Source: Aquisediminimonas profunda
GTDB lineage: Bacteria; Pseudomonadota; Alphaproteobacteria; Sphingomonadales; Sphingomonadaceae
NCBI RefSeq assembly: GCF_019443285.1
Contig: NZ_CP080327.1
Coordinates: forward strand, 124,001 to 188,000
DNA length: 64,000 bases
Direction: 5' to 3'
Part shown: in pieces, positions 1 to 64,000 of the stretch
Layout of the letters: every line of letters begins with the position of its first letter
Numbering within the stretch: position 1 is the stretch's first letter
Program-made: the position numbers and the translations under genes
The notes under the pieces: generated by a model
What the model was told of the DNA's origin: nothing
Seen by the model: only the letters and a program-made list of their open reading frames with translations
The model's database searches: none

Positions 1-267
1 CCGCATGTCCGCAAATGGCGCCGGACTCTTCCGACCATGCACGACCGGGACGCCAAGCGCTGCACCAAGCTGGCGCGACGCGGAGAAATGATCGGCATGC
101 GTATGCGTGTCGAGCAGGTAACAGAGCGAAAGCCCGTCGCGCGCAATGGCGGCCTTGTAGCGCTCGACGAGGTGGATTTCAGGATCGATCAGGATCGCCC
201 GCCCGCTTGTTTCGCAACTGATCAGATAGGATCTGCAGCCGCCGTTCGCGAATGGTTCGATGTGCAT
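1..267 (-). CDS. MBL-fold metallo-hydrolase, truncated by window edge
   Basis: N-terminal 89 residues of a metallo-beta-lactamase-fold hydrolase; the rest lies beyond the left edge. It starts MHIEPFANGGCRSYLI and carries the zinc-binding motif THTHADH (around residues 56-62) followed by the usual serine/glycine-rich stretch. Persulfide dioxygenase-like and glyoxalase II-like enzymes begin this way, but the substrate cannot be assigned from a third of the protein. It is divergent from the arsenic operon, with 169 bp between the two starts, so the ArsR-type repressor might control both directions. The frame is open to base 1 with no stop. Confidence 0.75.
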   Translation of the reverse strand, partial: MHIEPFANGGCRSYLISCETSGRAILIDPEIHLVERYKAAIARDGLSLCYLLDTHTHADHFSASRQLGAALGVPVVHGRKSPAPFADMR

Positions 268-378
268 GGACCGCCTCCCCCTCTTTGGACCGACAGGCTA
301 CTCCATTTTTTCCGAGTCCGGCAAATCTTCTCCGAAGCCTGTTTCTGGGACAGACCAACCTCGTGATCGCACAACGGC

Positions 379-436
379 TTGACAGACCTCCCAATATTAC
401 CATATTTCCATAATTATAGAATCATTGGAGAATTTC
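379..436 (+). promoter_or_regulatory. arsR promoter and AT-rich operator region
   Basis: A perfect -35 hexamer TTGACA (379-384) is followed after 16 bp by CATATT (401-406, 4 of 6 matches to TATAAT). The stretch 391-428 is far more AT-rich than its surroundings and is bounded by CCAAT and ATTGG. It contains CCATATTT and CCATAATT in tandem, a plausible ArsR operator overlapping the -10. A GGAG ribosome binding site at 427-430 precedes the ATG at 437. Confidence 0.5.
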
Positions 437-781
437 ATGGACGGGCCAAAAGTCATTCGCGCGCTTGGCGCTCTTGCGCAGGAGCACCGGCTGGCCGCTT
501 ACCGCCAGCTTGTTCAGGCCGGTCCTGACGGGATGGCGGCAGGTGCGCTCTCAGAAGTGCTGGGTGTCCCGGCATCGTCGATGAGTTTCCACCTTGCCCA
601 ACTCGCCAATGCCGGGCTTGTCGTCCAGCGTCGGCAGAGCCGCTCCATCATCTATTCTGCAGACTATGGGGCGATGAATGCCCTCATGTCCTACATGACC
701 GAAAACTGCTGCGGCGGTGCCCAATGCTCCCCGGGCAATGCCTGCGATTCACCCTCCACCGAAGCAAAGGATGCCGCATGA
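437..781 (+). CDS. arsR: ArsR-family arsenic-responsive repressor
   Basis: A 114-residue winged-helix repressor with the ArsR/SmtB recognition-helix pattern (VPASSMSFHLAQLANAGLV). The ATG at 437 was preferred over an in-frame TTG at 425 because GGAG lies 6 bp before it. The inducer site of plasmid R773 ArsR in the recognition helix (CxC) is absent. Instead a cysteine cluster lies near the C terminus: C91, C92, C97 and C103. From memory, Acidithiobacillus-type ArsR binds As(III) with C-terminal cysteines of similar spacing. It overlaps arsI by ATGA, so repressor and resistance genes are co-translated. The role as repressor of this operon is inferred from family and position. Confidence 0.9.
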   Translation: MDGPKVIRALGALAQEHRLAAYRQLVQAGPDGMAAGALSEVLGVPASSMSFHLAQLANAGLVVQRRQSRSIIYSADYGAMNALMSYMTENCCGGAQCSPGNACDSPSTEAKDAA

Positions 782-1251
782 AGCGTTTCCATGTCCATGT
801 CGGGGTCTCCAACCTCGACCAATCCATCGCTTTCTACTCCAGTCTTTTCGGCGCCCCGCCGAGTGTCACCAAATCCGACTATGCAAAGTGGATGCTCGAG
901 GACCCACGGATCAATTTTGCGATCTCCCGCAAGTGCGGCGCGACAAAAGGTGTGGAACATCTTGGCCTGCAGGTCGAGGACAAGTGCGAACTCTCAGACG
1001 TCTATGGCCGACTGAAGGCCGCCAAGGGCCCGGTGCTGGAGGAAGGCGCCACAACCTGCTGCTACGCCAAATCGGAAAAGAGCTGGATTGCCGATCCCGA
1101 TGGCGTCGTCTGGGAAGCGTTCCTGACAACGGGGGACAGCACCATCTATGGCCAAGGCCCCGATTTTGCAGGCCTCGCCTCGGACAATGCAGCCGCCAAC
1201 GCTTGTTGCGCTCCACAAGTGGCCGCGCCGGCAGCATCCCCCTGCTGCTGA
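778..1251 (+). CDS. arsI: ArsI/CadI-family C-As lyase (VOC fold)
   Basis: A 157-residue vicinal-oxygen-chelate protein starting MKRFHVHVGVSNLDQSIAFY. Candidate Fe(II) ligands are a His in HVHV, the His of GVEHLGL and the Glu of VVWEAF. The paired cysteines of TTCCYAKSEK match the substrate-binding Cys pair of ArsI, and a further CC ends the protein. ArsI enzymes demethylate trivalent methylarsenicals with oxygen; CadI homologues are induced by cadmium. Translation is coupled to arsR by an ATGA overlap. Its presence suggests resistance to organoarsenicals as well as inorganic arsenic. Confidence 0.85.
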   Translation: MKRFHVHVGVSNLDQSIAFYSSLFGAPPSVTKSDYAKWMLEDPRINFAISRKCGATKGVEHLGLQVEDKCELSDVYGRLKAAKGPVLEEGATTCCYAKSEKSWIADPDGVVWEAFLTTGDSTIYGQGPDFAGLASDNAAANACCAPQVAAPAASPCC

Positions 1252-1264
1252 AAGGGCGGACCCC

Positions 1265-1783
1265 ATGAAAGACAAAATCTACAACGTGCTGTTCCTCTGC
1301 ACGGGCAACAGTGCGCGCTCGATCATCGGCGAAGTCCTCATGAACCATGACGGCGCCGGTCGCTTCAAGGCCTTCAGTGCAGGCAGCCAACCGAAGGGTG
1401 AGGTACACCCGGAGGCCTTGAAATTGCTCTCCGGCCTGGGATTCGCAACAGACGGGCTCCGCTCAAAGAGCTGGGACGAGTTCACCGGACCCGGCGCGCC
1501 CGAGTTCGATTTCATCTTCACGGTCTGCGACAATGCGGCCGGTGAAATATGCCCCGTCTGGATTGGTCATCCGATGACGGCACATTGGGGCATCGAAGAC
1601 CCCGCGGCCGCATCAGTCGCGGATCAGCCTGAGGCCTTCCGGCAGGCGCTGCGCTACCTGCGGCGGCGCATCGAGCTCTTCCTCACCCTGCCGCTGGACA
1701 GCCTTGATCGCATGGCGACCGAGCGCACGCTCAAGGAAATCGGCCACAGCGAAGGCACGACAGCGCTCAGGCAGGACGCATGA
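1265..1783 (+). CDS. arsC: Arsenate reductase, low-molecular-weight phosphatase type
   Basis: A 172-residue protein whose N terminus carries the phosphatase P-loop CTGNSARS (CX5R, nucleophile Cys12). Further cysteines in [10 protein letters not shown] supply the relay seen in this type of arsenate reductase. It reduces As(V) to As(III) in the cytoplasm for export by the next gene. The ATG at 1265 was chosen because the frame before it runs through arsI and the P-loop then sits at the usual position. Its stop overlaps the acr3 start (ATGA). Confidence 0.93.
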
Positions 1784-2859
1784 ACGCAACCCTCTCCGCA
1801 TCAGCCGGCATTGAGGCGCCACTGAAGCAACTCTCCTTCCTCGATCGGTACCTGACAGTCTGGATCTTCGCCGCGATGGCACTAGGTATCGCGCTGGGTT
1901 CGCTCGTCCCCGCCATTCCCGAAACGCTTGGCGCCCTGTCGATCGGCTCGACAAGCATTCCGATTGCCATTGGTCTCATCCTGATGATGTTCCCGCCACT
2001 CGCCAAAGTGCGCTATGAGGAACTGGGGCAGGTTTTCCGCGACGGAAAGATGCTTGGCCTGTCATTCGTCCTGTGCTGGATCGTGGCACCGGCCTTCATG
2101 TTTGCGCTGGCAACACTGCTCCTCCCCGACAAGCCGGAATATATGACGGGCCTGATCCTGATTGGGATCGCGCCCTGCATCGCCATGGTGCTGGTCTGGA
2201 ACCAGCTCGCCAAGGGCAACCCCGAATATGTGACGGGCCTCATTGCCTTCAATTCGCTGTTCCAGATCGTCTTCTATGTGCCCTATGCCTGGTTCTACCT
2301 GACGGTGCTGCCGCCCGTCTTTGGCCTTGATGCGCATGTCGTGAACATCGACTTCACGATGATCGCCAGGGCAGTGCTGACCTACCTCGGCGTGCCGTTT
2401 CTTGCAGGCTTCCTCGTCCGGCGCACGCTCATCAAGGCGCGCGGCGCAGACTGGTACGAAGGCCGATTCCTGCCTGCGATCAGCCCGATCACGCTTGTCG
2501 CCCTGCTGTTCACGATCATAGCCATGTTCAGCCTCAAAGGCGGCGAAATCCTCGCCCTGCCGGTGGATGCGCTGCGGATCGGCGTGCCGTTGGTCATTTT
2601 CTTTGTAGTCATGTTCGTGCTCGCCTTTGCCAGCGGTCGGGCAATCGGTGCAGATTATCCGCGGACAGCGGCACTCTCCTTCACCGCCGCGTCCAACAAT
2701 TTCGAACTGGCCATTGCGGTTGCCATTGCGGCCTTCGGCCTCGCATCGCCCGTGGCTTTCGCAGCAGTGATCGGCCCGCTCGTCGAGGTGCCCGTGCTGA
2801 TTGCACTGGTCAATCTTGCGCTCTGGTTCGAGCGGCGCTGGTTCACGGCACCCCGATAA
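1780..2859 (+). CDS. arsB: ACR3-family arsenite efflux transporter
   Basis: A 359-residue polytopic membrane protein with about ten hydrophobic segments. The [17 protein letters not shown] region contains the conserved membrane cysteine of Acr3 arsenite permeases. It exports As(III) across the inner membrane using the proton gradient and completes the arsR-arsI-arsC-acr3 operon. Databases name Acr3 proteins inconsistently (arsB or acr3). It converges on the cytochrome b561 gene with only 8 bp between stops. Confidence 0.93.
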
Positions 2860-2867
2860 CTAGACCG

Positions 2868-3431
2868 TCAGGGCCACATACGCTGGAGTTCGGAATGCTT
2901 GTCGAGGAACTGGTGCTTCAGCGCGCCCGCGACATGCAGGAAGACCAGCAGATAGAGGATCAGGGCGAGGCTTTCGTGAACCTCCCCGAAAAGGCCGTGG
3001 AGGCTTTCCTTCACGGCAGGATCCATGTTCATGATCCAGCCGATCCGTGGCCATTCGAACAGGCCAAACCAGTACATCTTGACCTCTGGCGCGGCTTTCC
3101 AGGCGCTGTCGTGGAGCCAGCCCGAAATCGGCATTGCGAAGATGATGACATAGAGAAAAACATGGGCAGCCTTGGATGCGATCTTCTCCCATGGCTTGTA
3201 CTCGTCCGGCAAGGCCGGCGGCACGTGCGTCGCGCGCCAGAGGAGGCGCATGATGGCCAGTCCGAGAACCGTGATGCCGATCGACTTATGCATGTCGATC
3301 AAGGGGCGGATATTGTCTTCCCCGAACGATTCAAAAAGCAGACCCAGCGCCACATTCGCCAAGATGAGCAATGCGATCACCCAATGAAGGAGAATGGCAG
3401 TGCGGGAATAACGGGCGACAATTGCTGTCAT
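2868..3431 (-). CDS. Cytochrome b561-family membrane protein
   Basis: A 187-residue, four-helix membrane protein. Histidines within helices (LLHWVIALL, DMHKSIG, AHVFLYVI, LVFLHVAG) are positioned to hold two b-type haems, as in bacterial CybB-like cytochromes b561. It probably moves electrons between ubiquinol and a periplasmic acceptor; superoxide oxidation has been shown for the E. coli member. It stands alone, convergent with acr3 and divergent from the glycosyltransferase. No partner gene is adjacent, so the physiological acceptor is unknown. Confidence 0.85.
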   Translation of the reverse strand: MTAIVARYSRTAILLHWVIALLILANVALGLLFESFGEDNIRPLIDMHKSIGITVLGLAIMRLLWRATHVPPALPDEYKPWEKIASKAAHVFLYVIIFAMPISGWLHDSAWKAAPEVKMYWFGLFEWPRIGWIMNMDPAVKESLHGLFGEVHESLALILYLLVFLHVAGALKHQFLDKHSELQRMWP

Positions 3432-3516
3432 ACAGTCTCCGTTCAGATGTGACTCACCAGAGTGAAACTTAGCGGTAGCAAAGCACCGCGTGCATAGCTA
3501 GGTCGAGCGGCATCGC

Positions 3517-4992
3517 ATGAATTTTCACTTCTCCCCCCCAGACGATGCGCTTGAGGGCCGCCGGATCGCCGCATCGGCCCGCTATTCGCCCCGTGTCGTT
3601 CCCCTGATCAGTCCGCTCATTGGGGGGGGCGTGATCGTGGCGTTTGCCTGCCTCATCGCGCAGGCGTTTTTCCGACAGGGCCTTGCCGCCTGGAGCGCGG
3701 GACTCGCCTACATCTTCTATGACACTTGCCTTCTCGCCTTTACCGGCTGGCAGGCCCGCAAGCTCTATCGGCCAGCGCTTCCGGCTGTTTCGGACGCGCC
3801 CCGACCGACCCTCGCGGTCATTATTGCAGCGCATAATGAAGAGCACGCCATTGCTGTCACGATCGATGCGCTTGCCGCCCAGACGGATGCGCCCGACCTG
3901 ATCCTGGTCGCCGATGACGGGTCGACTGATGGCATGGGAGACGTGCTTGAAACGCGATATCGGCTGCAGCGACCAGAATTCGGGCAAACCTGCCTGCCAG
4001 GACCGGTGATGCCGTCGCTGCGCTGGCTGCGCCTGCCACAGGGCGGAAAGGCTCGGGTTCTCAACGCTGCCCTTGCCATGACGGATTGCGACATTGTCCT
4101 GACCGTGGATGCGGACACGCTGGTCGAAAACCACGCGATTGCGGCCATGCGAGAGAGTTTCCGGACCGAACCGGGTCTAGTCGCGGCAACGGGCGTGCTG
4201 ACTCCGGTCTGCGGCAAAGGCCCGGTCGCCCGCTTTTTTCAATGGTTCCAGACCTATGAATATGTCCGCAACTTCGTCTCGCGTTATGCTTGGATGCAGC
4301 TCAATGGCCTGCTGCTTATTTCAGGAGCCTTTGCAGCGTTCCGGCGCGATGCCCTTGTCACTGTCGGCGGCTTTGATCCAGACTGCCTGGTGGAAGATTA
4401 TGAACTGATCCACCGGCTGCATCGCTGGTCTGCCGAACATGGCAAGGGCTGGACGGTCCGCGTGATCGGGGCGGCACGTGCCCGCACCGATGCTCCTGAA
4501 ACGCTGATGTCCTTCCTGCGGCAGCGCCGCCGCTGGTTTGCCGGCTTCCTTCAGACCCAGCGCTGGAACCGTGACATGACGGGCAATGCTCGCTTTGGAA
4601 AACTGGGCACGGCGATGATGCCGGTCAAGGCACTCGACACGCTCCAGCCAATCTACGGACTTGCTGCGTTCATACTCCTGATCGGTTTCGTCGCGACCGG
4701 GCGCTATGCCTTGGCCTTCCCGATCCTGCTGGTGATGATCGGCAAGATTGTGATCGATATCAGCTTTCACCTCTGGTGCCTTGGACACTACCGGCGCTGG
4801 ACGGGCGACAAGCAAAGCGCAGGTGCTGCAAAGGCGCTGTTTGCGGCAGTGCTTGAACCGTTCAGTTTCCAGCTGATGCGCCATGCGGGAGCAGCCTGGG
4901 GCTGGTGGACCTTCCTGACCGGCCAGCACAGCTGGGGACGGCAGAGCCGTCGCGGCATCGTCGCGCAGGCCATCGCGCGCTTGCCCTATTGA
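3517..4992 (+). CDS. Family 2 processive glycosyltransferase, membrane-bound
   Basis: A 491-residue inner-membrane glycosyltransferase of the GT2 group (BcsA/NodC/PgaC-like). N-terminal hydrophobic segments are followed by the catalytic domain with VADDGSTDG (UDP binding), VDADT (DxD, metal), LVEDYEL (catalytic acid) and RQRRRWFAG (the Q/RxxRW motif of processive enzymes). C-terminal membrane segments follow. It probably polymerises a beta-linked surface polysaccharide; the sugar cannot be deduced. No co-polymerase, deacetylase or export gene lies beside it, which is unusual for a dedicated exopolysaccharide operon. The start has a weak ribosome binding site. Confidence 0.85.
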   Translation: MNFHFSPPDDALEGRRIAASARYSPRVVPLISPLIGGGVIVAFACLIAQAFFRQGLAAWSAGLAYIFYDTCLLAFTGWQARKLYRPALPAVSDAPRPTLAVIIAAHNEEHAIAVTIDALAAQTDAPDLILVADDGSTDGMGDVLETRYRLQRPEFGQTCLPGPVMPSLRWLRLPQGGKARVLNAALAMTDCDIVLTVDADTLVENHAIAAMRESFRTEPGLVAATGVLTPVCGKGPVARFFQWFQTYEYVRNFVSRYAWMQLNGLLLISGAFAAFRRDALVTVGGFDPDCLVEDYELIHRLHRWSAEHGKGWTVRVIGAARARTDAPETLMSFLRQRRRWFAGFLQTQRWNRDMTGNARFGKLGTAMMPVKALDTLQPIYGLAAFILLIGFVATGRYALAFPILLVMIGKIVIDISFHLWCLGHYRRWTGDKQSAGAAKALFAAVLEPFSFQLMRHAGAAWGWWTFLTGQHSWGRQSRRGIVAQAIARLPY

Positions 4993-5064
4993 GGGTTTTG
5001 GGCCTATAGACTTTCCGTGCCCCGGCGGCCCGGTTTCCATCAAACGGAACACCGCTGCCGGGGC
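4981..5064 (+). promoter_or_regulatory. purC promoter and structured leader
   Basis: TTGCCC (4981-4986) and TATAGA (5005-5010), 18 bp apart, form a credible sigma-70 promoter at the end of the glycosyltransferase gene. Just after the expected transcription start lies a long inverted repeat. GCCCCGGC (5019-5026) pairs with GCCGGGGC (5057-5064), and partial pairing continues inward (GGTTTCC with GGAACACC). The hairpin ends 24 bp before the purC ATG and is followed by TTTGCTCATTT. It could be a terminator for the upstream gene or a leader structure of purC. Confidence 0.45.
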
Positions 5065-5088
5065 TTTGCTCATTTGAAAGGCCCGTGC

Positions 5089-5868
5089 ATGAACCGCCGC
5101 CGCCAGATTTACGAAGGCAAGGCCAAGATCCTCTATGAGGGGCCGGAGCCCGGCACGCTGATCCAGTATTTCAAGGATGATGCGACGGCGTTCAATGCCC
5201 AGAAGAAGGGCACGATCAACGGCAAGGGCGTGATCAACAACCGCATTTCCGAGCACGTCTTCACCTTGCTCGGCCACATCGGCATTCCGCACCATTTCAT
5301 CAAGCGCCTGAACATGCGCGAACAGCTTGTCCGCCAGGTAGAGATCGTTCCGATCGAAGTCGTGGTGCGTAACGTGGCGGCCGGTTCGCTTTCGAAGCGT
5401 CTGGGCATTGAAGAAGGCGAGCAGCTCCCGCGGACGATCCTTGAATATTATTACAAGGACGACGCGCTGGGCGATCCGCTGATTACCGACGAACACATTG
5501 CCTGCTTCGGCTGGGCGAGCCAGGAAGAAATGCACGACATTTCCGACATGGCAATCCGCATCAACGACTTCATGTCGGGGATGTTCGCCGGAATCGGCAT
5601 TCGCCTTGTCGACTTCAAGCTTGAATTCGGGCGCGTCTGGGAAAATGACTTTTCGCGCATCATCCTGGCTGACGAGATCAGCCCCGATGGCTGCCGCCTA
5701 TGGGATATTGCGACCAACGAAAAGCTCGACAAGGACCGCTTCCGTCGGGACATGGGCGGCGAAGTCGAAGCCTATCAGGAAGTCGCGCGACGCATGGGCC
5801 TTTTGCCTGAAGGCGTGGACAGCGCCGTTCTCGACCTTGAAACGCACCGCAAGAAGCGGGGCAAATAG
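5089..5868 (+). CDS. purC: SAICAR synthetase (purine biosynthesis)
   Basis: A 259-residue phosphoribosylaminoimidazole-succinocarboxamide synthase. It joins aspartate to CAIR using ATP in de novo purine synthesis. Family signatures include [11 protein letters not shown] at the N terminus, [15 protein letters not shown], the [12 protein letters not shown] block and DFKLEFGR. The ATG at 5089 was chosen because it gives the family's normal N terminus ([13 protein letters not shown]) and follows GAAAGG. The length is standard. It converges on ygfZ with 3 bp between stops. Confidence 0.97.
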
Positions 5869-5871
5869 GCT

Positions 5872-6540
5872 CTAGGACCCGACGCGCGCCACGCGAACGG
5901 CGAGGCCAAGTTCGGGATAGACGGCGCGCGCGTCTTCGTCTGTGGATGAAACGGGCTCGACAACCAGCTTGCGGTTGACCTTGTCGCGGTGATGCATACG
6001 CGCGGTATTCTCCTGCCCGACGTAGCAGCCCTTGGTAAAGCTCACGCCATTCTGCTCACGCGCGTTGCATTCGAGCCAGAGTGTCTTGTCGTTGCCGAGT
6101 TCTGCCATGCCTTCGACAATGCCGCGTGAAAGGCGATGCGCAAGCCAGCCCTTCGCGGGCTCTCCCGGCGGGGCGATCCAGCGAAAGCCAAGGCCAGGAT
6201 CGCGTGGATCAGGGACGCCCTGCCCCACCTCAATTGACCAATGCACGGCCAGTGTTGGGTCCACAGCTATGGTGATGGGCTTGCGCAAGCGATACATCGA
6301 CAGGCGCTTGACGAGTGCCGGGGCCTCGCTCGCTTCGCAGTCAAGTAAAAGGTCATCCCCATCGGCCCAGACCAGAAAGTCGAACAGGGCCTTGCCTTGC
6401 GGCGTCAGCAACCCGGCCCAGACAGGCAGCTGACCCAGAACATCGTTTGTCACGAGCCCCTGAAGGAAGCCGCGCACGTCTTCTCCGGACAAGCGAACCA
6501 GCGCACGATCAACAAGGGTGGTTTTCGTCATCATCCCCAT
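5872..6540 (-). CDS. ygfZ: Folate-binding protein YgfZ (Fe-S cluster maintenance)
   Basis: A 222-residue GcvT-like protein with the YgfZ signature KGCYVGQE, which holds the conserved functional cysteine. Family members bind tetrahydrofolate and support repair or assembly of certain iron-sulfur enzymes. It is divergent from pyrC with 37 bp between starts, so the two promoters must overlap the 5' ends of the genes. A start at the third or fourth codon (MTKTTLVD) is equally possible. It is somewhat shorter than E. coli YgfZ (about 326 residues), which is common in Alphaproteobacteria. Confidence 0.88.
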   Translation of the reverse strand: MGMMTKTTLVDRALVRLSGEDVRGFLQGLVTNDVLGQLPVWAGLLTPQGKALFDFLVWADGDDLLLDCEASEAPALVKRLSMYRLRKPITIAVDPTLAVHWSIEVGQGVPDPRDPGLGFRWIAPPGEPAKGWLAHRLSRGIVEGMAELGNDKTLWLECNAREQNGVSFTKGCYVGQENTARMHHRDKVNRKLVVEPVSSTDEDARAVYPELGLAVRVARVGS

Positions 6541-6577
6541 TTAGGGAGAGTTGCAGGAAAACCAAGCCGGAGCCTTC

Positions 6578-7618
6578 ATGACCGACAGCCTCACCATCCG
6601 GCGCCCCGATGACTGGCACGTCCATCTGCGCGATGGCCCCATGTTGCAGGCCGTCTTGCCTTATACGGCACACCAGTTCGCGCGCGCGATTGTCATGCCC
6701 AACCTGTCTCCGCCCGTAACCAATGTAGCCGAAGGCCTTGCTTACCGCTCACGGATAGAAGCGGCGATTCCTGCGGGCATGGACTTCACCCCGCTGATTG
6801 TTGCCTATCTGACTGACAGCAGCGACGCCGATGAAATCGCCCGTGGCCATGCTGACGGAGTGTTCACGGCGTGCAAGCTCTATCCCGCGCACGCGACAAC
6901 CAATTCGGCTCATGGTGTGACGGACATTCGCAACATCATGCCCGTGCTCGAACGAATGCAGGCGATCGGCATGCCGCTGCTCGTGCACGGCGAGGTGACT
7001 GATCCGACGACGGACATTTTCGACCGCGAGGCGATCTTCATCGAGCGTATCCTCGCACCCCTGTCACGGCAGTTGCCAGCGCTCAAGATTGTCTTCGAAC
7101 ACATCACGACCGCAGACGCGGCAGACTTTGTAGCATCAGCGCCGGCCAACATTGCCGCGACGATCACACCCCACCATCTGCATATCAACCGCAACGCGAT
7201 GTTTGCAGGCGGTATCCGTCCCCATGCCTATTGCCTGCCGGTCGCCAAGCGGGAACAGCACCGGCTGGCGATCCGCAAGGCGGCTGTATCGGGCTCACCC
7301 AAATTCTTCCTTGGCACGGACAGCGCACCGCACGCACGCCACACCAAGGAAGCAGCCTGCGGCTGTGCGGGCATTTTCAACGCGCCCTATGCGCTTGAAA
7401 GCTATGCGGCCGCCTTCGACGAGGACGGCGCGCTCGACAGGCTGGAAGGCTTTGCATCAGAATTCGGGCCGCGCTTTTATGGGCTTCCGCTCAATTCCGG
7501 CTCAGTCACGCTGGAACGGCACCCCTTGCAAGTGCCGGACCGGATCGCCGCAGATGGAGCCGAGCTGGTGCCGTTTCACGCCGGGGAAGCAATTGGCTGG
7601 AGGCTTCTAAGTCACTAG
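6578..7618 (+). CDS. pyrC: Dihydroorotase (pyrimidine biosynthesis)
   Basis: A 346-residue dihydroorotase of the E. coli PyrC type, which cyclises carbamoyl-aspartate to dihydroorotate. Metal and substrate residues are visible in order: [20 protein letters not shown] (carboxylated Lys), [24 protein letters not shown] and GTDSAPH. The ATG at 6578 yields [20 protein letters not shown], the usual amino terminus. It is divergent from ygfZ. Confidence 0.97.
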
Positions 7619-7624
7619 TGCGTC

Positions 7625-7640
7625 GCCCCTGCGCGGGGGC
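7625..7640. terminator. GC hairpin between convergent genes
   Basis: GCCCC (7625-7629) and GGGGC (7636-7640) form a short GC-rich stem in the 29 bp between the pyrC stop and the stop of the lipoprotein gene on the other strand. There is no U-tract on either side, so termination here is only suggested by position. Confidence 0.35.
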
Positions 7641-7647
7641 AACGAAA

Positions 7648-8508
7648 TCATTGCAGCCGCACGAGCGCTTCGGGCACCTTTTCGCTCGAAGAGTCGATCG
7701 ACCAGCTGAGTGCGCGGCCATTGGCGACCTTGGTCGGACCATTCTCTGTATTGTTGGTCAGAATTTCGCCGTCAGTCGTTACAGTCAGCACACCCTTTGT
7801 ACGCGTTGATTGCGGCACGTCATTGGTCGCGGGAGCACCTAATGCCTTCATCTTTGCCGCCATCCCCCGCAGGCCGCCGCCAATCAAGGCTGGCGCCGAT
7901 ACGGCGACAGAGCCCTGATCACGCTTGCGAAGCTGGACAAAGGGAATGATGAAATCGCCCTGCGGGAATGTCGGGAAGATGAAGTCATAGCCGAGCTTTC
8001 CGGTGATTCGGTAATCCACCTGAAAGACGCCCTTGCCCTTGTAGACCACAGACTTCCAGCCATCATATCTTATCAGTTGTGCCGCGAACTTTTGGTTGGC
8101 GGCGTCATCAAGCGGGCTGTATCCGAAAAGTGCTGCAAACTGCTGGCTGTCCTTGAGTTTCTTGTCGGCCGAAACCCTTTGCTCCGCTTCCCATGCCTTC
8201 TTCTTTTCTGCCAGTTCAGCCTTGGTGCAAGGACGATTTTCTTCGGATGAAGCCTCTTCATCGCCGGTCTGTTTCGCCCCGGGGATGGGGCCCGAACAGC
8301 TTGCCTTGTCATCGGTCCAGACGTCTGTCTTGCTGTCCTTCATCATTTCGTCCGGGGACTGGAAGATGATTTCACCCTGATAGGCAAAGGTGAAATTTCC
8401 ATCCTTGCGCAGGTCGAGGTTGGACGAGAAGGCGCCAGGAATCAGGAAACAGCTGGTTAGCGCCAGGGGCAAAAGCAGAACTGCCATCAGGCGCAACATG
8501 ATCTTCAT
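7648..8508 (-). CDS. Predicted lipoprotein of unknown function
   Basis: A 286-residue secreted protein with a lipoprotein signal (LALTSC, acylated Cys20). I do not recognise a named domain. The mature part is hydrophilic, with a lysine/glutamate-rich middle (residues about 85-120) and a C-terminal beta-type region (KGVLTVTTDGEILTNNTENG). It begins 1 bp after the stop of the rlmB-type gene on the same strand and is probably co-transcribed with it. The cysteine pair CSGPIPG...NRPCTKAE could form a disulfide. Confidence 0.75.
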   Translation of the reverse strand: MKIMLRLMAVLLLPLALTSCFLIPGAFSSNLDLRKDGNFTFAYQGEIIFQSPDEMMKDSKTDVWTDDKASCSGPIPGAKQTGDEEASSEENRPCTKAELAEKKKAWEAEQRVSADKKLKDSQQFAALFGYSPLDDAANQKFAAQLIRYDGWKSVVYKGKGVFQVDYRITGKLGYDFIFPTFPQGDFIIPFVQLRKRDQGSVAVSAPALIGGGLRGMAAKMKALGAPATNDVPQSTRTKGVLTVTTDGEILTNNTENGPTKVANGRALSWSIDSSSEKVPEALVRLQ

Positions 8509-8509
8509 G

Positions 8510-9259
8510 TCAGTCTTCCTTCCGCGTCACGGCAGCATACAGAGCGATTGCCGCTGCGTTCGAAACATTCAGGCTTTCGACCTTGCCGCTGATCGGCAAT
8601 TTCGCCAGTTCGTCGCAATGCGCCTCGGTGTTCTGGCGCATGCCTTCGCCTTCTGCCCCGAGGACAAGCGCCACCTTTTGTGGCCCCATCGCCTCATCGA
8701 GTGTCTGGCGCGCATGACCCGTGAGCCCGATCCGCCAGAAGCCCGCTTCGGCGATTTCCTCAAGCGCGCGCGCAAGATTCACCACCCGAACCCAGGGCAC
8801 GACTTCGAGCGCGCCCGAGGCCGCCCGCGCGACTGTACCGGATTCAGGCGGGGCATGCCGGTCCTGCGTCACGATGCCCAGAGCATCGAAGGCAGCAGCC
8901 GAACGCAGGATGGCCCCGACATTGTGCGGATCCGTGACCTGATCGAGCACAAGCAAGGGTCGCCTGTCTTCTGCACCGCGATCGAGCAATTCGCCCAGCC
9001 AGACATCGTCCAGCGGCTCAACTTCTGCAACGAGGCCCTGATGCGGCGCATCGGACGGCACCATCCGCCCCAAGTCAGCCACATCGGCATAGGTGATGGG
9101 CAGGACGGGCGGCAGTTCAAGCGCGCCAAGCGCTTCACGCGTGCCCCAGATCTTCCGGACGACGCGTTCGGGATTGGCAAGCGCCGCAATCACGGCATGA
9201 CGACCCCAGAATCGAGGCCGGTTGCCTGGTGTCGTTGCCTGTCGATTGCCCCTGCGCAT
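8510..9259 (-). CDS. rlmB: TrmH/SpoU-family RNA 2'-O-methyltransferase, RlmB-like
   Basis: A 249-residue SPOUT methyltransferase. The N-terminal substrate-binding domain has FWGRHAVIAALANP. The C-terminal knot carries LDQVTDPHNVGAILRSAAAF (motif 1), LVLGAEGEGMRQ (motif 2) and SLNVSNAAAIALY (motif 3). RlmB methylates G2251 of 23S rRNA; other TrmH members act on tRNA, so the exact target is inferred. It is the first gene of a two-gene unit with the downstream lipoprotein. Confidence 0.9.
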   Translation of the reverse strand: MRRGNRQATTPGNRPRFWGRHAVIAALANPERVVRKIWGTREALGALELPPVLPITYADVADLGRMVPSDAPHQGLVAEVEPLDDVWLGELLDRGAEDRRPLLVLDQVTDPHNVGAILRSAAAFDALGIVTQDRHAPPESGTVARAASGALEVVPWVRVVNLARALEEIAEAGFWRIGLTGHARQTLDEAMGPQKVALVLGAEGEGMRQNTEAHCDELAKLPISGKVESLNVSNAAAIALYAAVTRKED

Positions 9260-9305
9260 GGGAATGCTTCATCGCCCAAAACGCGCTGGCTGGCTAGGGG
9301 GCATT

Positions 9306-9325
9306 CCTGGACACATCCAGGTTTT
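9306..9325 (+). terminator. Terminator-like hairpin in a divergent region
   Basis: CCTGGA (9306-9311), loop CACA and TCCAGG (9316-9321), followed by TTTT (9322-9325), read as a small intrinsic terminator on the plus strand. No plus-strand gene lies just upstream. It would stop only antisense transcription across rlmB or an unannotated short RNA. Confidence 0.3.
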
Positions 9326-9429
9326 GAGTGAATTTTCAGCGCGCGTCAGGTTCGACGCGACTCATCCAATCTGGTAAGACCAACCGTACGCTATTGAGTC
9401 ACACTGACATTCCGACCGAAGGAGCGCAA

Positions 9430-9924
9430 ATGCGAAGGCCCGTTGTTACAGCCTTTCTCGGCCTTTTGCTTCTAGGGGCAGCAGCAGAGCGCGCGGGAGC
9501 CGAACCAGCGGCAGAGGCTGCCAAGATCGTGCGCCTTCCGCGCGGCACCGAAATCAGGGTTCGAACCGACTATGGCATTTCGTCAAAGGCGGCGCGGGTG
9601 GACGATGCCGTCTATCTCAAAGTCGCCGAAGCAGTCGTCTACAATGGCATCATCGTGATCCCGGAAGGCGCTTCGGTCAAAGGCCATGTGTCTGAAGTGA
9701 CGGCGCCCGGCGGGTTCGGGAAGACCGGGAGTGTCGTGATCGATGCCGATTATGTGATGGTCGGCGAAGACCGGATCAAGGTTTCCGGATCGACTGCCGA
9801 ACGTGGCCGACCGATTGGCGCGTCCGTCAACGAGGGAGTCCTGCGTGTTCCGCTCGGCAAGGGCAAGAACGTCAACATCGAGGCGGGAACGCTGTTTCTC
9901 GCCTATACCGAACAGGCTTACTGA
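9430..9924 (+). CDS. Secreted protein of unknown function
   Basis: A 164-residue protein with a cleavable signal peptide (hydrophobic core AFLGLLLLGAAAE, probable cut after AGA). The mature part is a beta-rich domain containing LPRGTEIRVRTDYGISSK, GASVKGHVSEV and GAGNVN-like glycine turns near the C terminus. I do not recognise the family with confidence. The ATG at 9430 is preceded by a good ribosome binding site (AAGGAG), which excludes the longer frame. It is divergent from rlmB and converges on the TetR gene. Confidence 0.7.
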   Translation: MRRPVVTAFLGLLLLGAAAERAGAEPAAEAAKIVRLPRGTEIRVRTDYGISSKAARVDDAVYLKVAEAVVYNGIIVIPEGASVKGHVSEVTAPGGFGKTGSVVIDADYVMVGEDRIKVSGSTAERGRPIGASVNEGVLRVPLGKGKNVNIEAGTLFLAYTEQAY

Positions 9925-9933
9925 GCCGCTTGC

Positions 9934-10533
9934 TCAGGCCGGGCCTTTGGCCTCCCGCCTTGCAGCATTGACGAGCGTCGCAATCATCCAGGCCTTTGTG
10001 CGTCGGGCATCAGCATCGTCTGACCGAAGCACGTCCTTGAACACCACCATTGCTTCGGTCCCGATGATGAGGCCCAGCGCGGCAACCAGCATCTCGCGCA
10101 TTTCAGGGCTGAACTCATCGCGCGCCGGCTCCAGTGCCGCTTCAATCAGAGGGGTGCGGCGGTTCTGTCGCGCAGGGATACCGCCTTCAACCTTTGGTCC
10201 CCGCTGAAGCGAATGGGCCAGCATGGCGCGAAGTGATGGCTCGTGCGCATTGATCATGTCATGCAGTGCCGAATCGACCCGGTTGAGCCGGTTGATCGGA
10301 TCGCTCGAGTCTTCCAACCCGAAGAGCTCATCTGGGTGGGGGACGGCAATATCGAGCGAAGCTTCCAGCAAAAGTGCATCAAGGCCGGAAAAGTATCGAT
10401 ACGCCGTGGCGCGCGAAATGTTGGCTTCCGCGGCGACATCGTCGAGCGTCGGCGTCCCGCCTCGTGCGAGCAACCGCGATGCTGCTTCAAGCAGGTCCTT
10501 GCGTGTGCGCAGTTTCTGGTTGGTGCGGCTCAT
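9934..10533 (-). CDS. TetR-family transcriptional regulator
   Basis: A 199-residue regulator with an N-terminal TetR helix-turn-helix (TLDDVAAEANISRATAYRYF) and a C-terminal ligand domain of unknown specificity. The start MSRTNQ at 10533 overlaps the stop of the SnoaL-like gene by ATGA. This points to co-translation and favours it over the longer frame. It probably represses its own operon through the dyad at 10987-11023. Confidence 0.85.
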   Translation of the reverse strand: MSRTNQKLRTRKDLLEAASRLLARGGTPTLDDVAAEANISRATAYRYFSGLDALLLEASLDIAVPHPDELFGLEDSSDPINRLNRVDSALHDMINAHEPSLRAMLAHSLQRGPKVEGGIPARQNRRTPLIEAALEPARDEFSPEMREMLVAALGLIIGTEAMVVFKDVLRSDDADARRTKAWMIATLVNAARREAKGPA

Positions 10534-10955
10534 TGGTCCTGCGGCAGTTGCTGCTGGATCGTTGCAAGGTCCACCCACACATTCTCTCGCGAAATGGCGC
10601 CGTCGTCCTTGAATTCAAGGACATGGAGCAGACGAAAGCTGAGCGGCCGGTTCCGGCCTTCGATGCCAAAGGGGCGTCCGGGCGCTCGACCACTCCAAAG
10701 CGAATCATCGACCATGAAGTTGTCGCCATAGAGCCGCCGGCGACTGACCACCTGTCCGTCTGAGAGATCCGAAAACAAGGCCTCATAAAAGCCCCGTGCG
10801 GCCGCCGGACCATAAGTCGGTCCTGAAGGCATGCCCACGATATCGTGGACGACATCGTCGCTCAGTGTGGCAAGCACGCCTTCAACATTGTCCGACATCT
10901 CGAAGCCGAAATGCTCATCAAGCTTCTGGTCCATCTGCTCGCGCGTAAGAGCCAT
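10530..10955 (-). CDS. SnoaL-like / NTF2-fold protein
   Basis: A 141-residue protein of the SnoaL-like NTF2 superfamily. Helices (QKLDEHFGFE, AAARGFYEALFSDL) precede a curved sheet ending LHVLEFKDDGAISRENVWVD. These small proteins may be polyketide cyclases, ketosteroid-isomerase-like enzymes or ligand binders; no catalytic set can be assigned here. It is the first gene of a two-gene operon with the TetR regulator, so its substrate may also be the inducer. Confidence 0.75.
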   Translation of the reverse strand: MALTREQMDQKLDEHFGFEMSDNVEGVLATLSDDVVHDIVGMPSGPTYGPAAARGFYEALFSDLSDGQVVSRRRLYGDNFMVDDSLWSGRAPGRPFGIEGRNRPLSFRLLHVLEFKDDGAISRENVWVDLATIQQQLPQDQ

Positions 10956-10986
10956 GATCGAATCCTCCTGGGTTGATCAACTCTTT

Positions 10987-11023
10987 ATGAGACTAAAATA
11001 TCATGTCAAGATATAAATCTCAT
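10987..11023 (-). promoter_or_regulatory. Dyad-symmetric TetR operator candidate with -35 box
   Basis: Nested inverted repeats are centred near 11005: ATGAGA (10987-10992) with TCTCAT (11018-11023), and ATATC (10998-11002) with GATAT (11010-11014). Read on the minus strand the middle is a perfect -35 TTGACA (11009-11004) facing the SnoaL/TetR operon. Repressor binding would cover the promoter. The tag gene ends at 11020 and overlaps the edge. Confidence 0.5.
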
Positions 11024-11571
11024 TCTACTGCGTTGCGGCGGAAGCAATCGGGCGCGTGATCGTTGACCATTCCGACCGCCTGCATCCAGGCATAGACAAT
11101 CACTGGCCCGACAAATTTGAAGCCCCGTTTTTTCAGGGCTTTTGAAATGTCGGCGGAAAGCGGCGTGCTCGAAGGCACGGAAAGGCCATCGTTGCTAATC
11201 GTTTCGTCACCGACAAAGGACCAGGCAAAGGCCGCAAAGTCTTCCCCACTGTCCTGCATGGACAGATAAGCCTTCGCGTTACCGATCACGGCTTCGATCT
11301 TGGCGCGAGCGCGAATTATGCCGGGATCACCCATCAACCGCGTGACATCATCCGGGGTGAAGCGTGCAACGGCTTCAGGATCGAAGCCGCAGAAAGCCGC
11401 GCGATACCCCTCACGACGATAGAGCACCGTCCGCCACGAAAGCCCCGCCTGCGCGCCTTCAAGCTGAAGCATTTCCCATAGCATGCGCCCGTCGCGCACC
11501 GGCACGCCCCACTCAGCATCATGATAGGCGCTCATCAGGGCGTCGCCCTCGGCCCATGTGCAACGAATCAT
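11020..11571 (-). CDS. tag: DNA-3-methyladenine glycosylase I
   Basis: A 183-residue base-excision repair enzyme that removes 3-methyladenine from alkylated DNA. It shows the Tag hallmarks RCTWAEGDALMSAYHDAEWG at the N terminus, QAGLSWRTVL, GIIRARAKIEAVI and the C-terminal GFKFVGPVIVYAWMQAVGM. The start at 11571 (MIRCTW) matches family length; the much longer open frame upstream is not supported. The gene lies downstream of the HxlR regulator on the same strand, with 71 bp between them. Confidence 0.93.
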   Translation of the reverse strand: MIRCTWAEGDALMSAYHDAEWGVPVRDGRMLWEMLQLEGAQAGLSWRTVLYRREGYRAAFCGFDPEAVARFTPDDVTRLMGDPGIIRARAKIEAVIGNAKAYLSMQDSGEDFAAFAWSFVGDETISNDGLSVPSSTPLSADISKALKKRGFKFVGPVIVYAWMQAVGMVNDHAPDCFRRNAVE

Positions 11572-11642
11572 GATCCTGGCGCTCCCATCTCTTCGTCGAT
11601 CACCACAGCCACACCATTTAGCGGACCCGGCATCAAGCCCCC

Positions 11643-12338
11643 CTAAGCTGCGCGCTTGGGTTCGCGGGCAAACACGCTGAGACCAAGCCAGGATTGCATT
11701 TGAGCAGCAAGAATGCGGTCCCCTGTGAGCATCAGCCGCTCGGCCTTTTGCGCCGTCCGGACATCGTCCAGCCCCATCCAAATCGCCGTCATTGTGCGCA
11801 AATCGGTCGAAACATAAAGATCGACGTCGAATCCGGGATCGATGGAACAAAGATCGACGCCGGTGCCCGGGGTCACCAGCAGCCACCACGATCTCTGCGC
11901 CGAAGGCAATTCAGGGTAGAGGAACTGGATCACGCTGCGCCGCCGAGGCATCGGTTCCGGATTCAGGTTTCGACGCATGTCCCACATGAGCAGGCCAACA
12001 TCCAGATTCTTCAGAGTCGGCTCAGTTTCGATCCACCGCTGGCCCCAGATCCCGAACGCATCAATAACCGGAGAGAGTTCGCGGCCGGCTTCGGTCAGCA
12101 GATATTCGAATATGCCCGGATCTGCGGTTGATGGCACACGGCAAATCACCCCGGCGCCTTCCAGTTCTTTAAGCCGCTGGGAGAGAAGCGCAGGTGACAT
12201 ACGCGGGATGCCGCGACGCAAATCGTTGAAGCGGGTCGAACCCGCAATCAGCTCACGCAACAGCACAATCGTCCAGCGTGTGCACAGTATTTCGGCGGCC
12301 ATCGCGACCGGGCAGAATTGCCGGTAACTGCCTTGCAT
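11643..12338 (-). CDS. HxlR-family transcriptional regulator
   Basis: A 231-residue regulator. The N-terminal winged helix is typical of HxlR (CPVAMAAEILCTRWTIVLLREL, MSPALLSQRLKELEGAGVI). A C-terminal extension of about 110 residues resembles a small-molecule or sterol-carrier-like domain. It is divergent from the 4-OT gene, with a strong dyad between them that is probably its operator. The ligand is unknown. Confidence 0.85.
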   Translation of the reverse strand: MQGSYRQFCPVAMAAEILCTRWTIVLLRELIAGSTRFNDLRRGIPRMSPALLSQRLKELEGAGVICRVPSTADPGIFEYLLTEAGRELSPVIDAFGIWGQRWIETEPTLKNLDVGLLMWDMRRNLNPEPMPRRRSVIQFLYPELPSAQRSWWLLVTPGTGVDLCSIDPGFDVDLYVSTDLRTMTAIWMGLDDVRTAQKAERLMLTGDRILAAQMQSWLGLSVFAREPKRAA

Positions 12339-12398
12339 TTTGCCATCCTCCAGGAATTCGGGACCGGAATTTTAACAGCGCCATCTGCGCGGGCATAG

Positions 12399-12437
12399 TT
12401 CAGTTTCTGTATCGGGATCGATTCAGTTCCTGAACTG
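12399..12437. promoter_or_regulatory. HxlR operator candidate: repeat plus perfect palindrome
   Basis: An 11-bp direct repeat, TTCAGTTTCTG (12399-12409) and TTCAGTTCCTG (12422-12432), has copies 23 bp apart, about two helical turns. The second copy is part of the perfect palindrome CAGTTC-CT-GAACTG (12424-12437). It lies between the divergent HxlR and tautomerase genes. Confidence 0.55.
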
Positions 12438-12519
12438 GCAAGCACGTTCTTGCTCGGACATGACCGCTTCGCCGGGCCACCCCCTCCCGCCTGGCTCGTC
12501 CAAGTGAAAGGAACACAAC

Positions 12520-12738
12520 ATGCCACTTATCGATATCCAGCTCATCAAGGGCGTATTCACGCCCGACCAGAAGAAAACGATGATCGAAAAGGTCACCAAT
12601 GCAATGGTCTCGATTGAAGGCGAAGCAATGCGGCCGGTCACCTGGGTTCGCGTCCAGGAGATCGAAAGCGGCGAATGGGCAATCGGAGGCAAGCCACTGA
12701 CCGCCGGAGACGTGAAGTCGATGGCGGCCGGCGGCTGA
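12520..12738 (+). CDS. 4-oxalocrotonate tautomerase-family protein
   Basis: A 72-residue member of the tautomerase superfamily. After removal of Met the N terminus is the catalytic proline (PLIDIQLIKGVF). The TPDQKKTMIEKVT helix and the C-terminal GGKPLTAGDVKSM are typical. Substrates of such small tautomerases include 2-hydroxymuconate and similar enols; none can be assigned here. A GAAAGGAAC site precedes the ATG. The gene is divergent from the HxlR regulator. Confidence 0.85.
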   Translation: MPLIDIQLIKGVFTPDQKKTMIEKVTNAMVSIEGEAMRPVTWVRVQEIESGEWAIGGKPLTAGDVKSMAAGG

Positions 12739-12806
12739 CACCAGACCAAAAGTGCAGTAAATTGCGTAGCGGCGGCGGCGTGCCCAAATGCACGCCGCTG
12801 CCAGCC

Positions 12807-13961
12807 CTAGAGCTTGCGCCCGATCAGTTCCTTCATGATCTCGCTCGTCCCGCCGAAAATCCGGGTGACGCGGGCCGAACGCCAGGCGCGGGCAATGGGA
12901 TATTCGTTCATATAGCCGGCGCCGCCGTGCAGCTGCAGGCACTTGTCCATCACTTCCCACTGCAATTCCGTGTGCCAGAGCTTGGCTGCCGCGCCTTCTT
13001 CGGGTGTCAGTTCGCGCTTGAGGTGGCGGGTCAGCGCCCAATCGAGATGCGCCCAGCCAACCTGGAGCTTTGCCTTCAAATCAGCCAGCACGAAGCGGCT
13101 GTTCTGGAAATCGAGAATGGGCTTGCCAAAGGCTTTACGGTCGCGCGTGAAGGCAACTGTATCGTCAAAGGCCTTTTGCGCTGCAGCCTGCGCTGAAACC
13201 GCGATCGACAGGCGCTCCTGCGGCAGTTCGCTCATCAGGTAGATGAAGCCCTTGCCCTCTTCGCCAAGGCAATTGGTCATGGGCACGCGGACGTCTTCGA
13301 AGAAAAGTTCCGACGTGTCGGCAGCATCCTGTCCGATCTTGTCGAGGTTGCGCCCGCGCTTGAAACCTTCGCGCTCTGATTCGACCAGAATGATCGATAC
13401 GCCTTTCCAGGCAGGCTGGATTTCTGTGTCGGTCTTTGCGCAGACCAGGATCAGGTCCGCATTCTGACCATTGGTGATGTAGGTCTTTGAGCCGTTGATG
13501 ACATAATGGTTGCCATCCTTCTTCGCAGTCGTCCGCATCCCCTGCAGGTCCGAACCCGTGCCCGGTTCCGTCATGGCGATGGCCGTGATTGTCTCGCCGG
13601 AAACGAGCTTTGGCAGCCAATGCTTCTTCTGCTCTTCCGAGCCATAGGAAATGATGTAGTTCGCGACGATATCGGACTGGAGCGAAAAGCCTGTGGCGAC
13701 TTCACCATAATAGGCCGATTCCTCATCAACGATCGCATTATATCCGAAATCGAGGCCCAGCCCGCCATATTCTTCCGGCACTGTCGGGCAGAGAAGGCCG
13801 AGTTCACCCGCCTTGGGCCAGAGCGATTTGGGCACGATCCCATCATCATCCCACTTGGCGGCGTTCGGGGCGACCTCCTTCAACATGAACTGGCGCACCG
13901 TCTGGCGAAACGCCTCATGATCTTCATTGTAGGCCGTGCGGGCGAGAGCTTCGAGCGACAT
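12807..13961 (-). CDS. Acyl-CoA dehydrogenase
   Basis: A 384-residue flavoenzyme of the acyl-CoA dehydrogenase family. Visible blocks are AMTEPGTGSDLQGMRTTA (FAD and substrate binding), GSKTYITNGQNADL, the LQLHGGAGYMNEYPIAR helix and FGGTSEIMKELIGRKL at the C terminus. It introduces the 2,3 double bond in acyl-CoAs, passing electrons to ETF. Length and C terminus resemble long-chain or isovaleryl-type members; chain-length preference is not certain. It stands alone on the minus strand. Confidence 0.92.
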   Translation of the reverse strand: MSLEALARTAYNEDHEAFRQTVRQFMLKEVAPNAAKWDDDGIVPKSLWPKAGELGLLCPTVPEEYGGLGLDFGYNAIVDEESAYYGEVATGFSLQSDIVANYIISYGSEEQKKHWLPKLVSGETITAIAMTEPGTGSDLQGMRTTAKKDGNHYVINGSKTYITNGQNADLILVCAKTDTEIQPAWKGVSIILVESEREGFKRGRNLDKIGQDAADTSELFFEDVRVPMTNCLGEEGKGFIYLMSELPQERLSIAVSAQAAAQKAFDDTVAFTRDRKAFGKPILDFQNSRFVLADLKAKLQVGWAHLDWALTRHLKRELTPEEGAAAKLWHTELQWEVMDKCLQLHGGAGYMNEYPIARAWRSARVTRIFGGTSEIMKELIGRKL

Positions 13962-14100
13962 GCTGGGAGTCCTTGTTGGGGATGGATGTCCGAGCGAAAC
14001 CCAAACTTTACGTTTCCGTCAAGGGAAATTTGCACCGGCCAGCCACTTCTGCATCCGAACCGGTCCTGCGAGCCGTATCCACCCGAAAGGGGATAGTGAC

Positions 14101-14979
14101 ATGGCAGACGCGATCAAGGGTGGACACCAGCTCGGGCAGCAGCTTCGCAAAATCGGACTGGCCTTGCTTGCCGGGGTCATCTTCGGCGGCGGATTGTCGC
14201 TTGCGATCCGGCAGGACGGCACGGCTGTCGCGGCCGCTGCATCGAACGCTCCGACCCGCTATGATCGCGCGTTCGGCAATGTCTTCTACAAGGTTCCGTC
14301 CGGATATCGGGCCGTGCAGCAATCTGGCGGTGTCGTCATGGCGCGGACGGCTGACGTGCTATCCGGCAATCTCCAGGGCGTCCTCGTTGTCTCTCGCGGT
14401 TTGCCGCTGACGCCCGAACTTCGCAAGGAATTGCAGGCAAAAGGCAAGTCGATCTTTGTCCAGGGGATTGCGATTGCGCTCGGCAATCTCGCTGCAGATC
14501 CGCGCGCCAAATTGTCAAATCCCGCACCGGTGAACAATCCAGCCCAGGATGGCTATGAAGCCTTCGCGCTGAACGGACAGGCCTATGACAGCGATGCCGG
14601 CCAGAAGCGCTTTACGACATTCGTCGTTGTCATCACGCCAAGTCGCGTCGAAGCCTTTATGAAGGTCGGCTATGGCAGCGAAGCCAACGCAAAGGCGCTC
14701 GACTCCGGTTTTGAAGCGCTCACGGGATCTGCCGAATTCCGGGATGCGGGTGCCAGGGCGCCATCCCGGCTTGCGCCGCCATTGCCGACCAATCTGACTG
14801 CTCTCGCGCCTGCTCCGGCCAGACCGGCCGCGCCTGCAGCCAGTGACGACGAGTCCCCTGCACCGGCACGCGGCGGCGGCGGCAACTGCCGGATCGTCCA
14901 GCGGCAGATGTGCTCGGGCGGCATTGGCACCGGACTAGGCTATTTCTGCAACACCTATCCGCAGCGCGTCTGCAATTGA
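14101..14979 (+). CDS. Membrane-anchored periplasmic protein of unknown function
   Basis: A 292-residue protein with an N-terminal membrane anchor (LRKIGLALLAGVIFGGGLSLAI). The folded region (about 55-215) contains FYKVPSGYRAVQQSGGVVMAR. A proline/alanine-rich linker (about 230-262) leads to a cysteine-containing tail (CRIVQRQMCSGG...YFCNTYPQRVC). The four C-terminal cysteines probably form disulfides. I do not recognise the family. The ATG at 14101 was chosen because it puts the anchor at the usual distance and follows GGGGATAG. Confidence 0.65.
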   Translation: MADAIKGGHQLGQQLRKIGLALLAGVIFGGGLSLAIRQDGTAVAAAASNAPTRYDRAFGNVFYKVPSGYRAVQQSGGVVMARTADVLSGNLQGVLVVSRGLPLTPELRKELQAKGKSIFVQGIAIALGNLAADPRAKLSNPAPVNNPAQDGYEAFALNGQAYDSDAGQKRFTTFVVVITPSRVEAFMKVGYGSEANAKALDSGFEALTGSAEFRDAGARAPSRLAPPLPTNLTALAPAPARPAAPAASDDESPAPARGGGGNCRIVQRQMCSGGIGTGLGYFCNTYPQRVCN

Positions 14980-14985
14980 GGCGTC

Positions 14986-15435
14986 TTAACGCTCGGCCGT
15001 GTCCATCGAGGCGCGGGCAGCCTCTTCGATCCGCCTGAGCAACGCAGCGAGCGCCGCCCGATCCTCGGCGCTGAAGCCGTTCAGCAACTCGGCCTCGAGC
15101 GCGAGTGCTGCAGGCGCGATCTCGGTGTAGAGCGCGCGTCCATCTGGCGTAAGCGAAAGAAAGTGCGATCGCCCGTCCCCTGGATTTCGGCGCTGGGCAA
15201 CCAGCCCGCGCTCGATCAGCGCTGCTGCCGCGCGACTGACGGTGATCTTGTCGAGTTCGCCTGCCTGCCCGATGTCCTGCGGGGTCATGCTGTCCCGTTC
15301 GGCAAGGATCGCGATGAGGCGCCACTCCGGCACCTTGAGACCGAACCGCTTGCGATAGCTCTGCGAAATGCGCGTGCTGACCGCGTTTGATGCAACCGAA
15401 AGGCGATAAGGCAGGAAGCGGTCAAGTTTCAGCAT
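14986..15435 (-). CDS. MarR-family regulator of the hpd operon
   Basis: A 149-residue MarR protein. Its winged helix reads MTPQDIGQAGELDKITVSRAAAALIERGLV, followed by the wing RRNPGDGRSHFLSLTPDG. It is divergent from 4-hydroxyphenylpyruvate dioxygenase, with 67 bp between starts, and a near-perfect 20-bp palindrome lies between them. Control of tyrosine catabolism is inferred from this arrangement; the effector might be an aromatic acid intermediate. Confidence 0.88.
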   Translation of the reverse strand: MLKLDRFLPYRLSVASNAVSTRISQSYRKRFGLKVPEWRLIAILAERDSMTPQDIGQAGELDKITVSRAAAALIERGLVAQRRNPGDGRSHFLSLTPDGRALYTEIAPAALALEAELLNGFSAEDRAALAALLRRIEEAARASMDTAER

Positions 15436-15440
15436 GGCAA

Positions 15441-15482
15441 TTGACTCTTAACATGATCCAATATAGTTGCAATTGAAACTAT
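15441..15482 (+). promoter_or_regulatory. hpd promoter with MarR operator palindrome
   Basis: TTGACT (15441-15446) and TATAGT (15462-15467) form a promoter with a short 15-bp spacer. Overlapping the -10 is ATAGTTGCAATTGAAACTAT (15463-15482), symmetric at 18 of 20 positions, a typical MarR-type operator. A repressor bound here would block hpd and could also affect the divergent marR gene. Confidence 0.65.
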
Positions 15483-15502
15483 CTATCCCCCGGAGACTGA
15501 TC

Positions 15503-16582
15503 ATGGCCGACCTGTTCGACAATCCCCTTGGTCTCGACGGATTCGAATTCATCGAATTCTGCGCTCCCGAAAAAGGCCTGCTTGAGCCCGTGTTCGAAAA
15601 GCTTGGATTTACCCGGATTGCACGGCACCGGTCCAAGGATGTCGACCTGTGGCGGCAGGGCGAAATCAACCTGATCGCCAATTACGAACCCCGTTCTCCT
15701 GCCGCCTATTTTGCCGCCGAACATGGCCCTTCAGCCTGCGGGATGGGCTTTCGGGTGCGCAATGCAAAGCTCGCCTATGACGAGGCAATCGCACGCGGGG
15801 CCGAACCGGTTGAAACGCGCACCGGGCCAATGGAACTTCGGCTTCCGGCAATTCGCGGCATCGGCGGTGCAATTATCTACCTGATCGATCGCTATGGCGA
15901 TGCGCTCTCCATCTACGACATCGATTTCGAATATCTGCCCGCAGTTGACCGGCATCCCGTTGGTGCGGGTTTCAAGCTGATCGATCATCTGACTCATAAC
16001 GTCTATGGCGGGCGCATGGATCATTGGGCGAAATTCTATGAACGCGTCTTCAATTTCCGAGAGATCCGCTATTTCGACATCAAGGGCGAATATACCGGTC
16101 TCACCAGCCGCGCGATGACAGCGCCAGACGGCAAGATCCGCATCCCGCTCAACGAAGAAGGCAAGGCCGGCGGCGGGCAGATCGAGGAATTCCTGCGCCA
16201 ATATAATGGCGAGGGCATCCAGCACATTGCCTTCATCTGTGATGACCTGATCGCCTGCCTCGACAGGGTCCGTGCGCTTGGCGTGCCATTGATGGCCGCA
16301 CCACCCTCCACCTACTACGAAATGCTCGAGGAACGGCTGCCGGGACACGGCGAACCGGTGGCAGAGCTTCAGGCGCGCGGCATCCTGCTCGACGGCTCGA
16401 CCGAAGATGGCGATCCGCGGCTCCTGCTCCAGATTTTCTCGCAGACGATGGTCGGCCCGGTCTTTTTCGAATTCATCCAGCGCAAGAAGGATGAAGGCTT
16501 TGGAGAAGGCAATTTCACTGCGCTGTTCAAATCGATGGAACGCGACCAGATGCGGCGCGGCGCCTTGGAGACAGCGGCATGA
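15503..16582 (+). CDS. hpd: 4-hydroxyphenylpyruvate dioxygenase
   Basis: A 359-residue non-haem iron dioxygenase with two VOC repeats. It converts 4-hydroxyphenylpyruvate to homogentisate in tyrosine degradation. Iron-ligand regions are [21 protein letters not shown] and the C-terminal [12 protein letters not shown], and the last helix region [13 protein letters not shown] is diagnostic. The ATG at 15503 follows CGGAG. The next VOC gene starts inside its stop codon (ATGA). Confidence 0.96.
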
Positions 16583-17124
16583 CAAGCCCGGTCACGCTCT
16601 CGCGCATTCATCACGTCGCCTATCGCTGCAAGGATGCGAAGGAAACGGTGGAATGGTATGCCCGTGTCCTCGGCATGGATTATACGACGGCCTTTGCCGA
16701 GGACCATGTGCCATCGACCGGCGAATATGACCCCTATATGCACATCTTCCTTGATGCCGGCGGCGGCAATGTGCTGGCCTTTTTCGAACTGCCCAACCAG
16801 CCGGAAATGGGCCGCGATCCGAACACGCCGGCGTGGGTACAACATCTTGCATTCGAAGTGCCTGACCTGGACTCTCTGATGGCCGCCAAGGCACATATCG
16901 AAGCGCAGGGGATCGACGTGATCGGCCCGACCTTTCATGGCATATTCCGGTCAATCTATTTCTTCGATCCCAACGGGCACAGACTCGAGCTGGCGTGCAA
17001 CATCGGCGAGCCGGAACAGTATCGGGAACTGCGGCGCGTTGCTCCGTTGATGCTCGACGAATGGAGCCGGACGAAAAAAGCCCCGCGCCATGCCGACTGG
17101 CTGCACAAGGACCCGGACGCCTGA
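16579..17124 (+). CDS. VOC-family metalloenzyme co-translated with hpd
   Basis: A 181-residue vicinal-oxygen-chelate protein. Its predicted metal ligands are all present: His11 or His12 (IHHVAYR), His89 (WVQHLAFEV) and Glu137 (HRLELAC), so it is probably an active extradiol-dioxygenase or glyoxalase-type enzyme. It shares an ATGA overlap with hpd and should therefore act in or beside homogentisate metabolism. The exact reaction is unknown. No cupin-type homogentisate dioxygenase gene occurs in the window. Confidence 0.8.
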
Positions 17125-17131
17125 GCCCAGC

Positions 17132-18061
17132 CTATCTGCCGCCGATGGCTGGCCGCCCAACCTTGGCGGTGGCATCGGCAGGCATGCGTTTTTCAAGCGC
17201 CTGGAGCCAGAGATATGCGGCACTGCCGGTATAAAATTGCGGTCGGGACGGCTGCAGGCGTTTTGATATCTCCCAATGACGAATAAGGTCAAAGGCCTGC
17301 GCTATGGCGATGTCAAAAGGCTGCGGGGTGCGCAAAGCCGTGTTGATCAGTGCATCGCCAAAGAAGGTCCAGTCATTGCCTGGGGCGCACCCGAAGCTGG
17401 TCTGATCCCGATCCGCCGCTGTCACAACAACGCTGCTGTCATTGACCAGATAGGGCAGCATTTCCCCGGAGAAGCAGGCAGACAGCATCACCAGCCGTCG
17501 CGAAATGCCAGCTCCATTGAGGAGATCGGCAAGCCGCCTCGGCCCGATCCAGCCATAGCCGTGATCGCCGTCGCGATAGGCCAGCCCAACCTCCGGCGCG
17601 CCGTGGCTGGTCGTGTAGAGGATCAGCACGTCCTCCCTCAGATCCATCTTTGCCGCGATTGCGCCAAGAGCGACTTCGAGATTGGCGGGAGACCCGTCAG
17701 GGATCGTTGCATCGCCCGCGCCATTGCCCGCCGCCAGAACGATCGTCCGGCCGACGGCATCGAAGCGTCGAGCAAGGACTTTTGCGGTCTGCGCCGCTTC
17801 ACGACCGAACACAGGGTCCGAATCAAGCCCTGCAACCACGACATAGGCATCGACGACGCCGGGGCGCTGCGGCTTCAGCGCATTGATCGCACCGGCAAGA
17901 AGCCGATGCTGGGCATAGTGCCATGCAGCATCGCGGCCCTGTTCGGTCACGATGCCGCGATTCGCCGCGGCAATCTCCTGCGGCGAAACCTGAGCAAAGG
18001 CGGTGCCCGTGACGAACAGTGCGCCAACCAATGCCAGCCAGTATCGCATGCCTTGCCTCAT
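17132..18061 (-). CDS. C13-family (legumain-like) cysteine peptidase, secreted
   Basis: A 309-residue protein with a signal peptide (WLALVGALFVTGTAFA). The caspase/legumain-type catalytic dyad is visible as His153 in LYTTSHGAPEVG and Cys196 in MLSACFSGEM. Peptidase_C13 members include eukaryotic legumain and the GPI transamidase subunit; bacterial homologues are poorly characterised. The protein should act in the periplasm. It lies on the opposite strand between the hpd-VOC pair and the FAH-family gene. A start at the second Met (MRYWLAL) is also possible. Confidence 0.8.
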   Translation of the reverse strand: MRQGMRYWLALVGALFVTGTAFAQVSPQEIAAANRGIVTEQGRDAAWHYAQHRLLAGAINALKPQRPGVVDAYVVVAGLDSDPVFGREAAQTAKVLARRFDAVGRTIVLAAGNGAGDATIPDGSPANLEVALGAIAAKMDLREDVLILYTTSHGAPEVGLAYRDGDHGYGWIGPRRLADLLNGAGISRRLVMLSACFSGEMLPYLVNDSSVVVTAADRDQTSFGCAPGNDWTFFGDALINTALRTPQPFDIAIAQAFDLIRHWEISKRLQPSRPQFYTGSAAYLWLQALEKRMPADATAKVGRPAIGGR

Positions 18062-18168
18062 TTTGCCTGCTGCCCCGAATTCATCCCCCTAGCCATCACG
18101 AAACGCACGCGCGGTCAAGCGCGGCCGCCTCTTCCCCCTCACCCCTTGCTGCCCTAAGGACTGTCGTC

Positions 18169-19173
18169 ATGAAACTTGCTTCTTTGAAATCGGGCCGGGA
18201 TGGCCGCCTTGTCGTCGTCTCGGATGATCTCGCCTGGTATACCGATGCTGGCCATATCGCCCCGACCCTCCAGTTTGCGCTGGACCATTGGGACGAGGTT
18301 GAACCGGCCCTGCGCAACCTGGCGACCGATCTGGCGCATGAAGCCATTCCGATGATGCGGTTTCATGAACGCGAGGCGGCGGCCCCGCTCCCCCGCGCCT
18401 ATCAGTGGGCAGACGGCTCCGCCTATGTGAACCATGTCGCGCTCGTCCGGCAGGCCCGCGCGGCAGATATGCCCGACAGCTTCTGGCATGACCCCCTCAT
18501 GTATCAGGGCGGATCAGACGGTTTCCTCGGGCCCCGCGATCCCATTCCGCTCGCCGACGAAAGCTGGGGCTGCGACATGGAAGCTGAAGTCGTGGTTGTG
18601 ACGGGCGACGTGCCCCAGGGCGTTTCGCAGGAAGACGCGCTTGCGGCAATCCGGCTGGTCGGCCTCACCAACGATGTCTCTCTGCGCAACCTCATCCCGG
18701 GCGAGCTGGCAAAGGGCTTTGGCTTTTTCCAGTCCAAGCCTGCGAGCGCATTTTCTCCTGTTTTTGTGACACCTGATGCACTGGGCGCCCGCTGGGACGG
18801 GGCGAAACTGCATGGCGCGCTCTGCGTCGATTTTAATGGCAAGCCGCTGGGACGAGCCGATGCGGGCGTCGACATGACGTTCGATTTCGGCCAGCTCATT
18901 GCCCATGCCGCCAAGACCCGGGCGCTTGGCGCGGGAACGATCATCGGCTCGGGCACCGTCTCCAACCGTGGCCCGGATGGCGGCCCGGGCAAGCCGATCA
19001 GCGACGGTGGCCTCGGCTATTCATGCCTCGCCGAAGTCCGCACGGTCGAGACGATTCTCCACGGCAAGCCGGAAACGCCATTCATGAAGGCCGGCGATAC
19101 TGTCCGTATCTGGATGGAAGACGACAAGCACCACAGCCTGTTCGGGGCCATCGAACAGACCGTGTCCGGCTGA
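18169..19173 (+). CDS. Fumarylacetoacetate hydrolase-family protein
   Basis: A 334-residue FAH-fold hydrolase. Metal-binding acidic residues sit in WGCDMEAEVVVVTGDV, and the FAH core blocks RLVGLTNDVSLRNL and GTIIGSGTVSNRG are present. In tyrosine catabolism this fold cleaves fumarylacetoacetate to fumarate and acetoacetate. Its position beside hpd makes that the likely role, although sequences of this short type also act on other acylpyruvates. The ATG at 18169 follows TAAGGA and gives the standard N terminus (MKLASLKSGRDGRLVVVS). Confidence 0.88.
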   Translation: MKLASLKSGRDGRLVVVSDDLAWYTDAGHIAPTLQFALDHWDEVEPALRNLATDLAHEAIPMMRFHEREAAAPLPRAYQWADGSAYVNHVALVRQARAADMPDSFWHDPLMYQGGSDGFLGPRDPIPLADESWGCDMEAEVVVVTGDVPQGVSQEDALAAIRLVGLTNDVSLRNLIPGELAKGFGFFQSKPASAFSPVFVTPDALGARWDGAKLHGALCVDFNGKPLGRADAGVDMTFDFGQLIAHAAKTRALGAGTIIGSGTVSNRGPDGGPGKPISDGGLGYSCLAEVRTVETILHGKPETPFMKAGDTVRIWMEDDKHHSLFGAIEQTVSG

Positions 19174-19177
19174 TGCC

Positions 19178-20581
19178 CTAATTCTGGTTGGCGTAGATTT
19201 TCACCAGCCGGAACAGATAATCCCGCCCGTCATAGAGCGACTTGACGCGAATGCGTTCGTTCAGGCCGTGGATGCCACCGCCATCGGCATCATAGAAGAT
19301 GCCGGGTACGCCATAGGTCGGGATGCCGACAGCTTCGAGGAAGATGCCATCGGTCGCGCCTGTTGACATCGTCGGCAGCATTGGCACGCCGGGGAACATT
19401 TCGGCGGCCAGCTTTTCTGCGGGGCCGAAAATCTTGGGCGAAAGCGGTGGCGGCGATGCAAGGGGGCGATCCTCGATGATCGGCGTGATCGAGACCTGCG
19501 AGTCATTGATCGCACTCGCAAGCTTCGCCTGCACGGATTCAACGCTGTTCCCGGGGAAGATACGGCAGTTCACAATCGCTCGCGCCCGCTGCGGCAGGGC
19601 ATTCATCGCATGGCCGCCGTCCAGCATGGTCGCAACGCAGGTGGTGCGCAGGGTGGAATGCAGCGTCGGATCAACAGAGACAATCGCGTCTGCTGCCTTG
19701 TCATCCGGGTTCGCCAGCAGGGCCGTGACCGCGGTCGCCATTTTCGGCGGCAGGGTCGGGGCAAGCCGACTGAAAAAGCTTCGTGTCGTATCGCTGAACT
19801 GGACCGGGAATTCATACTTGCCGATATTGGTGAGCGCTGCGGCAAGCGAATAGATCGCATTGTCGGGTCGGGGCATCGAACTGTGGCCGCCGGGATTGGT
19901 TGTCTCCAGACGGAAATTGGCGACCGTCTTTTCTCCGACCTGCATTGACAGAACCGAGCGCGTGCCATCCGGGCCAACCCGTCCACCGCCGCCTTCGTTG
20001 AGCGCATATTCGGCATCGATCAGGTCGCGGCGGTTCTTCGCCAGCCAGCCAGCCCCATTGAAGGCCGTGACGGTTTCCTCGCCGCAAGTCAGCGCCATCT
20101 TGATCGTGCGCTTCGGCTTGAACCCCTCCTGTTTGAACCGGATCAGCGTATCGGTCCAGATTGCCGACTGCGCCTTGTCGTCGGAAGCACCGCGTGCATA
20201 GAAATAGCCATCTTCCTCAATCAGCGTGAAGGGATCGCGGGTCCAGTCGGCGCGGTTGGCCTCGACGACATCAAGATGGCCAAGGAGGAGTATGGGCTTT
20301 GACTTCTTGGCAGTGCCGGAGAGGACCGCCACCAGCCCGCCTTCCTTGGGCTTTTCGGGCGTCGAAAAGATCGTCAGGTCCTTGTCCGTATAGCCTGCTG
20401 CCTTCATGCGCGCAGCCAATCGTTCGGCCGCAAGGGTGCAGCTGCCTGACGAAAGCGTCGTGTTGGTTTCGACCAGTTCCTTGTAGAGCGCGCGGAACGA
20501 TTCCTGGTCGGGCCGAATTTCGGCCTGGGCCTGCTGTGCCGACATCGCGGCCAAAACCGCCCCCAAAACCGCTGCGCGCAT
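19178..20581 (-). CDS. Secreted M20-family metallopeptidase
   Basis: A 467-residue zinc peptidase with a signal peptide (LGAVLAAMSAQQAQA). Metal ligands and catalytic residues of family M20 are in order: LLLGHLDVVEA, GASDDKAQ, TCGEETVT and GGGIHGLNER. A dimerisation domain lies between the halves. It is probably a periplasmic carboxypeptidase or dipeptidase. The start at 20581 has a strong GAGGGGAAG site; the longer open frame upstream overlaps ubiK on the other strand and was rejected. Confidence 0.9.
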   Translation of the reverse strand: MRAAVLGAVLAAMSAQQAQAEIRPDQESFRALYKELVETNTTLSSGSCTLAAERLAARMKAAGYTDKDLTIFSTPEKPKEGGLVAVLSGTAKKSKPILLLGHLDVVEANRADWTRDPFTLIEEDGYFYARGASDDKAQSAIWTDTLIRFKQEGFKPKRTIKMALTCGEETVTAFNGAGWLAKNRRDLIDAEYALNEGGGGRVGPDGTRSVLSMQVGEKTVANFRLETTNPGGHSSMPRPDNAIYSLAAALTNIGKYEFPVQFSDTTRSFFSRLAPTLPPKMATAVTALLANPDDKAADAIVSVDPTLHSTLRTTCVATMLDGGHAMNALPQRARAIVNCRIFPGNSVESVQAKLASAINDSQVSITPIIEDRPLASPPPLSPKIFGPAEKLAAEMFPGVPMLPTMSTGATDGIFLEAVGIPTYGVPGIFYDADGGGIHGLNERIRVKSLYDGRDYLFRLVKIYANQN

Positions 20582-20716
20582 GATCTTCCCCTCTGATTCT
20601 CGAGGAACGGACCTTAGCCGGTTCGCCGGAAGGCGAAAGCTGTTTATCGCTTTGGTCCTTGCACCGTGGCTTTCGCTCTTGCCGAAACGCAATCCGCTAC
20701 CCAGATAGGTCAAAGA

Positions 20717-20731
20717 GGGACAATTTGTCCC
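20717..20731 (+). promoter_or_regulatory. Perfect dyad upstream of ubiK
   Basis: GGGACAA-T-TTGTCCC is a perfect inverted repeat with 7-bp arms. It ends 19 bp before the GTG start of ubiK, with the ribosome binding site (AAGGA) just after it. It may be an operator for a dimeric repressor or a small leader hairpin. Confidence 0.4.
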
Positions 20732-20750
20732 GATACGAAGGACAAAGACC

Positions 20751-21035
20751 GTGCAAAGCCAGAATCGCATTTTCGACGACCTTGCCAAAATCATCAACGG
20801 TGCTGCCGGAACAATCGCTGGCGTAGGGCGCGAGGCCGAAGCTTCGGCGCGCGAACGCGCAAAGGAATGGATCGGCGGGCTCGACTTTGTCAGCCGCGAT
20901 GAATTTGAGGCGGTCAAGGCCATGGCAGCGGCGGCTCGCGATGAGGCAGAGGCCCTCAAGGCCCGGCTCGACGCACTGGAAGCCCGTGCAGCGAAGCCTG
21001 CAGCAGCAAAACGCGCTGCCAGGCCCAAGGGCTGA
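20751..21035 (+). CDS. ubiK: UbiK-like accessory factor (BMFP domain)
   Basis: A 94-residue, mostly helical protein starting with GTG (MQSQNRIFDDLAKIINGAAGT). The C-terminal coiled coil is the BMFP signature region (DFVSRDEFEAVKAMAAAARDEAEAL), with a basic tail. UbiK assists aerobic ubiquinone biosynthesis and also promotes membrane fusion in vitro. AAGGA lies 8 bp before the GTG. It heads a run of plus-strand genes (ubiK, ybjN, proC). Confidence 0.85.
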   Translation: MQSQNRIFDDLAKIINGAAGTIAGVGREAEASARERAKEWIGGLDFVSRDEFEAVKAMAAAARDEAEALKARLDALEARAAKPAAAKRAARPKG

Positions 21036-21111
21036 TCCGTACCACCCTATCCACAGTTTTCGTCACGCCTCCTCTTGCAGTTCCGCCCGTATTCGGCGCA
21101 AGGACGCGCAT

Positions 21112-21621
21112 ATGACGATTGACGATCTTGAATCGAACGATGGCCCGTCCACGCCCATCGACACGCTTGAAAGCTGGTTCGCGGCCAATGGCTGGAGCCA
21201 TGAACGTGTCGGAGATGAGGAAATTGTGGCTGCGACGCAGGGATCGTGGGGCCAGTATGAGTTGCGCGGCGTCTGGCGCGATGACGATCGCGTGCTTCAG
21301 TTTCTCGCCTTTCCCGACGTCCGGGTGACGCACGACCAATATTCGGCAATCTATGAGACCATCGGCCTGATCAATGAGCAGCTCTGGCTCGGCCATTTCG
21401 AGCTCTGGTCAGGAAACGGGACGCTCGTGTTTCGCCATGCCGCCCTTCTGGAGGGGCAGGATGAAGCAACACTGTCGACAGAGCAGGCGGATGCACTGAT
21501 CGATGCTGCGGCTGGGGAACTTGACCGTTTCTATCCTGTTTTCCAGTTTGTCATGTGGGGCGGAAAGACGCCGGCCGAAGCCATCACTGCCGCAATGGTC
21601 GAGACGCAGGGCGAAGCGTGA
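21112..21621 (+). CDS. YbjN domain-containing protein
   Basis: A 169-residue acidic protein of the YbjN / type III secretion chaperone-like fold (FPDVRVTHDQYSAIYETIGLINEQLWLGHFELW). The biochemical role of YbjN proteins is not established; in enterobacteria they affect motility and stress tolerance. In many Alphaproteobacteria it precedes proC, as here. Its stop overlaps the proC GTG start. Confidence 0.8.
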   Translation: MTIDDLESNDGPSTPIDTLESWFAANGWSHERVGDEEIVAATQGSWGQYELRGVWRDDDRVLQFLAFPDVRVTHDQYSAIYETIGLINEQLWLGHFELWSGNGTLVFRHAALLEGQDEATLSTEQADALIDAAAGELDRFYPVFQFVMWGGKTPAEAITAAMVETQGEA

Positions 21622-22418
21622 GCAGCGGCCTGCTCTGGATCATTGGCTGTGGCAATATGGCCGGAGCGATGGTCCGGCGCTGGATCGAAACCGGGATGGA
21701 TGCCGCGCAGATCAGGGTTGTCGACCCGGCTCTTCCCGAACTGCCCGGCGGACTTTCGGCGCTTTCCGCGATTCCGGCAAATGCGGTCCCTGCCGACAAG
21801 ATCCTGCTGGCCGTCAAGCCTCAGTCGCTTGATGCCGTTGCCGCAGATGTAGCGCGACTGGTGGGACCGGAGACGCGTGTCTTTTCCATTCTGGCCGGTG
21901 TCGAAATTGCGGCGCTCAAGGACCGGTTTCCCCAGGCAGCGCAGATCGTGCGGATCATGCCAAACTTGCCAGCCGCATTGGGCAAGGGGGTGATTGCATT
22001 GCACAGCCCGGACGGCCCGGACGACCGGACAAATGCACTCATGGCGCCGCTGGGGCTGGTCGAATGGATTGAGGATGAGGAGCTGCTCCATCTGGTCGCT
22101 GCCCTTGCGGCCAGCGGCCCCGCCTTTCTCTACCGTTTCATCGATGCGCTCGGTATTGCTGGAGCCAGACTGGGCCTCGCGCCTGACCAGTCGGAACGGC
22201 TTGCACTGGCGACCGTAGAAGGATCGGCGCTCCTGGCCGCACAGTCTGGAGAGCGGCCAGATGTTCTGGCGGATCGCGTGGCGAGCAAGGGCGGCATGAC
22301 GCGAGAAGGATTGAATGTGCTGGACGCGGAGGAAGCGCTGATCCGACTGCTCACCGCAACGCTTGACGCGGCCGCACGGCGCAGCGCTGAAATGGGCGAT
22401 GCGGTGCGGCGGGACTAG
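21618..22418 (+). CDS. proC: Pyrroline-5-carboxylate reductase
   Basis: A 266-residue proline-biosynthesis enzyme that reduces pyrroline-5-carboxylate with NAD(P)H. The Rossmann motif IIGCGNMAGAM, the VKPQSLDAVAAD block, the MPNLPAALGKG region and the C-terminal ASGPAFLYRF and VASKGGMTREGL segments are all family hallmarks. It starts with GTG inside the ybjN stop (GTGA). Its stop overlaps that of the convergent MarR gene in a CTAG tetranucleotide. Confidence 0.94.
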   Translation: MSSGLLWIIGCGNMAGAMVRRWIETGMDAAQIRVVDPALPELPGGLSALSAIPANAVPADKILLAVKPQSLDAVAADVARLVGPETRVFSILAGVEIAALKDRFPQAAQIVRIMPNLPAALGKGVIALHSPDGPDDRTNALMAPLGLVEWIEDEELLHLVAALAASGPAFLYRFIDALGIAGARLGLAPDQSERLALATVEGSALLAAQSGERPDVLADRVASKGGMTREGLNVLDAEEALIRLLTATLDAAARRSAEMGDAVRRD

Positions 22419-22924
22419 GGTTTCCGCTGCAGAGCGATGACGCGCCCCAATTCCGATTCGGGTATCAACCCCTCGAGCACGTGCCAGAATCCCGTCACCG
22501 CCTCTTCGCCAGCATTGTCATAGGCATGAGCCATCTTGTCGCGCAGGCTGCTGAACAGGCGGGCCTCGAGTGCCGCACCCGCCTTTGTGAGACGGAGCAG
22601 CTTTTGCCGCCGATCAACAAGGCCCGGACGATTTTCAACAAGCGCGCGTTCGGCTAGGTCGTTGAGAACACGGCCAAGCGATTGTTTCGTGATCGCCAGC
22701 AGCCTGAGAAGATCACTGACTGTCAAATCCGGTTGGCGGGCAATGAAGTAGAGCGCGCGATGGTGCGCGCGCCCAAGGCCTTGTGTCGCCAATTCTTCAT
22801 CGATTGCACGCGTCAGATGGCTATATCCGAAGTAGAGGGATTCGACGCCCCGGCGAATGTTCGCTTCAGCCAGAAAGCCTGGCGAAGTCTCGGAATTTTC
22901 CTTGCGGGCATTTAGGACAGCCAT
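22415..22924 (-). CDS. MarR-family regulator
   Basis: A 169-residue winged-helix regulator (LTVSDLLRLLAITKQSLGRVLNDLAERALV with the following DRRQK wing). The start at 22924 (MAVLNARKENSE) was preferred over longer options because it lies 59 bp from the divergent ilvE and gives a normal MarR length. The target is not evident; ilvE is the nearest candidate. No clear palindrome was seen between them. Confidence 0.83.
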   Translation of the reverse strand: MAVLNARKENSETSPGFLAEANIRRGVESLYFGYSHLTRAIDEELATQGLGRAHHRALYFIARQPDLTVSDLLRLLAITKQSLGRVLNDLAERALVENRPGLVDRRQKLLRLTKAGAALEARLFSSLRDKMAHAYDNAGEEAVTGFWHVLEGLIPESELGRVIALQRKP

Positions 22925-22983
22925 ATTGACGTATCTTGGCCCGTCGATTACCGGATTGCAAGCCGCATCTGAAAGGATTCCCG

Positions 22984-24099
22984 ATGAACGATCGCACATC
23001 ACCGCACGCGCCCACAGCGCTGCCGTTCGTCGTGGAACGCAATGCACATCCCGTCAATTCAGAGGAACGGGCGCGGCTGCTGGCCGATCCCGGCTTCGGA
23101 CGCGTCTTTACCGACCACATGGTCATGATTCGCTATAACGACGCGAAAGGCTGGCACGATGCAAAGGTCATGCCGCGGGGCCCCTTGTCTATCGACCCCG
23201 CGACAGCTGTCCTTCACTATGCGCAGGAAATTTTCGAGGGGCTGAAGGCATACAAGCTGGCCGACGGCAGCATGGCCCTGTTCCGGCCGGAAGCGAACGC
23301 CAGGCGATTTCGCGATTCGGCGCAGCGGCTGGCCATGGCGGAACTTCCCGAAGATCTGTTCATCGAGTCGCTGCGGCAGATTGTGACCATCGACCGTGAC
23401 TGGTTCCCCGATATAGAGGGAGGCTCGCTCTATTTGCGGCCTTTCATGTTTGCGAGCGAGGTCTTCCTCGGCGTGAAGCCGTCGTCCGAGTACATCTATA
23501 TTGTCCTTGCCTCATCGGTCGGTGGCTATTTCAAAAGCGGAGCGCCGGCGATTTCGCTTCTGGTTTCACAGGAGCACACACGGGCCGCTCCGGGTGGTAC
23601 GGGAGCCGCAAAATGCGGCGGCAATTATGCCGCAAGTCTGGTTGCGCAAGCTGATGCGATCGCAAAGGGATTTGACCAAGTTGTGTTCCTTGATGCAGCG
23701 GAACGCCGCTGGGTCGAAGAGCTGGGCGGTATGAACCTCTTTTTCGTCTTCAGTGACGGATCGATCCAGACGCCTCCCCTTGGTGGAACAATCCTGCCCG
23801 GCATCACGCGCGATGCCCTGCTCACACTTGCGCGCGAGGATGGCATCGTCGTGCGCGAAGAACCCTATTCCATCGAACAGTGGCAGGCCGATGCCGAAAG
23901 CGGACGCCTGACCGAGGCATTCGCATGCGGCACGGCGGCGGTTGTCACGCCCATTGGCCGCGTGACCGGGGCCAATGGCGCTTTCTCGATCGGTGCCGGC
24001 GGACCTGGCCAGTTCACGACCCGGATGAAGGACAGGCTGGTTGCAATCCAGCGCGGCCTTGCGCCTGACCCGCATCATTGGGTCATGAGGCTGGACTGA
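22984..24099 (+). CDS. ilvE: Branched-chain amino acid aminotransferase
   Basis: A 371-residue fold-type IV PLP aminotransferase that makes or degrades valine, leucine and isoleucine. The PLP lysine lies in GGTGAAKCGGNYA. Other blocks are LHYAQEIFEGLKAYK near the N terminus, EELGGMNLFFVF and the glycine-rich phosphate-binding LGGTILPGITRDA. The length and C terminus (GLAPDPHHWVMRLD) fit the class II (eukaryote-like, about 360 residue) BCATs. GAAAGGA precedes the ATG. Confidence 0.95.
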   Translation: MNDRTSPHAPTALPFVVERNAHPVNSEERARLLADPGFGRVFTDHMVMIRYNDAKGWHDAKVMPRGPLSIDPATAVLHYAQEIFEGLKAYKLADGSMALFRPEANARRFRDSAQRLAMAELPEDLFIESLRQIVTIDRDWFPDIEGGSLYLRPFMFASEVFLGVKPSSEYIYIVLASSVGGYFKSGAPAISLLVSQEHTRAAPGGTGAAKCGGNYAASLVAQADAIAKGFDQVVFLDAAERRWVEELGGMNLFFVFSDGSIQTPPLGGTILPGITRDALLTLAREDGIVVREEPYSIEQWQADAESGRLTEAFACGTAAVVTPIGRVTGANGAFSIGAGGPGQFTTRMKDRLVAIQRGLAPDPHHWVMRLD

Positions 24100-24104
24100 G
24101 GGAA

Positions 24105-24132
24105 TTGTCATTGCCAATCGGGCTGCTATAGG
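24105..24132 (+). promoter_or_regulatory. tRNA-Gln promoter
   Basis: TTGTCA (24105-24110) and TATAGG (24127-24132), 16 bp apart, lie 23 bp before the tRNA. A transcript starting near 24139 would have a leader of about 17 nt. Confidence 0.5.
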
Positions 24133-24155
24133 GCCGCCTCCTTGCAAGCACATGT

Positions 24156-24230
24156 TGGGGCGTCGCCAAGCGGTAAGGCACCGGCTTTTGATGCCGGCAT
24201 TCGCAGGTTCGAATCCTGCCGCCCCAGCCA
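24156..24230 (+). tRNA. tRNA-Gln (anticodon UUG)
   Basis: A 75-nt tRNA. The acceptor stem TGGGGCG pairs with CGCCCCA. The anticodon arm CCGGC-TTTTGAT-GCCGG has anticodon TTG, and the T-arm reads GCAGGTTCGAATCCTGC. The discriminator G and the CCA end are encoded. It reads CAA codons, and through wobble CAG. It lies alone between ilvE and the ABC transporter. Confidence 0.97.
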
Positions 24231-24254
24231 AACCTTATGACACAGCTTGAAGCC

Positions 24255-26030
24255 TCAGGCGGCGAGGCCTTCGAACTGCATCCGGGCCAGCCGCGCATAA
24301 AGGCCGCCGGCACGACTCAGGCTTTCGTGATTGCCTTCTTCGACGATGCGGCCTTCACTCATCACGATAATACGATCCGCCGCACGCACTGTGGCAAGGC
24401 GATGGGCAATCACGATTGTCGTCCTTTGGTGGATCAGCCGGTCGAGTGCATCCTGAACCAAACGTTCTGATTCGGCATCGAGTGCCGATGTCGCTTCATC
24501 AAGCAAGAGGATCGGCGCGTCGCGCAGGATGGCGCGGGCAATCGCGATCCGCTGGCGTTGCCCGCCTGAGAGGCGCGCGCCGCCTTCACCCATGTAGGTA
24601 TCAAGCCCGTCGGGCAGCTGGCGGAGAAATTCCGCCGCATTGGCGGCCTCCGCTGCAGCCCAGAGCGCATCATCGTCCGCATCCCAGCGGCCATAGCGAA
24701 GATTGTCGCGCGCACTGGCAGCAAAGATCACGGTTTCCTGTGGTACCATGGCAATGCGCGCGCGCACGGCAGCGGGGTCTGCATCGGGGAGCGCAACACC
24801 ATCCACCCGGATGGTCCCGCTTTCGGGGTCATAGAACCGCTGTATCAACTGGAAGAGCGTTGTCTTGCCCGCGCCCGAAGGACCGACAACCGCAACCGTT
24901 TCGCCTGGATTGATGACCAGCGAGAAATCGGAAAGAGCACTGGTCTCCGGACGCGTCGGATAGCGGAACCGGACATGATCAAATTCGATCCGCCCTTCAG
25001 GCGGTTCAGGCAGGCTGACCGGATGTTCCGGAGCTGCGATGCCGGGTTGTTCCGAAAGAAGTTCGGTTAGTCGAGCCGCCGCGCCGGAACCCCTGACGAG
25101 ATCGCCATAGACTTCAGCCAATGCTCCGAAAGAGCCGGCCACAAACCCGCCCGTGAGGACGAATGCGGCAATCGAGCCACCGGTCATCCGACCGGCCTGA
25201 ACGTCGAGCGCACCCTGCCACATGACCATCGTGACGGCGCCAAACATCATCAGGATCATGAACGCCGTGAGGATGGACCGTATGACGATCCGCCTGCGCG
25301 CCGTTCCAAAGGCATGTTCGACGGCACCCGAAAAACGTGCGCCTTCGCGGCGTTCCTGTCCAAAAGCCTGAACAATTTTCATGGCAGCCAGCACTTCGAC
25401 GACAATGACACCCACATCGGCAATCCGGTCCTGGCTCTTGCGAGATGTTTCGCGGAGCCTGCGACCGATCAGGATCGCCGGAACCACCACAAGCGGGATG
25501 CCCAGCAGGAGCATCGCGGTCAGCTTGGGTGCCAGTGTGAAGAGGTAGGCAATGCCTCCAATACCAAGCACAATATTGCGCAGCGCGACCGACATCGTCG
25601 TTCCCACCACCTGTTCGATCAGGGTTGTGTCGGCCGTGATGCGCGATGCGACCTCGGCCGGGCGATTGACCTCGAAATAGCTGGGCGACAGCCGCAGCAA
25701 ATTGTTGAGCACTGCACTGCGGACATCGGCAACGACCCGCTCCCCCAACCAGGAGACGAAATAGAAACGGCTGGCCGTCGCGATGGCCAGTACAGTGACG
25801 ATCATCAGCAGATATTCGAACCAGCGGCCAACATCGCCGCCAGACGCGGCAAAGCCTCGGTCAATGACAAGGCGAAAGCCGTTGGGAATGGCAAGCGTGG
25901 CAGCCGCAGCGATCAGAAGCGAGAGCCCGGCACATGCAATGCGCCCCGGATATTGGACCGCAAAGCCCCAAACCATCCGGAGGCTGCCGAGCTTGCGATT
26001 GCCGTTTTCCGGCTTGGTTTCATCTGACAT
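24255..26030 (-). CDS. ABC exporter, fused transmembrane and ATPase domains
   Basis: A 591-residue half-transporter. The six-helix membrane domain (residues about 30-310) is followed by a nucleotide-binding domain with Walker [10 protein letters not shown], signature [10 protein letters not shown], Walker [13 protein letters not shown] and switch [10 protein letters not shown]. It would act as a homodimer in the inner membrane. It resembles MsbA/BmrA-type exporters of lipids or drugs; the substrate is not known. The start MSDETKPEN at 26030 was chosen; the open frame continues much further upstream without homology. Confidence 0.92.
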
Positions 26031-26082
26031 GCGGCAGGGCCTAGCATCTGGGGATATCCGTCTCAATATGCGACGGATTATA

Positions 26083-26097
26083 TTGTGCATTGCACAA
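26083..26097 (+). promoter_or_regulatory. PhaR-like operator candidate upstream of phaZ
   Basis: TTGTGCA-T-TGCACAA is a perfect inverted repeat with 7-bp arms that contains TGC-N3-GCA. It lies 45 bp before the PHB depolymerase start, beside an AT-rich GGATTATATTG stretch. The PHB regulator PhaR is reported to bind TGC/GCA-type repeats, which makes this a reasonable candidate site. Confidence 0.45.
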
Positions 26098-26141
26098 GAC
26101 GAATTTCTCCGCCACACTTTGAAGCCAACAAGGGATATTGG

Positions 26142-27359
26142 ATGATTTACAACGCCTATGAAATGCAACGCTCCTGGCTTGCGGGGGCCAGTGCATTGGC
26201 CCACAGCAGCGCAGAGTTCCTGAGCAACCCGGCGAATCCGTTCGCTTATTTCGGCGGTGGAGAGATACTCGCATCCGCCCTCAATGTCTTCGCCCATGCC
26301 TCTGCGCCGCGCGGGAAGCCAGCGTTCGGGCTTGATCACACGCTGATCGACGGCGAAATCGTGCCGGTCCGTGAAGAGATTGTCCTGCAAAAGCCCTTCG
26401 GCCAACTGAAGCGCTTCGTGCGCGAAGGCGTTGAGACCGGGCCCAAGCTCCTGATCGTCGCGCCGATGTCCGGCCATTATGCCACGCTGCTGCGCGGCAC
26501 GGTCGAACGGATGCTGCCCAAGCACGATGTCTACATTACCGACTGGCGCGACGCCCGGAACGTTCCGCTGAGCGAAGGCCATTTCGACCTGGACGATTAT
26601 GTCGACTATTTGATCGAATTTCTCGAAGTGCTCGGCCCCGGTGCGCACATGCTTGCTGTCTGCCAACCTTCAGTGCCAGCCTATGCGGCAGTGGCGGTCA
26701 TGTCAGCGGCCAAGAACAAGTGCCTGCCAAAAACACTGACCTTGATGGGCGGACCGATCGATACGCGAAAGGCGCCGACATCGGTCAATACGCTGGCCAC
26801 GCAGCGCCCGCACAGCTGGTTTGCCAATACAGTGATTGCAACAGTGCCCTATTCCTATCCCGGAGCGGGACGAAAGGTTTATCCGGGTTTTCTCCAGCTT
26901 GCCGGCTTCATGTCGATGAATCTCGGTAACCACATGATGAGCCATTGGGAGATGTTCAAACACCTCGTCGTCGGCGATGATGACAGCGCTGATGCGACCA
27001 AGGATTTCTACGACGAATATCGTTCCGTCTGCGACATGACCGCGGAATTCTATCTGCAGACGATCGATGTTGTCTTCCAGCGCCACGCCCTGCCCGATGG
27101 CGAATATCTGCATCGCGGGGAAAAGGTGGATCCCAAGGCTATTATCAAAGTTGCGCTGCTGGCCATCGAGGGCGAGCGCGACGATATTTCCGGCCTCGGC
27201 CAGACAAAGGCTGCGCTTGAAATCTCGACTGGACTGGAAGCGAACCTGAAGCGCTACTATATGGCGGAAGGAACTGGCCACTACGGCATCTTCAACGGCA
27301 GCAAATGGCGAGAGAAGATTGCCCCGGTGGTCGAAGACTGGATCGCTTCGCACGATTAG
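26142..27359 (+). CDS. phaZ: Intracellular polyhydroxyalkanoate depolymerase
   Basis: A 405-residue alpha/beta-hydrolase of the intracellular PHB depolymerase family. The nucleophile is a cysteine in AVCQPSVPA, as in Ralstonia PhaZ1, and the catalytic histidine is in EGTGHYGIFNGSKWR. It mobilises stored poly-3-hydroxybutyrate granules. The ATG at 26142 follows AAGGGAT and gives the typical N terminus (MIYNAYEMQRSWLAGA). No PHB synthase lies in the window. Confidence 0.92.
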   Translation: MIYNAYEMQRSWLAGASALAHSSAEFLSNPANPFAYFGGGEILASALNVFAHASAPRGKPAFGLDHTLIDGEIVPVREEIVLQKPFGQLKRFVREGVETGPKLLIVAPMSGHYATLLRGTVERMLPKHDVYITDWRDARNVPLSEGHFDLDDYVDYLIEFLEVLGPGAHMLAVCQPSVPAYAAVAVMSAAKNKCLPKTLTLMGGPIDTRKAPTSVNTLATQRPHSWFANTVIATVPYSYPGAGRKVYPGFLQLAGFMSMNLGNHMMSHWEMFKHLVVGDDDSADATKDFYDEYRSVCDMTAEFYLQTIDVVFQRHALPDGEYLHRGEKVDPKAIIKVALLAIEGERDDISGLGQTKAALEISTGLEANLKRYYMAEGTGHYGIFNGSKWREKIAPVVEDWIASHD

Positions 27360-27407
27360 AGGGCGGGCCGTGGCGACGATCCCGACATTTTGTTGAGAAG
27401 GACCCTC

Positions 27408-27944
27408 ATGTCTCAAAGTCAAGCCATTCTAGCCGGCGGCTGCTTCTGGTGCACCGAAGCCGTGTTTCAATCCCTCAACGGCGTCTCGGGCGTGGAAAGC
27501 GGCTATATCGGCGGGACGGTCACCAACCCGACCTATCGGCAGGTCTGTGGCGGGGACACAGGCCATGCGGAAGCCATTCGCGTGACGTTCGATCCCGAAC
27601 AGATTTCCTATGCCGACCTGCTCGACATCTTCTTTGCAACGCACGATCCGACCCAGCTCAACCGGCAGGGCAACGATGTGGGTACGCAATACAGGTCAGC
27701 CATCTTTCCCGATGGACCGGAGCAAGAGGCAGAAGCGCGCGCTGCCATCGTGCGCAACCAGTCCGACTGGCCCCTGCCCATTGTGACCACGATCGAACCG
27801 ATGGCCACATGGTATCCGGCCGAAGACTATCATCAGGAATATTGGAACGGCGAAGGCCAGCGCAATCCCTATTGCCTCGCAGTCATTCCGCCCAAGCTTG
27901 CCAAACTCAGGAAGGGCTATGCAGAGCGCTTGAAGGCGAGTTGA
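27408..27944 (+). CDS. msrA: Peptide methionine-(S)-sulfoxide reductase
   Basis: A 178-residue MsrA with the catalytic [11 protein letters not shown] motif at residues 10-20. Further hallmarks are [31 protein letters not shown] and EDYHQEY. It repairs oxidised methionine. The ATG at 27408 follows AGAAGGA. It is 52 bp upstream of the TIR gene on the same strand and might be co-transcribed with it, although the functions look unrelated. Confidence 0.96.
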
Positions 27945-27996
27945 AAGCGGAACAGGCATCGGCAGCCGCATGGGATTAGACTGACAACTTCGCAAC

Positions 27997-30027
27997 GTGT
28001 ATCCTGACCTTGGGGAGGGATCACGACTGCGCTACTCGGCCTTCATCAGCTACAACCACAAGGATCGGATGTGGGCGAACTGGCTGCTCAAGCAGCTTGA
28101 GCGATACACCATTCCGAAAAGGCTGCACGGCCAAGATTCCCCTCTTGGTATCCTCGGGAAACGGCTCCCTCCGGTTTTCCAGGATCGCGAGGAACTCGCC
28201 GCGTCGAGTGACCTGGCACAATCCGTCAGGGATGCGCTGCTCGAATCTGCGAGTCTCATTGTCATCTGCTCGCCCCACTCTGCTCGTTCGCGATGGGTGA
28301 ATGAAGAGATTCGCACCTATATTGCTCTCGGGCGGCGCGACCGGATCCAGCTGCTGGTCGTCGATGGGGAAGCCCGCACGCCAAATCTTGCCGATTCCGA
28401 GGACGACAATGCCAGCTTTCCGCCAGCTTTGCTGGAAGGTGGAGGCCAAGAGCCACTCGCAGCCGATCTTCGGGACGAAGCAGATGGGAAAAGAGCCGCT
28501 GTCCTGAAGTTGCTCGCGGGTCTGCTGGGAGTTGGATATGACGAACTGCGACAGCGGGAACAGGCCAGGCGGCAAAAGCGACTGGCGATTATTACGGGGA
28601 CCTCGGCGGTCGGCTTCGTCTTGATGTCCGGCCTGGCCGGCTTGGCGGTCATCGCCCGGAACGATGCTATCGCGCAACGCGATATAGCCCGCCAGAAAAC
28701 CATGACTGCGGAGCGGACGGTCGAATTCGTCAAGTCGCTTTTCGAAGTATCCGATCCGTCAGAGGCGAAGGGCGCAAAGATTACTGCGCAGGAGATTCTC
28801 GACAAAGGCGCGGTGCGGATCTCCCAGTCTCTGGGCGATGAACCGACGGTCAAGGCAGAGCTTATGACCACGCTCAGCCAGGTCTATCTCGGGCTTGGTG
28901 CCTACAAGAAGGGTGACCAGATCATCCGTGATTCCCTGCGGCTGAATGTTGATGATCCAGGCGTGCGCGCACGGCAGCTGATGGCTCTGGGAGATTCCCA
29001 GACGCGGCAGGGCGAATATCAAAAGGCAATTGCGACGTATGGCGAGGCTCTGAAATTGGCGCGAGACGCGGATAGGGGCAATCCCGAACTCGTGTCTCCG
29101 ATCCTGATTGGGTTGGGCGAAGCAAAGTCCGCGATCGCTGATTATCGGGGTGCCGAAGCTGACATTCGGACCGCACTGGCCCTCGATATTGCCAGACACG
29201 GAAATCGGAATCCAACCGTCGCGCGCGATCTGGAAGCGCTTGGTCTCAACTCTTTGACAGATGGTGAACTGGCAAAGGCGAGGCCTCTTTTTGAACGCGC
29301 GCTGCAAATTCGCGTTCCAATACAGGGCATTGCCCATCCCCGTGTTTCCGAAGATCTCAATGAGCTTGGTTCGATCGCCTATCTGCAGCGTGATTCTGCG
29401 GCGGCGGAACGATACTGGTTGCGTGCGTTACGTTCCGACGAACTGGTCCTTGGGCCGAACCATCCGGACGTCGCGATCACGATCAACAATGTTGCCCGCG
29501 TCATGCTTGAAAGGCGGGCGTTCGCGCAGGCCTATCCACTGCTGCAGCGCGCCGTCGTCATCAACCTACAGCAGCGCAGTGAAACACATGATGATCTTGC
29601 CTTTACCTTTGCCAATCTTGCAATTGCAGAGCGCGGCCTGAACCGTCCAGTTGAAGCGGAAAGACTTTTCCGCAAGGCCTTGATGGCGGCCGAGATGCAC
29701 AAACATCGCAACCGGGCCCCGATTCTGACCGAACTGGCTGACCTTCTATGCGAGAGGCGGGCATTTCCTGAAGCATTTGCAATGCTTGCGCAGGCGGAGC
29801 CGATCATGCGATCGGATTATCCCGACGATCCTTGGCGATCGGCTTGGGTCGCAAACACGAAAGGCGGTTGTCTGATCGAAAGCGGCAAGCCAGATGAGGC
29901 CCGGCCAATCCTCATTGAGAGCATGCCCGAATTGCGGAAGCGATGGACGCCATCCTCGCTTTTTGGGCACAGGGCCGAACAGCGACTAAACCGACTGCCC
30001 CAACGAACCAGCAGCCCGCGAAACTGA
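27997..30027 (+). CDS. TIR-transmembrane-TPR protein
   Basis: A protein of up to 676 residues in three parts. Residues 11-190 form a TIR domain: it begins RYSAFISYNHKD, and SPHSARSRWVNEEI contains the Ser/Trp/Glu pattern whose Glu is catalytic in TIR NAD+ hydrolases. Residues about 196-220 are one membrane helix. Residues about 260-640 are tetratricopeptide repeats. The start is uncertain: GTG at 27997 has no good ribosome binding site, whereas GGGGAGGGA at 28012-28020 points to a CTG at 28027 just before the TIR fold. It lies 15 bp upstream of the cyclase gene, so the two almost certainly work together. An NADase effector role is inference. Confidence 0.85.
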   Translation: MYPDLGEGSRLRYSAFISYNHKDRMWANWLLKQLERYTIPKRLHGQDSPLGILGKRLPPVFQDREELAASSDLAQSVRDALLESASLIVICSPHSARSRWVNEEIRTYIALGRRDRIQLLVVDGEARTPNLADSEDDNASFPPALLEGGGQEPLAADLRDEADGKRAAVLKLLAGLLGVGYDELRQREQARRQKRLAIITGTSAVGFVLMSGLAGLAVIARNDAIAQRDIARQKTMTAERTVEFVKSLFEVSDPSEAKGAKITAQEILDKGAVRISQSLGDEPTVKAELMTTLSQVYLGLGAYKKGDQIIRDSLRLNVDDPGVRARQLMALGDSQTRQGEYQKAIATYGEALKLARDADRGNPELVSPILIGLGEAKSAIADYRGAEADIRTALALDIARHGNRNPTVARDLEALGLNSLTDGELAKARPLFERALQIRVPIQGIAHPRVSEDLNELGSIAYLQRDSAAAERYWLRALRSDELVLGPNHPDVAITINNVARVMLERRAFAQAYPLLQRAVVINLQQRSETHDDLAFTFANLAIAERGLNRPVEAERLFRKALMAAEMHKHRNRAPILTELADLLCERRAFPEAFAMLAQAEPIMRSDYPDDPWRSAWVANTKGGCLIESGKPDEARPILIESMPELRKRWTPSSLFGHRAEQRLNRLPQRTSSPRN

Positions 30028-30042
30028 AATGGTATTCGCGAC

Positions 30043-31830
30043 ATGATCAGCATAGACCTGGACGCGGCCCACGAGGAGATCCGAAAGGCGCTGGCGCGCG
30101 GCAACATGTTCAAAGTCTTTGAGCTGGCCCGTGAAGGTTTGCTCGCATGGCCTGAGGACCCGCAGTTCCGTTTCCTCCAGACACTTTCGCTCGCACGGCT
30201 CGGCGAACCCTATGCCGCCATCCAATCCTATGATCGCAACCGTGTCTCAGAGATCGGCACAGAGGATGCAATCGCCCTCAAAGCGCGGTTGCTGAAGGAT
30301 CTTGCGCTTCGCGCCGGTCCTGCAGAACAGGCCGGCCTCTTTCGGCAATCGAGTGAAACATATCATCAGGCCAGCATGCTTGATGACGGATATTTTTCGA
30401 GGATCAATGAAGCCACAACGGCATTCCTCTCGGGAGATCGTGATCGTGCCGTTGCCTTGGCCGAAGCGATTGTCCGTCGTCCGGAGATTTTTACACCAAA
30501 AGACTATTTTGCCGCGGCGACACTGGGCGAAGCACAGTTGCTGTGTGGCAATTTTGCAGAAGCAGCGGAGGCGTTCAAGGCGGCGCGTTGCCTTCCCGAC
30601 GCCAATCCCGGTGGCATGGCCTCAACCACGCGCCAGGTTGGCATCATCTTGGCGCATCTCACGATCAACACGGACCTTCGGGAAACGCTGCTTGCCGCGA
30701 TCCGGCCCGCTCCAATTCTCCATTATTGCGGCCATATGTTTTCGGATCATTGGAGCGGCGCTCGCGCGTTGGCATTGCAAATAGCTGCCGCCCTTGATGA
30801 GACCGGTTCGTCGATCGCCTATGGGTCGCTTGCTTGTGGTGCCGATATCATGATTGCCGAAGCAATCATCGGACGGGGTGGCGAGGTTCACGTCGTATTG
30901 CCATTTGCAGAAGATGACTTTCTTGAGACTTCGGTGAAAATGGGCGGGCAGGAATGGCTGCCCCGATACGAACATGCCCGCGCGCTGGCTGCTTCTGTTA
31001 CCTTTGCCGCGCAAATGCCATTCGTGAATGACGATCATCAGTTTGCCTATTGTTCGAAGCTGGCCATGGGCACGGCGCGATTGCGATCGAAGACTATGCA
31101 AACGCACGCTGTGCAACTCGCGGTATGGGATGGAACCCCCGGCACTTCGGTTGCCGGAACCGCTGCCGACATTGCCGAATGGCGCAGCCAGAACGGTGCC
31201 ACGAGAATCATTTATGTCGAGCAGAATAGACCTCGCCTTGCGCTGCCTCCCCCTAAGGCTGTGACCACACAAACCTCCCGGTCAATCCATGCAATCATTT
31301 TTGCCGACTTCTCCGGCTTTTCGAAATTGAGCGAACAATTGCTGCCGGACTTCCTCAATTTCGTCATGGGCGCGATCGGCACCATCCTGGGCAATCATGG
31401 AGATGCCGTTCTGTATCGGAACAGTTGGGGGGATGCGATCTACTGCGTAATCAGAACGCCCAATGAGGCTGCACGGATCGCCTTGGAAATTCAAACGGCG
31501 CTAGATCCAGCTCTACTCCATAAGGCGGGCCTTCCCGAAGAGGGCGGCATGAGGATCAGCCTCCATTGCGGTCCGATCTATGAAGATTTCGATCCGATAC
31601 AGCAGGCGCGCACATTTTACGGAACGGAAGTCACGCTCGCAGCGCGGATCGAACCGCGCGTTCCGGTGGGCGCCATTTACACGACCCAGCAGTTTGCGGC
31701 CCTGATCGAGACGAAGGACGCACATCCTTTCCAGTTTGAATATGTCGGCAAAATGGAGCTGGCCAAAGACTATGGCGCGCGCATTCTCTACCGGCTGACA
31801 CAGACAGTCGCGGAAATGAATTCCGGGTAA
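30043..31830 (+). CDS. TPR / SLOG-like / class III nucleotidyl cyclase fusion
   Basis: A 595-residue protein. Residues 1-215 are TPR-like helical repeats. Residues about 222-395 form a Rossmann-like domain with YGSLACGADIMIAEAI and EVHVVLPFAEDDF, resembling SLOG nucleotide-binding domains. Residues about 412-585 are a class III cyclase domain. Metal-binding Asp422 (FADFSGFS) and Asp464 (WGDA) are present, as is Arg535 (AARIE). The usual purine-selecting Lys aligns with Asn460, the Asp with Thr528 and the transition-state Asn with Thr531, so the product is unclear. Its partner is the TIR gene upstream. Confidence 0.85.
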   Translation: MISIDLDAAHEEIRKALARGNMFKVFELAREGLLAWPEDPQFRFLQTLSLARLGEPYAAIQSYDRNRVSEIGTEDAIALKARLLKDLALRAGPAEQAGLFRQSSETYHQASMLDDGYFSRINEATTAFLSGDRDRAVALAEAIVRRPEIFTPKDYFAAATLGEAQLLCGNFAEAAEAFKAARCLPDANPGGMASTTRQVGIILAHLTINTDLRETLLAAIRPAPILHYCGHMFSDHWSGARALALQIAAALDETGSSIAYGSLACGADIMIAEAIIGRGGEVHVVLPFAEDDFLETSVKMGGQEWLPRYEHARALAASVTFAAQMPFVNDDHQFAYCSKLAMGTARLRSKTMQTHAVQLAVWDGTPGTSVAGTAADIAEWRSQNGATRIIYVEQNRPRLALPPPKAVTTQTSRSIHAIIFADFSGFSKLSEQLLPDFLNFVMGAIGTILGNHGDAVLYRNSWGDAIYCVIRTPNEAARIALEIQTALDPALLHKAGLPEEGGMRISLHCGPIYEDFDPIQQARTFYGTEVTLAARIEPRVPVGAIYTTQQFAALIETKDAHPFQFEYVGKMELAKDYGARILYRLTQTVAEMNSG

Positions 31831-31853
31831 TCCTTGGATGCATTGATGAGTGC

Positions 31854-31868
31854 GGCACAATCCGTGCC
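31854..31868 (+). terminator. Weak hairpin after the cyclase gene
   Basis: GGCAC (31854-31858), loop AATCC and GTGCC (31864-31868), followed by AATTTGG, lie 24 bp after the cyclase stop. The stem is short and the downstream tract only partly T-rich. Confidence 0.25.
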
Positions 31869-31970
31869 AATTTGGAACATTATCAAATAACTACAGATAG
31901 TTGGCCTGGATAACTTGCTAAAGGGGCTTGTGGAGTCTGCATTTCAGGCAGATGCTTCAAGAATTGGCAT

Positions 31971-31991
31971 GAGTCGATTTTTGTTCGACTC
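31971..31991 (+). promoter_or_regulatory. Leader hairpin before the PEP-CTERM gene
   Basis: GAGTCGA (31971-31977) and TCGACTC (31985-31991) form a perfect 7-bp stem with a U-rich 7-nt loop. It ends 17 bp before the start codon, just upstream of the GGGGG ribosome binding site. The rest of the 178-bp gap after the cyclase gene is AT-rich and holds another small dyad, AACTA-CAGA-TAGTT (31889-31902). Confidence 0.4.
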
Positions 31992-32008
31992 AACCGGGGG
32001 ACATTGAA

Positions 32009-32851
32009 ATGCGCGCACTTGCCTTTTTTGGAATGGCCGTGCTGTCGGCCAGTTTGACCTTGTTGCCGTCCTCCGCCGAAGCTCGGCGTACGGCGATTGA
32101 CCAGGATCCTAACGGCAACCCGATCACGACGCTTCTCAGCGGGTATTGCGATCTGAATGGCGATGATTGCAACCCGATCACCGATGGGCTGACTTTGCCG
32201 TACAGTGTTAGCTTTGGTGGAGGAGCTTTCACCAGCAAGGTGTTCATTCACGGGAACAGCATTGTTACGTTCGGTCAACCAATCAACTTTGCACCATTTG
32301 TAACGGCGATTACCAATGGCGTGAATGACGGATCGCTTCCGACGTCCCAACAATATGGACCAAAAACGCTTATTAATGCTGGACAGATCCTCGACCTTGA
32401 TCCGCTCGGCAATGGTGGATTCTATCAGAGCGGTTCGCTCAGCCTCCTCAGCAACGGCGTGATCTTTGCGGAATGGTTCACATGCTTGAAGCCCGGCCCT
32501 CTGTGTCATGCCAATTCATATTCTATCACCTTGACTCCAACGACTGGCGGGTTCGACGGCCTTTTTCAATTTGGCCCGGATGGCGTTGATTACACCAAGT
32601 ACCAGCTTGCTTTGGCTGATAGAGAATTCATGGTCGAAGGCGTTGCCGGAGCGGATGGCAAAATTGGAAGCCCTACGCCCTATGGCAGCACCTTTTTCAT
32701 GCCCGCCACTTTCCGAGGGTTGGGACTGTCTGCAGTGCCTGAACCGTCCGTCTGGGCCATGTTGATCCTTGGCTTCGGGTTTGTGGGAGCAAGCATGAGA
32801 AGGCGGGCGGAGCGCGTTTCGACGGCAAAAGGACAACAAACCTCAATTTAG
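32009..32851 (+). CDS. PEPxxWA-CTERM sorting-domain protein
   Basis: A 280-residue secreted protein with a signal peptide (FFGMAVLSASLTLLPSSAEA), an extracellular beta-rich body and a C-terminal sorting signal. The signal is PEPSVWAM, then a hydrophobic helix (LILGFGFVGASM) and a basic RRR cluster. In sphingomonads such signals are processed by an exosortase, linked to surface polysaccharide. The body (YCDLNGDDCNPITDGLTLPYSVSFGG-type repeats) matches no enzyme I know. GC content is visibly lower than in neighbouring housekeeping genes. Confidence 0.88.
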   Translation: MRALAFFGMAVLSASLTLLPSSAEARRTAIDQDPNGNPITTLLSGYCDLNGDDCNPITDGLTLPYSVSFGGGAFTSKVFIHGNSIVTFGQPINFAPFVTAITNGVNDGSLPTSQQYGPKTLINAGQILDLDPLGNGGFYQSGSLSLLSNGVIFAEWFTCLKPGPLCHANSYSITLTPTTGGFDGLFQFGPDGVDYTKYQLALADREFMVEGVAGADGKIGSPTPYGSTFFMPATFRGLGLSAVPEPSVWAMLILGFGFVGASMRRRAERVSTAKGQQTSI

Positions 32852-32900
32852 CTCGGTGCCTTGACCGTCAGGGAATTTGACGTCTGTGCAAGGGCCCGAG
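32852..32900. terminator. Nested long hairpin between convergent genes
   Basis: An outer stem pairs CTCGGTGCCTTG (32852-32863) with CAAGGGCCCGAG (32889-32900), 10 of 12 positions. An inner stem pairs CGTCA (32866-32870) with TGACG (32878-32882). It directly follows the stop of the PEP-CTERM gene and faces the end of the convergent sua5 gene. No U-tract follows, so it may be a bidirectional terminator or a 3'-end stabiliser. Confidence 0.4.
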
Positions 32901-32956
32901 ACTGACGTTGCGACGATTCCAATCCGTTTGACTCAGCCGGCGGTGCTGGTGTGTCG

Positions 32957-33886
32957 TCAGGCGGCAGCCCGGCGCAGCCTGTCAAGAATCGCCATGCCCA
33001 GCCCGGTTGCCGGAATGGGTGCGACCGCAATGCGCTGAGACGCCGAGGCTTCAGCATCATGGAGCGCACTGAAAAGCTTAGCTGCTGCTTCGACGAGATC
33101 GCCGCTGGCGCTCAACGTCGCTTCGCCCTGTATGTCTCCAAAGCCGATCAGCCATTCATCTTGACCCCCCGATGTCGCATCAAGGCGAAGCGGCTTTGCG
33201 GGCGCATAGTGACTGGCAAGCTGACCGGGCGCTTCGATTGCGCCGGTCTGTGACAGCGCGAGGCCAAGGTCGATCGGGCCGGGGCGGAGCAAGCGGATTG
33301 CTCCATCTTCAGCCACCGCAACGATCGTGGATTCAAGGCCGAGACTCGTCGGCCCCGCATCGATGATCATTGGGATGCGCCCTCCCAAGGATTTGAGGAC
33401 ATGTGCTGCACAGGTCGGGCTGATGCTGCCGCTTGCGTTGGCGGAAGGTGCGGCAAGCGGCTTGCCGCAGGCCGCGAGCAAGGCCAGCATCGCGGGGTGG
33501 GCTGGAACGCGGAGCGCAATCGTCTTCAAGCCGGCGGTTGCGAGGCTGGCGATCCCGCTGTCGGGCCGGAGCGGAAGAACGAGCGTCAAGGGGCCTGGCC
33601 AAAAGCGCTGAGCAAGGTCGCGCGCTGCAGGGTTCAAGATCGCGATCTTTTCTGCCGTTGCCAGATCGGGAACATGGACGATCAGCGGATTGAAGCTTGG
33701 GCGACCTTTCGCGGCGTAAATTCCCGCAACTGCGATACCGTTCGTCGCGTCGGCAGCAAGGCCATAGACCGTTTCGGTGGGCATAGCGACGCACTGCCCC
33801 TGCGCGATCAGCGCTGCGGCCGTTGCAATCGCTTCTGTGCCAAAAGGCTGGACATGCGTTTCGAAAGGCGGTCTTTCAGTCTCCAC
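32957..33886 (-). CDS. sua5: L-threonylcarbamoyladenylate synthase (Sua5 type)
   Basis: A 309-residue enzyme making threonylcarbamoyl-AMP for the t6A37 modification of ANN-decoding tRNAs. The N-terminal YrdC domain shows MPTETVYGLAADAT, KGRPSFNPLIVH and PSANASGSISPT. The extra C-terminal Sua5 domain (from about residue 205) distinguishes it from the shorter TsaC. It is divergent from the acyl-CoA dehydrogenase with 54 bp between starts. Confidence 0.93.
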   Translation of the reverse strand: METERPPFETHVQPFGTEAIATAAALIAQGQCVAMPTETVYGLAADATNGIAVAGIYAAKGRPSFNPLIVHVPDLATAEKIAILNPAARDLAQRFWPGPLTLVLPLRPDSGIASLATAGLKTIALRVPAHPAMLALLAACGKPLAAPSANASGSISPTCAAHVLKSLGGRIPMIIDAGPTSLGLESTIVAVAEDGAIRLLRPGPIDLGLALSQTGAIEAPGQLASHYAPAKPLRLDATSGGQDEWLIGFGDIQGEATLSASGDLVEAAAKLFSALHDAEASASQRIAVAPIPATGLGMAILDRLRRAAA

Positions 33887-33940
33887 GCTGTGCCGCTAGA
33901 GCGCGGCATTCGATCACGCAAGCCAATGACAGGTTGAGAT

Positions 33941-35662
33941 ATGTCCTACACCCCGCCCATCGCCGAACAGCGTTTCGTTCTCGACACCGTGACCGGCATT
34001 GCCGAATTGGCCGGACACGCTGCCTTCGCAGAAGCAACGCCCGACATGGTTGATGCTATCCTCGAGGGCGCGGGCGCCATTGCGGCGGGCGAATGGGCGC
34101 CACTCAACCGGGTCGGCGATACAAATACTCCCAAGTGGGCTGACGGCAAGGTCACCATGCCGCCGGGGTTCAAGGCCGCCTATCATGCCTATGTCGATGG
34201 AGGCTGGGGAACGATCGACGGGCCGACCGGGTTTGGCGGGCAAGGCCTGCCGCACGCGCTGGCCTTTGTAGTGCTTGAAGATCTCGGCACGGCCAATATG
34301 GGCTTCACACTGTGTCCGATCCTGACATCGGGCGCGGTTGAAGCCCTACTGGCCCATGGCTCCGACGACCAGCGCGCATTCTACCTTCCCAAGCTCGTGA
34401 CTGGAGAATGGTCCGGCACGATGAACCTGACGGAGCCGACGGCCGGATCCGACGTCGGCGCGCTGCGTGCGACCGCGACGCCCAATCCCGATGGCAGCTA
34501 CAACATCAAGGGCACGAAGATCTTCATCACCTTTGGCGAGCATGACCTTGCGGAGAATATCATCCACCTCGTCCTCGCAAGGACACCGGGCGCACCGGCC
34601 GGCACGCGGGGCATTTCGCTGTTCCTCGTTCCCAAGATCAGGCCCGACGGGACCGAGAACGATTTGCGTTGCGTGTCCATTGAGCACAAGCTGGGCATTC
34701 ACGCTTCCCCGACCGCCGTCATGTCCTATGGCGACAATGACGCCTGCACAGGCCATCTGATCGGCCCGGAAATGGGCGGGATGCGGGCGATGTTCACGAT
34801 GATGAACAACGCCCGGCTGAACGTCGGGCTGCAGGGCGTCCAGATTTCCGAACGCGCGACGCAGCAGGCGCTGGGCTACGCCTCCCAGCGCATCCAGTCT
34901 GCCCGCGCTTCGGGACCAGGCGCGCAGCCAGTGGCCATCATCGAGCATCCGGACGTGCGGCGGACGCTCCTGCGCATGAAGGCACTGACACAGGGCGCTC
35001 GCGCGCTGCTCTATTACGCGGCCGCACAGGTTGACTGGAATCATCTCGGGATCGAGGGCGCAAGGCAGCGGCTCGATCTTGTCACACCCCTTGCAAAGGC
35101 ATGGGGAACCGATGTCGGATGCGAAGTCGCGTCATTGGGAATCCAGGTGCACGGCGGCATGGGCTTTATCGAGGAAACGGGTGCTGCCCAACATTATCGC
35201 GATGCCCGCATTGCCCCGATCTATGAGGGGACCAACGGCATACAGGCGGCAGACCTTGTCGGACGCAAACTGGCGGGTGACGGCGGCTCTGGGCTCGCAG
35301 CCCTGATTGCCGACATGCGCGCCGAAGCCAAGGACGCGGGCCTTGTGGCGTTGATCGACGCAGTGGAAGGCATCGGGCAATGGATGCTTGAGGCCGATGT
35401 TGATGATCGACTTGCCGGCAGCGTCCCCTTCCTGACGATGACATCGGTCGCAACCGCAGGCTGGCTGCTCGAACGACAGGCACGCGTGGCCGCGGAACGG
35501 CTTGCGGTGGGCGAGGGTGATCCAGCATTCCTCAAGGCCAAGCAGGCAAGCGTCACGTTTTTCCTCGCGCACATCGTGACCGAGGCCCTTGGGCTGGCCG
35601 CCTCGGCCAAGGCTGGCGCTGCGATGCTCTACTCGCTCAGCGCAGACGAGTTGGCCGCCTGA
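33941..35662 (+). CDS. Acyl-CoA dehydrogenase, large C-terminally extended type
   Basis: A 573-residue acyl-CoA dehydrogenase of the long subgroup. The core includes LTEPTAGSDVGALRATA, GTKIFITFGEHD and the catalytic-base loop IYEGTNGIQA, followed by an extra helical C-terminal domain of about 120 residues. Such enzymes act on varied acyl-CoAs (the DMSP enzyme DmdC is one example); the substrate here is unknown. It stands alone between sua5 and the peptide transporter. Confidence 0.92.
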   Translation: MSYTPPIAEQRFVLDTVTGIAELAGHAAFAEATPDMVDAILEGAGAIAAGEWAPLNRVGDTNTPKWADGKVTMPPGFKAAYHAYVDGGWGTIDGPTGFGGQGLPHALAFVVLEDLGTANMGFTLCPILTSGAVEALLAHGSDDQRAFYLPKLVTGEWSGTMNLTEPTAGSDVGALRATATPNPDGSYNIKGTKIFITFGEHDLAENIIHLVLARTPGAPAGTRGISLFLVPKIRPDGTENDLRCVSIEHKLGIHASPTAVMSYGDNDACTGHLIGPEMGGMRAMFTMMNNARLNVGLQGVQISERATQQALGYASQRIQSARASGPGAQPVAIIEHPDVRRTLLRMKALTQGARALLYYAAAQVDWNHLGIEGARQRLDLVTPLAKAWGTDVGCEVASLGIQVHGGMGFIEETGAAQHYRDARIAPIYEGTNGIQAADLVGRKLAGDGGSGLAALIADMRAEAKDAGLVALIDAVEGIGQWMLEADVDDRLAGSVPFLTMTSVATAGWLLERQARVAAERLAVGEGDPAFLKAKQASVTFFLAHIVTEALGLAASAKAGAAMLYSLSADELAA

Positions 35663-35838
35663 GACTTTGACGAACACGCTAGCGCAGGGGCCACCGCGCA
35701 CCGGGCAGCCTCGCGATTGAACACCGAGGAGTTTCACGCAATAAAATTGCTTGAGGGTTCGGGATTCGCCGCTAGTCTCAGTCGCCATGACGCCGGAACA
35801 GCGGCACAAAAAATTATAAAAGGGGAGCGCACGGCGCC
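35663..35838 (+). promoter_or_regulatory. Leader region of the peptide-transport operon
   Basis: This 176-bp non-coding stretch contains a small AT-rich dyad, GCAAT-AAA-ATTGC (35738-35750). It becomes AT-rich (AAAAAATTATAAAAGGGGAG) just before the POT start, where AGGGGAG is the ribosome binding site. I cannot assign a sure promoter. Confidence 0.35.
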
Positions 35839-37866
35839 ATGACAGATAGTATAAACGAAGCTCCAGTCGAACCCGGCGCCGCGCCGATGAATATCGGGGC
35901 AGTCGATTTTGGTGCGACGGGAGGCTGGTTTGGCCATCCGCAGCAATTGAAGCGCCTCTTCACGACGGAAATGTGGGAACGCTTTGGCTATTATGGCATG
36001 CGCGCGATCCTCACGCTCTACCTCGCCAACCATTTTCTCTTCAGCGACACGACAACCGCCGGACTTTATGGCGGCTTCACGGCGCTCGTTTATCTGACGC
36101 CGCTCGTTGGTGGTCTGATTGCTGACAATTACCTCGGCTCCAAGCGCTCGGTGAAGTTTGGCGCGCTGATGATGTCGCTGGGCTATTTCATTCTCTGCTT
36201 CAGCGGCACTGGTGACTCTGCGAAGCCGTTCGCGACAATCGACGGCCAGAAATATGAAATCATTGTCCAGGGAACGGGCGAAGAGGCGACGAAATCTGTG
36301 AACTTTGGCGGGCAGTCGCTCGTCATCAAGGGCAATGAGGACAAATCGGTCTCGCTGATCGCAGCCGATGGCAAGGAAGCGCGCAAGTTTGAGGAAGGCA
36401 CGTTCAAGTCCGACGGCGAACGATCCCCCTTCTTCGTCCTGATGCTCCTGCTCGGGCTTTCGACCGTCACAATCGGCAACGGCTTCTTCAAGCCCAACAT
36501 CTCGACCATTGTGGGATCGCTCTATGCTGATGGCGACCGACGCCGTGATGCGGGTTTCACCATATTCTACATGGGCATCAACCTTGGGTCGCTCATTTCG
36601 CAATTCTTCTGCCCGATCCTGGCGCAAACCGTCGGATTCTGGGCAGGCTTCGGGCTGGCTGCAGTCGGCATGGCCTGTTCATGGCTTCTGTTCCAGTTCG
36701 ATGGCGGACGGCTGAAGGGCTATGGCGAGCGGCCAGAGAATGCGGATGCCGGGAAGGACTGGTACATTTATGGCGGCGCACTCGCGACGATACCGCTCTT
36801 CTGGTTCCTGTTTTCGAACCTCATGAACTATGTAAAACCGGCGGCCGGAACGGGCATTGTCGGTTATGTGCTTGGCCTGCCGATCATGGGCAAGGCTCTG
36901 TTCCTGACCTTTCTGTTTGGCGTTCCACTGACCCTTCTCTGGTCCTGGCTCAAGGGATCAAAGAAGGAATTCCAGATGATGGTCGCGGCCATGGTCCTGA
37001 TCGTCTTCAACGTGGTCTTCTGGACCCTGTTCGAACAGGCCGGATCATCGCTGACGCTCTTTGCCGAACGGAATACGGTGCTGGAGATCGGCTGGACGGC
37101 TCCGTTGTTCGCGATGTTTCGCGACTATGCCCTGTCCTATTATCTGGTCGCTGCGGGGCTGGCATTCGGGCTGGCCTGGCTCGCTCATTGGTTCTTTGCC
37201 AATGGTGAGGAAGCAGCGACGCGCCGTTCGATGGGCATCGGCTTCGGCATAGTTGGCCTGCTCTCTTTTGCCGGTCTCGTCTATATCAAGTCAGGTCTGA
37301 TCGAGCAGCAAGTCTATCTGATGCCTGCGGGTCAGACTCAGATTTTCAACGCTCTCTTCATCGTCATGCTGGCGCCTATTTTCAGCATGATCTGGGGCGC
37401 GCTTGCCAAACGCGGGTTGGAGCCTTCGATCCCGATCAAGTTCGCGATTGCCCTGATGGGCGTAGGCGCCGGCTTCCTGTTTCTCGTCTGGGGAGCGAGC
37501 TTTGCCGGGTCCGAGTTCAAGGTCGGCATGGTCTGGCTTGCCGGACTCTACCTGATCCACTCGATTGCAGAACTCTGCATTTCGCCGGTCGGCCTGTCGA
37601 TGATCACGAAGCTATCCATAGCGCGGATCGTCGGCATGATGATGGGCGTCTGGTTCCTCTCGATCTCGGTCGCGCAATATTTTGCCGGGATGGTCGCGCA
37701 GGTCGCGAGCGTAGAAACCGTTGGCGGGCAGGTCACCAACCTCAAGGTCAGTCTTGATACGTACATCGGCGTCTTCACGACGATCGGCGAGGTCTCGATC
37801 GGGATCGGGGTACTATTGCTGCTCTTCTCCTTCCCGCTGAAGTATCTGATGCACGGAGTGAAATAA
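35839..37866 (+). CDS. POT-family proton-coupled peptide transporter with inserted domain
   Basis: A 675-residue major-facilitator protein of the proton-dependent oligopeptide transporter family. The first helix carries the proton-binding motif EMWERFGYYGMRA, and GFFKPNISTIVG is the second signature. It takes up di- and tripeptides. Unlike most members it has a hydrophilic insertion of about 75 residues (roughly 123-197) between the third and fourth helices, predicted to lie outside the membrane. Two amidohydrolases follow immediately, suggesting uptake and hydrolysis of particular peptides. Confidence 0.9.
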   Translation: MTDSINEAPVEPGAAPMNIGAVDFGATGGWFGHPQQLKRLFTTEMWERFGYYGMRAILTLYLANHFLFSDTTTAGLYGGFTALVYLTPLVGGLIADNYLGSKRSVKFGALMMSLGYFILCFSGTGDSAKPFATIDGQKYEIIVQGTGEEATKSVNFGGQSLVIKGNEDKSVSLIAADGKEARKFEEGTFKSDGERSPFFVLMLLLGLSTVTIGNGFFKPNISTIVGSLYADGDRRRDAGFTIFYMGINLGSLISQFFCPILAQTVGFWAGFGLAAVGMACSWLLFQFDGGRLKGYGERPENADAGKDWYIYGGALATIPLFWFLFSNLMNYVKPAAGTGIVGYVLGLPIMGKALFLTFLFGVPLTLLWSWLKGSKKEFQMMVAAMVLIVFNVVFWTLFEQAGSSLTLFAERNTVLEIGWTAPLFAMFRDYALSYYLVAAGLAFGLAWLAHWFFANGEEAATRRSMGIGFGIVGLLSFAGLVYIKSGLIEQQVYLMPAGQTQIFNALFIVMLAPIFSMIWGALAKRGLEPSIPIKFAIALMGVGAGFLFLVWGASFAGSEFKVGMVWLAGLYLIHSIAELCISPVGLSMITKLSIARIVGMMMGVWFLSISVAQYFAGMVAQVASVETVGGQVTNLKVSLDTYIGVFTTIGEVSIGIGVLLLLFSFPLKYLMHGVK

Positions 37867-37868
37867 GC

Positions 37869-39254
37869 ATGCGCACGAGTTGGGTATTGATTGCAGCACT
37901 GCTCGCTGGGTGCACCACGGGTACGGGAGCAAAGCCTGCTGCGGTGGCGGACAAGGCGGCACCCCCAAAGGTCAACGCCGATCCCTATCCTTCCACCTAC
38001 AAGCCCTATCCCGGGGTCGCGACAGCGATCCGCAATGTGACCATCTATGATGGCGAGGGCGGTCGCTTTGAAAAGGGCGTCGTCTTCTTTTCAGGCGGAA
38101 AGATTGTCAGCGTCGGTGGGCCAGAAACCCCGATCCCGGCAGATGTCGCGGTGTTTGACGGAGCCGGCAAATGGGTGACGCCGGGGATTATCGATGTGCA
38201 TTCGCATCTCGGCGACTATCCCTCCCCCGCTGTCGCGGCCCATTCGGATGGCAATGAAGCGACGGGCCCCGTCCGGTCCGAAGTCTGGGCGGAACACAGC
38301 GTCTGGCCGCAAGACCCCGGGTTCAGCCGCGCACTGGCCAATGGCGGTATCACGACACTCCAGATCCTGCCCGGCTCTGCCAATCTTTTCGGCGGGCGGT
38401 CGGTCGTGCTCAAGAATGTCTATGCGCGCACGGTGCAGGGCATGAAGTTTCCCGGCGCACCCTATGGGCTGAAGATGGCCTGCGGTGAAAACCCGAAGCG
38501 CGTCTATGGCAGCCGGGGGCAGATGCCGTCTACCCGGATGGGGAACATGGCGGTCAATCGCCAGACCTGGATCCGCGCTGCCGAATACAAGCGCAAGATC
38601 GACAAGGGCGAAACTGTGACTCGCGACCTTCAGCTGGAGACGCTGGCTGGCGTCCTGTCCGGCGACATCCTTGTCCAGAACCATTGCTACCGCGCGGACG
38701 AGATGGCGCAAGTCATCGATATGGCGAAGGAATTCGGCTACAAGATCACGGCGTTTCATCACGCGGTGGAGGCCTACAAGATTGCCGACCTGCTGAAAGA
38801 AAACGGCATTTGTGCCGCGATGTGGGCGGACTGGTGGGGCTTCAAGATGGAATCCTATGATGCCATCAACGAAAATATCCCGCTCGTCGCGCAAGCCGGC
38901 GCCTGTGCGATTGTCCATTCCGACGATCCCAACGGGATTCAGCGGCTTTATCAGGAAGCAGCCAAGGCGCTTGCTGACGGTCGACGCATGGGGATCAATA
39001 TTTCTGACGAAGTGGCCTGGGAATGGCTGAGCTTCAATCCCGCAAAGGCCTTGGGCATTGCGGACAAGACCGGGAGCCTGAAGCCCGGAAAGATGGCGGA
39101 CGTTGTCTTGTGGAACGGCAATCCCCTTTCCGTCTACACGCGCCCGGAAAAAGTCTGGATCGATGGCGCGCTCCTGTATGACGCGAACGATCCCAAACTC
39201 CGGCCGGTCAGCGATTTCGAACTGGGCCAGCCAGGTGAAGGAGACACGAAATGA
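37869..39254 (+). CDS. Amidohydrolase lipoprotein, probable dipeptidase
   Basis: A 461-residue member of the metal-dependent amidohydrolase superfamily, exported as a lipoprotein (LLAGC, Cys15). Metal-site residues are intact: TPGIIDVHSHLGD (HxH), LVQNHCYR, TAFHHAVEA and IVHSDDPNG (catalytic Asp). The imidazolonepropionase-like subgroup includes Xaa-Pro and Xaa-Arg dipeptidases. It starts 2 bp after the POT transporter stop and overlaps the next amidohydrolase by ATGA. Confidence 0.88.
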   Translation: MRTSWVLIAALLAGCTTGTGAKPAAVADKAAPPKVNADPYPSTYKPYPGVATAIRNVTIYDGEGGRFEKGVVFFSGGKIVSVGGPETPIPADVAVFDGAGKWVTPGIIDVHSHLGDYPSPAVAAHSDGNEATGPVRSEVWAEHSVWPQDPGFSRALANGGITTLQILPGSANLFGGRSVVLKNVYARTVQGMKFPGAPYGLKMACGENPKRVYGSRGQMPSTRMGNMAVNRQTWIRAAEYKRKIDKGETVTRDLQLETLAGVLSGDILVQNHCYRADEMAQVIDMAKEFGYKITAFHHAVEAYKIADLLKENGICAAMWADWWGFKMESYDAINENIPLVAQAGACAIVHSDDPNGIQRLYQEAAKALADGRRMGINISDEVAWEWLSFNPAKALGIADKTGSLKPGKMADVVLWNGNPLSVYTRPEKVWIDGALLYDANDPKLRPVSDFELGQPGEGDTK

Positions 39255-40534
39255 AGCGTCTGCTTCTTCCCCTTCTCGCTCTGGTATCCACACCCGCATT
39301 TGCCCAGACGATTGCCATTACCGGCGGCAAGGTCGTCATCGGCGACGGGAGCGCACCGATTGAGAGAGGCACGGTGGTAATCGCGAATGGCCGTGTGATT
39401 GCGGCGGGCAGCACTGTTGCCATCCCTGCCGGCGCGCAGCGGATCGATGCGACCGGAAAGTGGGTCACGCCGGGTATCGTTGCGGGCTTTTCGCGGATCG
39501 GCCTGGCTGGGGTCGATGGCGTTGACGAAAGCAATGATACCGCGGCGAAATCATCACCTTTTTCCGCGTCGCTCGATATTGCGCTCGCGGTCAATCCCGA
39601 TGTGGAGGCCATTTCGGTCAACCGCGCAGCGGGTGTGACGCGAGCCGTGGTCTCGCCGGACGCCGGCAATGCCATCTTTGCCGGCCAGGGTGCTGTGATC
39701 GACACGGGTGCCGACCATGATCCGATTACGCGGGCCAGGGCGTTCCAGTTCGTCGAATTTGGCCAAACCGGCGCCAGTCGTGCCGGCGGCAGTCGACCGG
39801 CCATTTTCGCGACATTCCGAAATGCTCTTGCGGAAGCGCGCGATTATCAGGTGGGCCGCCTTCGCGAAGATTCGCTGCTCAAGCGCGCCGATGCAGCCGC
39901 CCTCGTGCCCGTTATCACAGGCGCGCAAAAACTGGTCGTCCACGCCGAGAGCGCGACCGACATTCTGGCCGTCCTCTCGCTCAAGCGCGAATATCCGACG
40001 CTTTCGCTCGTCCTTGTTGGTGTGACCGAGGGCTGGAGAGTTGCGGACAGAATCGCAGCTGCGGGTGTTCCTGTGATTGCGTCGGCCGTGAATGATTTGC
40101 CGGCCGCATTCGACCAGATTGCGGCAACGCAATCCAATGTCGGGCGAATGAAGGCTGCCGGCGTCACAGTCGCGATCGGCATGATTGATGACGATGACAC
40201 GCGTCAGGCGATGCATGGCGCGCAATACGCTGGAAACCTCGTCGCGCTGACCCGTGTTCCGGGTGCGACCGGGCTTTCGTGGAATGATGCCTTTGCTGCG
40301 ATCACGTCAAAGCCAGCGCTAGCGATCGGCATGGGAAGCGAAATCGGTTCGCTGCAGCCCGGACGACGCGGCGATGTCGTGATCTGGGATGGGGACCCCC
40401 TAGAAGTGACATCGGGGGTTGAAGCCGTCTGGATCGATGGCGTCCGCCAACCGCTGGACACACGCCAGACCCGCCTCAGGGCGCGTTATGCCCACCCGCA
40501 GGAGGGCAATCTGCCAAAGGCCTATGATCGCTGA
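39251..40534 (+). CDS. Amidohydrolase homologue lacking the HxH metal motif
   Basis: A 427-residue secreted protein with a signal peptide (LLLPLLALVSTPAFA). It has the composite-domain ends of amidohydrolases (GKVVIGDGSAPIERG and GSLQPGRRGDVVIWDGDP). After the usual TPGI, where active enzymes have the HxH ligands, it reads VAGFSRIG, and the later His positions are also mostly missing. It is probably catalytically inactive and may act as a partner subunit of the intact amidohydrolase, whose gene it overlaps by 4 bp. Confidence 0.82.
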   Translation: MKRLLLPLLALVSTPAFAQTIAITGGKVVIGDGSAPIERGTVVIANGRVIAAGSTVAIPAGAQRIDATGKWVTPGIVAGFSRIGLAGVDGVDESNDTAAKSSPFSASLDIALAVNPDVEAISVNRAAGVTRAVVSPDAGNAIFAGQGAVIDTGADHDPITRARAFQFVEFGQTGASRAGGSRPAIFATFRNALAEARDYQVGRLREDSLLKRADAAALVPVITGAQKLVVHAESATDILAVLSLKREYPTLSLVLVGVTEGWRVADRIAAAGVPVIASAVNDLPAAFDQIAATQSNVGRMKAAGVTVAIGMIDDDDTRQAMHGAQYAGNLVALTRVPGATGLSWNDAFAAITSKPALAIGMGSEIGSLQPGRRGDVVIWDGDPLEVTSGVEAVWIDGVRQPLDTRQTRLRARYAHPQEGNLPKAYDR

Positions 40535-40555
40535 AAATCTGAACTGGAGACGTCC

Positions 40556-41241
40556 ATGCTGATTATTGCGCTGACAAGCTTTGTGGGGACCCATTTCCTC
40601 TTGTCCCATCCATTCCGCGCGCCGCTGGTCAAGGCCTTGGGGGCGAACGGGTTTCTGGGGCTTTATTCGCTGATCGCACTCGGCACGTTCGTCTGGGTCG
40701 TCCAGGCCTTTGGGGCGGCGCCGACGGCAATGCCACTGTGGCCCACAGGGGATGGGCTGTGGGCCCTTGCATCCGCCCTGATGCTGATTGGCAGTATCCT
40801 TTTCGTCGGATCCCTGTTTGGCAATCCTGCCCTTCCCGGCCCGCCAGACAAGATCAACACTGCAAGGCCTGCACGAGGCGTCTTCGCCATTACCCGCCAT
40901 CCCATGATGTGGGGCTTTGCCCTATGGGCGTTGGTCCATCTGCTGGTCAGCCCGCAACCCAAGGTGCTGGCGCTGACTTTGGCGATTGGCTTCCTTGCGA
41001 TCTTCGGCTCAGTCGGCCAGGATGCGAAGAAGGCGGCACTGATGGGCGATGGCTGGCGTGACTGGTCCAGCCGGACGAGCTTCCTGCCCTTCGGCAACCA
41101 GATTGCCGGCAAGAGCAGCTGGGCCACAGCCTGGCCGGGGAGAACGGTGGTCTTGGCCGGGATCCTGCTGTGGCTCGTCGCGACCTACCTTCATCCCATG
41201 CTCGGCGCGCCTGTTGCCGGCATCTGGCGCTGGATGGGAAA

Positions 41242-41245
<4 letters not shown>
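40556..41245 (+). CDS. NnrU-family membrane protein
   Basis: A 229-residue protein with about six membrane helices, starting MLIIALTSFVGTHFLLSHPFRAPL. It contains the ITRHPMMWGFALWALVHL block shared by NnrU and isoprenylcysteine methyltransferase-like proteins. NnrU was named from denitrification clusters, but relatives are widespread and no nitrogen-oxide genes are near. Its stop shares a CTAG with the stop of the convergent aldo/keto reductase. Confidence 0.85.
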
Positions 41246-42234
<989 letters not shown>

Positions 42235-42244
42235 CTTGCTCTCC

Positions 42245-43450
42245 TCAATCCTTTTGGCGTTCGGCGACCGTTGCAGTCACGGCCATGTCCATCGTCACAT
42301 TGCCGAGAGTCCGGAAGATGTCCGGAAATGTCTCGACTGCGATGAGCAGGCCCAGCGGTTCTACCGGTACACCCATCGCGAGGCAAATGGGCGCTATGGA
42401 ACTCACGAAACTGACCGATCCGGGCAAGCTGACGGCGCCGAGCGTCGTGGTGGCTCCTGCTGCGACACCGATGGCAATCTGGGTCGGGCTCAGGTCCAGA
42501 CCAAACCAATAGGCAATATAGAGCGCGACGCCCAGGTTCATCGCGGGGCCCGTCGCACGAAAGATCGCGACAGCCATCGGCAGGACCACATCCGCCTTTG
42601 CTTCATCGACGCCCAGCGCCTTCACGCCCCGCAGCATTGCCGGCAGTGACGCGAGCGACGACTGGGTCGAGATTGCAACGGCCTGCGCCTCTGCCGAGGC
42701 CTTGAAAAAGGCGGGGAGCCCGCGTCGCGCGCCAAGGACTGCAAGCACGAACGACGCAAGCCAGACGATCACACCAAGGGCTGACAGGATGAACACATAA
42801 TGGGCAAGAGCGCCAAGCGCCGCCGTCCCGGCCTTTGCGCCAACCACGAATGCCAGGGCGAAGACGCCAATCGGTGCAATCGACAATACCCAATTGATGA
42901 TCACGACCATCGCATCGGCAATTGCTTCGAACAGGCCCGTGATCGATTTGCGCTTTTCAGGGGGCAAGCGAAGGGCTGCAAAGGCAAAAGCGGCGGTGAA
43001 GATCATCAGTGGCAGGATGGCATCGGCAGACGCGGCAGCAATCGGATTGGTCGGCACCATGGCGCGGACGAAATCACCGAAGGGCGGTACTGCGCCGGGT
43101 TTTGTCGCGCTGCCCAGCGCAAGCTTCAGCGCGTCCGCTGCACCTTCCGGCATCGGAAACAGCGTGAGCAAGGTCGGGATCATGACGGCGGCGAGAAGTG
43201 ACGAACTCCACAGGATCGCGAGCATCGTCAGCACGGCACGGCCGGCCAACCGCCCCGCGCGCGCTGCATCTGCCGTCTGTGCGATTCCGGTGATGAGGAG
43301 GGCCACCACAAGCGGCACAACCGTCATGCGCAAGCCGTTGAGCCACAGCGTCCCGATCACATCCGCAACATCGACGAACCGGGTGCCCGCAACAACACCC
43401 AGAAGGATGCCGCCAACAAGGGCTATCAGAATGATGAGTGTCTTTGACAT
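42245..43450 (-). CDS. Dicarboxylate/amino acid:cation symporter (DAACS)
   Basis: A 401-residue sodium- or proton-coupled symporter related to DctA and GltP. Family features include GLRMTVVPLVVALLITGI, the serine-rich hairpin region AISTQSSLASLPAML and the TTLGAVSLPGSVSFVSS segment. It probably imports C4-dicarboxylates or acidic amino acids. The start at 43450 follows AGGAGAG on the minus strand. It is divergent from nitronate monooxygenase (56 bp). Confidence 0.88.
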   Translation of the reverse strand: MSKTLIILIALVGGILLGVVAGTRFVDVADVIGTLWLNGLRMTVVPLVVALLITGIAQTADAARAGRLAGRAVLTMLAILWSSSLLAAVMIPTLLTLFPMPEGAADALKLALGSATKPGAVPPFGDFVRAMVPTNPIAAASADAILPLMIFTAAFAFAALRLPPEKRKSITGLFEAIADAMVVIINWVLSIAPIGVFALAFVVGAKAGTAALGALAHYVFILSALGVIVWLASFVLAVLGARRGLPAFFKASAEAQAVAISTQSSLASLPAMLRGVKALGVDEAKADVVLPMAVAIFRATGPAMNLGVALYIAYWFGLDLSPTQIAIGVAAGATTTLGAVSLPGSVSFVSSIAPICLAMGVPVEPLGLLIAVETFPDIFRTLGNVTMDMAVTATVAERQKD

Positions 43451-43506
43451 CGGGGGCTGTCTCTCCTTTTCGGGAGTGATACACAGGCCGCAAGGAGAGG
43501 CAAACA

Positions 43507-44646
43507 ATGACTTCAAGACTCTGCCAGCAACTTGGCATCGAATTTCCCCTTTTTGCATTCAGCCATTGCCGTGACGTCGTTGCAGCCGTGAGCAAGGCCG
43601 GCGGTTTCGGTGTTCTTGGCGCGACAGCCTTCAATCCGGAACAACTGGCAATCGAACTCGACTGGATCGATGCCCATGTCGACGGCAAGCCCTATGGACT
43701 CGATGTCCTCATCCCCGAAAACATGGCCGTTAAATCGGAAAAGGACCTCACCTCGAAGAAGCTGGCCGAGCGAATTCCCCAAGGTCACAAGGATTTTGTC
43801 GATCAGCTCCTCAAGGCGCACGGGGTCGAAGGTGCGGGCGATCATGCGCGGGCGCGCAGCGACGATGCGCCGCCGCCGTTCTGGCCCGAGGAAGCAATGG
43901 AACTGCTTGAAGTCGCCTTCAAGCATCCCATCAAGATGATCATCAATGCACTCGGCGTTCCACCGCCAGCCATGATCCAGATGGGTCGTGATCATGGCGT
44001 GCCGGTCGCTGCCCTTGCTGGCGCCAAGGAGCATGCGCTGCGGCTTGCAGCCGCAGGCGTCGACATCATTGTCGCGCAAGGTGGCGAAGCGGGTGGCCAT
44101 TGCGGCGAAGTGTCGACACTGGTGCTCATCCCGGAAGTCGTGCGCGCCTTGAAGGCTGAAGGCTATGACTGCCCGGTTCTCGCCGCAGGCGGGATCATGA
44201 CAGGCGAACAGATGGCGGCCTGCATGGCGATGGGCGCGGCAGGCGCCTGGACCGGTTCTGTCTGGCTCGCCACACTGGAAAGCGAGACAAGCCAGATATT
44301 CCGCGAGAAGATGGTCGATGCACGGTCCCGCGACACCGTGCGTTCGAAGGGCCGGACCGGCAAATACTCGCGCCAGCTGAAATCGGCCTGGACCGATGCC
44401 TGGGAGGGACCGGAAAGCCCGGGCGCCCTGCCGATGCCGATGCAATCGCTGATCGCAGAACCTGCCATCCACCGTGCCACCAAGGCAGCCGAGGGCGGCA
44501 ACGCAAAGGCACGGGAACTGGTCACCTATTTCGTCGGGCAGGGAGTGGGGCTGGTCAGCAACATCACCTCTGCCCGATCGGTGGTGCAGGATTTCATGCA
44601 GGACTATGCGACCGCGGTGGAAACGCTGAACGCAGCCTTTGACTAG
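43507..44646 (+). CDS. Nitronate monooxygenase-family flavoprotein
   Basis: A 379-residue FMN-dependent TIM-barrel enzyme of the NMO/2-nitropropane dioxygenase family. It shows SKAGGFGVLGATAF, the VAQGGEAGGHCG active-site loop and VLAAGGIMTGEQMAACMAMGA. True NMOs detoxify propionate-3-nitronate; many homologues have other roles, including enoyl reduction. AAGGAGAG lies just before the ATG. Its last 8 bp overlap the following serine-hydrolase gene. Confidence 0.88.
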   Translation: MTSRLCQQLGIEFPLFAFSHCRDVVAAVSKAGGFGVLGATAFNPEQLAIELDWIDAHVDGKPYGLDVLIPENMAVKSEKDLTSKKLAERIPQGHKDFVDQLLKAHGVEGAGDHARARSDDAPPPFWPEEAMELLEVAFKHPIKMIINALGVPPPAMIQMGRDHGVPVAALAGAKEHALRLAAAGVDIIVAQGGEAGGHCGEVSTLVLIPEVVRALKAEGYDCPVLAAGGIMTGEQMAACMAMGAAGAWTGSVWLATLESETSQIFREKMVDARSRDTVRSKGRTGKYSRQLKSAWTDAWEGPESPGALPMPMQSLIAEPAIHRATKAAEGGNAKARELVTYFVGQGVGLVSNITSARSVVQDFMQDYATAVETLNAAFD

Positions 44647-45817
44647 ACGCTTCATCGCAGCCGGGTTCGGGCTTTTGGCGCTTCTTCCCGGCTGCGTCGC
44701 AAGCATCGCGCCACGGTCATCCTATCGGGCGACTGTCATCGTCTCCTTTGCTGCGGATGGATCGGAAAGCGCCCGCGCCGCAGGCATTGCGGACCCGGCA
44801 ACCCGCCGCCGGGTCACCGCGGATGACCCTGTGCGGATTGCCTCAATCTCCAAGCTGGTGACAGCGCTTGGCGTGATGCGGCTCACCGAAGCCGGGACCC
44901 TCTCGCTCGATCGCGACGTGTCGGACTGGCTGGGCTGGCGATTGCGCAATCCGGCATTTCCCGATGCTCCCGTGACGCTCCGCATGCTCCTGTCACACCG
45001 GTCGAGCCTGACGGATGGCGCCGACTATGTCGTTCCGCTTGGCGAGACACTGGAACAGCGACTTCGCGATCCCCGCGCCTGGGATACAGAGCATCGGCCA
45101 GGCAGTTATTTTCGCTACACCAATCTCAACTTTCCCGTCGTCGCCAGTGTCATGGAAAAGGCGACGGGCGAGCGCTTTGACCGGTTGATGGCGAGGCTAG
45201 TCTTTGCTCCCCTGAAGATCGATGCGTGCATGAACTGGACAAGCTGCAGCGACGCGGCCATTTCCCGCGCCGTGGTACTGAACGACGCTGAAGGGAATGT
45301 TCGCCGGGACGATCTCAAGGGCATCCGGCCGACCTGCCCCGTGGTTCCGGCAGCGGACGGATCCTGCGAGCTTTCCGCTTACCAGCCTGGCACCAATGGC
45401 GCGCTCTTTTCGCCACAGGGCGGCGTGCGTATCTCCATGCACGACCTTGGCAGGATCGGCACAATGATCCTGCGCGGGGGAGACGGGTTCCTTTCGGCCC
45501 AGTCGATTGCCGCGCTGATTGGTCCGGAGTGGCGCTTTGACGGCACGAATGGGGATACCGAAAAGGGTTTCAATTGTACCTATGGTCTGGCTGTCCAGAC
45601 CCTGTCGACCGCCCGGCCCGGCTGCAAGGATGATCCCTTTGGCGACGGAAAACCCCGGATCGGGCATGCCGGGGAGGCCTATGGCCTGCGATCAGGACTT
45701 TGGCTGGATCGCGACCGCAAACGCGGGATCGCTTTTTTCACAACCGCCATTCCTGACGATGCCTCTTCCGGACGATCAGCCTTTACGACGGCTGAAGAAG
45801 CCATCCTGCGACGCTAG
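44639..45817 (+). CDS. Serine hydrolase, beta-lactamase class C / esterase type
   Basis: A 392-residue lipoprotein (LLPGC, Cys19) of the penicillin-binding-protein-like serine hydrolase family. The three active-site elements are visible: S69-I-S-K72 (SxxK), YTNLN and HAG (GHAGEAYG). It could be an esterase, D-amino-acid peptidase or beta-lactamase-like enzyme; I cannot choose. It begins with TTG inside the nitronate monooxygenase gene. Several cysteines (CMNWTSC, CPVVPAADGSC) may form disulfides in the periplasm. Confidence 0.85.
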   Translation: MTRRFIAAGFGLLALLPGCVASIAPRSSYRATVIVSFAADGSESARAAGIADPATRRRVTADDPVRIASISKLVTALGVMRLTEAGTLSLDRDVSDWLGWRLRNPAFPDAPVTLRMLLSHRSSLTDGADYVVPLGETLEQRLRDPRAWDTEHRPGSYFRYTNLNFPVVASVMEKATGERFDRLMARLVFAPLKIDACMNWTSCSDAAISRAVVLNDAEGNVRRDDLKGIRPTCPVVPAADGSCELSAYQPGTNGALFSPQGGVRISMHDLGRIGTMILRGGDGFLSAQSIAALIGPEWRFDGTNGDTEKGFNCTYGLAVQTLSTARPGCKDDPFGDGKPRIGHAGEAYGLRSGLWLDRDRKRGIAFFTTAIPDDASSGRSAFTTAEEAILRR

Positions 45818-46707
45818 AAATTACCGGCCAGCGCCAAAACCACGCCCATACCCACGGTCAACAGGCCTGCAAGTTCGCTTCGGGCCAAGGGCTCGCGCAG
45901 ATAATAGCGCCCGAAGGCCAGCGTAAAGATCACTTCCACTTGTCCGACGGCCCGAACAAGCGCGACAGGCGCAGTTGCAAAGCCCGTGAACCAGCAGGCG
46001 GACCCCATCGCCGCGAGCAGCCCGACTTGACTCGAAACCCGCCAGCTTCGCGCGATGCGGGCCAGCTGTTCGCGCTCCCGAACTGCGACATAGGCGCCCT
46101 GCAACAGGGCCTGGAGCCCGAGAACCGCCACGAGCGTCACCAGCGCTGCAAGCACCTTGTCCGTCGTCTCTACCACCAAAGTCGCGCGCTTGATGAACAC
46201 GGACGTAAGTGCGAACAGGAGCCCGGCCCCCAGCCCACACAGCGCCGCAGGCTGAGCAAGGTCGCTCAGGCGAGGCCGTTGCCCGCCAGCCGACAGGACG
46301 ACGACACCGACAACGCCAACGCCGATGCCGATCCAGGTGAGGACGGACAGGTGTTCGCCCAGCAGGATCATCGCAAGGATTGCGCCCTGCACGGCTTCGG
46401 TCTTTGCATAGGCAGAGCCGACCACATAGTTGCGAAATCCGAAGGCGAGAATCAGAAGGTTCGTGCCAAGGATTTGCGCCACGCCGCCCATAGCGGCATG
46501 GACCCAGAAGCCATCATGATGGCCCGGCAGCGAAGCCTGCGAGAAGAACAGATATGTGGCGAGCAAGAGGCAGCCGACCGGAAACCCGAAGAGATAGCGC
46601 ACCAGCCCGGCGGCATTGACTGAAAGTTCGGCCCGCACGCGCTGCTGCACTGCTGTCCGCCAAGCCTGGAACAGCCCGGCGAGAAGTGTGGCGGGAAGCC
46701 AGATCAC
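45814..46707 (-). CDS. DMT-superfamily (EamA-like) transporter
   Basis: A 297-residue protein with ten hydrophobic helices in two EamA-like halves (the first includes GEHLSVLTWIGIGVGVVGVVVLS, the second ends YYLREPLARSELAGLLTVGMGVVLALAG). It is probably a metabolite exporter. The GTG at 46707 overlaps the fumarase stop (GTGA) and is preferred over an ATG further upstream inside fumarase. It is therefore the second gene of the fumarase unit, and its stop overlaps the serine hydrolase stop in CTAG. Confidence 0.85.
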   Translation of the reverse strand: MIWLPATLLAGLFQAWRTAVQQRVRAELSVNAAGLVRYLFGFPVGCLLLATYLFFSQASLPGHHDGFWVHAAMGGVAQILGTNLLILAFGFRNYVVGSAYAKTEAVQGAILAMILLGEHLSVLTWIGIGVGVVGVVVLSAGGQRPRLSDLAQPAALCGLGAGLLFALTSVFIKRATLVVETTDKVLAALVTLVAVLGLQALLQGAYVAVREREQLARIARSWRVSSQVGLLAAMGSACWFTGFATAPVALVRAVGQVEVIFTLAFGRYYLREPLARSELAGLLTVGMGVVLALAGNF

Positions 46708-48224
46708 GCGGGCTGCAACAACCCTTCCTCGGCAATCTTCTTTCTCCACACGAGCGGAGCGGTCACATGGACATTTTCACCCTGGCTGTCGACCGCCACC
46801 GTGACAGGCATATCCTGCACAGTGAATTCATAGATCGCTTCCATCCCGAGGTCCTCGAAGCCGACGACCTTTGATGCCTTGATGGCGCGGGCGACGAGAT
46901 AAGCCGCGCCACCGACAGCCATCAGATATGCCGACTTGTGGTTTGCGATACTCTGCGTCGCAGCCGGCCCGCGTTCTGCCTTGCCGACACAGGCGAGCAA
47001 GCCCTGATCGAGCATCATGTCCATGAACTTGTCCATGCGGGTCGCTGTCGTCGGGCCGGCCGGGCCGACAATCTCATCCCGCACGGGATCGACCGGTCCG
47101 ACATAGTAGATGACGCGGCCCTTGAAGCTGACGGGCAAGTCCTCACCTTTGGCCAGCATGTCAGCGATACGCTTGTGCGCGGCATCGCGGCCCGTGAGCA
47201 TCTTTCCGTTGAGAAGCAGCCGGTCACCCGGCTTCCAGCTGGCAACGATTTCGGGTGTCAGCGTGTCAAGATCGACATGGATTGCAGCCTTGTCCGGCGT
47301 CCAGTTCACGTCCGGCCAGTCAGAGAGCTTGGGTGGCTCGAGATAGGCCGGACCGGACCCGTCGAGATGGAAATGCGCATGGCGCGTGGCGGCACAGTTC
47401 GGAATCATCGCCACCGGCTTCGAAGCCGCATGCGTCGGATAATCCATGATCTTCACGTCGAGAATCGTCGCAAGGCCACCCAGCCCTTGCGCCCCGATGC
47501 CAAGCGCATTCACCTTGTCGAATATCTCGATCCGGAGGCGCTCGATGTCGTTCTGCGGCCCGCGTGCCTTCAACTGGGCCATGTCGATGTCACCCATCAG
47601 CGATTCCTTGGCGAGCGTCATGGCCTTTTCCGCCGTTCCGCCGATACCGATCCCGAGCATGCCCGGCGGGCACCAGCCGGCGCCCATCTGCGGGACCATC
47701 TCCAGTACCCAATCCACAATGGAATCCGAAGGGTTGAGCATCTTGAACTTGGACTTGTTCTCGCTGCCGCCGCCCTTCGCAGCAACTTGCACGTCGACAT
47801 GATGGCCCGGCACCATTTCAAGGTTCAACACGCATGGTGTATTGTCCCGCGTGTTGACCCGCGTGAAAGCCGGATCGGCAAGGATCGAGGCGCGCAGCTT
47901 GTTGTCCGGGTGGAGATAGGCACGGCGCACGCCTTCATCGACGACGTCCTGCAAGGCGCGATCAGAGTCGAGCATGCAGCCCTGCCCCCATTTGATGAAG
48001 ACAGTGACAATGCCCGTGTCCTGGCACAGCGGGCGATGGCCTTCGGCGCACATGCGGCTGTTGGTCAGGATCTGGGCAATCGCATCCTTGGCCGCCGGGC
48101 CCTGTTCTGCGCGATAGGCATCCCCCAACGCACGGATATAATCCATTGGGTGGTAATAGGAGATATATTGGAGCGCGTCGGCAACGCTCTCGATGAGATC
48201 CGCTTCACGAATGATGGTCGGCAT
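46704..48224 (-). CDS. fumA: Class I fumarate hydratase (4Fe-4S)
   Basis: A 506-residue iron-sulfur fumarase that hydrates fumarate to malate in the TCA cycle. Cluster cysteines lie in RPLCQDTGIV, GAGWCPPGMLG and IPNCAATRHAHF. The C-terminal half is the swivelling beta domain (GDRLLLNGKMLTGRDAAHKR). Its ribosome binding site is enclosed in a perfect hairpin (48225-48260) that abuts the ATG. The 3' end overlaps the DMT transporter start. Confidence 0.95.
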   Translation of the reverse strand: MPTIIREADLIESVADALQYISYYHPMDYIRALGDAYRAEQGPAAKDAIAQILTNSRMCAEGHRPLCQDTGIVTVFIKWGQGCMLDSDRALQDVVDEGVRRAYLHPDNKLRASILADPAFTRVNTRDNTPCVLNLEMVPGHHVDVQVAAKGGGSENKSKFKMLNPSDSIVDWVLEMVPQMGAGWCPPGMLGIGIGGTAEKAMTLAKESLMGDIDMAQLKARGPQNDIERLRIEIFDKVNALGIGAQGLGGLATILDVKIMDYPTHAASKPVAMIPNCAATRHAHFHLDGSGPAYLEPPKLSDWPDVNWTPDKAAIHVDLDTLTPEIVASWKPGDRLLLNGKMLTGRDAAHKRIADMLAKGEDLPVSFKGRVIYYVGPVDPVRDEIVGPAGPTTATRMDKFMDMMLDQGLLACVGKAERGPAATQSIANHKSAYLMAVGGAAYLVARAIKASKVVGFEDLGMEAIYEFTVQDMPVTVAVDSQGENVHVTAPLVWRKKIAEEGLLQPA

Positions 48225-48260
48225 GGCGAGCCCCTGAGAATTGGCAAACAGGGGCTCGCC
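48225..48260 (-). promoter_or_regulatory. Perfect 12-bp hairpin enclosing the fumarase ribosome binding site
   Basis: On the minus strand, GGCGAGCCCCTG, a 12-nt loop and CAGGGGCTCGCC form a perfect 12-bp stem. Its last base touches the fumarase ATG. The only Shine-Dalgarno-like sequence (AGGGG) lies in the 3' arm, so folding would hide it from the ribosome. It could also terminate the upstream hydroxylase operon (stop at 48274), but no U-tract follows. Confidence 0.6.
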
Positions 48261-48273
48261 TTAGACCGGCCTT

Positions 48274-50469
48274 CTAAGAGATTGCAACGATTGGCAGGCT
48301 GCGGATGCGTTTTCCGGTGGCCGCAAAAAGGGCATTGGCAAGTGCCGGGGCCGACGGCGGGACCCCGGGTTCGCCAAGCCCTCCCATCGGGGCACCGCTT
48401 TCAATGAAATGCACATCGATGCTGGCAGGTGCGCCTTCCATTTTCAGGATCGGGTAATCGCCAAAATTGCTTTGCACAACGGCGCCCTTTTCAAGGGTGA
48501 TGGCTTCGCCCACGGCAGTCGACAGGCCCATCACGATGCCGCCTTGGATCTGGTTTTCACCGTTCGACGGATTCACGGTCCTTCCGCAATCGACGACTGC
48601 GTAAACCTTGTGAATCTTGGGCGTACCATCGTCCTTCACGGATGCCTCAATGACCTGGCCAACAATCGTCTGAAACGATTCAACAATGGCAACGCCGCGG
48701 CCGACACCCGCCGGAAGCGGTGTTCCCCAGCCGGACCGTTTTGCCACTTCGTTGAGGACAGCAAGGTGGCGGGAACCGGGCTTCAGATACCGGGCACGGA
48801 ATTCGACCGGGTCTGCGCCTGCGGCTGCGGCCAGTTCGTCCATGAAGCACTCATTGTAAAAGCCGTGCTGGGTGCTGTTGACCGATCGCCAGGCACCGGT
48901 CGTCTGATTGGACTCGTGCTTGAAGAGGCGGCGAGACACAGCAGGCAAGTCGTAAATGAAGGTCGCTTCGCCCTCGATGCCCTCCGTCTGGGCATAATCA
49001 TTCCGCCAGGCCGCAATCTTGCCATCCTTGCCGAGCGCAGCCGTCAGATGCGCCGAACTTTGCGGACGATAGGCGCCCTGCGTCACCTCTTCCTCGCGGC
49101 TCCAGATCAACTTGACGGGATGGGGCAGTTGCATGGCCAGCCTGGTGACCTGTTCGACAATTTCGACATACATTGGCAATCGCCGACCGAAGCTCCCGCC
49201 ACTCGCCATTGGGTGGAATGTCACGTCATCGGCAGAAAGCCCCGAGAACTTGACCGCCGCCATCTTGGTGGCCAGCGGATCCTGGAGCCCACCCCAGATG
49301 TCGAGTTTGCCGTCTTTGTGATGTGCGGTCAGTGCAAAAGGTTCCATCATTGCGTGATGCAGGAACGGGAGGCGGAAATCTGCCTCGACACGCTTGGCGC
49401 CAGACGTTTTCAGCCCAGCCTCGACATCGCCTTCGCCCGCTTCGCTTTCGACCTTCCCGGCCTTGCGGAGCGCATCATGCGCGGCAAAGATCGACGCGGT
49501 CGAAATCGCGCCATTGCCGCCATCGCTGAACTTTGGCGAAAGCGCGCGCAGGCCCTGAAGCGCTGGCCAATAACCCTTTGCAACGACAGCAACCGCATTT
49601 TCGAGCTTGATGACTTTCTCGACACCCTTCACAGCCATTGCAGGGGCCGGGTCGACCGAGACGAGCTTTCCGCCCCGGATCGGTGCCGCCGTGATGGTGG
49701 CAACGCGCATGTCCGGTAATTGCACGTCCATGCCGTATTGCATTGTGCCGTTGACCTTAGCCGGTGTGTCGAGGCGCGGGATGGGCTTCCCGATCAAGCG
49801 ATAAGTCTTCGGATCCTTGAGTTTGGGTTCGTCCGTCAGCGACCGTTGGGCTGCTTCTGCAGCCAGTTCGCCAAAGCGGAGAGACTTGCCTGTTTTGGCA
49901 TGAACGACCTTGCTCTCTGCCGTTGTGAGTTCGCCTTCAGGAACGCCGAGGCGCTTTGCCGCGGTTTCAACCAGGGCCTTGCGCGTGGCTGCACCAAGGA
50001 CCTGCATTGTTCTCTGTCCGGTAAACCGCAGGGCGGATGATCCGCCCGTAATCTGGATTGGCATTGCGCGCGCTATGAATGAAAGCAGCGCCACCGGAAG
50101 CGCGTTGATGATTGCCGGGTGGCCCGACATCTCTGCAAGAAAGCCCTGCCCCAGCATCGTGTTGGCAAACGCCTTTTCCGCAGGAGCGGCCACGACATTG
50201 ACCTTTGTCCAATCAGCATCCAGTTCTTCGGCAAGCATTTGGCCAAGTCCGGTACTGGACCCCTGCCCGATATCGGCATGCGGCGAATAGACTGTGATTG
50301 CATCATCTTCCGCGATCTTGAGCCAACCGCCGAAGGACGATTCGCCTTTGCCCGTCGTGAGGGCGACCGCATCTTCAGACGCGGAATGGTCCAGCCACTT
50401 GAGTGCGAACACACCGCCGCCAACCAGTGCTGCACCGCCGATCAGGAATGCCCTGCGCTTCACGCCCAT
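48274..50469 (-). CDS. Molybdopterin-binding subunit of a xanthine-oxidase-family hydroxylase
   Basis: A 731-residue large subunit of the isoquinoline 1-oxidoreductase (IorB)/aldehyde oxidase type. The N terminus has a Tat signal (KRRAFLIGGAALVGGG), so the folded molybdoenzyme is exported. Conserved regions include GQGSSTGLGQMLAEEL, GGSFGRRLPMYVEIVEQV, TGAWRSVNSTQ and, near the C terminus, GLGEPGVPPSAPALANAL with the base Glu. It probably hydroxylates an N-heterocycle or oxidises an aldehyde. The Fe-S subunit is encoded directly upstream (1 bp). Confidence 0.9.
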   Translation of the reverse strand: MGVKRRAFLIGGAALVGGGVFALKWLDHSASEDAVALTTGKGESSFGGWLKIAEDDAITVYSPHADIGQGSSTGLGQMLAEELDADWTKVNVVAAPAEKAFANTMLGQGFLAEMSGHPAIINALPVALLSFIARAMPIQITGGSSALRFTGQRTMQVLGAATRKALVETAAKRLGVPEGELTTAESKVVHAKTGKSLRFGELAAEAAQRSLTDEPKLKDPKTYRLIGKPIPRLDTPAKVNGTMQYGMDVQLPDMRVATITAAPIRGGKLVSVDPAPAMAVKGVEKVIKLENAVAVVAKGYWPALQGLRALSPKFSDGGNGAISTASIFAAHDALRKAGKVESEAGEGDVEAGLKTSGAKRVEADFRLPFLHHAMMEPFALTAHHKDGKLDIWGGLQDPLATKMAAVKFSGLSADDVTFHPMASGGSFGRRLPMYVEIVEQVTRLAMQLPHPVKLIWSREEEVTQGAYRPQSSAHLTAALGKDGKIAAWRNDYAQTEGIEGEATFIYDLPAVSRRLFKHESNQTTGAWRSVNSTQHGFYNECFMDELAAAAGADPVEFRARYLKPGSRHLAVLNEVAKRSGWGTPLPAGVGRGVAIVESFQTIVGQVIEASVKDDGTPKIHKVYAVVDCGRTVNPSNGENQIQGGIVMGLSTAVGEAITLEKGAVVQSNFGDYPILKMEGAPASIDVHFIESGAPMGGLGEPGVPPSAPALANALFAATGKRIRSLPIVAIS

Positions 50470-50470
50470 C

Positions 50471-50926
50471 TCACTTGCCTCCTGCGACGGAATGGATTGC
50501 GGCGCGGATCCGCGTGTAGGTTCCGCAGCGGCAAATGTTTGTCATCGCCTCGTCAATCTGTGCGTCGGTCGGTTGGGGGGTCGACTTGAGCAGGGCCGTT
50601 GCCGCCATGATCTGGCCAGACTGGCAGTATCCGCACTGGGGTACCTGATGATCGATCCAGGCTTGCTGGAGCGGGGAGAGCGTGCCGTTCGACCCCAATC
50701 CTTCGATCGTGGTCACGGACTTGCCCGCAACCTCTCCGACAGGTAACGAGCAGGACCGGACCAGTTCTCCGTCGACATGGACACTGCATGCACCACACGC
50801 TGCAATCCCGCAGCCGAACTTCGTGCCCGTCAGCCCCAATTCTTCGCGCAGGGCCCAGAGCAGTGGTGTATCGGGTTCTCCGGCAAACGAAACCTCCTTG
50901 CCATTGACCTGCGCAGCTATGACCAT
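50471..50926 (-). CDS. 2Fe-2S subunit of the molybdenum hydroxylase
   Basis: A 151-residue electron-transfer subunit with two [2Fe-2S] clusters. The plant-ferredoxin-type cysteines lie in [13 protein letters not shown] and RSC, and the helical-domain cysteines in CGYCQSG and CRCGTYTR. It is partner to the next gene (IorA-type). There is no separate FAD subunit, as in IorAB enzymes that pass electrons to a cytochrome. Confidence 0.93.
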
Positions 50927-51011
50927 CTCTGCCTCTTCCTTGTCGATTATTCAGTGTTGAAAGAAGTTCCTATCATCCTAGGTTTCAAAACACTACGGTT
51001 TAAGTAAAGGA

Positions 51012-51959
51012 GTGAGAGCCCTGCCAGAATGCGTTGCAAGCGGTGCTGCCAGTCACCGCGATATCATTGAAACGGCGCTGCATTGGCGCGGAAACAGTCT
51101 CGCAATTGCGACTGTCGTGGAGACGTGGCGTTCTGCACCCTGCCCTGCCGGTACACATATGCTCATGCATGAAGACGGCCGTTTTGTCGGTTCGGTCTCG
51201 GGCGGCTGCGTTGAAGCCGATGTGCTGGAGACAGCCGCAATGGTCATCGCCAGCGGGACGCATCAGGTGAAGCGCTATGGCACTGCCGATGGCGCGGTGT
51301 GGGAGGCGGGCCTTCCATGCGGCGGCGATATCCTGATCCTGATCCAGCCCGTCAGCGCTACTGGGTTCCCTCCCGATCTCTTTGAGCAAATTGACGCCGC
51401 CAACAGGGCCGGCAAGCCCCTGACAATCCGGACCAGCCTCGAGACTGGATTGAGCGCGTTGGACACCGGGGCCTTCGTCAACATCTACGCGCCACCCCGG
51501 CGCCTGTTGATCGTCGGTGCTGTGGAAATCGCCCGGACACTGTCTCGCCTGGCGCGTGATACCGGATCGAACGTGACCGTGATCGACCCCCGCTCCCGCT
51601 TCCTGACCGAGGAGCGGTTTCCCGGAGTTTCCTTGGATGACAGGTGGCCGGATGAAGCGATAAAGGCCCTGTGTCCCGACGAACACACTGCAGTGGTCAC
51701 GCTCAGTCATGACCCGAAAATCGACGACCCCGCACTGAAAGCCGCGCTTGCCGCGCCAACCGGCTATATTGCGGCCCTCGGGTCAAAATCTTCACATGCC
51801 GCGAGGCTTTTGCGATTGCAGTCGCTGGGCTGTACCGATGAGCAGTTAGCCAGGATCGAAGGGCCGGCGGGCGTCACGATTAATGCGATCAACGCGCCCG
51901 AAATTGCGCTGTCGATCGCAGGTGGAATGGTCCGGGCCTTCAACCATGGCCGACGCTAG
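51012..51959 (+). CDS. xdhC: XdhC-family molybdoenzyme maturation protein
   Basis: A 315-residue XdhC/CoxI-type chaperone that inserts the sulfurated molybdenum cofactor. It has VGSVSGGCVEADVL and GLPCGGDILIL in the N-terminal part, and a Rossmann-like C-terminal half with LIVGAVEIARTLSRLA and ALGSKSSHAARL. It starts with GTG after AAAGGAG and is divergent from the hydroxylase genes. It overlaps the MocA gene by 14 bp, so the pair serves the neighbouring enzyme. Confidence 0.9.
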   Translation: MRALPECVASGAASHRDIIETALHWRGNSLAIATVVETWRSAPCPAGTHMLMHEDGRFVGSVSGGCVEADVLETAAMVIASGTHQVKRYGTADGAVWEAGLPCGGDILILIQPVSATGFPPDLFEQIDAANRAGKPLTIRTSLETGLSALDTGAFVNIYAPPRRLLIVGAVEIARTLSRLARDTGSNVTVIDPRSRFLTEERFPGVSLDDRWPDEAIKALCPDEHTAVVTLSHDPKIDDPALKAALAAPTGYIAALGSKSSHAARLLRLQSLGCTDEQLARIEGPAGVTINAINAPEIALSIAGGMVRAFNHGRR

Positions 51960-52524
51960 AATCGTTGGCGCCCTGCTTGCCGCCGGACGCGGATCGCGTT
52001 TTGGCGGAAACAAGCTTGAGGCCAGGATCAAGGGCCAGATGATTGGAGAAAGCGCTGCCCAAGCAATGGCCGGCTGCGGTCTGGACTGGAATGTCGCGAT
52101 CTGTGGCACTGGCATGGCTAAGCTCGATGCAGCACTCGACAGGCTGGGCTTCCGGCGTGTCGCCAACCCCGCGCCGGAACAGGGACTATCGCAATCGCTC
52201 AGGCTGGCAGCGCAATACGCTCTCGACCGCGACGCCGACGGCATTCTGGTTTGCCTTGGCGACATGCCCTTTGTCGAAACGAGCCATCTTCATCAGATCG
52301 TCCATGCGTTCGACCGCAGTGGTCGCGGATCGGTCATTGCCTCACGAGCTGAGTCCTACCTCGGCCCGCCTGCGCTTTTTCCCAGATCGACCTTTGCGCG
52401 CCTCTTGACCTTGTCCGGTGATCGTGGCGCACAGGATCTGCTGAGAGACGCAGTTTCCGTCAACGCCAGCGCTGGCGCCCTTGCCGATATCGACACACAG
52501 GACGACCTGGTGGCACGCGGATAA
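51946..52524 (+). CDS. Molybdenum cofactor nucleotidyltransferase (MocA/MobA-like)
   Basis: A 192-residue nucleotidyltransferase with the phosphate-binding loop LLAAGRGSRFGGNKLEA and the LVCLGDMPFVE motif. Members add CMP (MocA) or GMP (MobA) to molybdopterin. Xanthine-oxidase-family enzymes use the cytosine form, so MocA activity is expected here. It starts inside xdhC. Confidence 0.87.
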   Translation: MADARIVGALLAAGRGSRFGGNKLEARIKGQMIGESAAQAMAGCGLDWNVAICGTGMAKLDAALDRLGFRRVANPAPEQGLSQSLRLAAQYALDRDADGILVCLGDMPFVETSHLHQIVHAFDRSGRGSVIASRAESYLGPPALFPRSTFARLLTLSGDRGAQDLLRDAVSVNASAGALADIDTQDDLVARG

Positions 52525-52652
52525 TCTCCTTCTGGACCCGACTGCGGTGCCTGACCGGGTTTGAGAGCAAGCAGCGGGGTGCGCAAACCGGCGCCTCGAA
52601 GCATTGGCGTTCCGTATAGTGACCACCGGTCATGATGCAGAAAGGGATGAAC

Positions 52653-53342
52653 ATGGGCCACTCAAACCATGACCAGATGTCGCATGATCTTGACCAGCAG
52701 GGATGGGCGATCCAGCCCGGCCTGATCAAGCCAATCCTTTGCGACGAGCTGGCAGCCCTCTATCAACCGGCCGTTGGCTTCCGCAGCCATGTGGTGATGC
52801 AACGCCATGGCTTCGGTCGGGGCGAGTATCGCTATTTCTCCTATCCGCTGCCACCATTGGTGCAGCATTTCCGCGCGACGCTCTATCCATTGCTCGCACC
52901 CATTGCCAATCGGTGGCACGAACGCATGGGGTTGGAAGCGCGATTCCCGCTTGAGCATGATGACTTTCTGGCGCGCTGCCATGCGGCGGGTCAGACGCGG
53001 CCCACTCCGTTGCTTCTCCAATATGGCGCGGATGACTTCAATTGCCTCCACCAGGACCTTTATGGTGCGCATGTTTTTCCGCTTCAGGTTGCGGTCCTGC
53101 TGTCTGAGCCGGGCAAGGATTTCAATGGGGGCGAGTTTGTCCTCACGGAACAGAGGCCGCGCATGCAATCCCGCGTCGAAGTCCTGCCCCTGTGCAAGGG
53201 CGATGCTGTTGTCTTTGCCGTCAGTGACAGGCCAGTCTCCGGCAGCCGCGGCGACTATCGCGTGAAGATGCGTCACGGCGTGAGTCGGGTCCGTGCCGGA
53301 CGAAGACACACGCTGGGCATTATCTTTCACGACGCAGCATGA
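52653..53342 (+). CDS. 2-oxoglutarate/Fe(II)-dependent oxygenase
   Basis: A 229-residue double-stranded beta-helix oxygenase. The iron triad is visible as HQD (CLHQDLYG) and the distal His in KMRHGVSRV, and RRHTLGIIF supplies the 2-oxoglutarate-binding Arg. The ATG at 52653 is preferred because AAAGGG lies 6 bp before it; ATGs at 52632 and 52647 are alternatives. Family members hydroxylate proteins, small molecules or alkylated bases; the substrate is unknown. It is unrelated in strand order to the Mo genes (128 bp gap). Confidence 0.83.
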   Translation: MGHSNHDQMSHDLDQQGWAIQPGLIKPILCDELAALYQPAVGFRSHVVMQRHGFGRGEYRYFSYPLPPLVQHFRATLYPLLAPIANRWHERMGLEARFPLEHDDFLARCHAAGQTRPTPLLLQYGADDFNCLHQDLYGAHVFPLQVAVLLSEPGKDFNGGEFVLTEQRPRMQSRVEVLPLCKGDAVVFAVSDRPVSGSRGDYRVKMRHGVSRVRAGRRHTLGIIFHDAA

Positions 53343-53724
53343 TTCCCGGCAAGGAGAATATTTTCTCCGTCACGCCTTAACCCCTTGCCAAAGATTCAAT
53401 TCGCGAAAATCCTGCGCGTCGCTGCGGTGCGACATGAATTTTGTGCCATGAGTCGAGTCGATATTGCGACGAACCGAGTCTCTAAATTGTCATTTACCCT
53501 CTTGCTTCGCACAGCGGTTGAGGCACTATGGCTAGTGGCTTGATCGGGGGGCAACCCAACAGCTTGTGTTTCTGCGCTGTGCGACGCGAATCGCGCAGCA
53601 GGGAAGTTTTGCGCTGTGGATTGCGGGGAGAAGCGGGAATCTTCGCGCAGTTCCTCCCGAAAAATGCTATACGGGCAGTTCGTGCCCGATTCGAACATAT
53701 GCGGAACGTGATTAGGGGTTGGGA
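53343..53724 (+). other. 382-bp non-coding region upstream of nrdA
   Basis: This is the longest gene-free stretch of the window. It holds eight GANTC sites (starting at 53341, 53393, 53450, 53455, 53476, 53588, 53637 and 53688), two NrdR-box matches and several short GC hairpins. It also has an extended -10-like TGCTATACGG (53665-53674), followed by the hairpin CGGGCA-GTTCG-TGCCCG (53672-53688). No small ORF with a convincing ribosome binding site was seen. It most likely carries the regulated nrdAB promoter and leader. Confidence 0.6.
53523..53569 (+). promoter_or_regulatory. Tandem NrdR boxes
   Basis: Two 16-bp sites, GCACTATGGCTAGTGG (53523-53538) and ACCCAACAGCTTGTGT (53554-53569), match the NrdR-box consensus acaCwAtATaTwGtgt at 11 and 12 of 16 positions. 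Both keep the key C..A and T..G bases. They are 31 bp apart (15-bp spacer), the three-turn spacing typical of NrdR box pairs, and lie upstream of nrdA. Confidence 0.65.
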
Positions 53725-55614
53725 ATGGATTTTCGGGATACGCAAAGTGTTGGCGATGCAGATGTGGCGACGGTAATCGAGGCCCCGGCTTCAAGTGACA
53801 AGACGGACAGCAAGAGCCGTGCGATGCCGTACAAGCTCGAAACTGACCCCTCGCGCGATGCGTTGCTTACAGATTTCGGCAAGGAAACGCTGAAAGACCG
53901 TTATCTCCTGCCGGGTGAGACCTATCAGGACCTGTTCGTGCGCGTGGCCAGTGCCTATGCGGACGATCAGGCGCATGCCCAGCGCATCTATGACTATATC
54001 TCGAAGCTGTGGTTCATGCCGGCAACGCCTGTCCTTTCGAACGGCGGCACCGGACGTGGTCTGCCCATTTCCTGCTATCTGAATTCGGTCGACGACAGCC
54101 TGGAGGGCATCGTCAACACCTGGAACGAAAATGTCTGGCTCGCATCGCGTGGCGGCGGGATCGGCACCTATTGGGGTTCGGTCCGTGGCATTGGCGAACC
54201 GGTCGGCCTCAATGGCAAGACCAGCGGGATAATTCCCTTTGTCCGCGTGATGGATTCGCTGACGCTGGCCATTTCGCAAGGCAGCCTGCGTCGCGGATCA
54301 GCTGCGGTCTATCTCGACATTTCGCACCCCGAGATCGAGGAATTCCTCGAAATCCGCAAACCCTCGGGCGATTTCAACCGCAAGGCTTTGAACTTGCATC
54401 ATGGTGTCCTCGTCACGGACGCCTTCATGGAAGCCGTCCGCAATGGCGAGGAATGGGTGCTGCGTTCGCCGAAGGACAATTCGGAGCGCGGCCGCGTCGA
54501 TGCGCGCAGCCTGTTCCAGAAGCTGGTCGAAACCCGCCTTGCGACGGGAGAGCCCTACATCGTCTTTTCCGATCATGTGAACAAGGCGATGCCGAAGCAT
54601 CACCGCGAACTGGGCTTCAAGGTTTCGACGTCCAATCTGTGCAGTGAAATTACCCTCCCCACGGGTCGCGACCATCTGGGGAATGACCGCACGGCGGTCT
54701 GTTGCTTGTCCTCGCTCAACCTTGAGACTTGGGATCAGTGGAGTGGGGACAAGCAATTCATCGAAGATGTCATGCGTTTCCTCGACAATGTCCTGACCGA
54801 CTATATCGACCGCGCGCCGCCCGAAATGGCGCGGGCCGTCTATTCGGCAAGCCGCGAGCGTTCGGTCGGCCTTGGCGTGATGGGCTTCCACTCCTTCCTC
54901 CAGGCCCGCGGACTGCCGTTCGAAGGAGCCATGGCCAAGAGCTGGAACATGCGCATCTTCAAGCACCTTTCCGCCAGCGTGAATGAAGCATCGATGCTGC
55001 TGGCCACCGAACGCGGCGCCTGCCCGGATGCCGAGGAACGTGGCGTGATGGAACGTTTTTCCTGCAAGACGGCGATCGCGCCGACGGCCTCGATCAGCAT
55101 CATCTGCGGTGGGACGAGTGCGTGCATTGAGCCGATCCCGGCGAACATCTACACGCACAAGACGCTGTCCGGCAGCTTCTCGATCCGCAACCCACACCTT
55201 GAAAAGCTGCTGACCGAAAAGGCGAAGAACAGCGAAGCCGTCTGGAACTCGATCCTCGAACAGGGCGGGTCCGTCCAGCATCTCGACTTCCTGTCGTCGG
55301 AGGAGAAGGACACGTTCAAGACCAGCTTCGAGATCGACCAGCGCTGGCTGATCGAACTCGCGGCGGACAGGACGCCCTATATCGACCAAGCGCAGTCACT
55401 TAACCTGTTCATCCCGGCAGACGTAGAAAAATGGGACTTGCTGATGCTCCATTTCCGCGCCTGGGAACTGGGCATCAAGTCGCTCTATTACCTCCGCTCC
55501 AAGTCGATCCAGCGCGCAGGCTTTGCGGGCGGCGTCGAGGCGGACAACACGATTGACCTCAAGCAGATCGAGGTCGAAGCCAAGGATTATGACGAGTGTC
55601 TCGCATGTCAGTGA
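53725..55614 (+). CDS. nrdA: Ribonucleotide reductase alpha subunit, class Ia, no ATP-cone
   Basis: A 629-residue catalytic subunit that reduces ribonucleoside diphosphates for DNA synthesis. Active-site residues are present: Cys in LPISCYLNS, the N-x-C-x-E of STSNLCSEITLP, the second redox Cys in AVCCLSSLNL, the paired tyrosines in IKSLYYLRS and the C-terminal shuttle CLACQ. Only about 35 disordered residues precede the helical core, so the N-terminal ATP-cone that mediates dATP inhibition is missing. The ATG at 53725 follows AGGGG. nrdB follows after 82 bp. Confidence 0.95.
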   Translation: MDFRDTQSVGDADVATVIEAPASSDKTDSKSRAMPYKLETDPSRDALLTDFGKETLKDRYLLPGETYQDLFVRVASAYADDQAHAQRIYDYISKLWFMPATPVLSNGGTGRGLPISCYLNSVDDSLEGIVNTWNENVWLASRGGGIGTYWGSVRGIGEPVGLNGKTSGIIPFVRVMDSLTLAISQGSLRRGSAAVYLDISHPEIEEFLEIRKPSGDFNRKALNLHHGVLVTDAFMEAVRNGEEWVLRSPKDNSERGRVDARSLFQKLVETRLATGEPYIVFSDHVNKAMPKHHRELGFKVSTSNLCSEITLPTGRDHLGNDRTAVCCLSSLNLETWDQWSGDKQFIEDVMRFLDNVLTDYIDRAPPEMARAVYSASRERSVGLGVMGFHSFLQARGLPFEGAMAKSWNMRIFKHLSASVNEASMLLATERGACPDAEERGVMERFSCKTAIAPTASISIICGGTSACIEPIPANIYTHKTLSGSFSIRNPHLEKLLTEKAKNSEAVWNSILEQGGSVQHLDFLSSEEKDTFKTSFEIDQRWLIELAADRTPYIDQAQSLNLFIPADVEKWDLLMLHFRAWELGIKSLYYLRSKSIQRAGFAGGVEADNTIDLKQIEVEAKDYDECLACQ

Positions 55615-55661
55615 CCGGGTCACTGATGTTCGAGATCCTCAACGCGCCGACGTACGTCGGC
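55609..55661 (+). promoter_or_regulatory. Two perfect dyads in the nrdA-nrdB junction
   Basis: CAGTGACC-G-GGTCACTG (55609-55625) spans the nrdA stop codon. GCCGACGTACGTCGGC (55646-55661) is a perfect 16-bp palindrome, foldable as a 6-bp stem with a GTAC loop. Together they occupy much of the 82-bp spacer before nrdB. They may set relative expression of the two subunits by affecting mRNA decay or translation. Confidence 0.45.
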
Positions 55662-55696
55662 ACCGCATTCCAATATTGCAGCTGAAAGCTAAGCCC

Positions 55697-56755
55697 ATGT
55701 CCCTCACCGAAGCCCGCAACCAGTATAAGCCCTTTGAATATCCCTGGGCCTATGATTTCTGGAAACGCCAGCAGCAGATCCACTGGATGCCGGAGGAAGT
55801 GCCGCTGGGCGAGGATTGCCGCGATTGGGCGCAGAAGCTGACCGATCATGAGCGCAATTTGCTGACGCAGATCTTCCGCTTCTTCACGCAAGCCGATGTC
55901 GAGGTGCAGAATTGCTACCACGAACATTATGGCCGCGTGTTCAAGCCTACCGAGATCAAGATGATGCTCGCGGCCTTTTCCAACATGGAAACGGTGCACA
56001 TCGCGGCCTATTCGCACCTGCTCGACACGATCGGCATGCCCGAAAGCGAATATGGCATGTTCCTTCAATACAAGGAGATGAAGGACAAGCACGATTACCT
56101 CGCAACCTTCAATGTCGACAGCGATGAGGATATTGCCCGCACGCTCGCCATGTTCGGCGGGTTCACCGAGGGGCTGCAGCTGTTCGCGAGCTTTGCGATG
56201 CTGATGAACTTCCCGCGCTTCAACAAGATGAAGGGCATGGGCCAGATCGTCAGCTGGAGCGTGCGTGACGAGAGCCTGCACTGCGAAGGCATCACCCGCC
56301 TGTTCCACGCCTTTGTGAAAGAGCGTGACTGCCTGACCAAATCGGTGAAGGACGATATCCTTGACTGCTGCCAGAAGACCGTGCGGCTGGAAGACGCGTT
56401 CATTGATCTCGCGTTCGAAGATGGCCCCGTTCCCGGCATGACCGCCAAGGAAATCAAGAAATACATCCGCTACATTGCCGACTGGCGGCTGGGCCAGCTG
56501 GGCTTCAAGCCGATGTACATGATCGATGAACACCCTCTGCCCTGGCTCGCGCCACTGCTGAATGGTGTGGAGCACGCCAACTTCTTCGAAACCCGCGCGA
56601 CGGAATATTCCAAGGCCGCGACGCGGGGCAACTGGAACGAGGTGTGGGACTCGTTCGACCGCCGCAAGGACGCGAAAGCCGCCAATGACGGGGCCGGTGT
56701 GGTCGAAGCGGTCGAGAAAGACATGTTCGAGCAGGCGGGGATTGCGGCGGAGTAA
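55697..56755 (+). CDS. nrdB: Ribonucleotide reductase beta subunit, class Ia
   Basis: A 352-residue diiron subunit that houses the tyrosyl radical. The ligand and radical motif E-T-V-H-I-A-A-Y (in NMETVHIAAYSHLLD) gives ExxH and the tyrosine four residues on, as in E. coli Y122. The second ligand pair lies in RDESLHCEG. The C-terminal tail is acidic and ends EQAGIAAE. There is no ATP-cone here either. The start MSLTEARNQYKPF follows a weak GAAAG site. Confidence 0.96.
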   Translation: MSLTEARNQYKPFEYPWAYDFWKRQQQIHWMPEEVPLGEDCRDWAQKLTDHERNLLTQIFRFFTQADVEVQNCYHEHYGRVFKPTEIKMMLAAFSNMETVHIAAYSHLLDTIGMPESEYGMFLQYKEMKDKHDYLATFNVDSDEDIARTLAMFGGFTEGLQLFASFAMLMNFPRFNKMKGMGQIVSWSVRDESLHCEGITRLFHAFVKERDCLTKSVKDDILDCCQKTVRLEDAFIDLAFEDGPVPGMTAKEIKKYIRYIADWRLGQLGFKPMYMIDEHPLPWLAPLLNGVEHANFFETRATEYSKAATRGNWNEVWDSFDRRKDAKAANDGAGVVEAVEKDMFEQAGIAAE

Positions 56756-56829
56756 GTCGCGATCGTCATCGAATGAGCGACGTTAATTCGTGACGCGCAA
56801 GTCGTGATCCCCAAGAATTTTGGAATTGT

Positions 56830-56844
56830 CCCGGACTTACCGGG
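56830..56844. terminator. Small hairpin between convergent genes
   Basis: CCCGG (56830-56834) and CCGGG (56840-56844) form a 5-bp stem in the gap between nrdB and the convergent membrane-protein gene. No U-tract is present. Confidence 0.25.
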
Positions 56845-56850
56845 CCATGC

Positions 56851-57249
56851 CTAGTGTCGGCCGCCAGCTAGCGCAGGCATCAGGGCGAAGGCAGCCTGTC
56901 CGGCAAGTCCGATAATCCCCGGCACGACAAACAAGCTTGTGACCCACGCGCTGAGGGATTGCCCGAAGGCCAGCCTTGCCAGCGCGGCTTCTGATGCCAT
57001 CAGCAGCCCGAAGGCCAGACATCCCGCCGCGAGACGCGCGGCGCGGTCCATGGGCGCGAAGTGACGCATGACCTTCAGGGCAGCAGCCCAACTGGCGAGC
57101 AGCATCACGGGCAGTTCAAGGGTGACGGCCTTAGTCTCGCTGCCCAAGGCCGGTGCGATTGCCAGCACCCGCACTGTCCCCAGCACAAAGCCCAAGGCAA
57201 AGACAATTGCCCAGTAAAGCAGTGCCGCGCGGGCGATTCGCATGGTCAT
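56851..57249 (-). CDS. Small four-helix membrane protein of unknown function
   Basis: A 132-residue hydrophobic protein with four predicted membrane segments (ALLYWAIVFALGFVLGTVRV, LPVMLLASWAAALKVM, RLAAGCLAFGLLMASEAALA and VTSLFVVPGIIGLAGQAAFAL). I do not recognise a named family. The start at 57249 (MTMRIARAALLYWA) was chosen because it places the first helix right after a short basic segment. It is divergent from the glycine-zipper gene and convergent with nrdB. Confidence 0.6.
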   Translation of the reverse strand: MTMRIARAALLYWAIVFALGFVLGTVRVLAIAPALGSETKAVTLELPVMLLASWAAALKVMRHFAPMDRAARLAAGCLAFGLLMASEAALARLAFGQSLSAWVTSLFVVPGIIGLAGQAAFALMPALAGGRH

Positions 57250-57344
57250 GCGCACCAAACTAGCTTGAACGGCACATCCTGCCCAGTTCGCGAAGCGTTC
57301 ATCTTCACTGTGCAACACTGCGCCATGTCAGGAATGAAAGGACA

Positions 57345-57725
57345 ATGACGATGAAAAGGACTCTTCTCGCAGTGTCGCTGGCGGCCGTCGCGCTTCCCGC
57401 GGCTCCGGCCCTCGCCGATCCGCCGCCATGGGCACCCGCGCATGGCCGCCGCGCACATGATGCCGCACGCTATGATCGCTATGGCCGCTACTACGAACCT
57501 GTGCCGCTGCGCCGCGAAGACCGGATCTGGCGTGGCGATGACGGCCGCTATTATTGCCGGCGCGACAATGGGACGACCGGGCTGATCATTGGCGGCGCAG
57601 TCGGTGCGCTTGTCGGCCGCAGCCTTGACCGCGGGCGCGATCGGACTGTTGGCACGATCCTCGGAGCGGCCGGTGGCGCGCTGCTTGGCCGCGAGATCGA
57701 CAAAGGCTCACTGCGCTGTCGATAG
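57345..57725 (+). CDS. Glycine-zipper outer-membrane-type protein
   Basis: A 126-residue exported protein with signal peptide LAVSLAAVALPAAPALA. A tyrosine/arginine-rich stretch (YDRYGRYYEPVPLRRED) precedes a glycine-zipper pair (GLIIGGAVGALVGRSLDRG and TILGAAGGALLGREIDKG), as in the 2TM/Rickettsia 17-kDa antigen family. Such proteins associate with the outer membrane or cell envelope. AAAGGAC precedes the ATG. It is monocistronic. Confidence 0.8.
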   Translation: MTMKRTLLAVSLAAVALPAAPALADPPPWAPAHGRRAHDAARYDRYGRYYEPVPLRREDRIWRGDDGRYYCRRDNGTTGLIIGGAVGALVGRSLDRGRDRTVGTILGAAGGALLGREIDKGSLRCR

Positions 57726-57806
57726 CATCACACCGATACGTGGCTTGATGAAGGACCTGAATTGCGGCTCATCCGCGTCGCAATGAGTTCCGGACCATAT
57801 TCAGAC

Positions 57807-57834
57807 AAAAAAAAGGGCGGCCCGAAGGCCGCCC
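57807..57834 (-). terminator. Intrinsic terminator of the tonB-exbBDD cluster
   Basis: GGGCGGCC (57815-57822), loop CGAA and GGCCGCCC (57827-57834) form a perfect 8-bp GC stem. Read on the minus strand it is followed by eight T residues. It lies 22 bp after the stop of the second exbD. Confidence 0.9.
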
Positions 57835-57856
57835 TAATTCTGTTTCGATATCAGGA

Positions 57857-58288
57857 TCAGAAGCCGCGATAGGCTTCGTTGCCGACAAATCCCATCTTGG
57901 ACACATTGGCGCGCTTTGCAGCGGCCAGGACGTGGTCGACGGTATCATAACGGGCACTGGCATCCGGCTGAAGGTGGAGTTCCGGGATCGGATCCATCGT
58001 CTGCGTTGCTTCGAGCATGCCCTGAAGCTGTGACAAGGCAACCGGCTGTCCGTTCCACAGGATCGCATCATTCGGCGCGATGTAGAGCACATTCTTGGTC
58101 GGCAGGATTGGCGGCGGTGGCGGGCACTTGGGCGCGCAATCCTGAGGAAGATCGATCTTCACCGCGTGCGTGGCCGGTGGCAGGGTGATGATGAACATGA
58201 TCAGAAGCACCAACATCACGTCGATCAACGGCGTGGTGTTGATGTCCATCATCGGTTCGTCGCTGCTGCCACCCGAACTCATTGCCAT
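57857..58288 (-). CDS. exbD: ExbD/TolR-family proton-channel subunit (second copy)
   Basis: A 143-residue inner-membrane protein with one helix carrying the essential Asp23 (TPLIDVMLVLLIMFII) and a periplasmic domain. Just after the helix it has an unusual DCAPKCPPPPP segment, where a disulfide and a rigid proline run are possible. It is the last gene of the tonB cluster, 42 bp after the first exbD, and may form a mixed or alternative ExbB-ExbD motor. The strong terminator follows it. Confidence 0.9.
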   Translation of the reverse strand: MAMSSGGSSDEPMMDINTTPLIDVMLVLLIMFIITLPPATHAVKIDLPQDCAPKCPPPPPILPTKNVLYIAPNDAILWNGQPVALSQLQGMLEATQTMDPIPELHLQPDASARYDTVDHVLAAAKRANVSKMGFVGNEAYRGF

Positions 58289-58330
58289 AATTAACTCTCC
58301 AAAAAATATCCGTCAGGGATGCATCGCCGA

Positions 58331-58810
58331 TCAACGGGTCGCCGTGCCGCCCTTTGGTTCAGAAATAAAGCCGACCCGAATGAAGCCCGCGCTCTGCATG
58401 ATGGAGATCGTACCACCAATGCAGCGATAGGGCGTATTCTGGTCCCCCCGGATATGCACTTCAGGGAAAAGGTTCGGATCCGTAACGTTCGGCCCGAGCC
58501 GGTCTGCTTCGTTCTTGAACTTGGCCGCAGCCTTTGAAAGCAGCTGGCTGGCATTCACCCGCGCCTGTCCCCAATAGACGCCGCAGCTTCCATCGGATTC
58601 ACCGCGCACCGAAAGGATCACATTTTCAGCCTTTGTGATCGTCGGCTGGTACGCAAGTGTCGGAACCTTCAACGGCACCTTCTTCACCACGACCGGAATC
58701 GTAATCAAGAAGATGATGAGAAGAACGAGCATCACGTCCACCAGTGGCGTGGTGTTGATGTCCGACATTGGGGCGTCTTCGCCGCCCTCTGAGCCTACGC
58801 TCATTGCCAT
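58331..58810 (-). CDS. exbD: ExbD/TolR-family proton-channel subunit (first copy)
   Basis: A 159-residue protein with the conserved Asp25 in its single helix (TPLVDVMLVLLIIFLI) and a periplasmic domain ending GFISEPKGG. Two cysteines (GSCGVYW and PYRCIGG) could pair. It works with ExbB to convert the proton gradient into motion of TonB. It differs clearly from the second copy outside the N-terminal 40 residues. Confidence 0.92.
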   Translation of the reverse strand: MAMSVGSEGGEDAPMSDINTTPLVDVMLVLLIIFLITIPVVVKKVPLKVPTLAYQPTITKAENVILSVRGESDGSCGVYWGQARVNASQLLSKAAAKFKNEADRLGPNVTDPNLFPEVHIRGDQNTPYRCIGGTISIMQSAGFIRVGFISEPKGGTATR

Positions 58811-58889
58811 CTTTGTTTCCTATTCCTCTAAAACTCGACTGGCCAGACTTGCGCGGGCGAAGGCCTGTTCGCCTTCGCCCTCACACACC

Positions 58890-59660
58890 TCAGGCCTTGG
58901 CGGTCGCGGCAGCAGGCTTGGCAGCACCAGCCGGCGCCTTGACCTGCGGACGAATCTTGCCGCCGGACATCAGGTCACCATGAAGGTCGTCACAGAAACG
59001 GCTCATGCGTTCAGCAATGAGCTTGTTGCGACGCTGCAGCCAGTTGTAGCCCATAACCGCAGGAACGGCCACAATGAGACCGAAGGCCGTCATGTAAAGC
59101 GCTTCGCCGACCGGGCCCGCGATCGACGCGATGTCTGCGTTACCCGTGGCCGCGATCTTCACCAGTGCGCCGGTGATGCCGATAACCGTACCGAGCAGGC
59201 CGACGAAAGGCGAGGTTGAACCCACCGTCGCAAGGAAGGCAAGACCCGTTCCGAGCTTGGCATTGATCGCATCCTGGCTGCGACGCAGCGAGCTGTGCAT
59301 CCATTCATGCGAATCGAGCTGATCCGTGAAATGGCCATGCTCTGCATCGGCACGCAGACCATCATCAACAAGCTGGCGGAACGCAGAGTTCTTTTCGAGC
59401 TTGTTGGCGCCATCGCGAACATTTGGCGCGGACCAGAAGGATTTTACGGCGTCCTTCGACTGGCCAAGAACCTTTTGCTGTTCGAACAATTTTGTGAGCA
59501 TGATGTACCAGGACACAATCGACATGATCGCGAGGATGGCCGCAATAGTCCAGGTGACCACGCCACCTTCTTCCAACATCTGCATCGGGCCGAAAACAGT
59601 CTTCGCCGCGGCGGTGCTGGCGTCTGCGGCGGCTTCCTGAAGTATCAAAACATCAAACAT
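58890..59660 (-). CDS. exbB: ExbB/TolQ-family motor channel protein
   Basis: A 256-residue inner-membrane protein with three helices: the first near residues 35-58, and the second and third in the conserved block GLLGTVIGITGALVKIA...PVGEALYMTAFGLIVAVPAVMGYN. It forms the pentameric channel that energises TonB. A long cytoplasmic loop (about 60-140) and an Ala/Lys/Pro-rich C-terminal tail are present. It is 47 bp downstream of tonB. Confidence 0.93.
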   Translation of the reverse strand: MFDVLILQEAAADASTAAAKTVFGPMQMLEEGGVVTWTIAAILAIMSIVSWYIMLTKLFEQQKVLGQSKDAVKSFWSAPNVRDGANKLEKNSAFRQLVDDGLRADAEHGHFTDQLDSHEWMHSSLRRSQDAINAKLGTGLAFLATVGSTSPFVGLLGTVIGITGALVKIAATGNADIASIAGPVGEALYMTAFGLIVAVPAVMGYNWLQRRNKLIAERMSRFCDDLHGDLMSGGKIRPQVKAPAGAAKPAAATAKA

Positions 59661-59707
59661 GGTGGTTACTTTCCTCTATGAATTTCTAAGTGTAAATCGG
59701 TGAAACG

Positions 59708-60337
59708 CTATTTTGGCAGGCGCCAAGTTACGCGCTGTGTTCGGGATTCTTCGATCGGGTTTCCACTTTCATCCTTTGCAGGCTTGAAACGGAAGCGGCG
59801 AATGATCAGCTTGCAAGTTTCCGCATCAAGCGACGGGCTGGCCCCTGACGCGTTGCAGCTTGTCACCTTTCCGTCCGTGCCGATCGTGAAGCGGGCAACC
59901 GACGTGCCGGCTTCTTCGTTGCGGATCGACGATGGCGGATAATCTTCATCTGAAATCGAGCCACCCCTTTGCGTCGCCTTTTCAGCAACGCGCGGCGCTG
60001 GTGGTGGTGGCGGCGGCGGCGGCGGCGCCGGCGGCGCCGACGGCGTGATCGGCTGGATCGTGTTCGTCGTCACAATCGGCGTGATGTTCACCGGCGGAGG
60101 CGTAGTGACCTTTGGCGGCGGTGGAATATCCAGTTTCTCCGGAGGTGGAGGCGGCTTTTCCTCTTCCTTCGGTTTTTCTTCCTGCACGTCGAACGTCTTC
60201 AGGTCTTCATAGGCTTGCTTGACGGCGTCATAGGCAAGACCGGTCACGAGGGCATAACCGACGCCTATATGGAGCAACGCCACAGCACCGATGGAAACCA
60301 TCTTGCTCGTGCTCATTTCTTGATCAGCATAGGCCAT
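59708..60337 (-). CDS. tonB: TonB energy-transducing protein
   Basis: A 209-residue protein with an N-terminal anchor helix (SIGAVALLHIGVGYALVTGL), a periplasm-spanning proline-rich rod (about 50-125, with Glu/Lys then long Pro runs) and a C-terminal TonB domain (FTIGTDGKVTSCNASGASPSLD...RRFRFKPAKDESGNPIE). It transfers energy to outer-membrane receptors for siderophores and glycans. The start at 60337 follows GGAGGGAGAG on the minus strand. It heads the tonB-exbB-exbD-exbD operon. Confidence 0.93.
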   Translation of the reverse strand: MAYADQEMSTSKMVSIGAVALLHIGVGYALVTGLAYDAVKQAYEDLKTFDVQEEKPKEEEKPPPPPEKLDIPPPPKVTTPPPVNITPIVTTNTIQPITPSAPPAPPPPPPPPPAPRVAEKATQRGGSISDEDYPPSSIRNEEAGTSVARFTIGTDGKVTSCNASGASPSLDAETCKLIIRRFRFKPAKDESGNPIEESRTQRVTWRLPK

Positions 60338-60557
60338 TAAAAAACGACTCTCCCTCCAACTCCAAACGGGGAGGCTGACAGAACGACCGTCGCTTGGCAA
60401 CCGCTCCACAACCCCGAGCCCGACTGCTCTTGTGGCGGCGGGTCCCAAAACCCATCTATCGGCATCGCCAGATCGACGCAACGGGTTTTGCTCTGCCACT
60501 GATCGCCCGCTAAAAGGGCGGTACTACAACGTTTTCTCTTGCCATACCGGACATGCC

Positions 60558-61418
60558 ATGAAGATTGTTTTCGCGTTCATATTTGCTGTATTAATTTGCA
60601 TTGAAAACCCGGTTTCGGCCCAGAAATCTGCGGGCGTTCCCCTTCCGGTCCTGTTGACATATGCAGACGTGGCAGACCTCGCCTTGCCGGCACCCATTGT
60701 GGCCCAGGTCCGTATCCGCAAGGCCGAACAATTGAAGGGCGAACTCGCTGGCAATGTGGCCGCCGGTCAGCGGCGCTACCTTATTACAGCAGATACAGCC
60801 GCCGTGATTCGGGGTCGAGACGGCCTTCCGCCGCGAATCAGCTATGTTGCAGACGTGTCTCCAGATGGGCGCGGCAAATGGCCCAAGCTTGTCAAGACAG
60901 ATATGGTTGTCTTTGCCCGACCCGTCGCCGGACGTCCCACCGAGATTCGCCTTGCCGCCCCGGATGCACAGCAACCAGCGAGCCCGGAGCTTGCTGCACT
61001 TGTTCGCAATTTGCTGAGAGAGGCCGGAAGCCCGAATGCGCCTCCGCAGATTCTCGGCGTTGGAGAAGCCTTTCATGTCGAGGGTACGGTAGCCGGAGAG
61101 GGAGAGACACAGATATTCCTGAATGCGTCCGATGGCCGGCCGCTCTCTCTCAGCGTCTGGCGTAAGCCCGATGCCGAACCCCGCTGGGCTGTCTCGATCG
61201 GCGAGATTGTAGACCAAGGCGCAGAGCCACCTGCGCGCGACACGCTGCTGTGGTATCGCCTGGCCTGTTCGCTGCCGCCAATCCTGCCGCAGGCCAGCAC
61301 GCAATCCCTTTCGGAAAGCGATGCCGCCCTGGCAGCCGAGGACTATGCCACGATCAAGTCTGGTTTGGGCCCGTGTCAGCGGAACCGAGGTAAACAAAGT
61401 CCCGCTCGAAACTCTTGA
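60558..61418 (+). CDS. Secreted protein of unknown function
   Basis: A 286-residue protein with a signal peptide (FAFIFAVLICIENPVSA). The first half contains VPLPVLLTYADVADLALPAPIVAQVRI and resembles a beta-barrel-like or chaperone-like domain seen in sphingomonad hypothetical proteins. The function is not recognised. The ATG at 60558 precedes the signal peptide directly; the longer frame upstream was rejected. Its last 65 bp overlap the 3' end of the SDR gene on the other strand. Confidence 0.72.
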   Translation: MKIVFAFIFAVLICIENPVSAQKSAGVPLPVLLTYADVADLALPAPIVAQVRIRKAEQLKGELAGNVAAGQRRYLITADTAAVIRGRDGLPPRISYVADVSPDGRGKWPKLVKTDMVVFARPVAGRPTEIRLAAPDAQQPASPELAALVRNLLREAGSPNAPPQILGVGEAFHVEGTVAGEGETQIFLNASDGRPLSLSVWRKPDAEPRWAVSIGEIVDQGAEPPARDTLLWYRLACSLPPILPQASTQSLSESDAALAAEDYATIKSGLGPCQRNRGKQSPARNS

Positions 61419-62133
61419 GCGACGCCCCTCCATCCACATAGATTGTCTGACCGGTCACCGCTTCCGCATTGGCGAGCCACAAAACAGCATCTGCAATCTG
61501 GTCCGGCTCCGGCAAGCGTTCGAGCGGCATCATTGCCTCCAGCGCGACCATCTGCGCCGGGCGGTAGTCTTCGGTGGGCAAAGTCAGGCCGGGCGCCACT
61601 GCGTTCACGCGCACCCTCGGGGCCAGAGCTTTGGCCAAGGTCGTTGTCGCTGCGGATAGGGCCTGTTTGGCGAGAGTATAGCTCAGCTGGTCGCCATTGG
61701 GCTGCCGGACCCGCTGGTCAGTAATGTTGATCACGACACCGGTCCGGCCGGGCGCCAGCTGGGCAGCAAGCCCGGTCGCCAGCAGCACAGGCGCAGACAG
61801 GTTGACGGCCATGTGCACAGCGAGCTCTTGATACGACAATGTCTCGAAATCGTCCGCAACAAAGCGCGAAGCATTGTTCACGATCAACTCCGGCACCTGG
61901 CCGAAATGCGCTACGATGCGCGGCAAAAGCGCAGTAACCGCCACACCGTCAGAAAGGTCGCAGGCAAAGCCCTGCCACTGGGTCTGGTGCAGCGCGAGGA
62001 TGGCGGCCAGGTCATGGTCGGGCTCCGACGTCTCGCGGCAATGGAGCGCAAGCGTCCAGCCCTCACTCGCCAGCCGCGCCGCAATCGCCGCTCCCAATCG
62101 CCTGAAGCCGCCGGTGACCAGCGCAAGCTTCAT
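61354..62133 (-). CDS. Pteridine-reductase-like short-chain dehydrogenase (FolM type)
   Basis: A 259-residue SDR with the nucleotide loop VTGGFRRLGAAIA and the active-site sequence NITDQRVRQPNGDQLSYTLAK. The usual catalytic Ser is replaced by Asp, followed by Tyr-x3-Lys, the pattern of pteridine reductases PTR1 and FolM. It is encoded 10 bp after folB, so it probably reduces dihydropterins or dihydrofolate. It overlaps the convergent secreted-protein gene by 65 bp. Confidence 0.82.
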   Translation of the reverse strand: MKLALVTGGFRRLGAAIAARLASEGWTLALHCRETSEPDHDLAAILALHQTQWQGFACDLSDGVAVTALLPRIVAHFGQVPELIVNNASRFVADDFETLSYQELAVHMAVNLSAPVLLATGLAAQLAPGRTGVVINITDQRVRQPNGDQLSYTLAKQALSAATTTLAKALAPRVRVNAVAPGLTLPTEDYRPAQMVALEAMMPLERLPEPDQIADAVLWLANAEAVTGQTIYVDGGASLKSFERDFVYLGSADTGPNQT

Positions 62134-62143
62134 GATACAGCCT

Positions 62144-62524
62144 TCACGGTCGATTCCGCACCAGCGTGATGCCGATTGCTTCGCCCGCATCGGCAATCGC
62201 GAGCTTTACGATCTTCACGGTCACCTGTTTCACGCGACTGTCCTCGACGAACAATGTCTCTGCGATATGATCCGCAACCGCTTCGATCAGAACGAAGTGC
62301 ACGCCCTCAGGAAGGGCGGTCGTCATGGCACGTTTGATGTCCATGTAGTTCTTTGATGCCGTCAAAGGCGTTTCCGGCGTAAAGCGATCCTTGCAATCCA
62401 GCTCGACTGCAACCGAGATTCTCAGCGGCTGAGGCAAATGCGTCTCTTCCGAATAGATGCCGGTCAGCACCGGCACATCCAGGTCCCGCACTTCAAGAGT
62501 CAGTCGGTCGCGCGTCGCAGTCAT
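62144..62524 (-). CDS. folB: Dihydroneopterin aldolase
   Basis: A 126-residue enzyme of folate biosynthesis that cleaves dihydroneopterin to 6-hydroxymethyl-dihydropterin. Hallmarks are VPVLTGIYSEETHLPQPLRI at the N terminus, SKNYMDIKRAMTTAL, the conserved Glu of FVLIEAVADHIAE and the VKIVKLAIAD strand near the end. MTATRD at 62524 was chosen as start; an ATG 12 bp upstream is possible. It is the first gene of a unit with the FolM-like reductase. Confidence 0.9.
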   Translation of the reverse strand: MTATRDRLTLEVRDLDVPVLTGIYSEETHLPQPLRISVAVELDCKDRFTPETPLTASKNYMDIKRAMTTALPEGVHFVLIEAVADHIAETLFVEDSRVKQVTVKIVKLAIADAGEAIGITLVRNRP

Positions 62525-62609
62525 GGGCTGCCCCATAAAGCGAAAAATATTCGCTGCAACCAATCCTCGCTTCACATTTGCCCGTCGGACGCTATTGGGC
62601 CGCGCTCTG

Positions 62610-63140
62610 ATGATTGAGATTGTCCCTCTGGAACGGGTTGACCCGACAGACGTCGAAGCATTGCTCGATGCGGCTTTTGGCGCGGACCGCAAGGCGCGCA
62701 CGGCCTATCGCATGCGCGACGGCGTGGTTGCATTACCCGCGCTGAGCTTTGCCGCGCTGGACGGACAGCAGCTGGTCGGAACGCTCCAGAGCTGGCCGGT
62801 TGCCCTTGAAAGCCCCGACGGCCGCCTGACACCGATGACTCTTGTCGGCCCGGTTGCGGTCAGGCCGGACATTCAGCGCAGTGGCCTCGGCAGGACGCTG
62901 ATGGACGCACTCATTACCGCAGCGGGCGAAAATGGCCACGATGCGCTCATGATGATTGGCGATCCGGAATATTATGGGCGCTTCTTCGATTTCTCGGCTG
63001 ACGCGACCACGGAATGGGTTGTGCCGGGCCCCGTTGAACGTCGCCGCCTTCTGGCGAGGATTAGCCGCCCGGGCGGTGTTCCGGCTGTAGGACGCATCAT
63101 TCCCGATCCGGGCTTTGCAAGCGGACGGATTGCCGCATAA
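62610..63140 (+). CDS. GNAT-family N-acetyltransferase
   Basis: A 176-residue acetyltransferase. The acetyl-CoA loop VGPVAVRPDIQRSGLGRTLMDALI and the following GHDALMMIGDPEYYGRFFDF block are typical of the YhbS-like GNAT subgroup. The acceptor is unknown. The ATG at 62610 gives MIEIVPLERVDPTDV. It is divergent from folB and starts a run with DUF1285 and the Nudix gene. Confidence 0.88.
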   Translation: MIEIVPLERVDPTDVEALLDAAFGADRKARTAYRMRDGVVALPALSFAALDGQQLVGTLQSWPVALESPDGRLTPMTLVGPVAVRPDIQRSGLGRTLMDALITAAGENGHDALMMIGDPEYYGRFFDFSADATTEWVVPGPVERRRLLARISRPGGVPAVGRIIPDPGFASGRIAA

Positions 63141-63150
63141 AGACCAAGCC

Positions 63151-63717
63151 ATGCCAATGGCCGAACTTCCCAAAGACCTGTCTCGTCTCTCGCTGGCCCA
63201 GATTGCGCAGATGGCCGCCGATCACAAACTGCCGCCGGTGGAAAGCTGGCACCCTGAAAGAACAGGTGCCAGCGCAATGCGGATCACGCGCGATGGCCGC
63301 TGGTTTCATGAAGGGTCGCCGATAGAGCGACACAACATGATCCGGCTTTTCTCGACGATTCTCCGCCGCGAACAAGATGGGAGTCATGTCCTCGTCACAC
63401 CGGCCGAAAAGTTGACCATCGAGGTTGAAGACGCGCCATTTATTGCCGTCGAGGTCAAAAGCGAGGGAAATGGCCAAGAACGCAAGCTGGCTTTCCGGCT
63501 TAACACCGGGGACATGCTTGTCGCCGGTCCTTCGCATCCCCTGCGCTTCGCAGAACGCGAAGGAGAACCAGCGCCATATGTCGGCGTTCGCGGCGGAATG
63601 GAGGCTCGGATTGCCCGCGCGCCTTATTATGAACTCGCAGAAATGGCGCTGGAAGAAGCTGGCGCACCTCTGGGACTCTGGAGCGACGGACAATTCTTTG
63701 CGATGGCCGAGGCATGA
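63151..63717 (+). CDS. DUF1285-family protein
   Basis: A 188-residue soluble protein matching the DUF1285 pattern. It has PVESWHPERTGASAMRITRDGRWFHEGSPI and HNMIRLFSTILRREQDG in the N-terminal half, and PHPLRF-like and YVGVRGGMEARIARAPYYELAE in the C-terminal half. The function is unknown; it commonly sits beside CoA-type Nudix hydrolases in Alphaproteobacteria, as here. It overlaps the Nudix gene by ATGA. Confidence 0.85.
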   Translation: MPMAELPKDLSRLSLAQIAQMAADHKLPPVESWHPERTGASAMRITRDGRWFHEGSPIERHNMIRLFSTILRREQDGSHVLVTPAEKLTIEVEDAPFIAVEVKSEGNGQERKLAFRLNTGDMLVAGPSHPLRFAEREGEPAPYVGVRGGMEARIARAPYYELAEMALEEAGAPLGLWSDGQFFAMAEA

Positions 63718-64000
63718 CCCTCGTCAACCGCTTGCGCGCAGCACTGGAGGCAACACCTTCCGATGCAGTCGACCTCCTCGCCGGGGATGCGATGCATCTG
63801 CCTGAGACAAGTTCTGCTGTCGATGCCGCTGTTCTCGTGGCTGTAACGGACCGGTCAGAACCTGGGATCATCCTGACCAAGCGCCCGGATACGATGCGCA
63901 AACACCCGGGTCAGGTCGCCTTTCCGGGAGGTCGCGTCGACGAAGCCGATACGGATATCGTTGCGGCCGCGCTGCGAGAAGCACATGAGGAAATTGCCCT
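63714..64000 (+). CDS. Nudix hydrolase, CoA pyrophosphatase type, truncated by window edge
   Basis: The first 95 codons of a Nudix hydrolase. The segment LTKRPDTMRKHPGQVAFPGG followed by GRVDEAD...REAHEEI is the combined CoA-pyrophosphatase (NudL/YeaB) and Nudix signature. It would hydrolyse CoA to phosphopantetheine and 3',5'-ADP. The C-terminal half lies beyond the right edge. It is translationally coupled to DUF1285. Confidence 0.88.
   Translation, partial: MTLVNRLRAALEATPSDAVDLLAGDAMHLPETSSAVDAAVLVAVTDRSEPGIILTKRPDTMRKHPGQVAFPGGRVDEADTDIVAAALREAHEEIA

Follow-up and report, generated by a model that had tools for sequence, protein, structure and literature searches.

The start codon of the fumarase gene in the window (the whole stretch of 64,000 nucleotides analysed here, from Aquisediminimonas profunda) directly follows a perfect 12-bp hairpin, whose 3' arm holds the gene's Shine-Dalgarno (SD) sequence and whose 5' arm is overlapped by a sequence resembling a promoter, one that recurs at a similar position in most other members of the genus examined. 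We propose that this hairpin is a start-site-dependent translation lock, a model to which, taken in full, we give an even chance. The fumarase ribosome-binding site would form the 3' arm, and the gene's own promoter would supply the 5' arm with its -10 element and discriminator. RNA from that promoter would start within the 5' arm, lose most of it and be translated normally, whereas read-through RNA from the xanthine-dehydrogenase-like (xdh) operon upstream would carry both arms, fold into the full 12-bp stem and allow no fumarase translation; Rho may then shorten the untranslated read-through RNA. Such a lock, which would most likely act only on RNA from the neighbouring operon, is a neat, unproven, lineage-specific case of a known trick.

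Gene context and structure of the hairpin

The genes concerned are these:

45814..46749, minus strand: transporter-like gene with weak DMT/EamA-type NCBIfam matches, overlapping the end of the fumarase frame
46704..48224, minus strand: fumarase, class I, Fe-S type, 506 aa
48274..50469, minus strand: molybdopterin-binding (large) subunit of the xanthine-dehydrogenase family, 731 aa, co-directional with fumarase and upstream of it, the presumed source of read-through RNA
50471..50926, minus strand: Fe-S small subunit of the same xanthine-dehydrogenase-like enzyme, the gene with which the presumed upstream operon begins

The fumarase start codon is backed by relatives with starts that align at the same place, and NCBIfam marks the product as the Fe-S type (class I), a kind of enzyme that the preliminary description had called a sensible target of control. 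The gap from the xdh stop to the fumarase ATG is 49 bp; the hairpin, beginning 13 nt past the stop, is its only strong hairpin, and neither a terminator-like site nor a U-tract terminator was found in it. Direct reading and folding give the parts of the hairpin as follows:

48260-48249, minus strand: 5' arm GGCGAGCCCCTG, overlapping the predicted promoter at its -10 element and discriminator
48248-48237, minus strand: loop TTTGCCAATTCT, 12 nt
48236-48225, minus strand: 3' arm CAGGGGCTCGCC, holding the SD AGGGG, its final base directly preceding the ATG

All 12 of the 12 base pairs, 48260-48249 with 48236-48225, are Watson-Crick, and the fumarase ATG (48224-48222, minus strand) stands immediately 3' of the stem. 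The preliminary description had claimed a perfect 12-bp stem that ends at the base before the ATG and contains the SD; both points hold, the SD-like run AGGGG lying at 48235-48231 within the 3' arm, 6 nt from the ATG, in a genome that has GGATCACCTCCTTT, the usual 16S 3' end. Folded in isolation, the hairpin reaches -26.0 kcal/mol, a value equalled by none of 200 shuffles. It is the sole perfect inverted repeat of at least 11 bp (loop 3-30) across the 64-kb window; shuffled windows (n = 12) hold on average 0.25 inverted repeats of at least 12 bp. Even when as many as 3 mismatches are tolerated, the 3.4-Mb genome holds the dyad at a single site, and the same is true of the 9-bp arms with a variable loop; a dispersed REP-like repeat and a multi-target operator are rejected on that single-copy occurrence. 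An Rfam scan of the whole window returned one tRNA and no match at the hairpin. The 7-mer TGCCAAT of the loop (48247-48240) recurs near the end of the xdh frame (48296-48289, minus strand), which may be chance.

A perfect dyad that spans the -10 element and the predicted start could in principle work as DNA, the 36 bp binding a regulator over the start site. We regard such an operator as very improbable: the genome offers no further copy even at 3 mismatches, no regulator was found among the six neighbouring proteins scanned, and the dyad is absent from relatives.

Computed strength and rarity

When the RNA comes in from the upstream side, the computed cost of opening positions -15 to -4 of the fumarase start is 21.5 kcal/mol, compared with a median of 5.6 and a maximum of 16.2 for 153 control genes of the same genome, taken as the first ATG of frames of at least 200 codons with AGG, GGA or GAG at -15 to -4, a rule under which some of the control starts may be wrong. 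With the whole stem present, freeing the SD alone is computed to cost 18.5, 16.0 and 14.0 kcal/mol at 37, 50 and 60 C, respectively. By computation, then, the long RNA has its SD in a strong stem, of the kind that defines the T4 gene e case, and on these energies the intact 12-bp stem should block initiation. A simple RNA thermometer is rejected, the stem being too stable by these computed values, and the temperature control that had been suggested for this leader becomes unlikely.

To place the hairpin among comparable repeats we sampled 464 kb of the same genome (the window plus 20 stretches), which contain 10 inverted repeats of at least 12 bp. Two of these lie within 12 nt of the start codon of a frame of at least 120 codons: the fumarase hairpin itself (ATG, distance 0) and a repeat preceding a TTG, with a T-rich tail on its other strand. 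One 11-bp repeat within a predicted frame also adjoins an ATG (L108 12970-13019). With an assumed total of about 3,300 genes, the number of start-adjacent 12-bp repeats expected per genome is roughly 0.05 from the density in shuffled sequence and 0.3 from the real density, so that rarity by itself is no proof of function. Separately, the first 20 kb of a contig of this genome (L106) holds two long inverted repeats, at 154-207 and 7203-7290, with 14- and 29-bp arms; both share AGGCAGGGGCCT / AGGCCCCTGCCT and probably belong to a dispersed repeat family.

The main rival to the lock model arises here, namely that the structure is due to chance or is neutral: the arms would have come to match by drift, would be tolerated since the native mRNA starts in the 5' arm, and would have no selected function. 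In its favour, we estimate that chance alone would place a start-adjacent repeat of this length in something like 5 to 30% of genomes; the perfect 12/12 pairing and an opening cost beyond that of all 153 control genes tell against it. Weighing these points together with the comparative evidence below, we think this explanation rather unlikely, if the strongest of the alternatives.

Promoter and predicted transcription start

The rules that we applied are those published for promoters of Sphingomonadales. Housekeeping promoters of Zymomonas mobilis, of the same order, are described as having TTGNNN and TANNNN elements and most commonly a 6-bp discriminator (PMC7566282). In a set of nine species, Novosphingobium aromaticivorans among them, a spacing of 17 bp and a distance of 6 bp to the start are reported as the most frequent (PMC8407463). 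Upstream of fumarase the following elements are predicted:

48287-48282, minus strand: predicted -35 element TTGCAA, within the final codons of the upstream xdh gene, starting at -63
48263-48258, minus strand: predicted -10 element TAAGGC, separated from TTGCAA by an 18-bp spacer; CTAAGGC is common to 8 of 10 other genus members
48249..48253, minus strand: predicted transcription start, best guess 48251, from promoter rules with a 6-nt discriminator

Eight of the ten other genus members whose 5' end could be read have TTG-N3-N17-TAAGGC, in all 8 with a C before TAAGGC, starting at -59 to -62; the motif is absent from the two others (L082 and L093). The pattern TTG-N20/21-TAAGGC has 4 sites on both strands of the 464 kb, one of them in the window, and even a generic TTG-TA pair stands at that position in only 9 of the 153 control genes. 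Applied to fumarase here, the rules place +1 at 48251, a C, with a leader of 27 nt; applied to the 8 relatives they give a purine at +1 in 8 of 8 and leaders of 24-27 nt. The C at +1, the spacer of 18 where 17 is commonest, and the missing motif in two of ten genus members all count against the lock model.

The 5' arm of the hairpin covers about -9 to +3 of this predicted promoter, so RNA from the gene's own promoter should be without most of the arm. For the predicted RNA from 48251, 3 of the 12 pairs are left and the computed opening cost falls from 21.5 to 5.0 kcal/mol, a normal value, and this difference between read-through and predicted native RNA supports the model. In the 8 relatives the cost is 2.5-6.0 in read-through RNA and 1.7-6.2 in predicted native RNA. 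The lock reading hinges on the exact start: freeing the SD is computed to cost 7.2 kcal/mol from 48253 and 12.4-12.7 from 48255 or 48256, and a start at either of the latter positions would keep the SD locked. On the promoter evidence, the main fumarase RNA probably begins inside the 5' arm.

Such a start bears directly on the preliminary description, in which the main fumarase mRNA is locked and temperature, a protein or a small RNA releases it. Its claim that folded RNA blocks initiation stands, on computed energies, for the intact stem, which hides the SD almost completely; it does not carry over to the predicted own-promoter RNA, which has ordinary accessibility. With the promoter overlapping the 5' arm, the main RNA should lack it; freeing the SD of a whole stem would still cost 14.0 kcal/mol at 60 C; the hairpin has no Rfam match; and its absence from relatives argues against a small-RNA or protein switch devoted to it. 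The reading of a locked fumarase mRNA is thus probably wrong, and its regulated form we consider improbable. A transcript starting inside the hairpin had been named there as grounds for abandoning the proposal, and the promoter evidence favours just such a start, near 48251, as predicted. The suggested coupling to upstream transcription survives as a link with its sign reversed, since the upstream transcripts would be the locked ones.

At three loci (L084, L086 and L087) small inverted repeats, seen by eye, lie just before the fumarase start (near position 1495), across the predicted start site and just upstream of CAACAGGA. They vary in sequence yet keep pairing: CCGG-AAAT-CCGG, CCCAGA-AA-TCTGGG and CCGGT-GAAA-ACCGG.

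Comparison among fumarase loci

Of 13 genomes of the genus, the window's included, 12 have fumarase; the 5' end could be read in 10 besides the window, the comparison leaving out L090, L092 and L094, whose matches are without it. Inspected by eye, none of these ten shows the hairpin, and the conservation in related species that had been put forward as a check is absent. The chance explanation gains from this.

For a wider comparison we kept 86 distinct fumarase loci, the window included, after dropping duplicate upstream sequences and loci that had too little sequence or lacked a start codon in the frame expected. The opening cost in the window is the highest of the 86, followed by 15.9, 14.7 and 13.6 kcal/mol. 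SD accessibility at the 85 other loci is like that of the 153 control genes (Mann-Whitney P = 0.90), and a conserved leader element or riboswitch is rejected, given this result, the lack of the hairpin in relatives and the lack of an Rfam match. Nor does a close co-directional neighbour predict a hidden SD (25 versus 61 loci, medians 5.2 versus 5.4, P = 0.67), in a test that called upstream genes by codon-position GC, a rough criterion, counted two loci with too little upstream sequence among the 61 and had G411, discussed below, outside its set. Several tight junctions have an open SD, for example those at L027 (2.4) and L047 (3.6). A general rule that a tight upstream neighbour means a hidden SD is not supported across the 86 loci, which counts against the lock model and sits well with chance.

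The second-highest read-through cost, 15.9, belongs to the fumarase of another sphingomonad (L020, 2938-3001). Here an unrelated co-directional gene ends 76 nt upstream, the 5' arm occupies the spacer and -10 part of the promoter and so again precedes the predicted start, and the predicted native RNA has an open SD, at a cost of 5.7. On these computed values, L020 fits the start-dependent lock model.

Some further observations were made on these loci. In L011, L129, L130 and L133, the GGGCC-TGTTC that immediately precedes the ATG is able to pair with GAACA...GGCCC, which lies around the -35 element and spacer, and the read-through cost is 7.4-10.3; the effect is weaker in L131 (6.8) and L128 (4.7). 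The fumarase of L051, from a record titled Bacillus sp. 2B10, is 85% identical to the window's and probably comes from a mislabelled sphingomonad assembly. L136 and L147 (G334 and G409) each have one stop codon within the fumarase match, a sequencing error or a pseudogene.

Junctions of xdh with fumarase

Two genus relatives read upstream (L087 and L016, by eye from translations) have an sdhA-like gene in place of xdh, and among 95 loci with fumarase matches, some of which end soon upstream, an xdh gene occurs at the window's own two only. Across 397 family genomes, among the matches listed and judged by eye, xdh adjoins fumarase in the window and in G276. In a different genus, that of G276 (g68; 45 genomes, 35 with xdh somewhere, 40 with fumarase, 30 loci read) xdh adjoins fumarase at 3 of the 30 loci: G276, G405 and G411. 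A search for a close relative with the same junction, in which conservation of the pairing could be followed, found none.

These junctions differ in how they are built. In G276 a 152-nt spacer holds a GC stem followed by TTGGCTTTT, a U-tract terminator, and the SD is open (5.7); G405 has the same stem and tail. The spacer in G411 is 70 nt, without the G276-type terminator, and has an unrelated hairpin (-22.0) right before the ATG, with an opening cost of 12.0 for read-through RNA, against 3.1 for the native RNA predicted there. Thus a hairpin covers the region of the fumarase start at both tight xdh-fumarase junctions, in the window and in G411, and in the two terminator-bearing junctions no start-region hairpin was found, a contrast among four genomes that was spotted after the fact. 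The different hairpin at G411 and the missing terminator in the window's own gap argue for the lock model and against chance.

It might instead be that the hairpin belongs to the 3' end of the xdh mRNA, as a terminator without a U-tract or as a structure that halts 3' exonucleases after Rho termination. Its place 13 nt past the xdh stop, as the sole strong hairpin of the gap, would suit such an element, as would the terminators of G276 and G405 at the corresponding junction. The stem, however, is followed by ATGCCGACC, with 1 T in the next 8 bases, whereas among 23 intergenic repeats of at least 10 bp that were sampled, 12 are flanked on one side by 8 bases with 4 T or more; moreover, the arm coincides with the SD and ends exactly at the ATG. 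Nor do xdh genes elsewhere carry such an element. In 42 distinct xdh 3' flanks (window, G276 and G405 not among them; best perfect hairpin per 90 nt), a stem of at least 7 bp with a T-rich tail was found in none, and a stem of at least 7 bp in 3, G411 being one. We judge a 3'-end element unlikely. An intrinsic terminator in the strict sense, a GC stem with a U-tract, is rejected for want of a U-tract after the stem, and a terminator travelling with the xdh operon is rejected on the count of 0 in 42.

Implications and comparison with known systems

Should the lock model be right, the hairpin would take the place of a terminator between two adjacent operons, and an ordinary chromosomal enzyme gene would be using a device of phages and transposons, by which only RNA from the right promoter is translated. 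The case also cautions that DNA by itself does not reveal whether a hairpin locks an SD: the start site must be known, for a sequence that locks one transcript can be almost nothing to another. One conceivable though unlikely reading goes further. Switching on the xanthine-dehydrogenase-like operon would send untranslatable RNA over the fumarase promoter and lower a TCA-cycle enzyme in cis, much as long undecoded transcripts do in yeast; with a -10 element doubling as an anti-Shine-Dalgarno arm, such locks could easily arise wherever a short-leader promoter comes to lie behind an unterminated operon, and G411 and perhaps L020 would be further cases. A literature search in which fumarase was little queried by name and most subscription papers were outside reach turned up no fumarase leader of this kind.

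RNA thermometers hold an SD in a stem, as the fumarase hairpin does. Unlike these, the fumarase stem is perfect, GC-rich and 12 bp long, has an SD that would still cost 16.0 kcal/mol to free at 50 C, and is not conserved.

In the fold-back protection of IS10 and IS50, RNA from an outside promoter folds over the transposase ribosome-binding site, and RNA from the element's own promoter stays open. The fumarase read-through RNA would likewise fold over its ribosome-binding site, and own-promoter RNA would not. There, however, the gene is that of a mobile element and the outer arm is the element's end, whereas here the outer arm would be part of the promoter core.

Another likeness is offered by type I toxin mRNAs, tisB and dinQ among them: a 5' stretch silences the mRNA, and its removal makes the mRNA translatable. 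There that stretch is cut off by RNA processing; in fumarase the RNA would lack it from the outset, owing to where transcription starts.

The closest parallel is with T4 gene e. As described for T4 (PMC3014915), the long early RNA of this gene forms an inhibitory structure and gives 100-fold less lysozyme, and RNA from the late promoters is made without the 5' portion of that structure. As with gene e and I-TevI, RNA from an upstream promoter would hide the fumarase ribosome-binding site in a stem; as with gene e, RNA from a promoter just upstream would lack the 5' strand of the stem and be translated, that promoter sitting in the very region that encodes the 5' strand (PMC3014915). Gene e is a phage late gene, whereas fumarase is a bacterial chromosomal enzyme gene, and the start, the read-through and the block (100-fold), which for T4 are reported as measured (PMC3014915), are for fumarase all three predicted.
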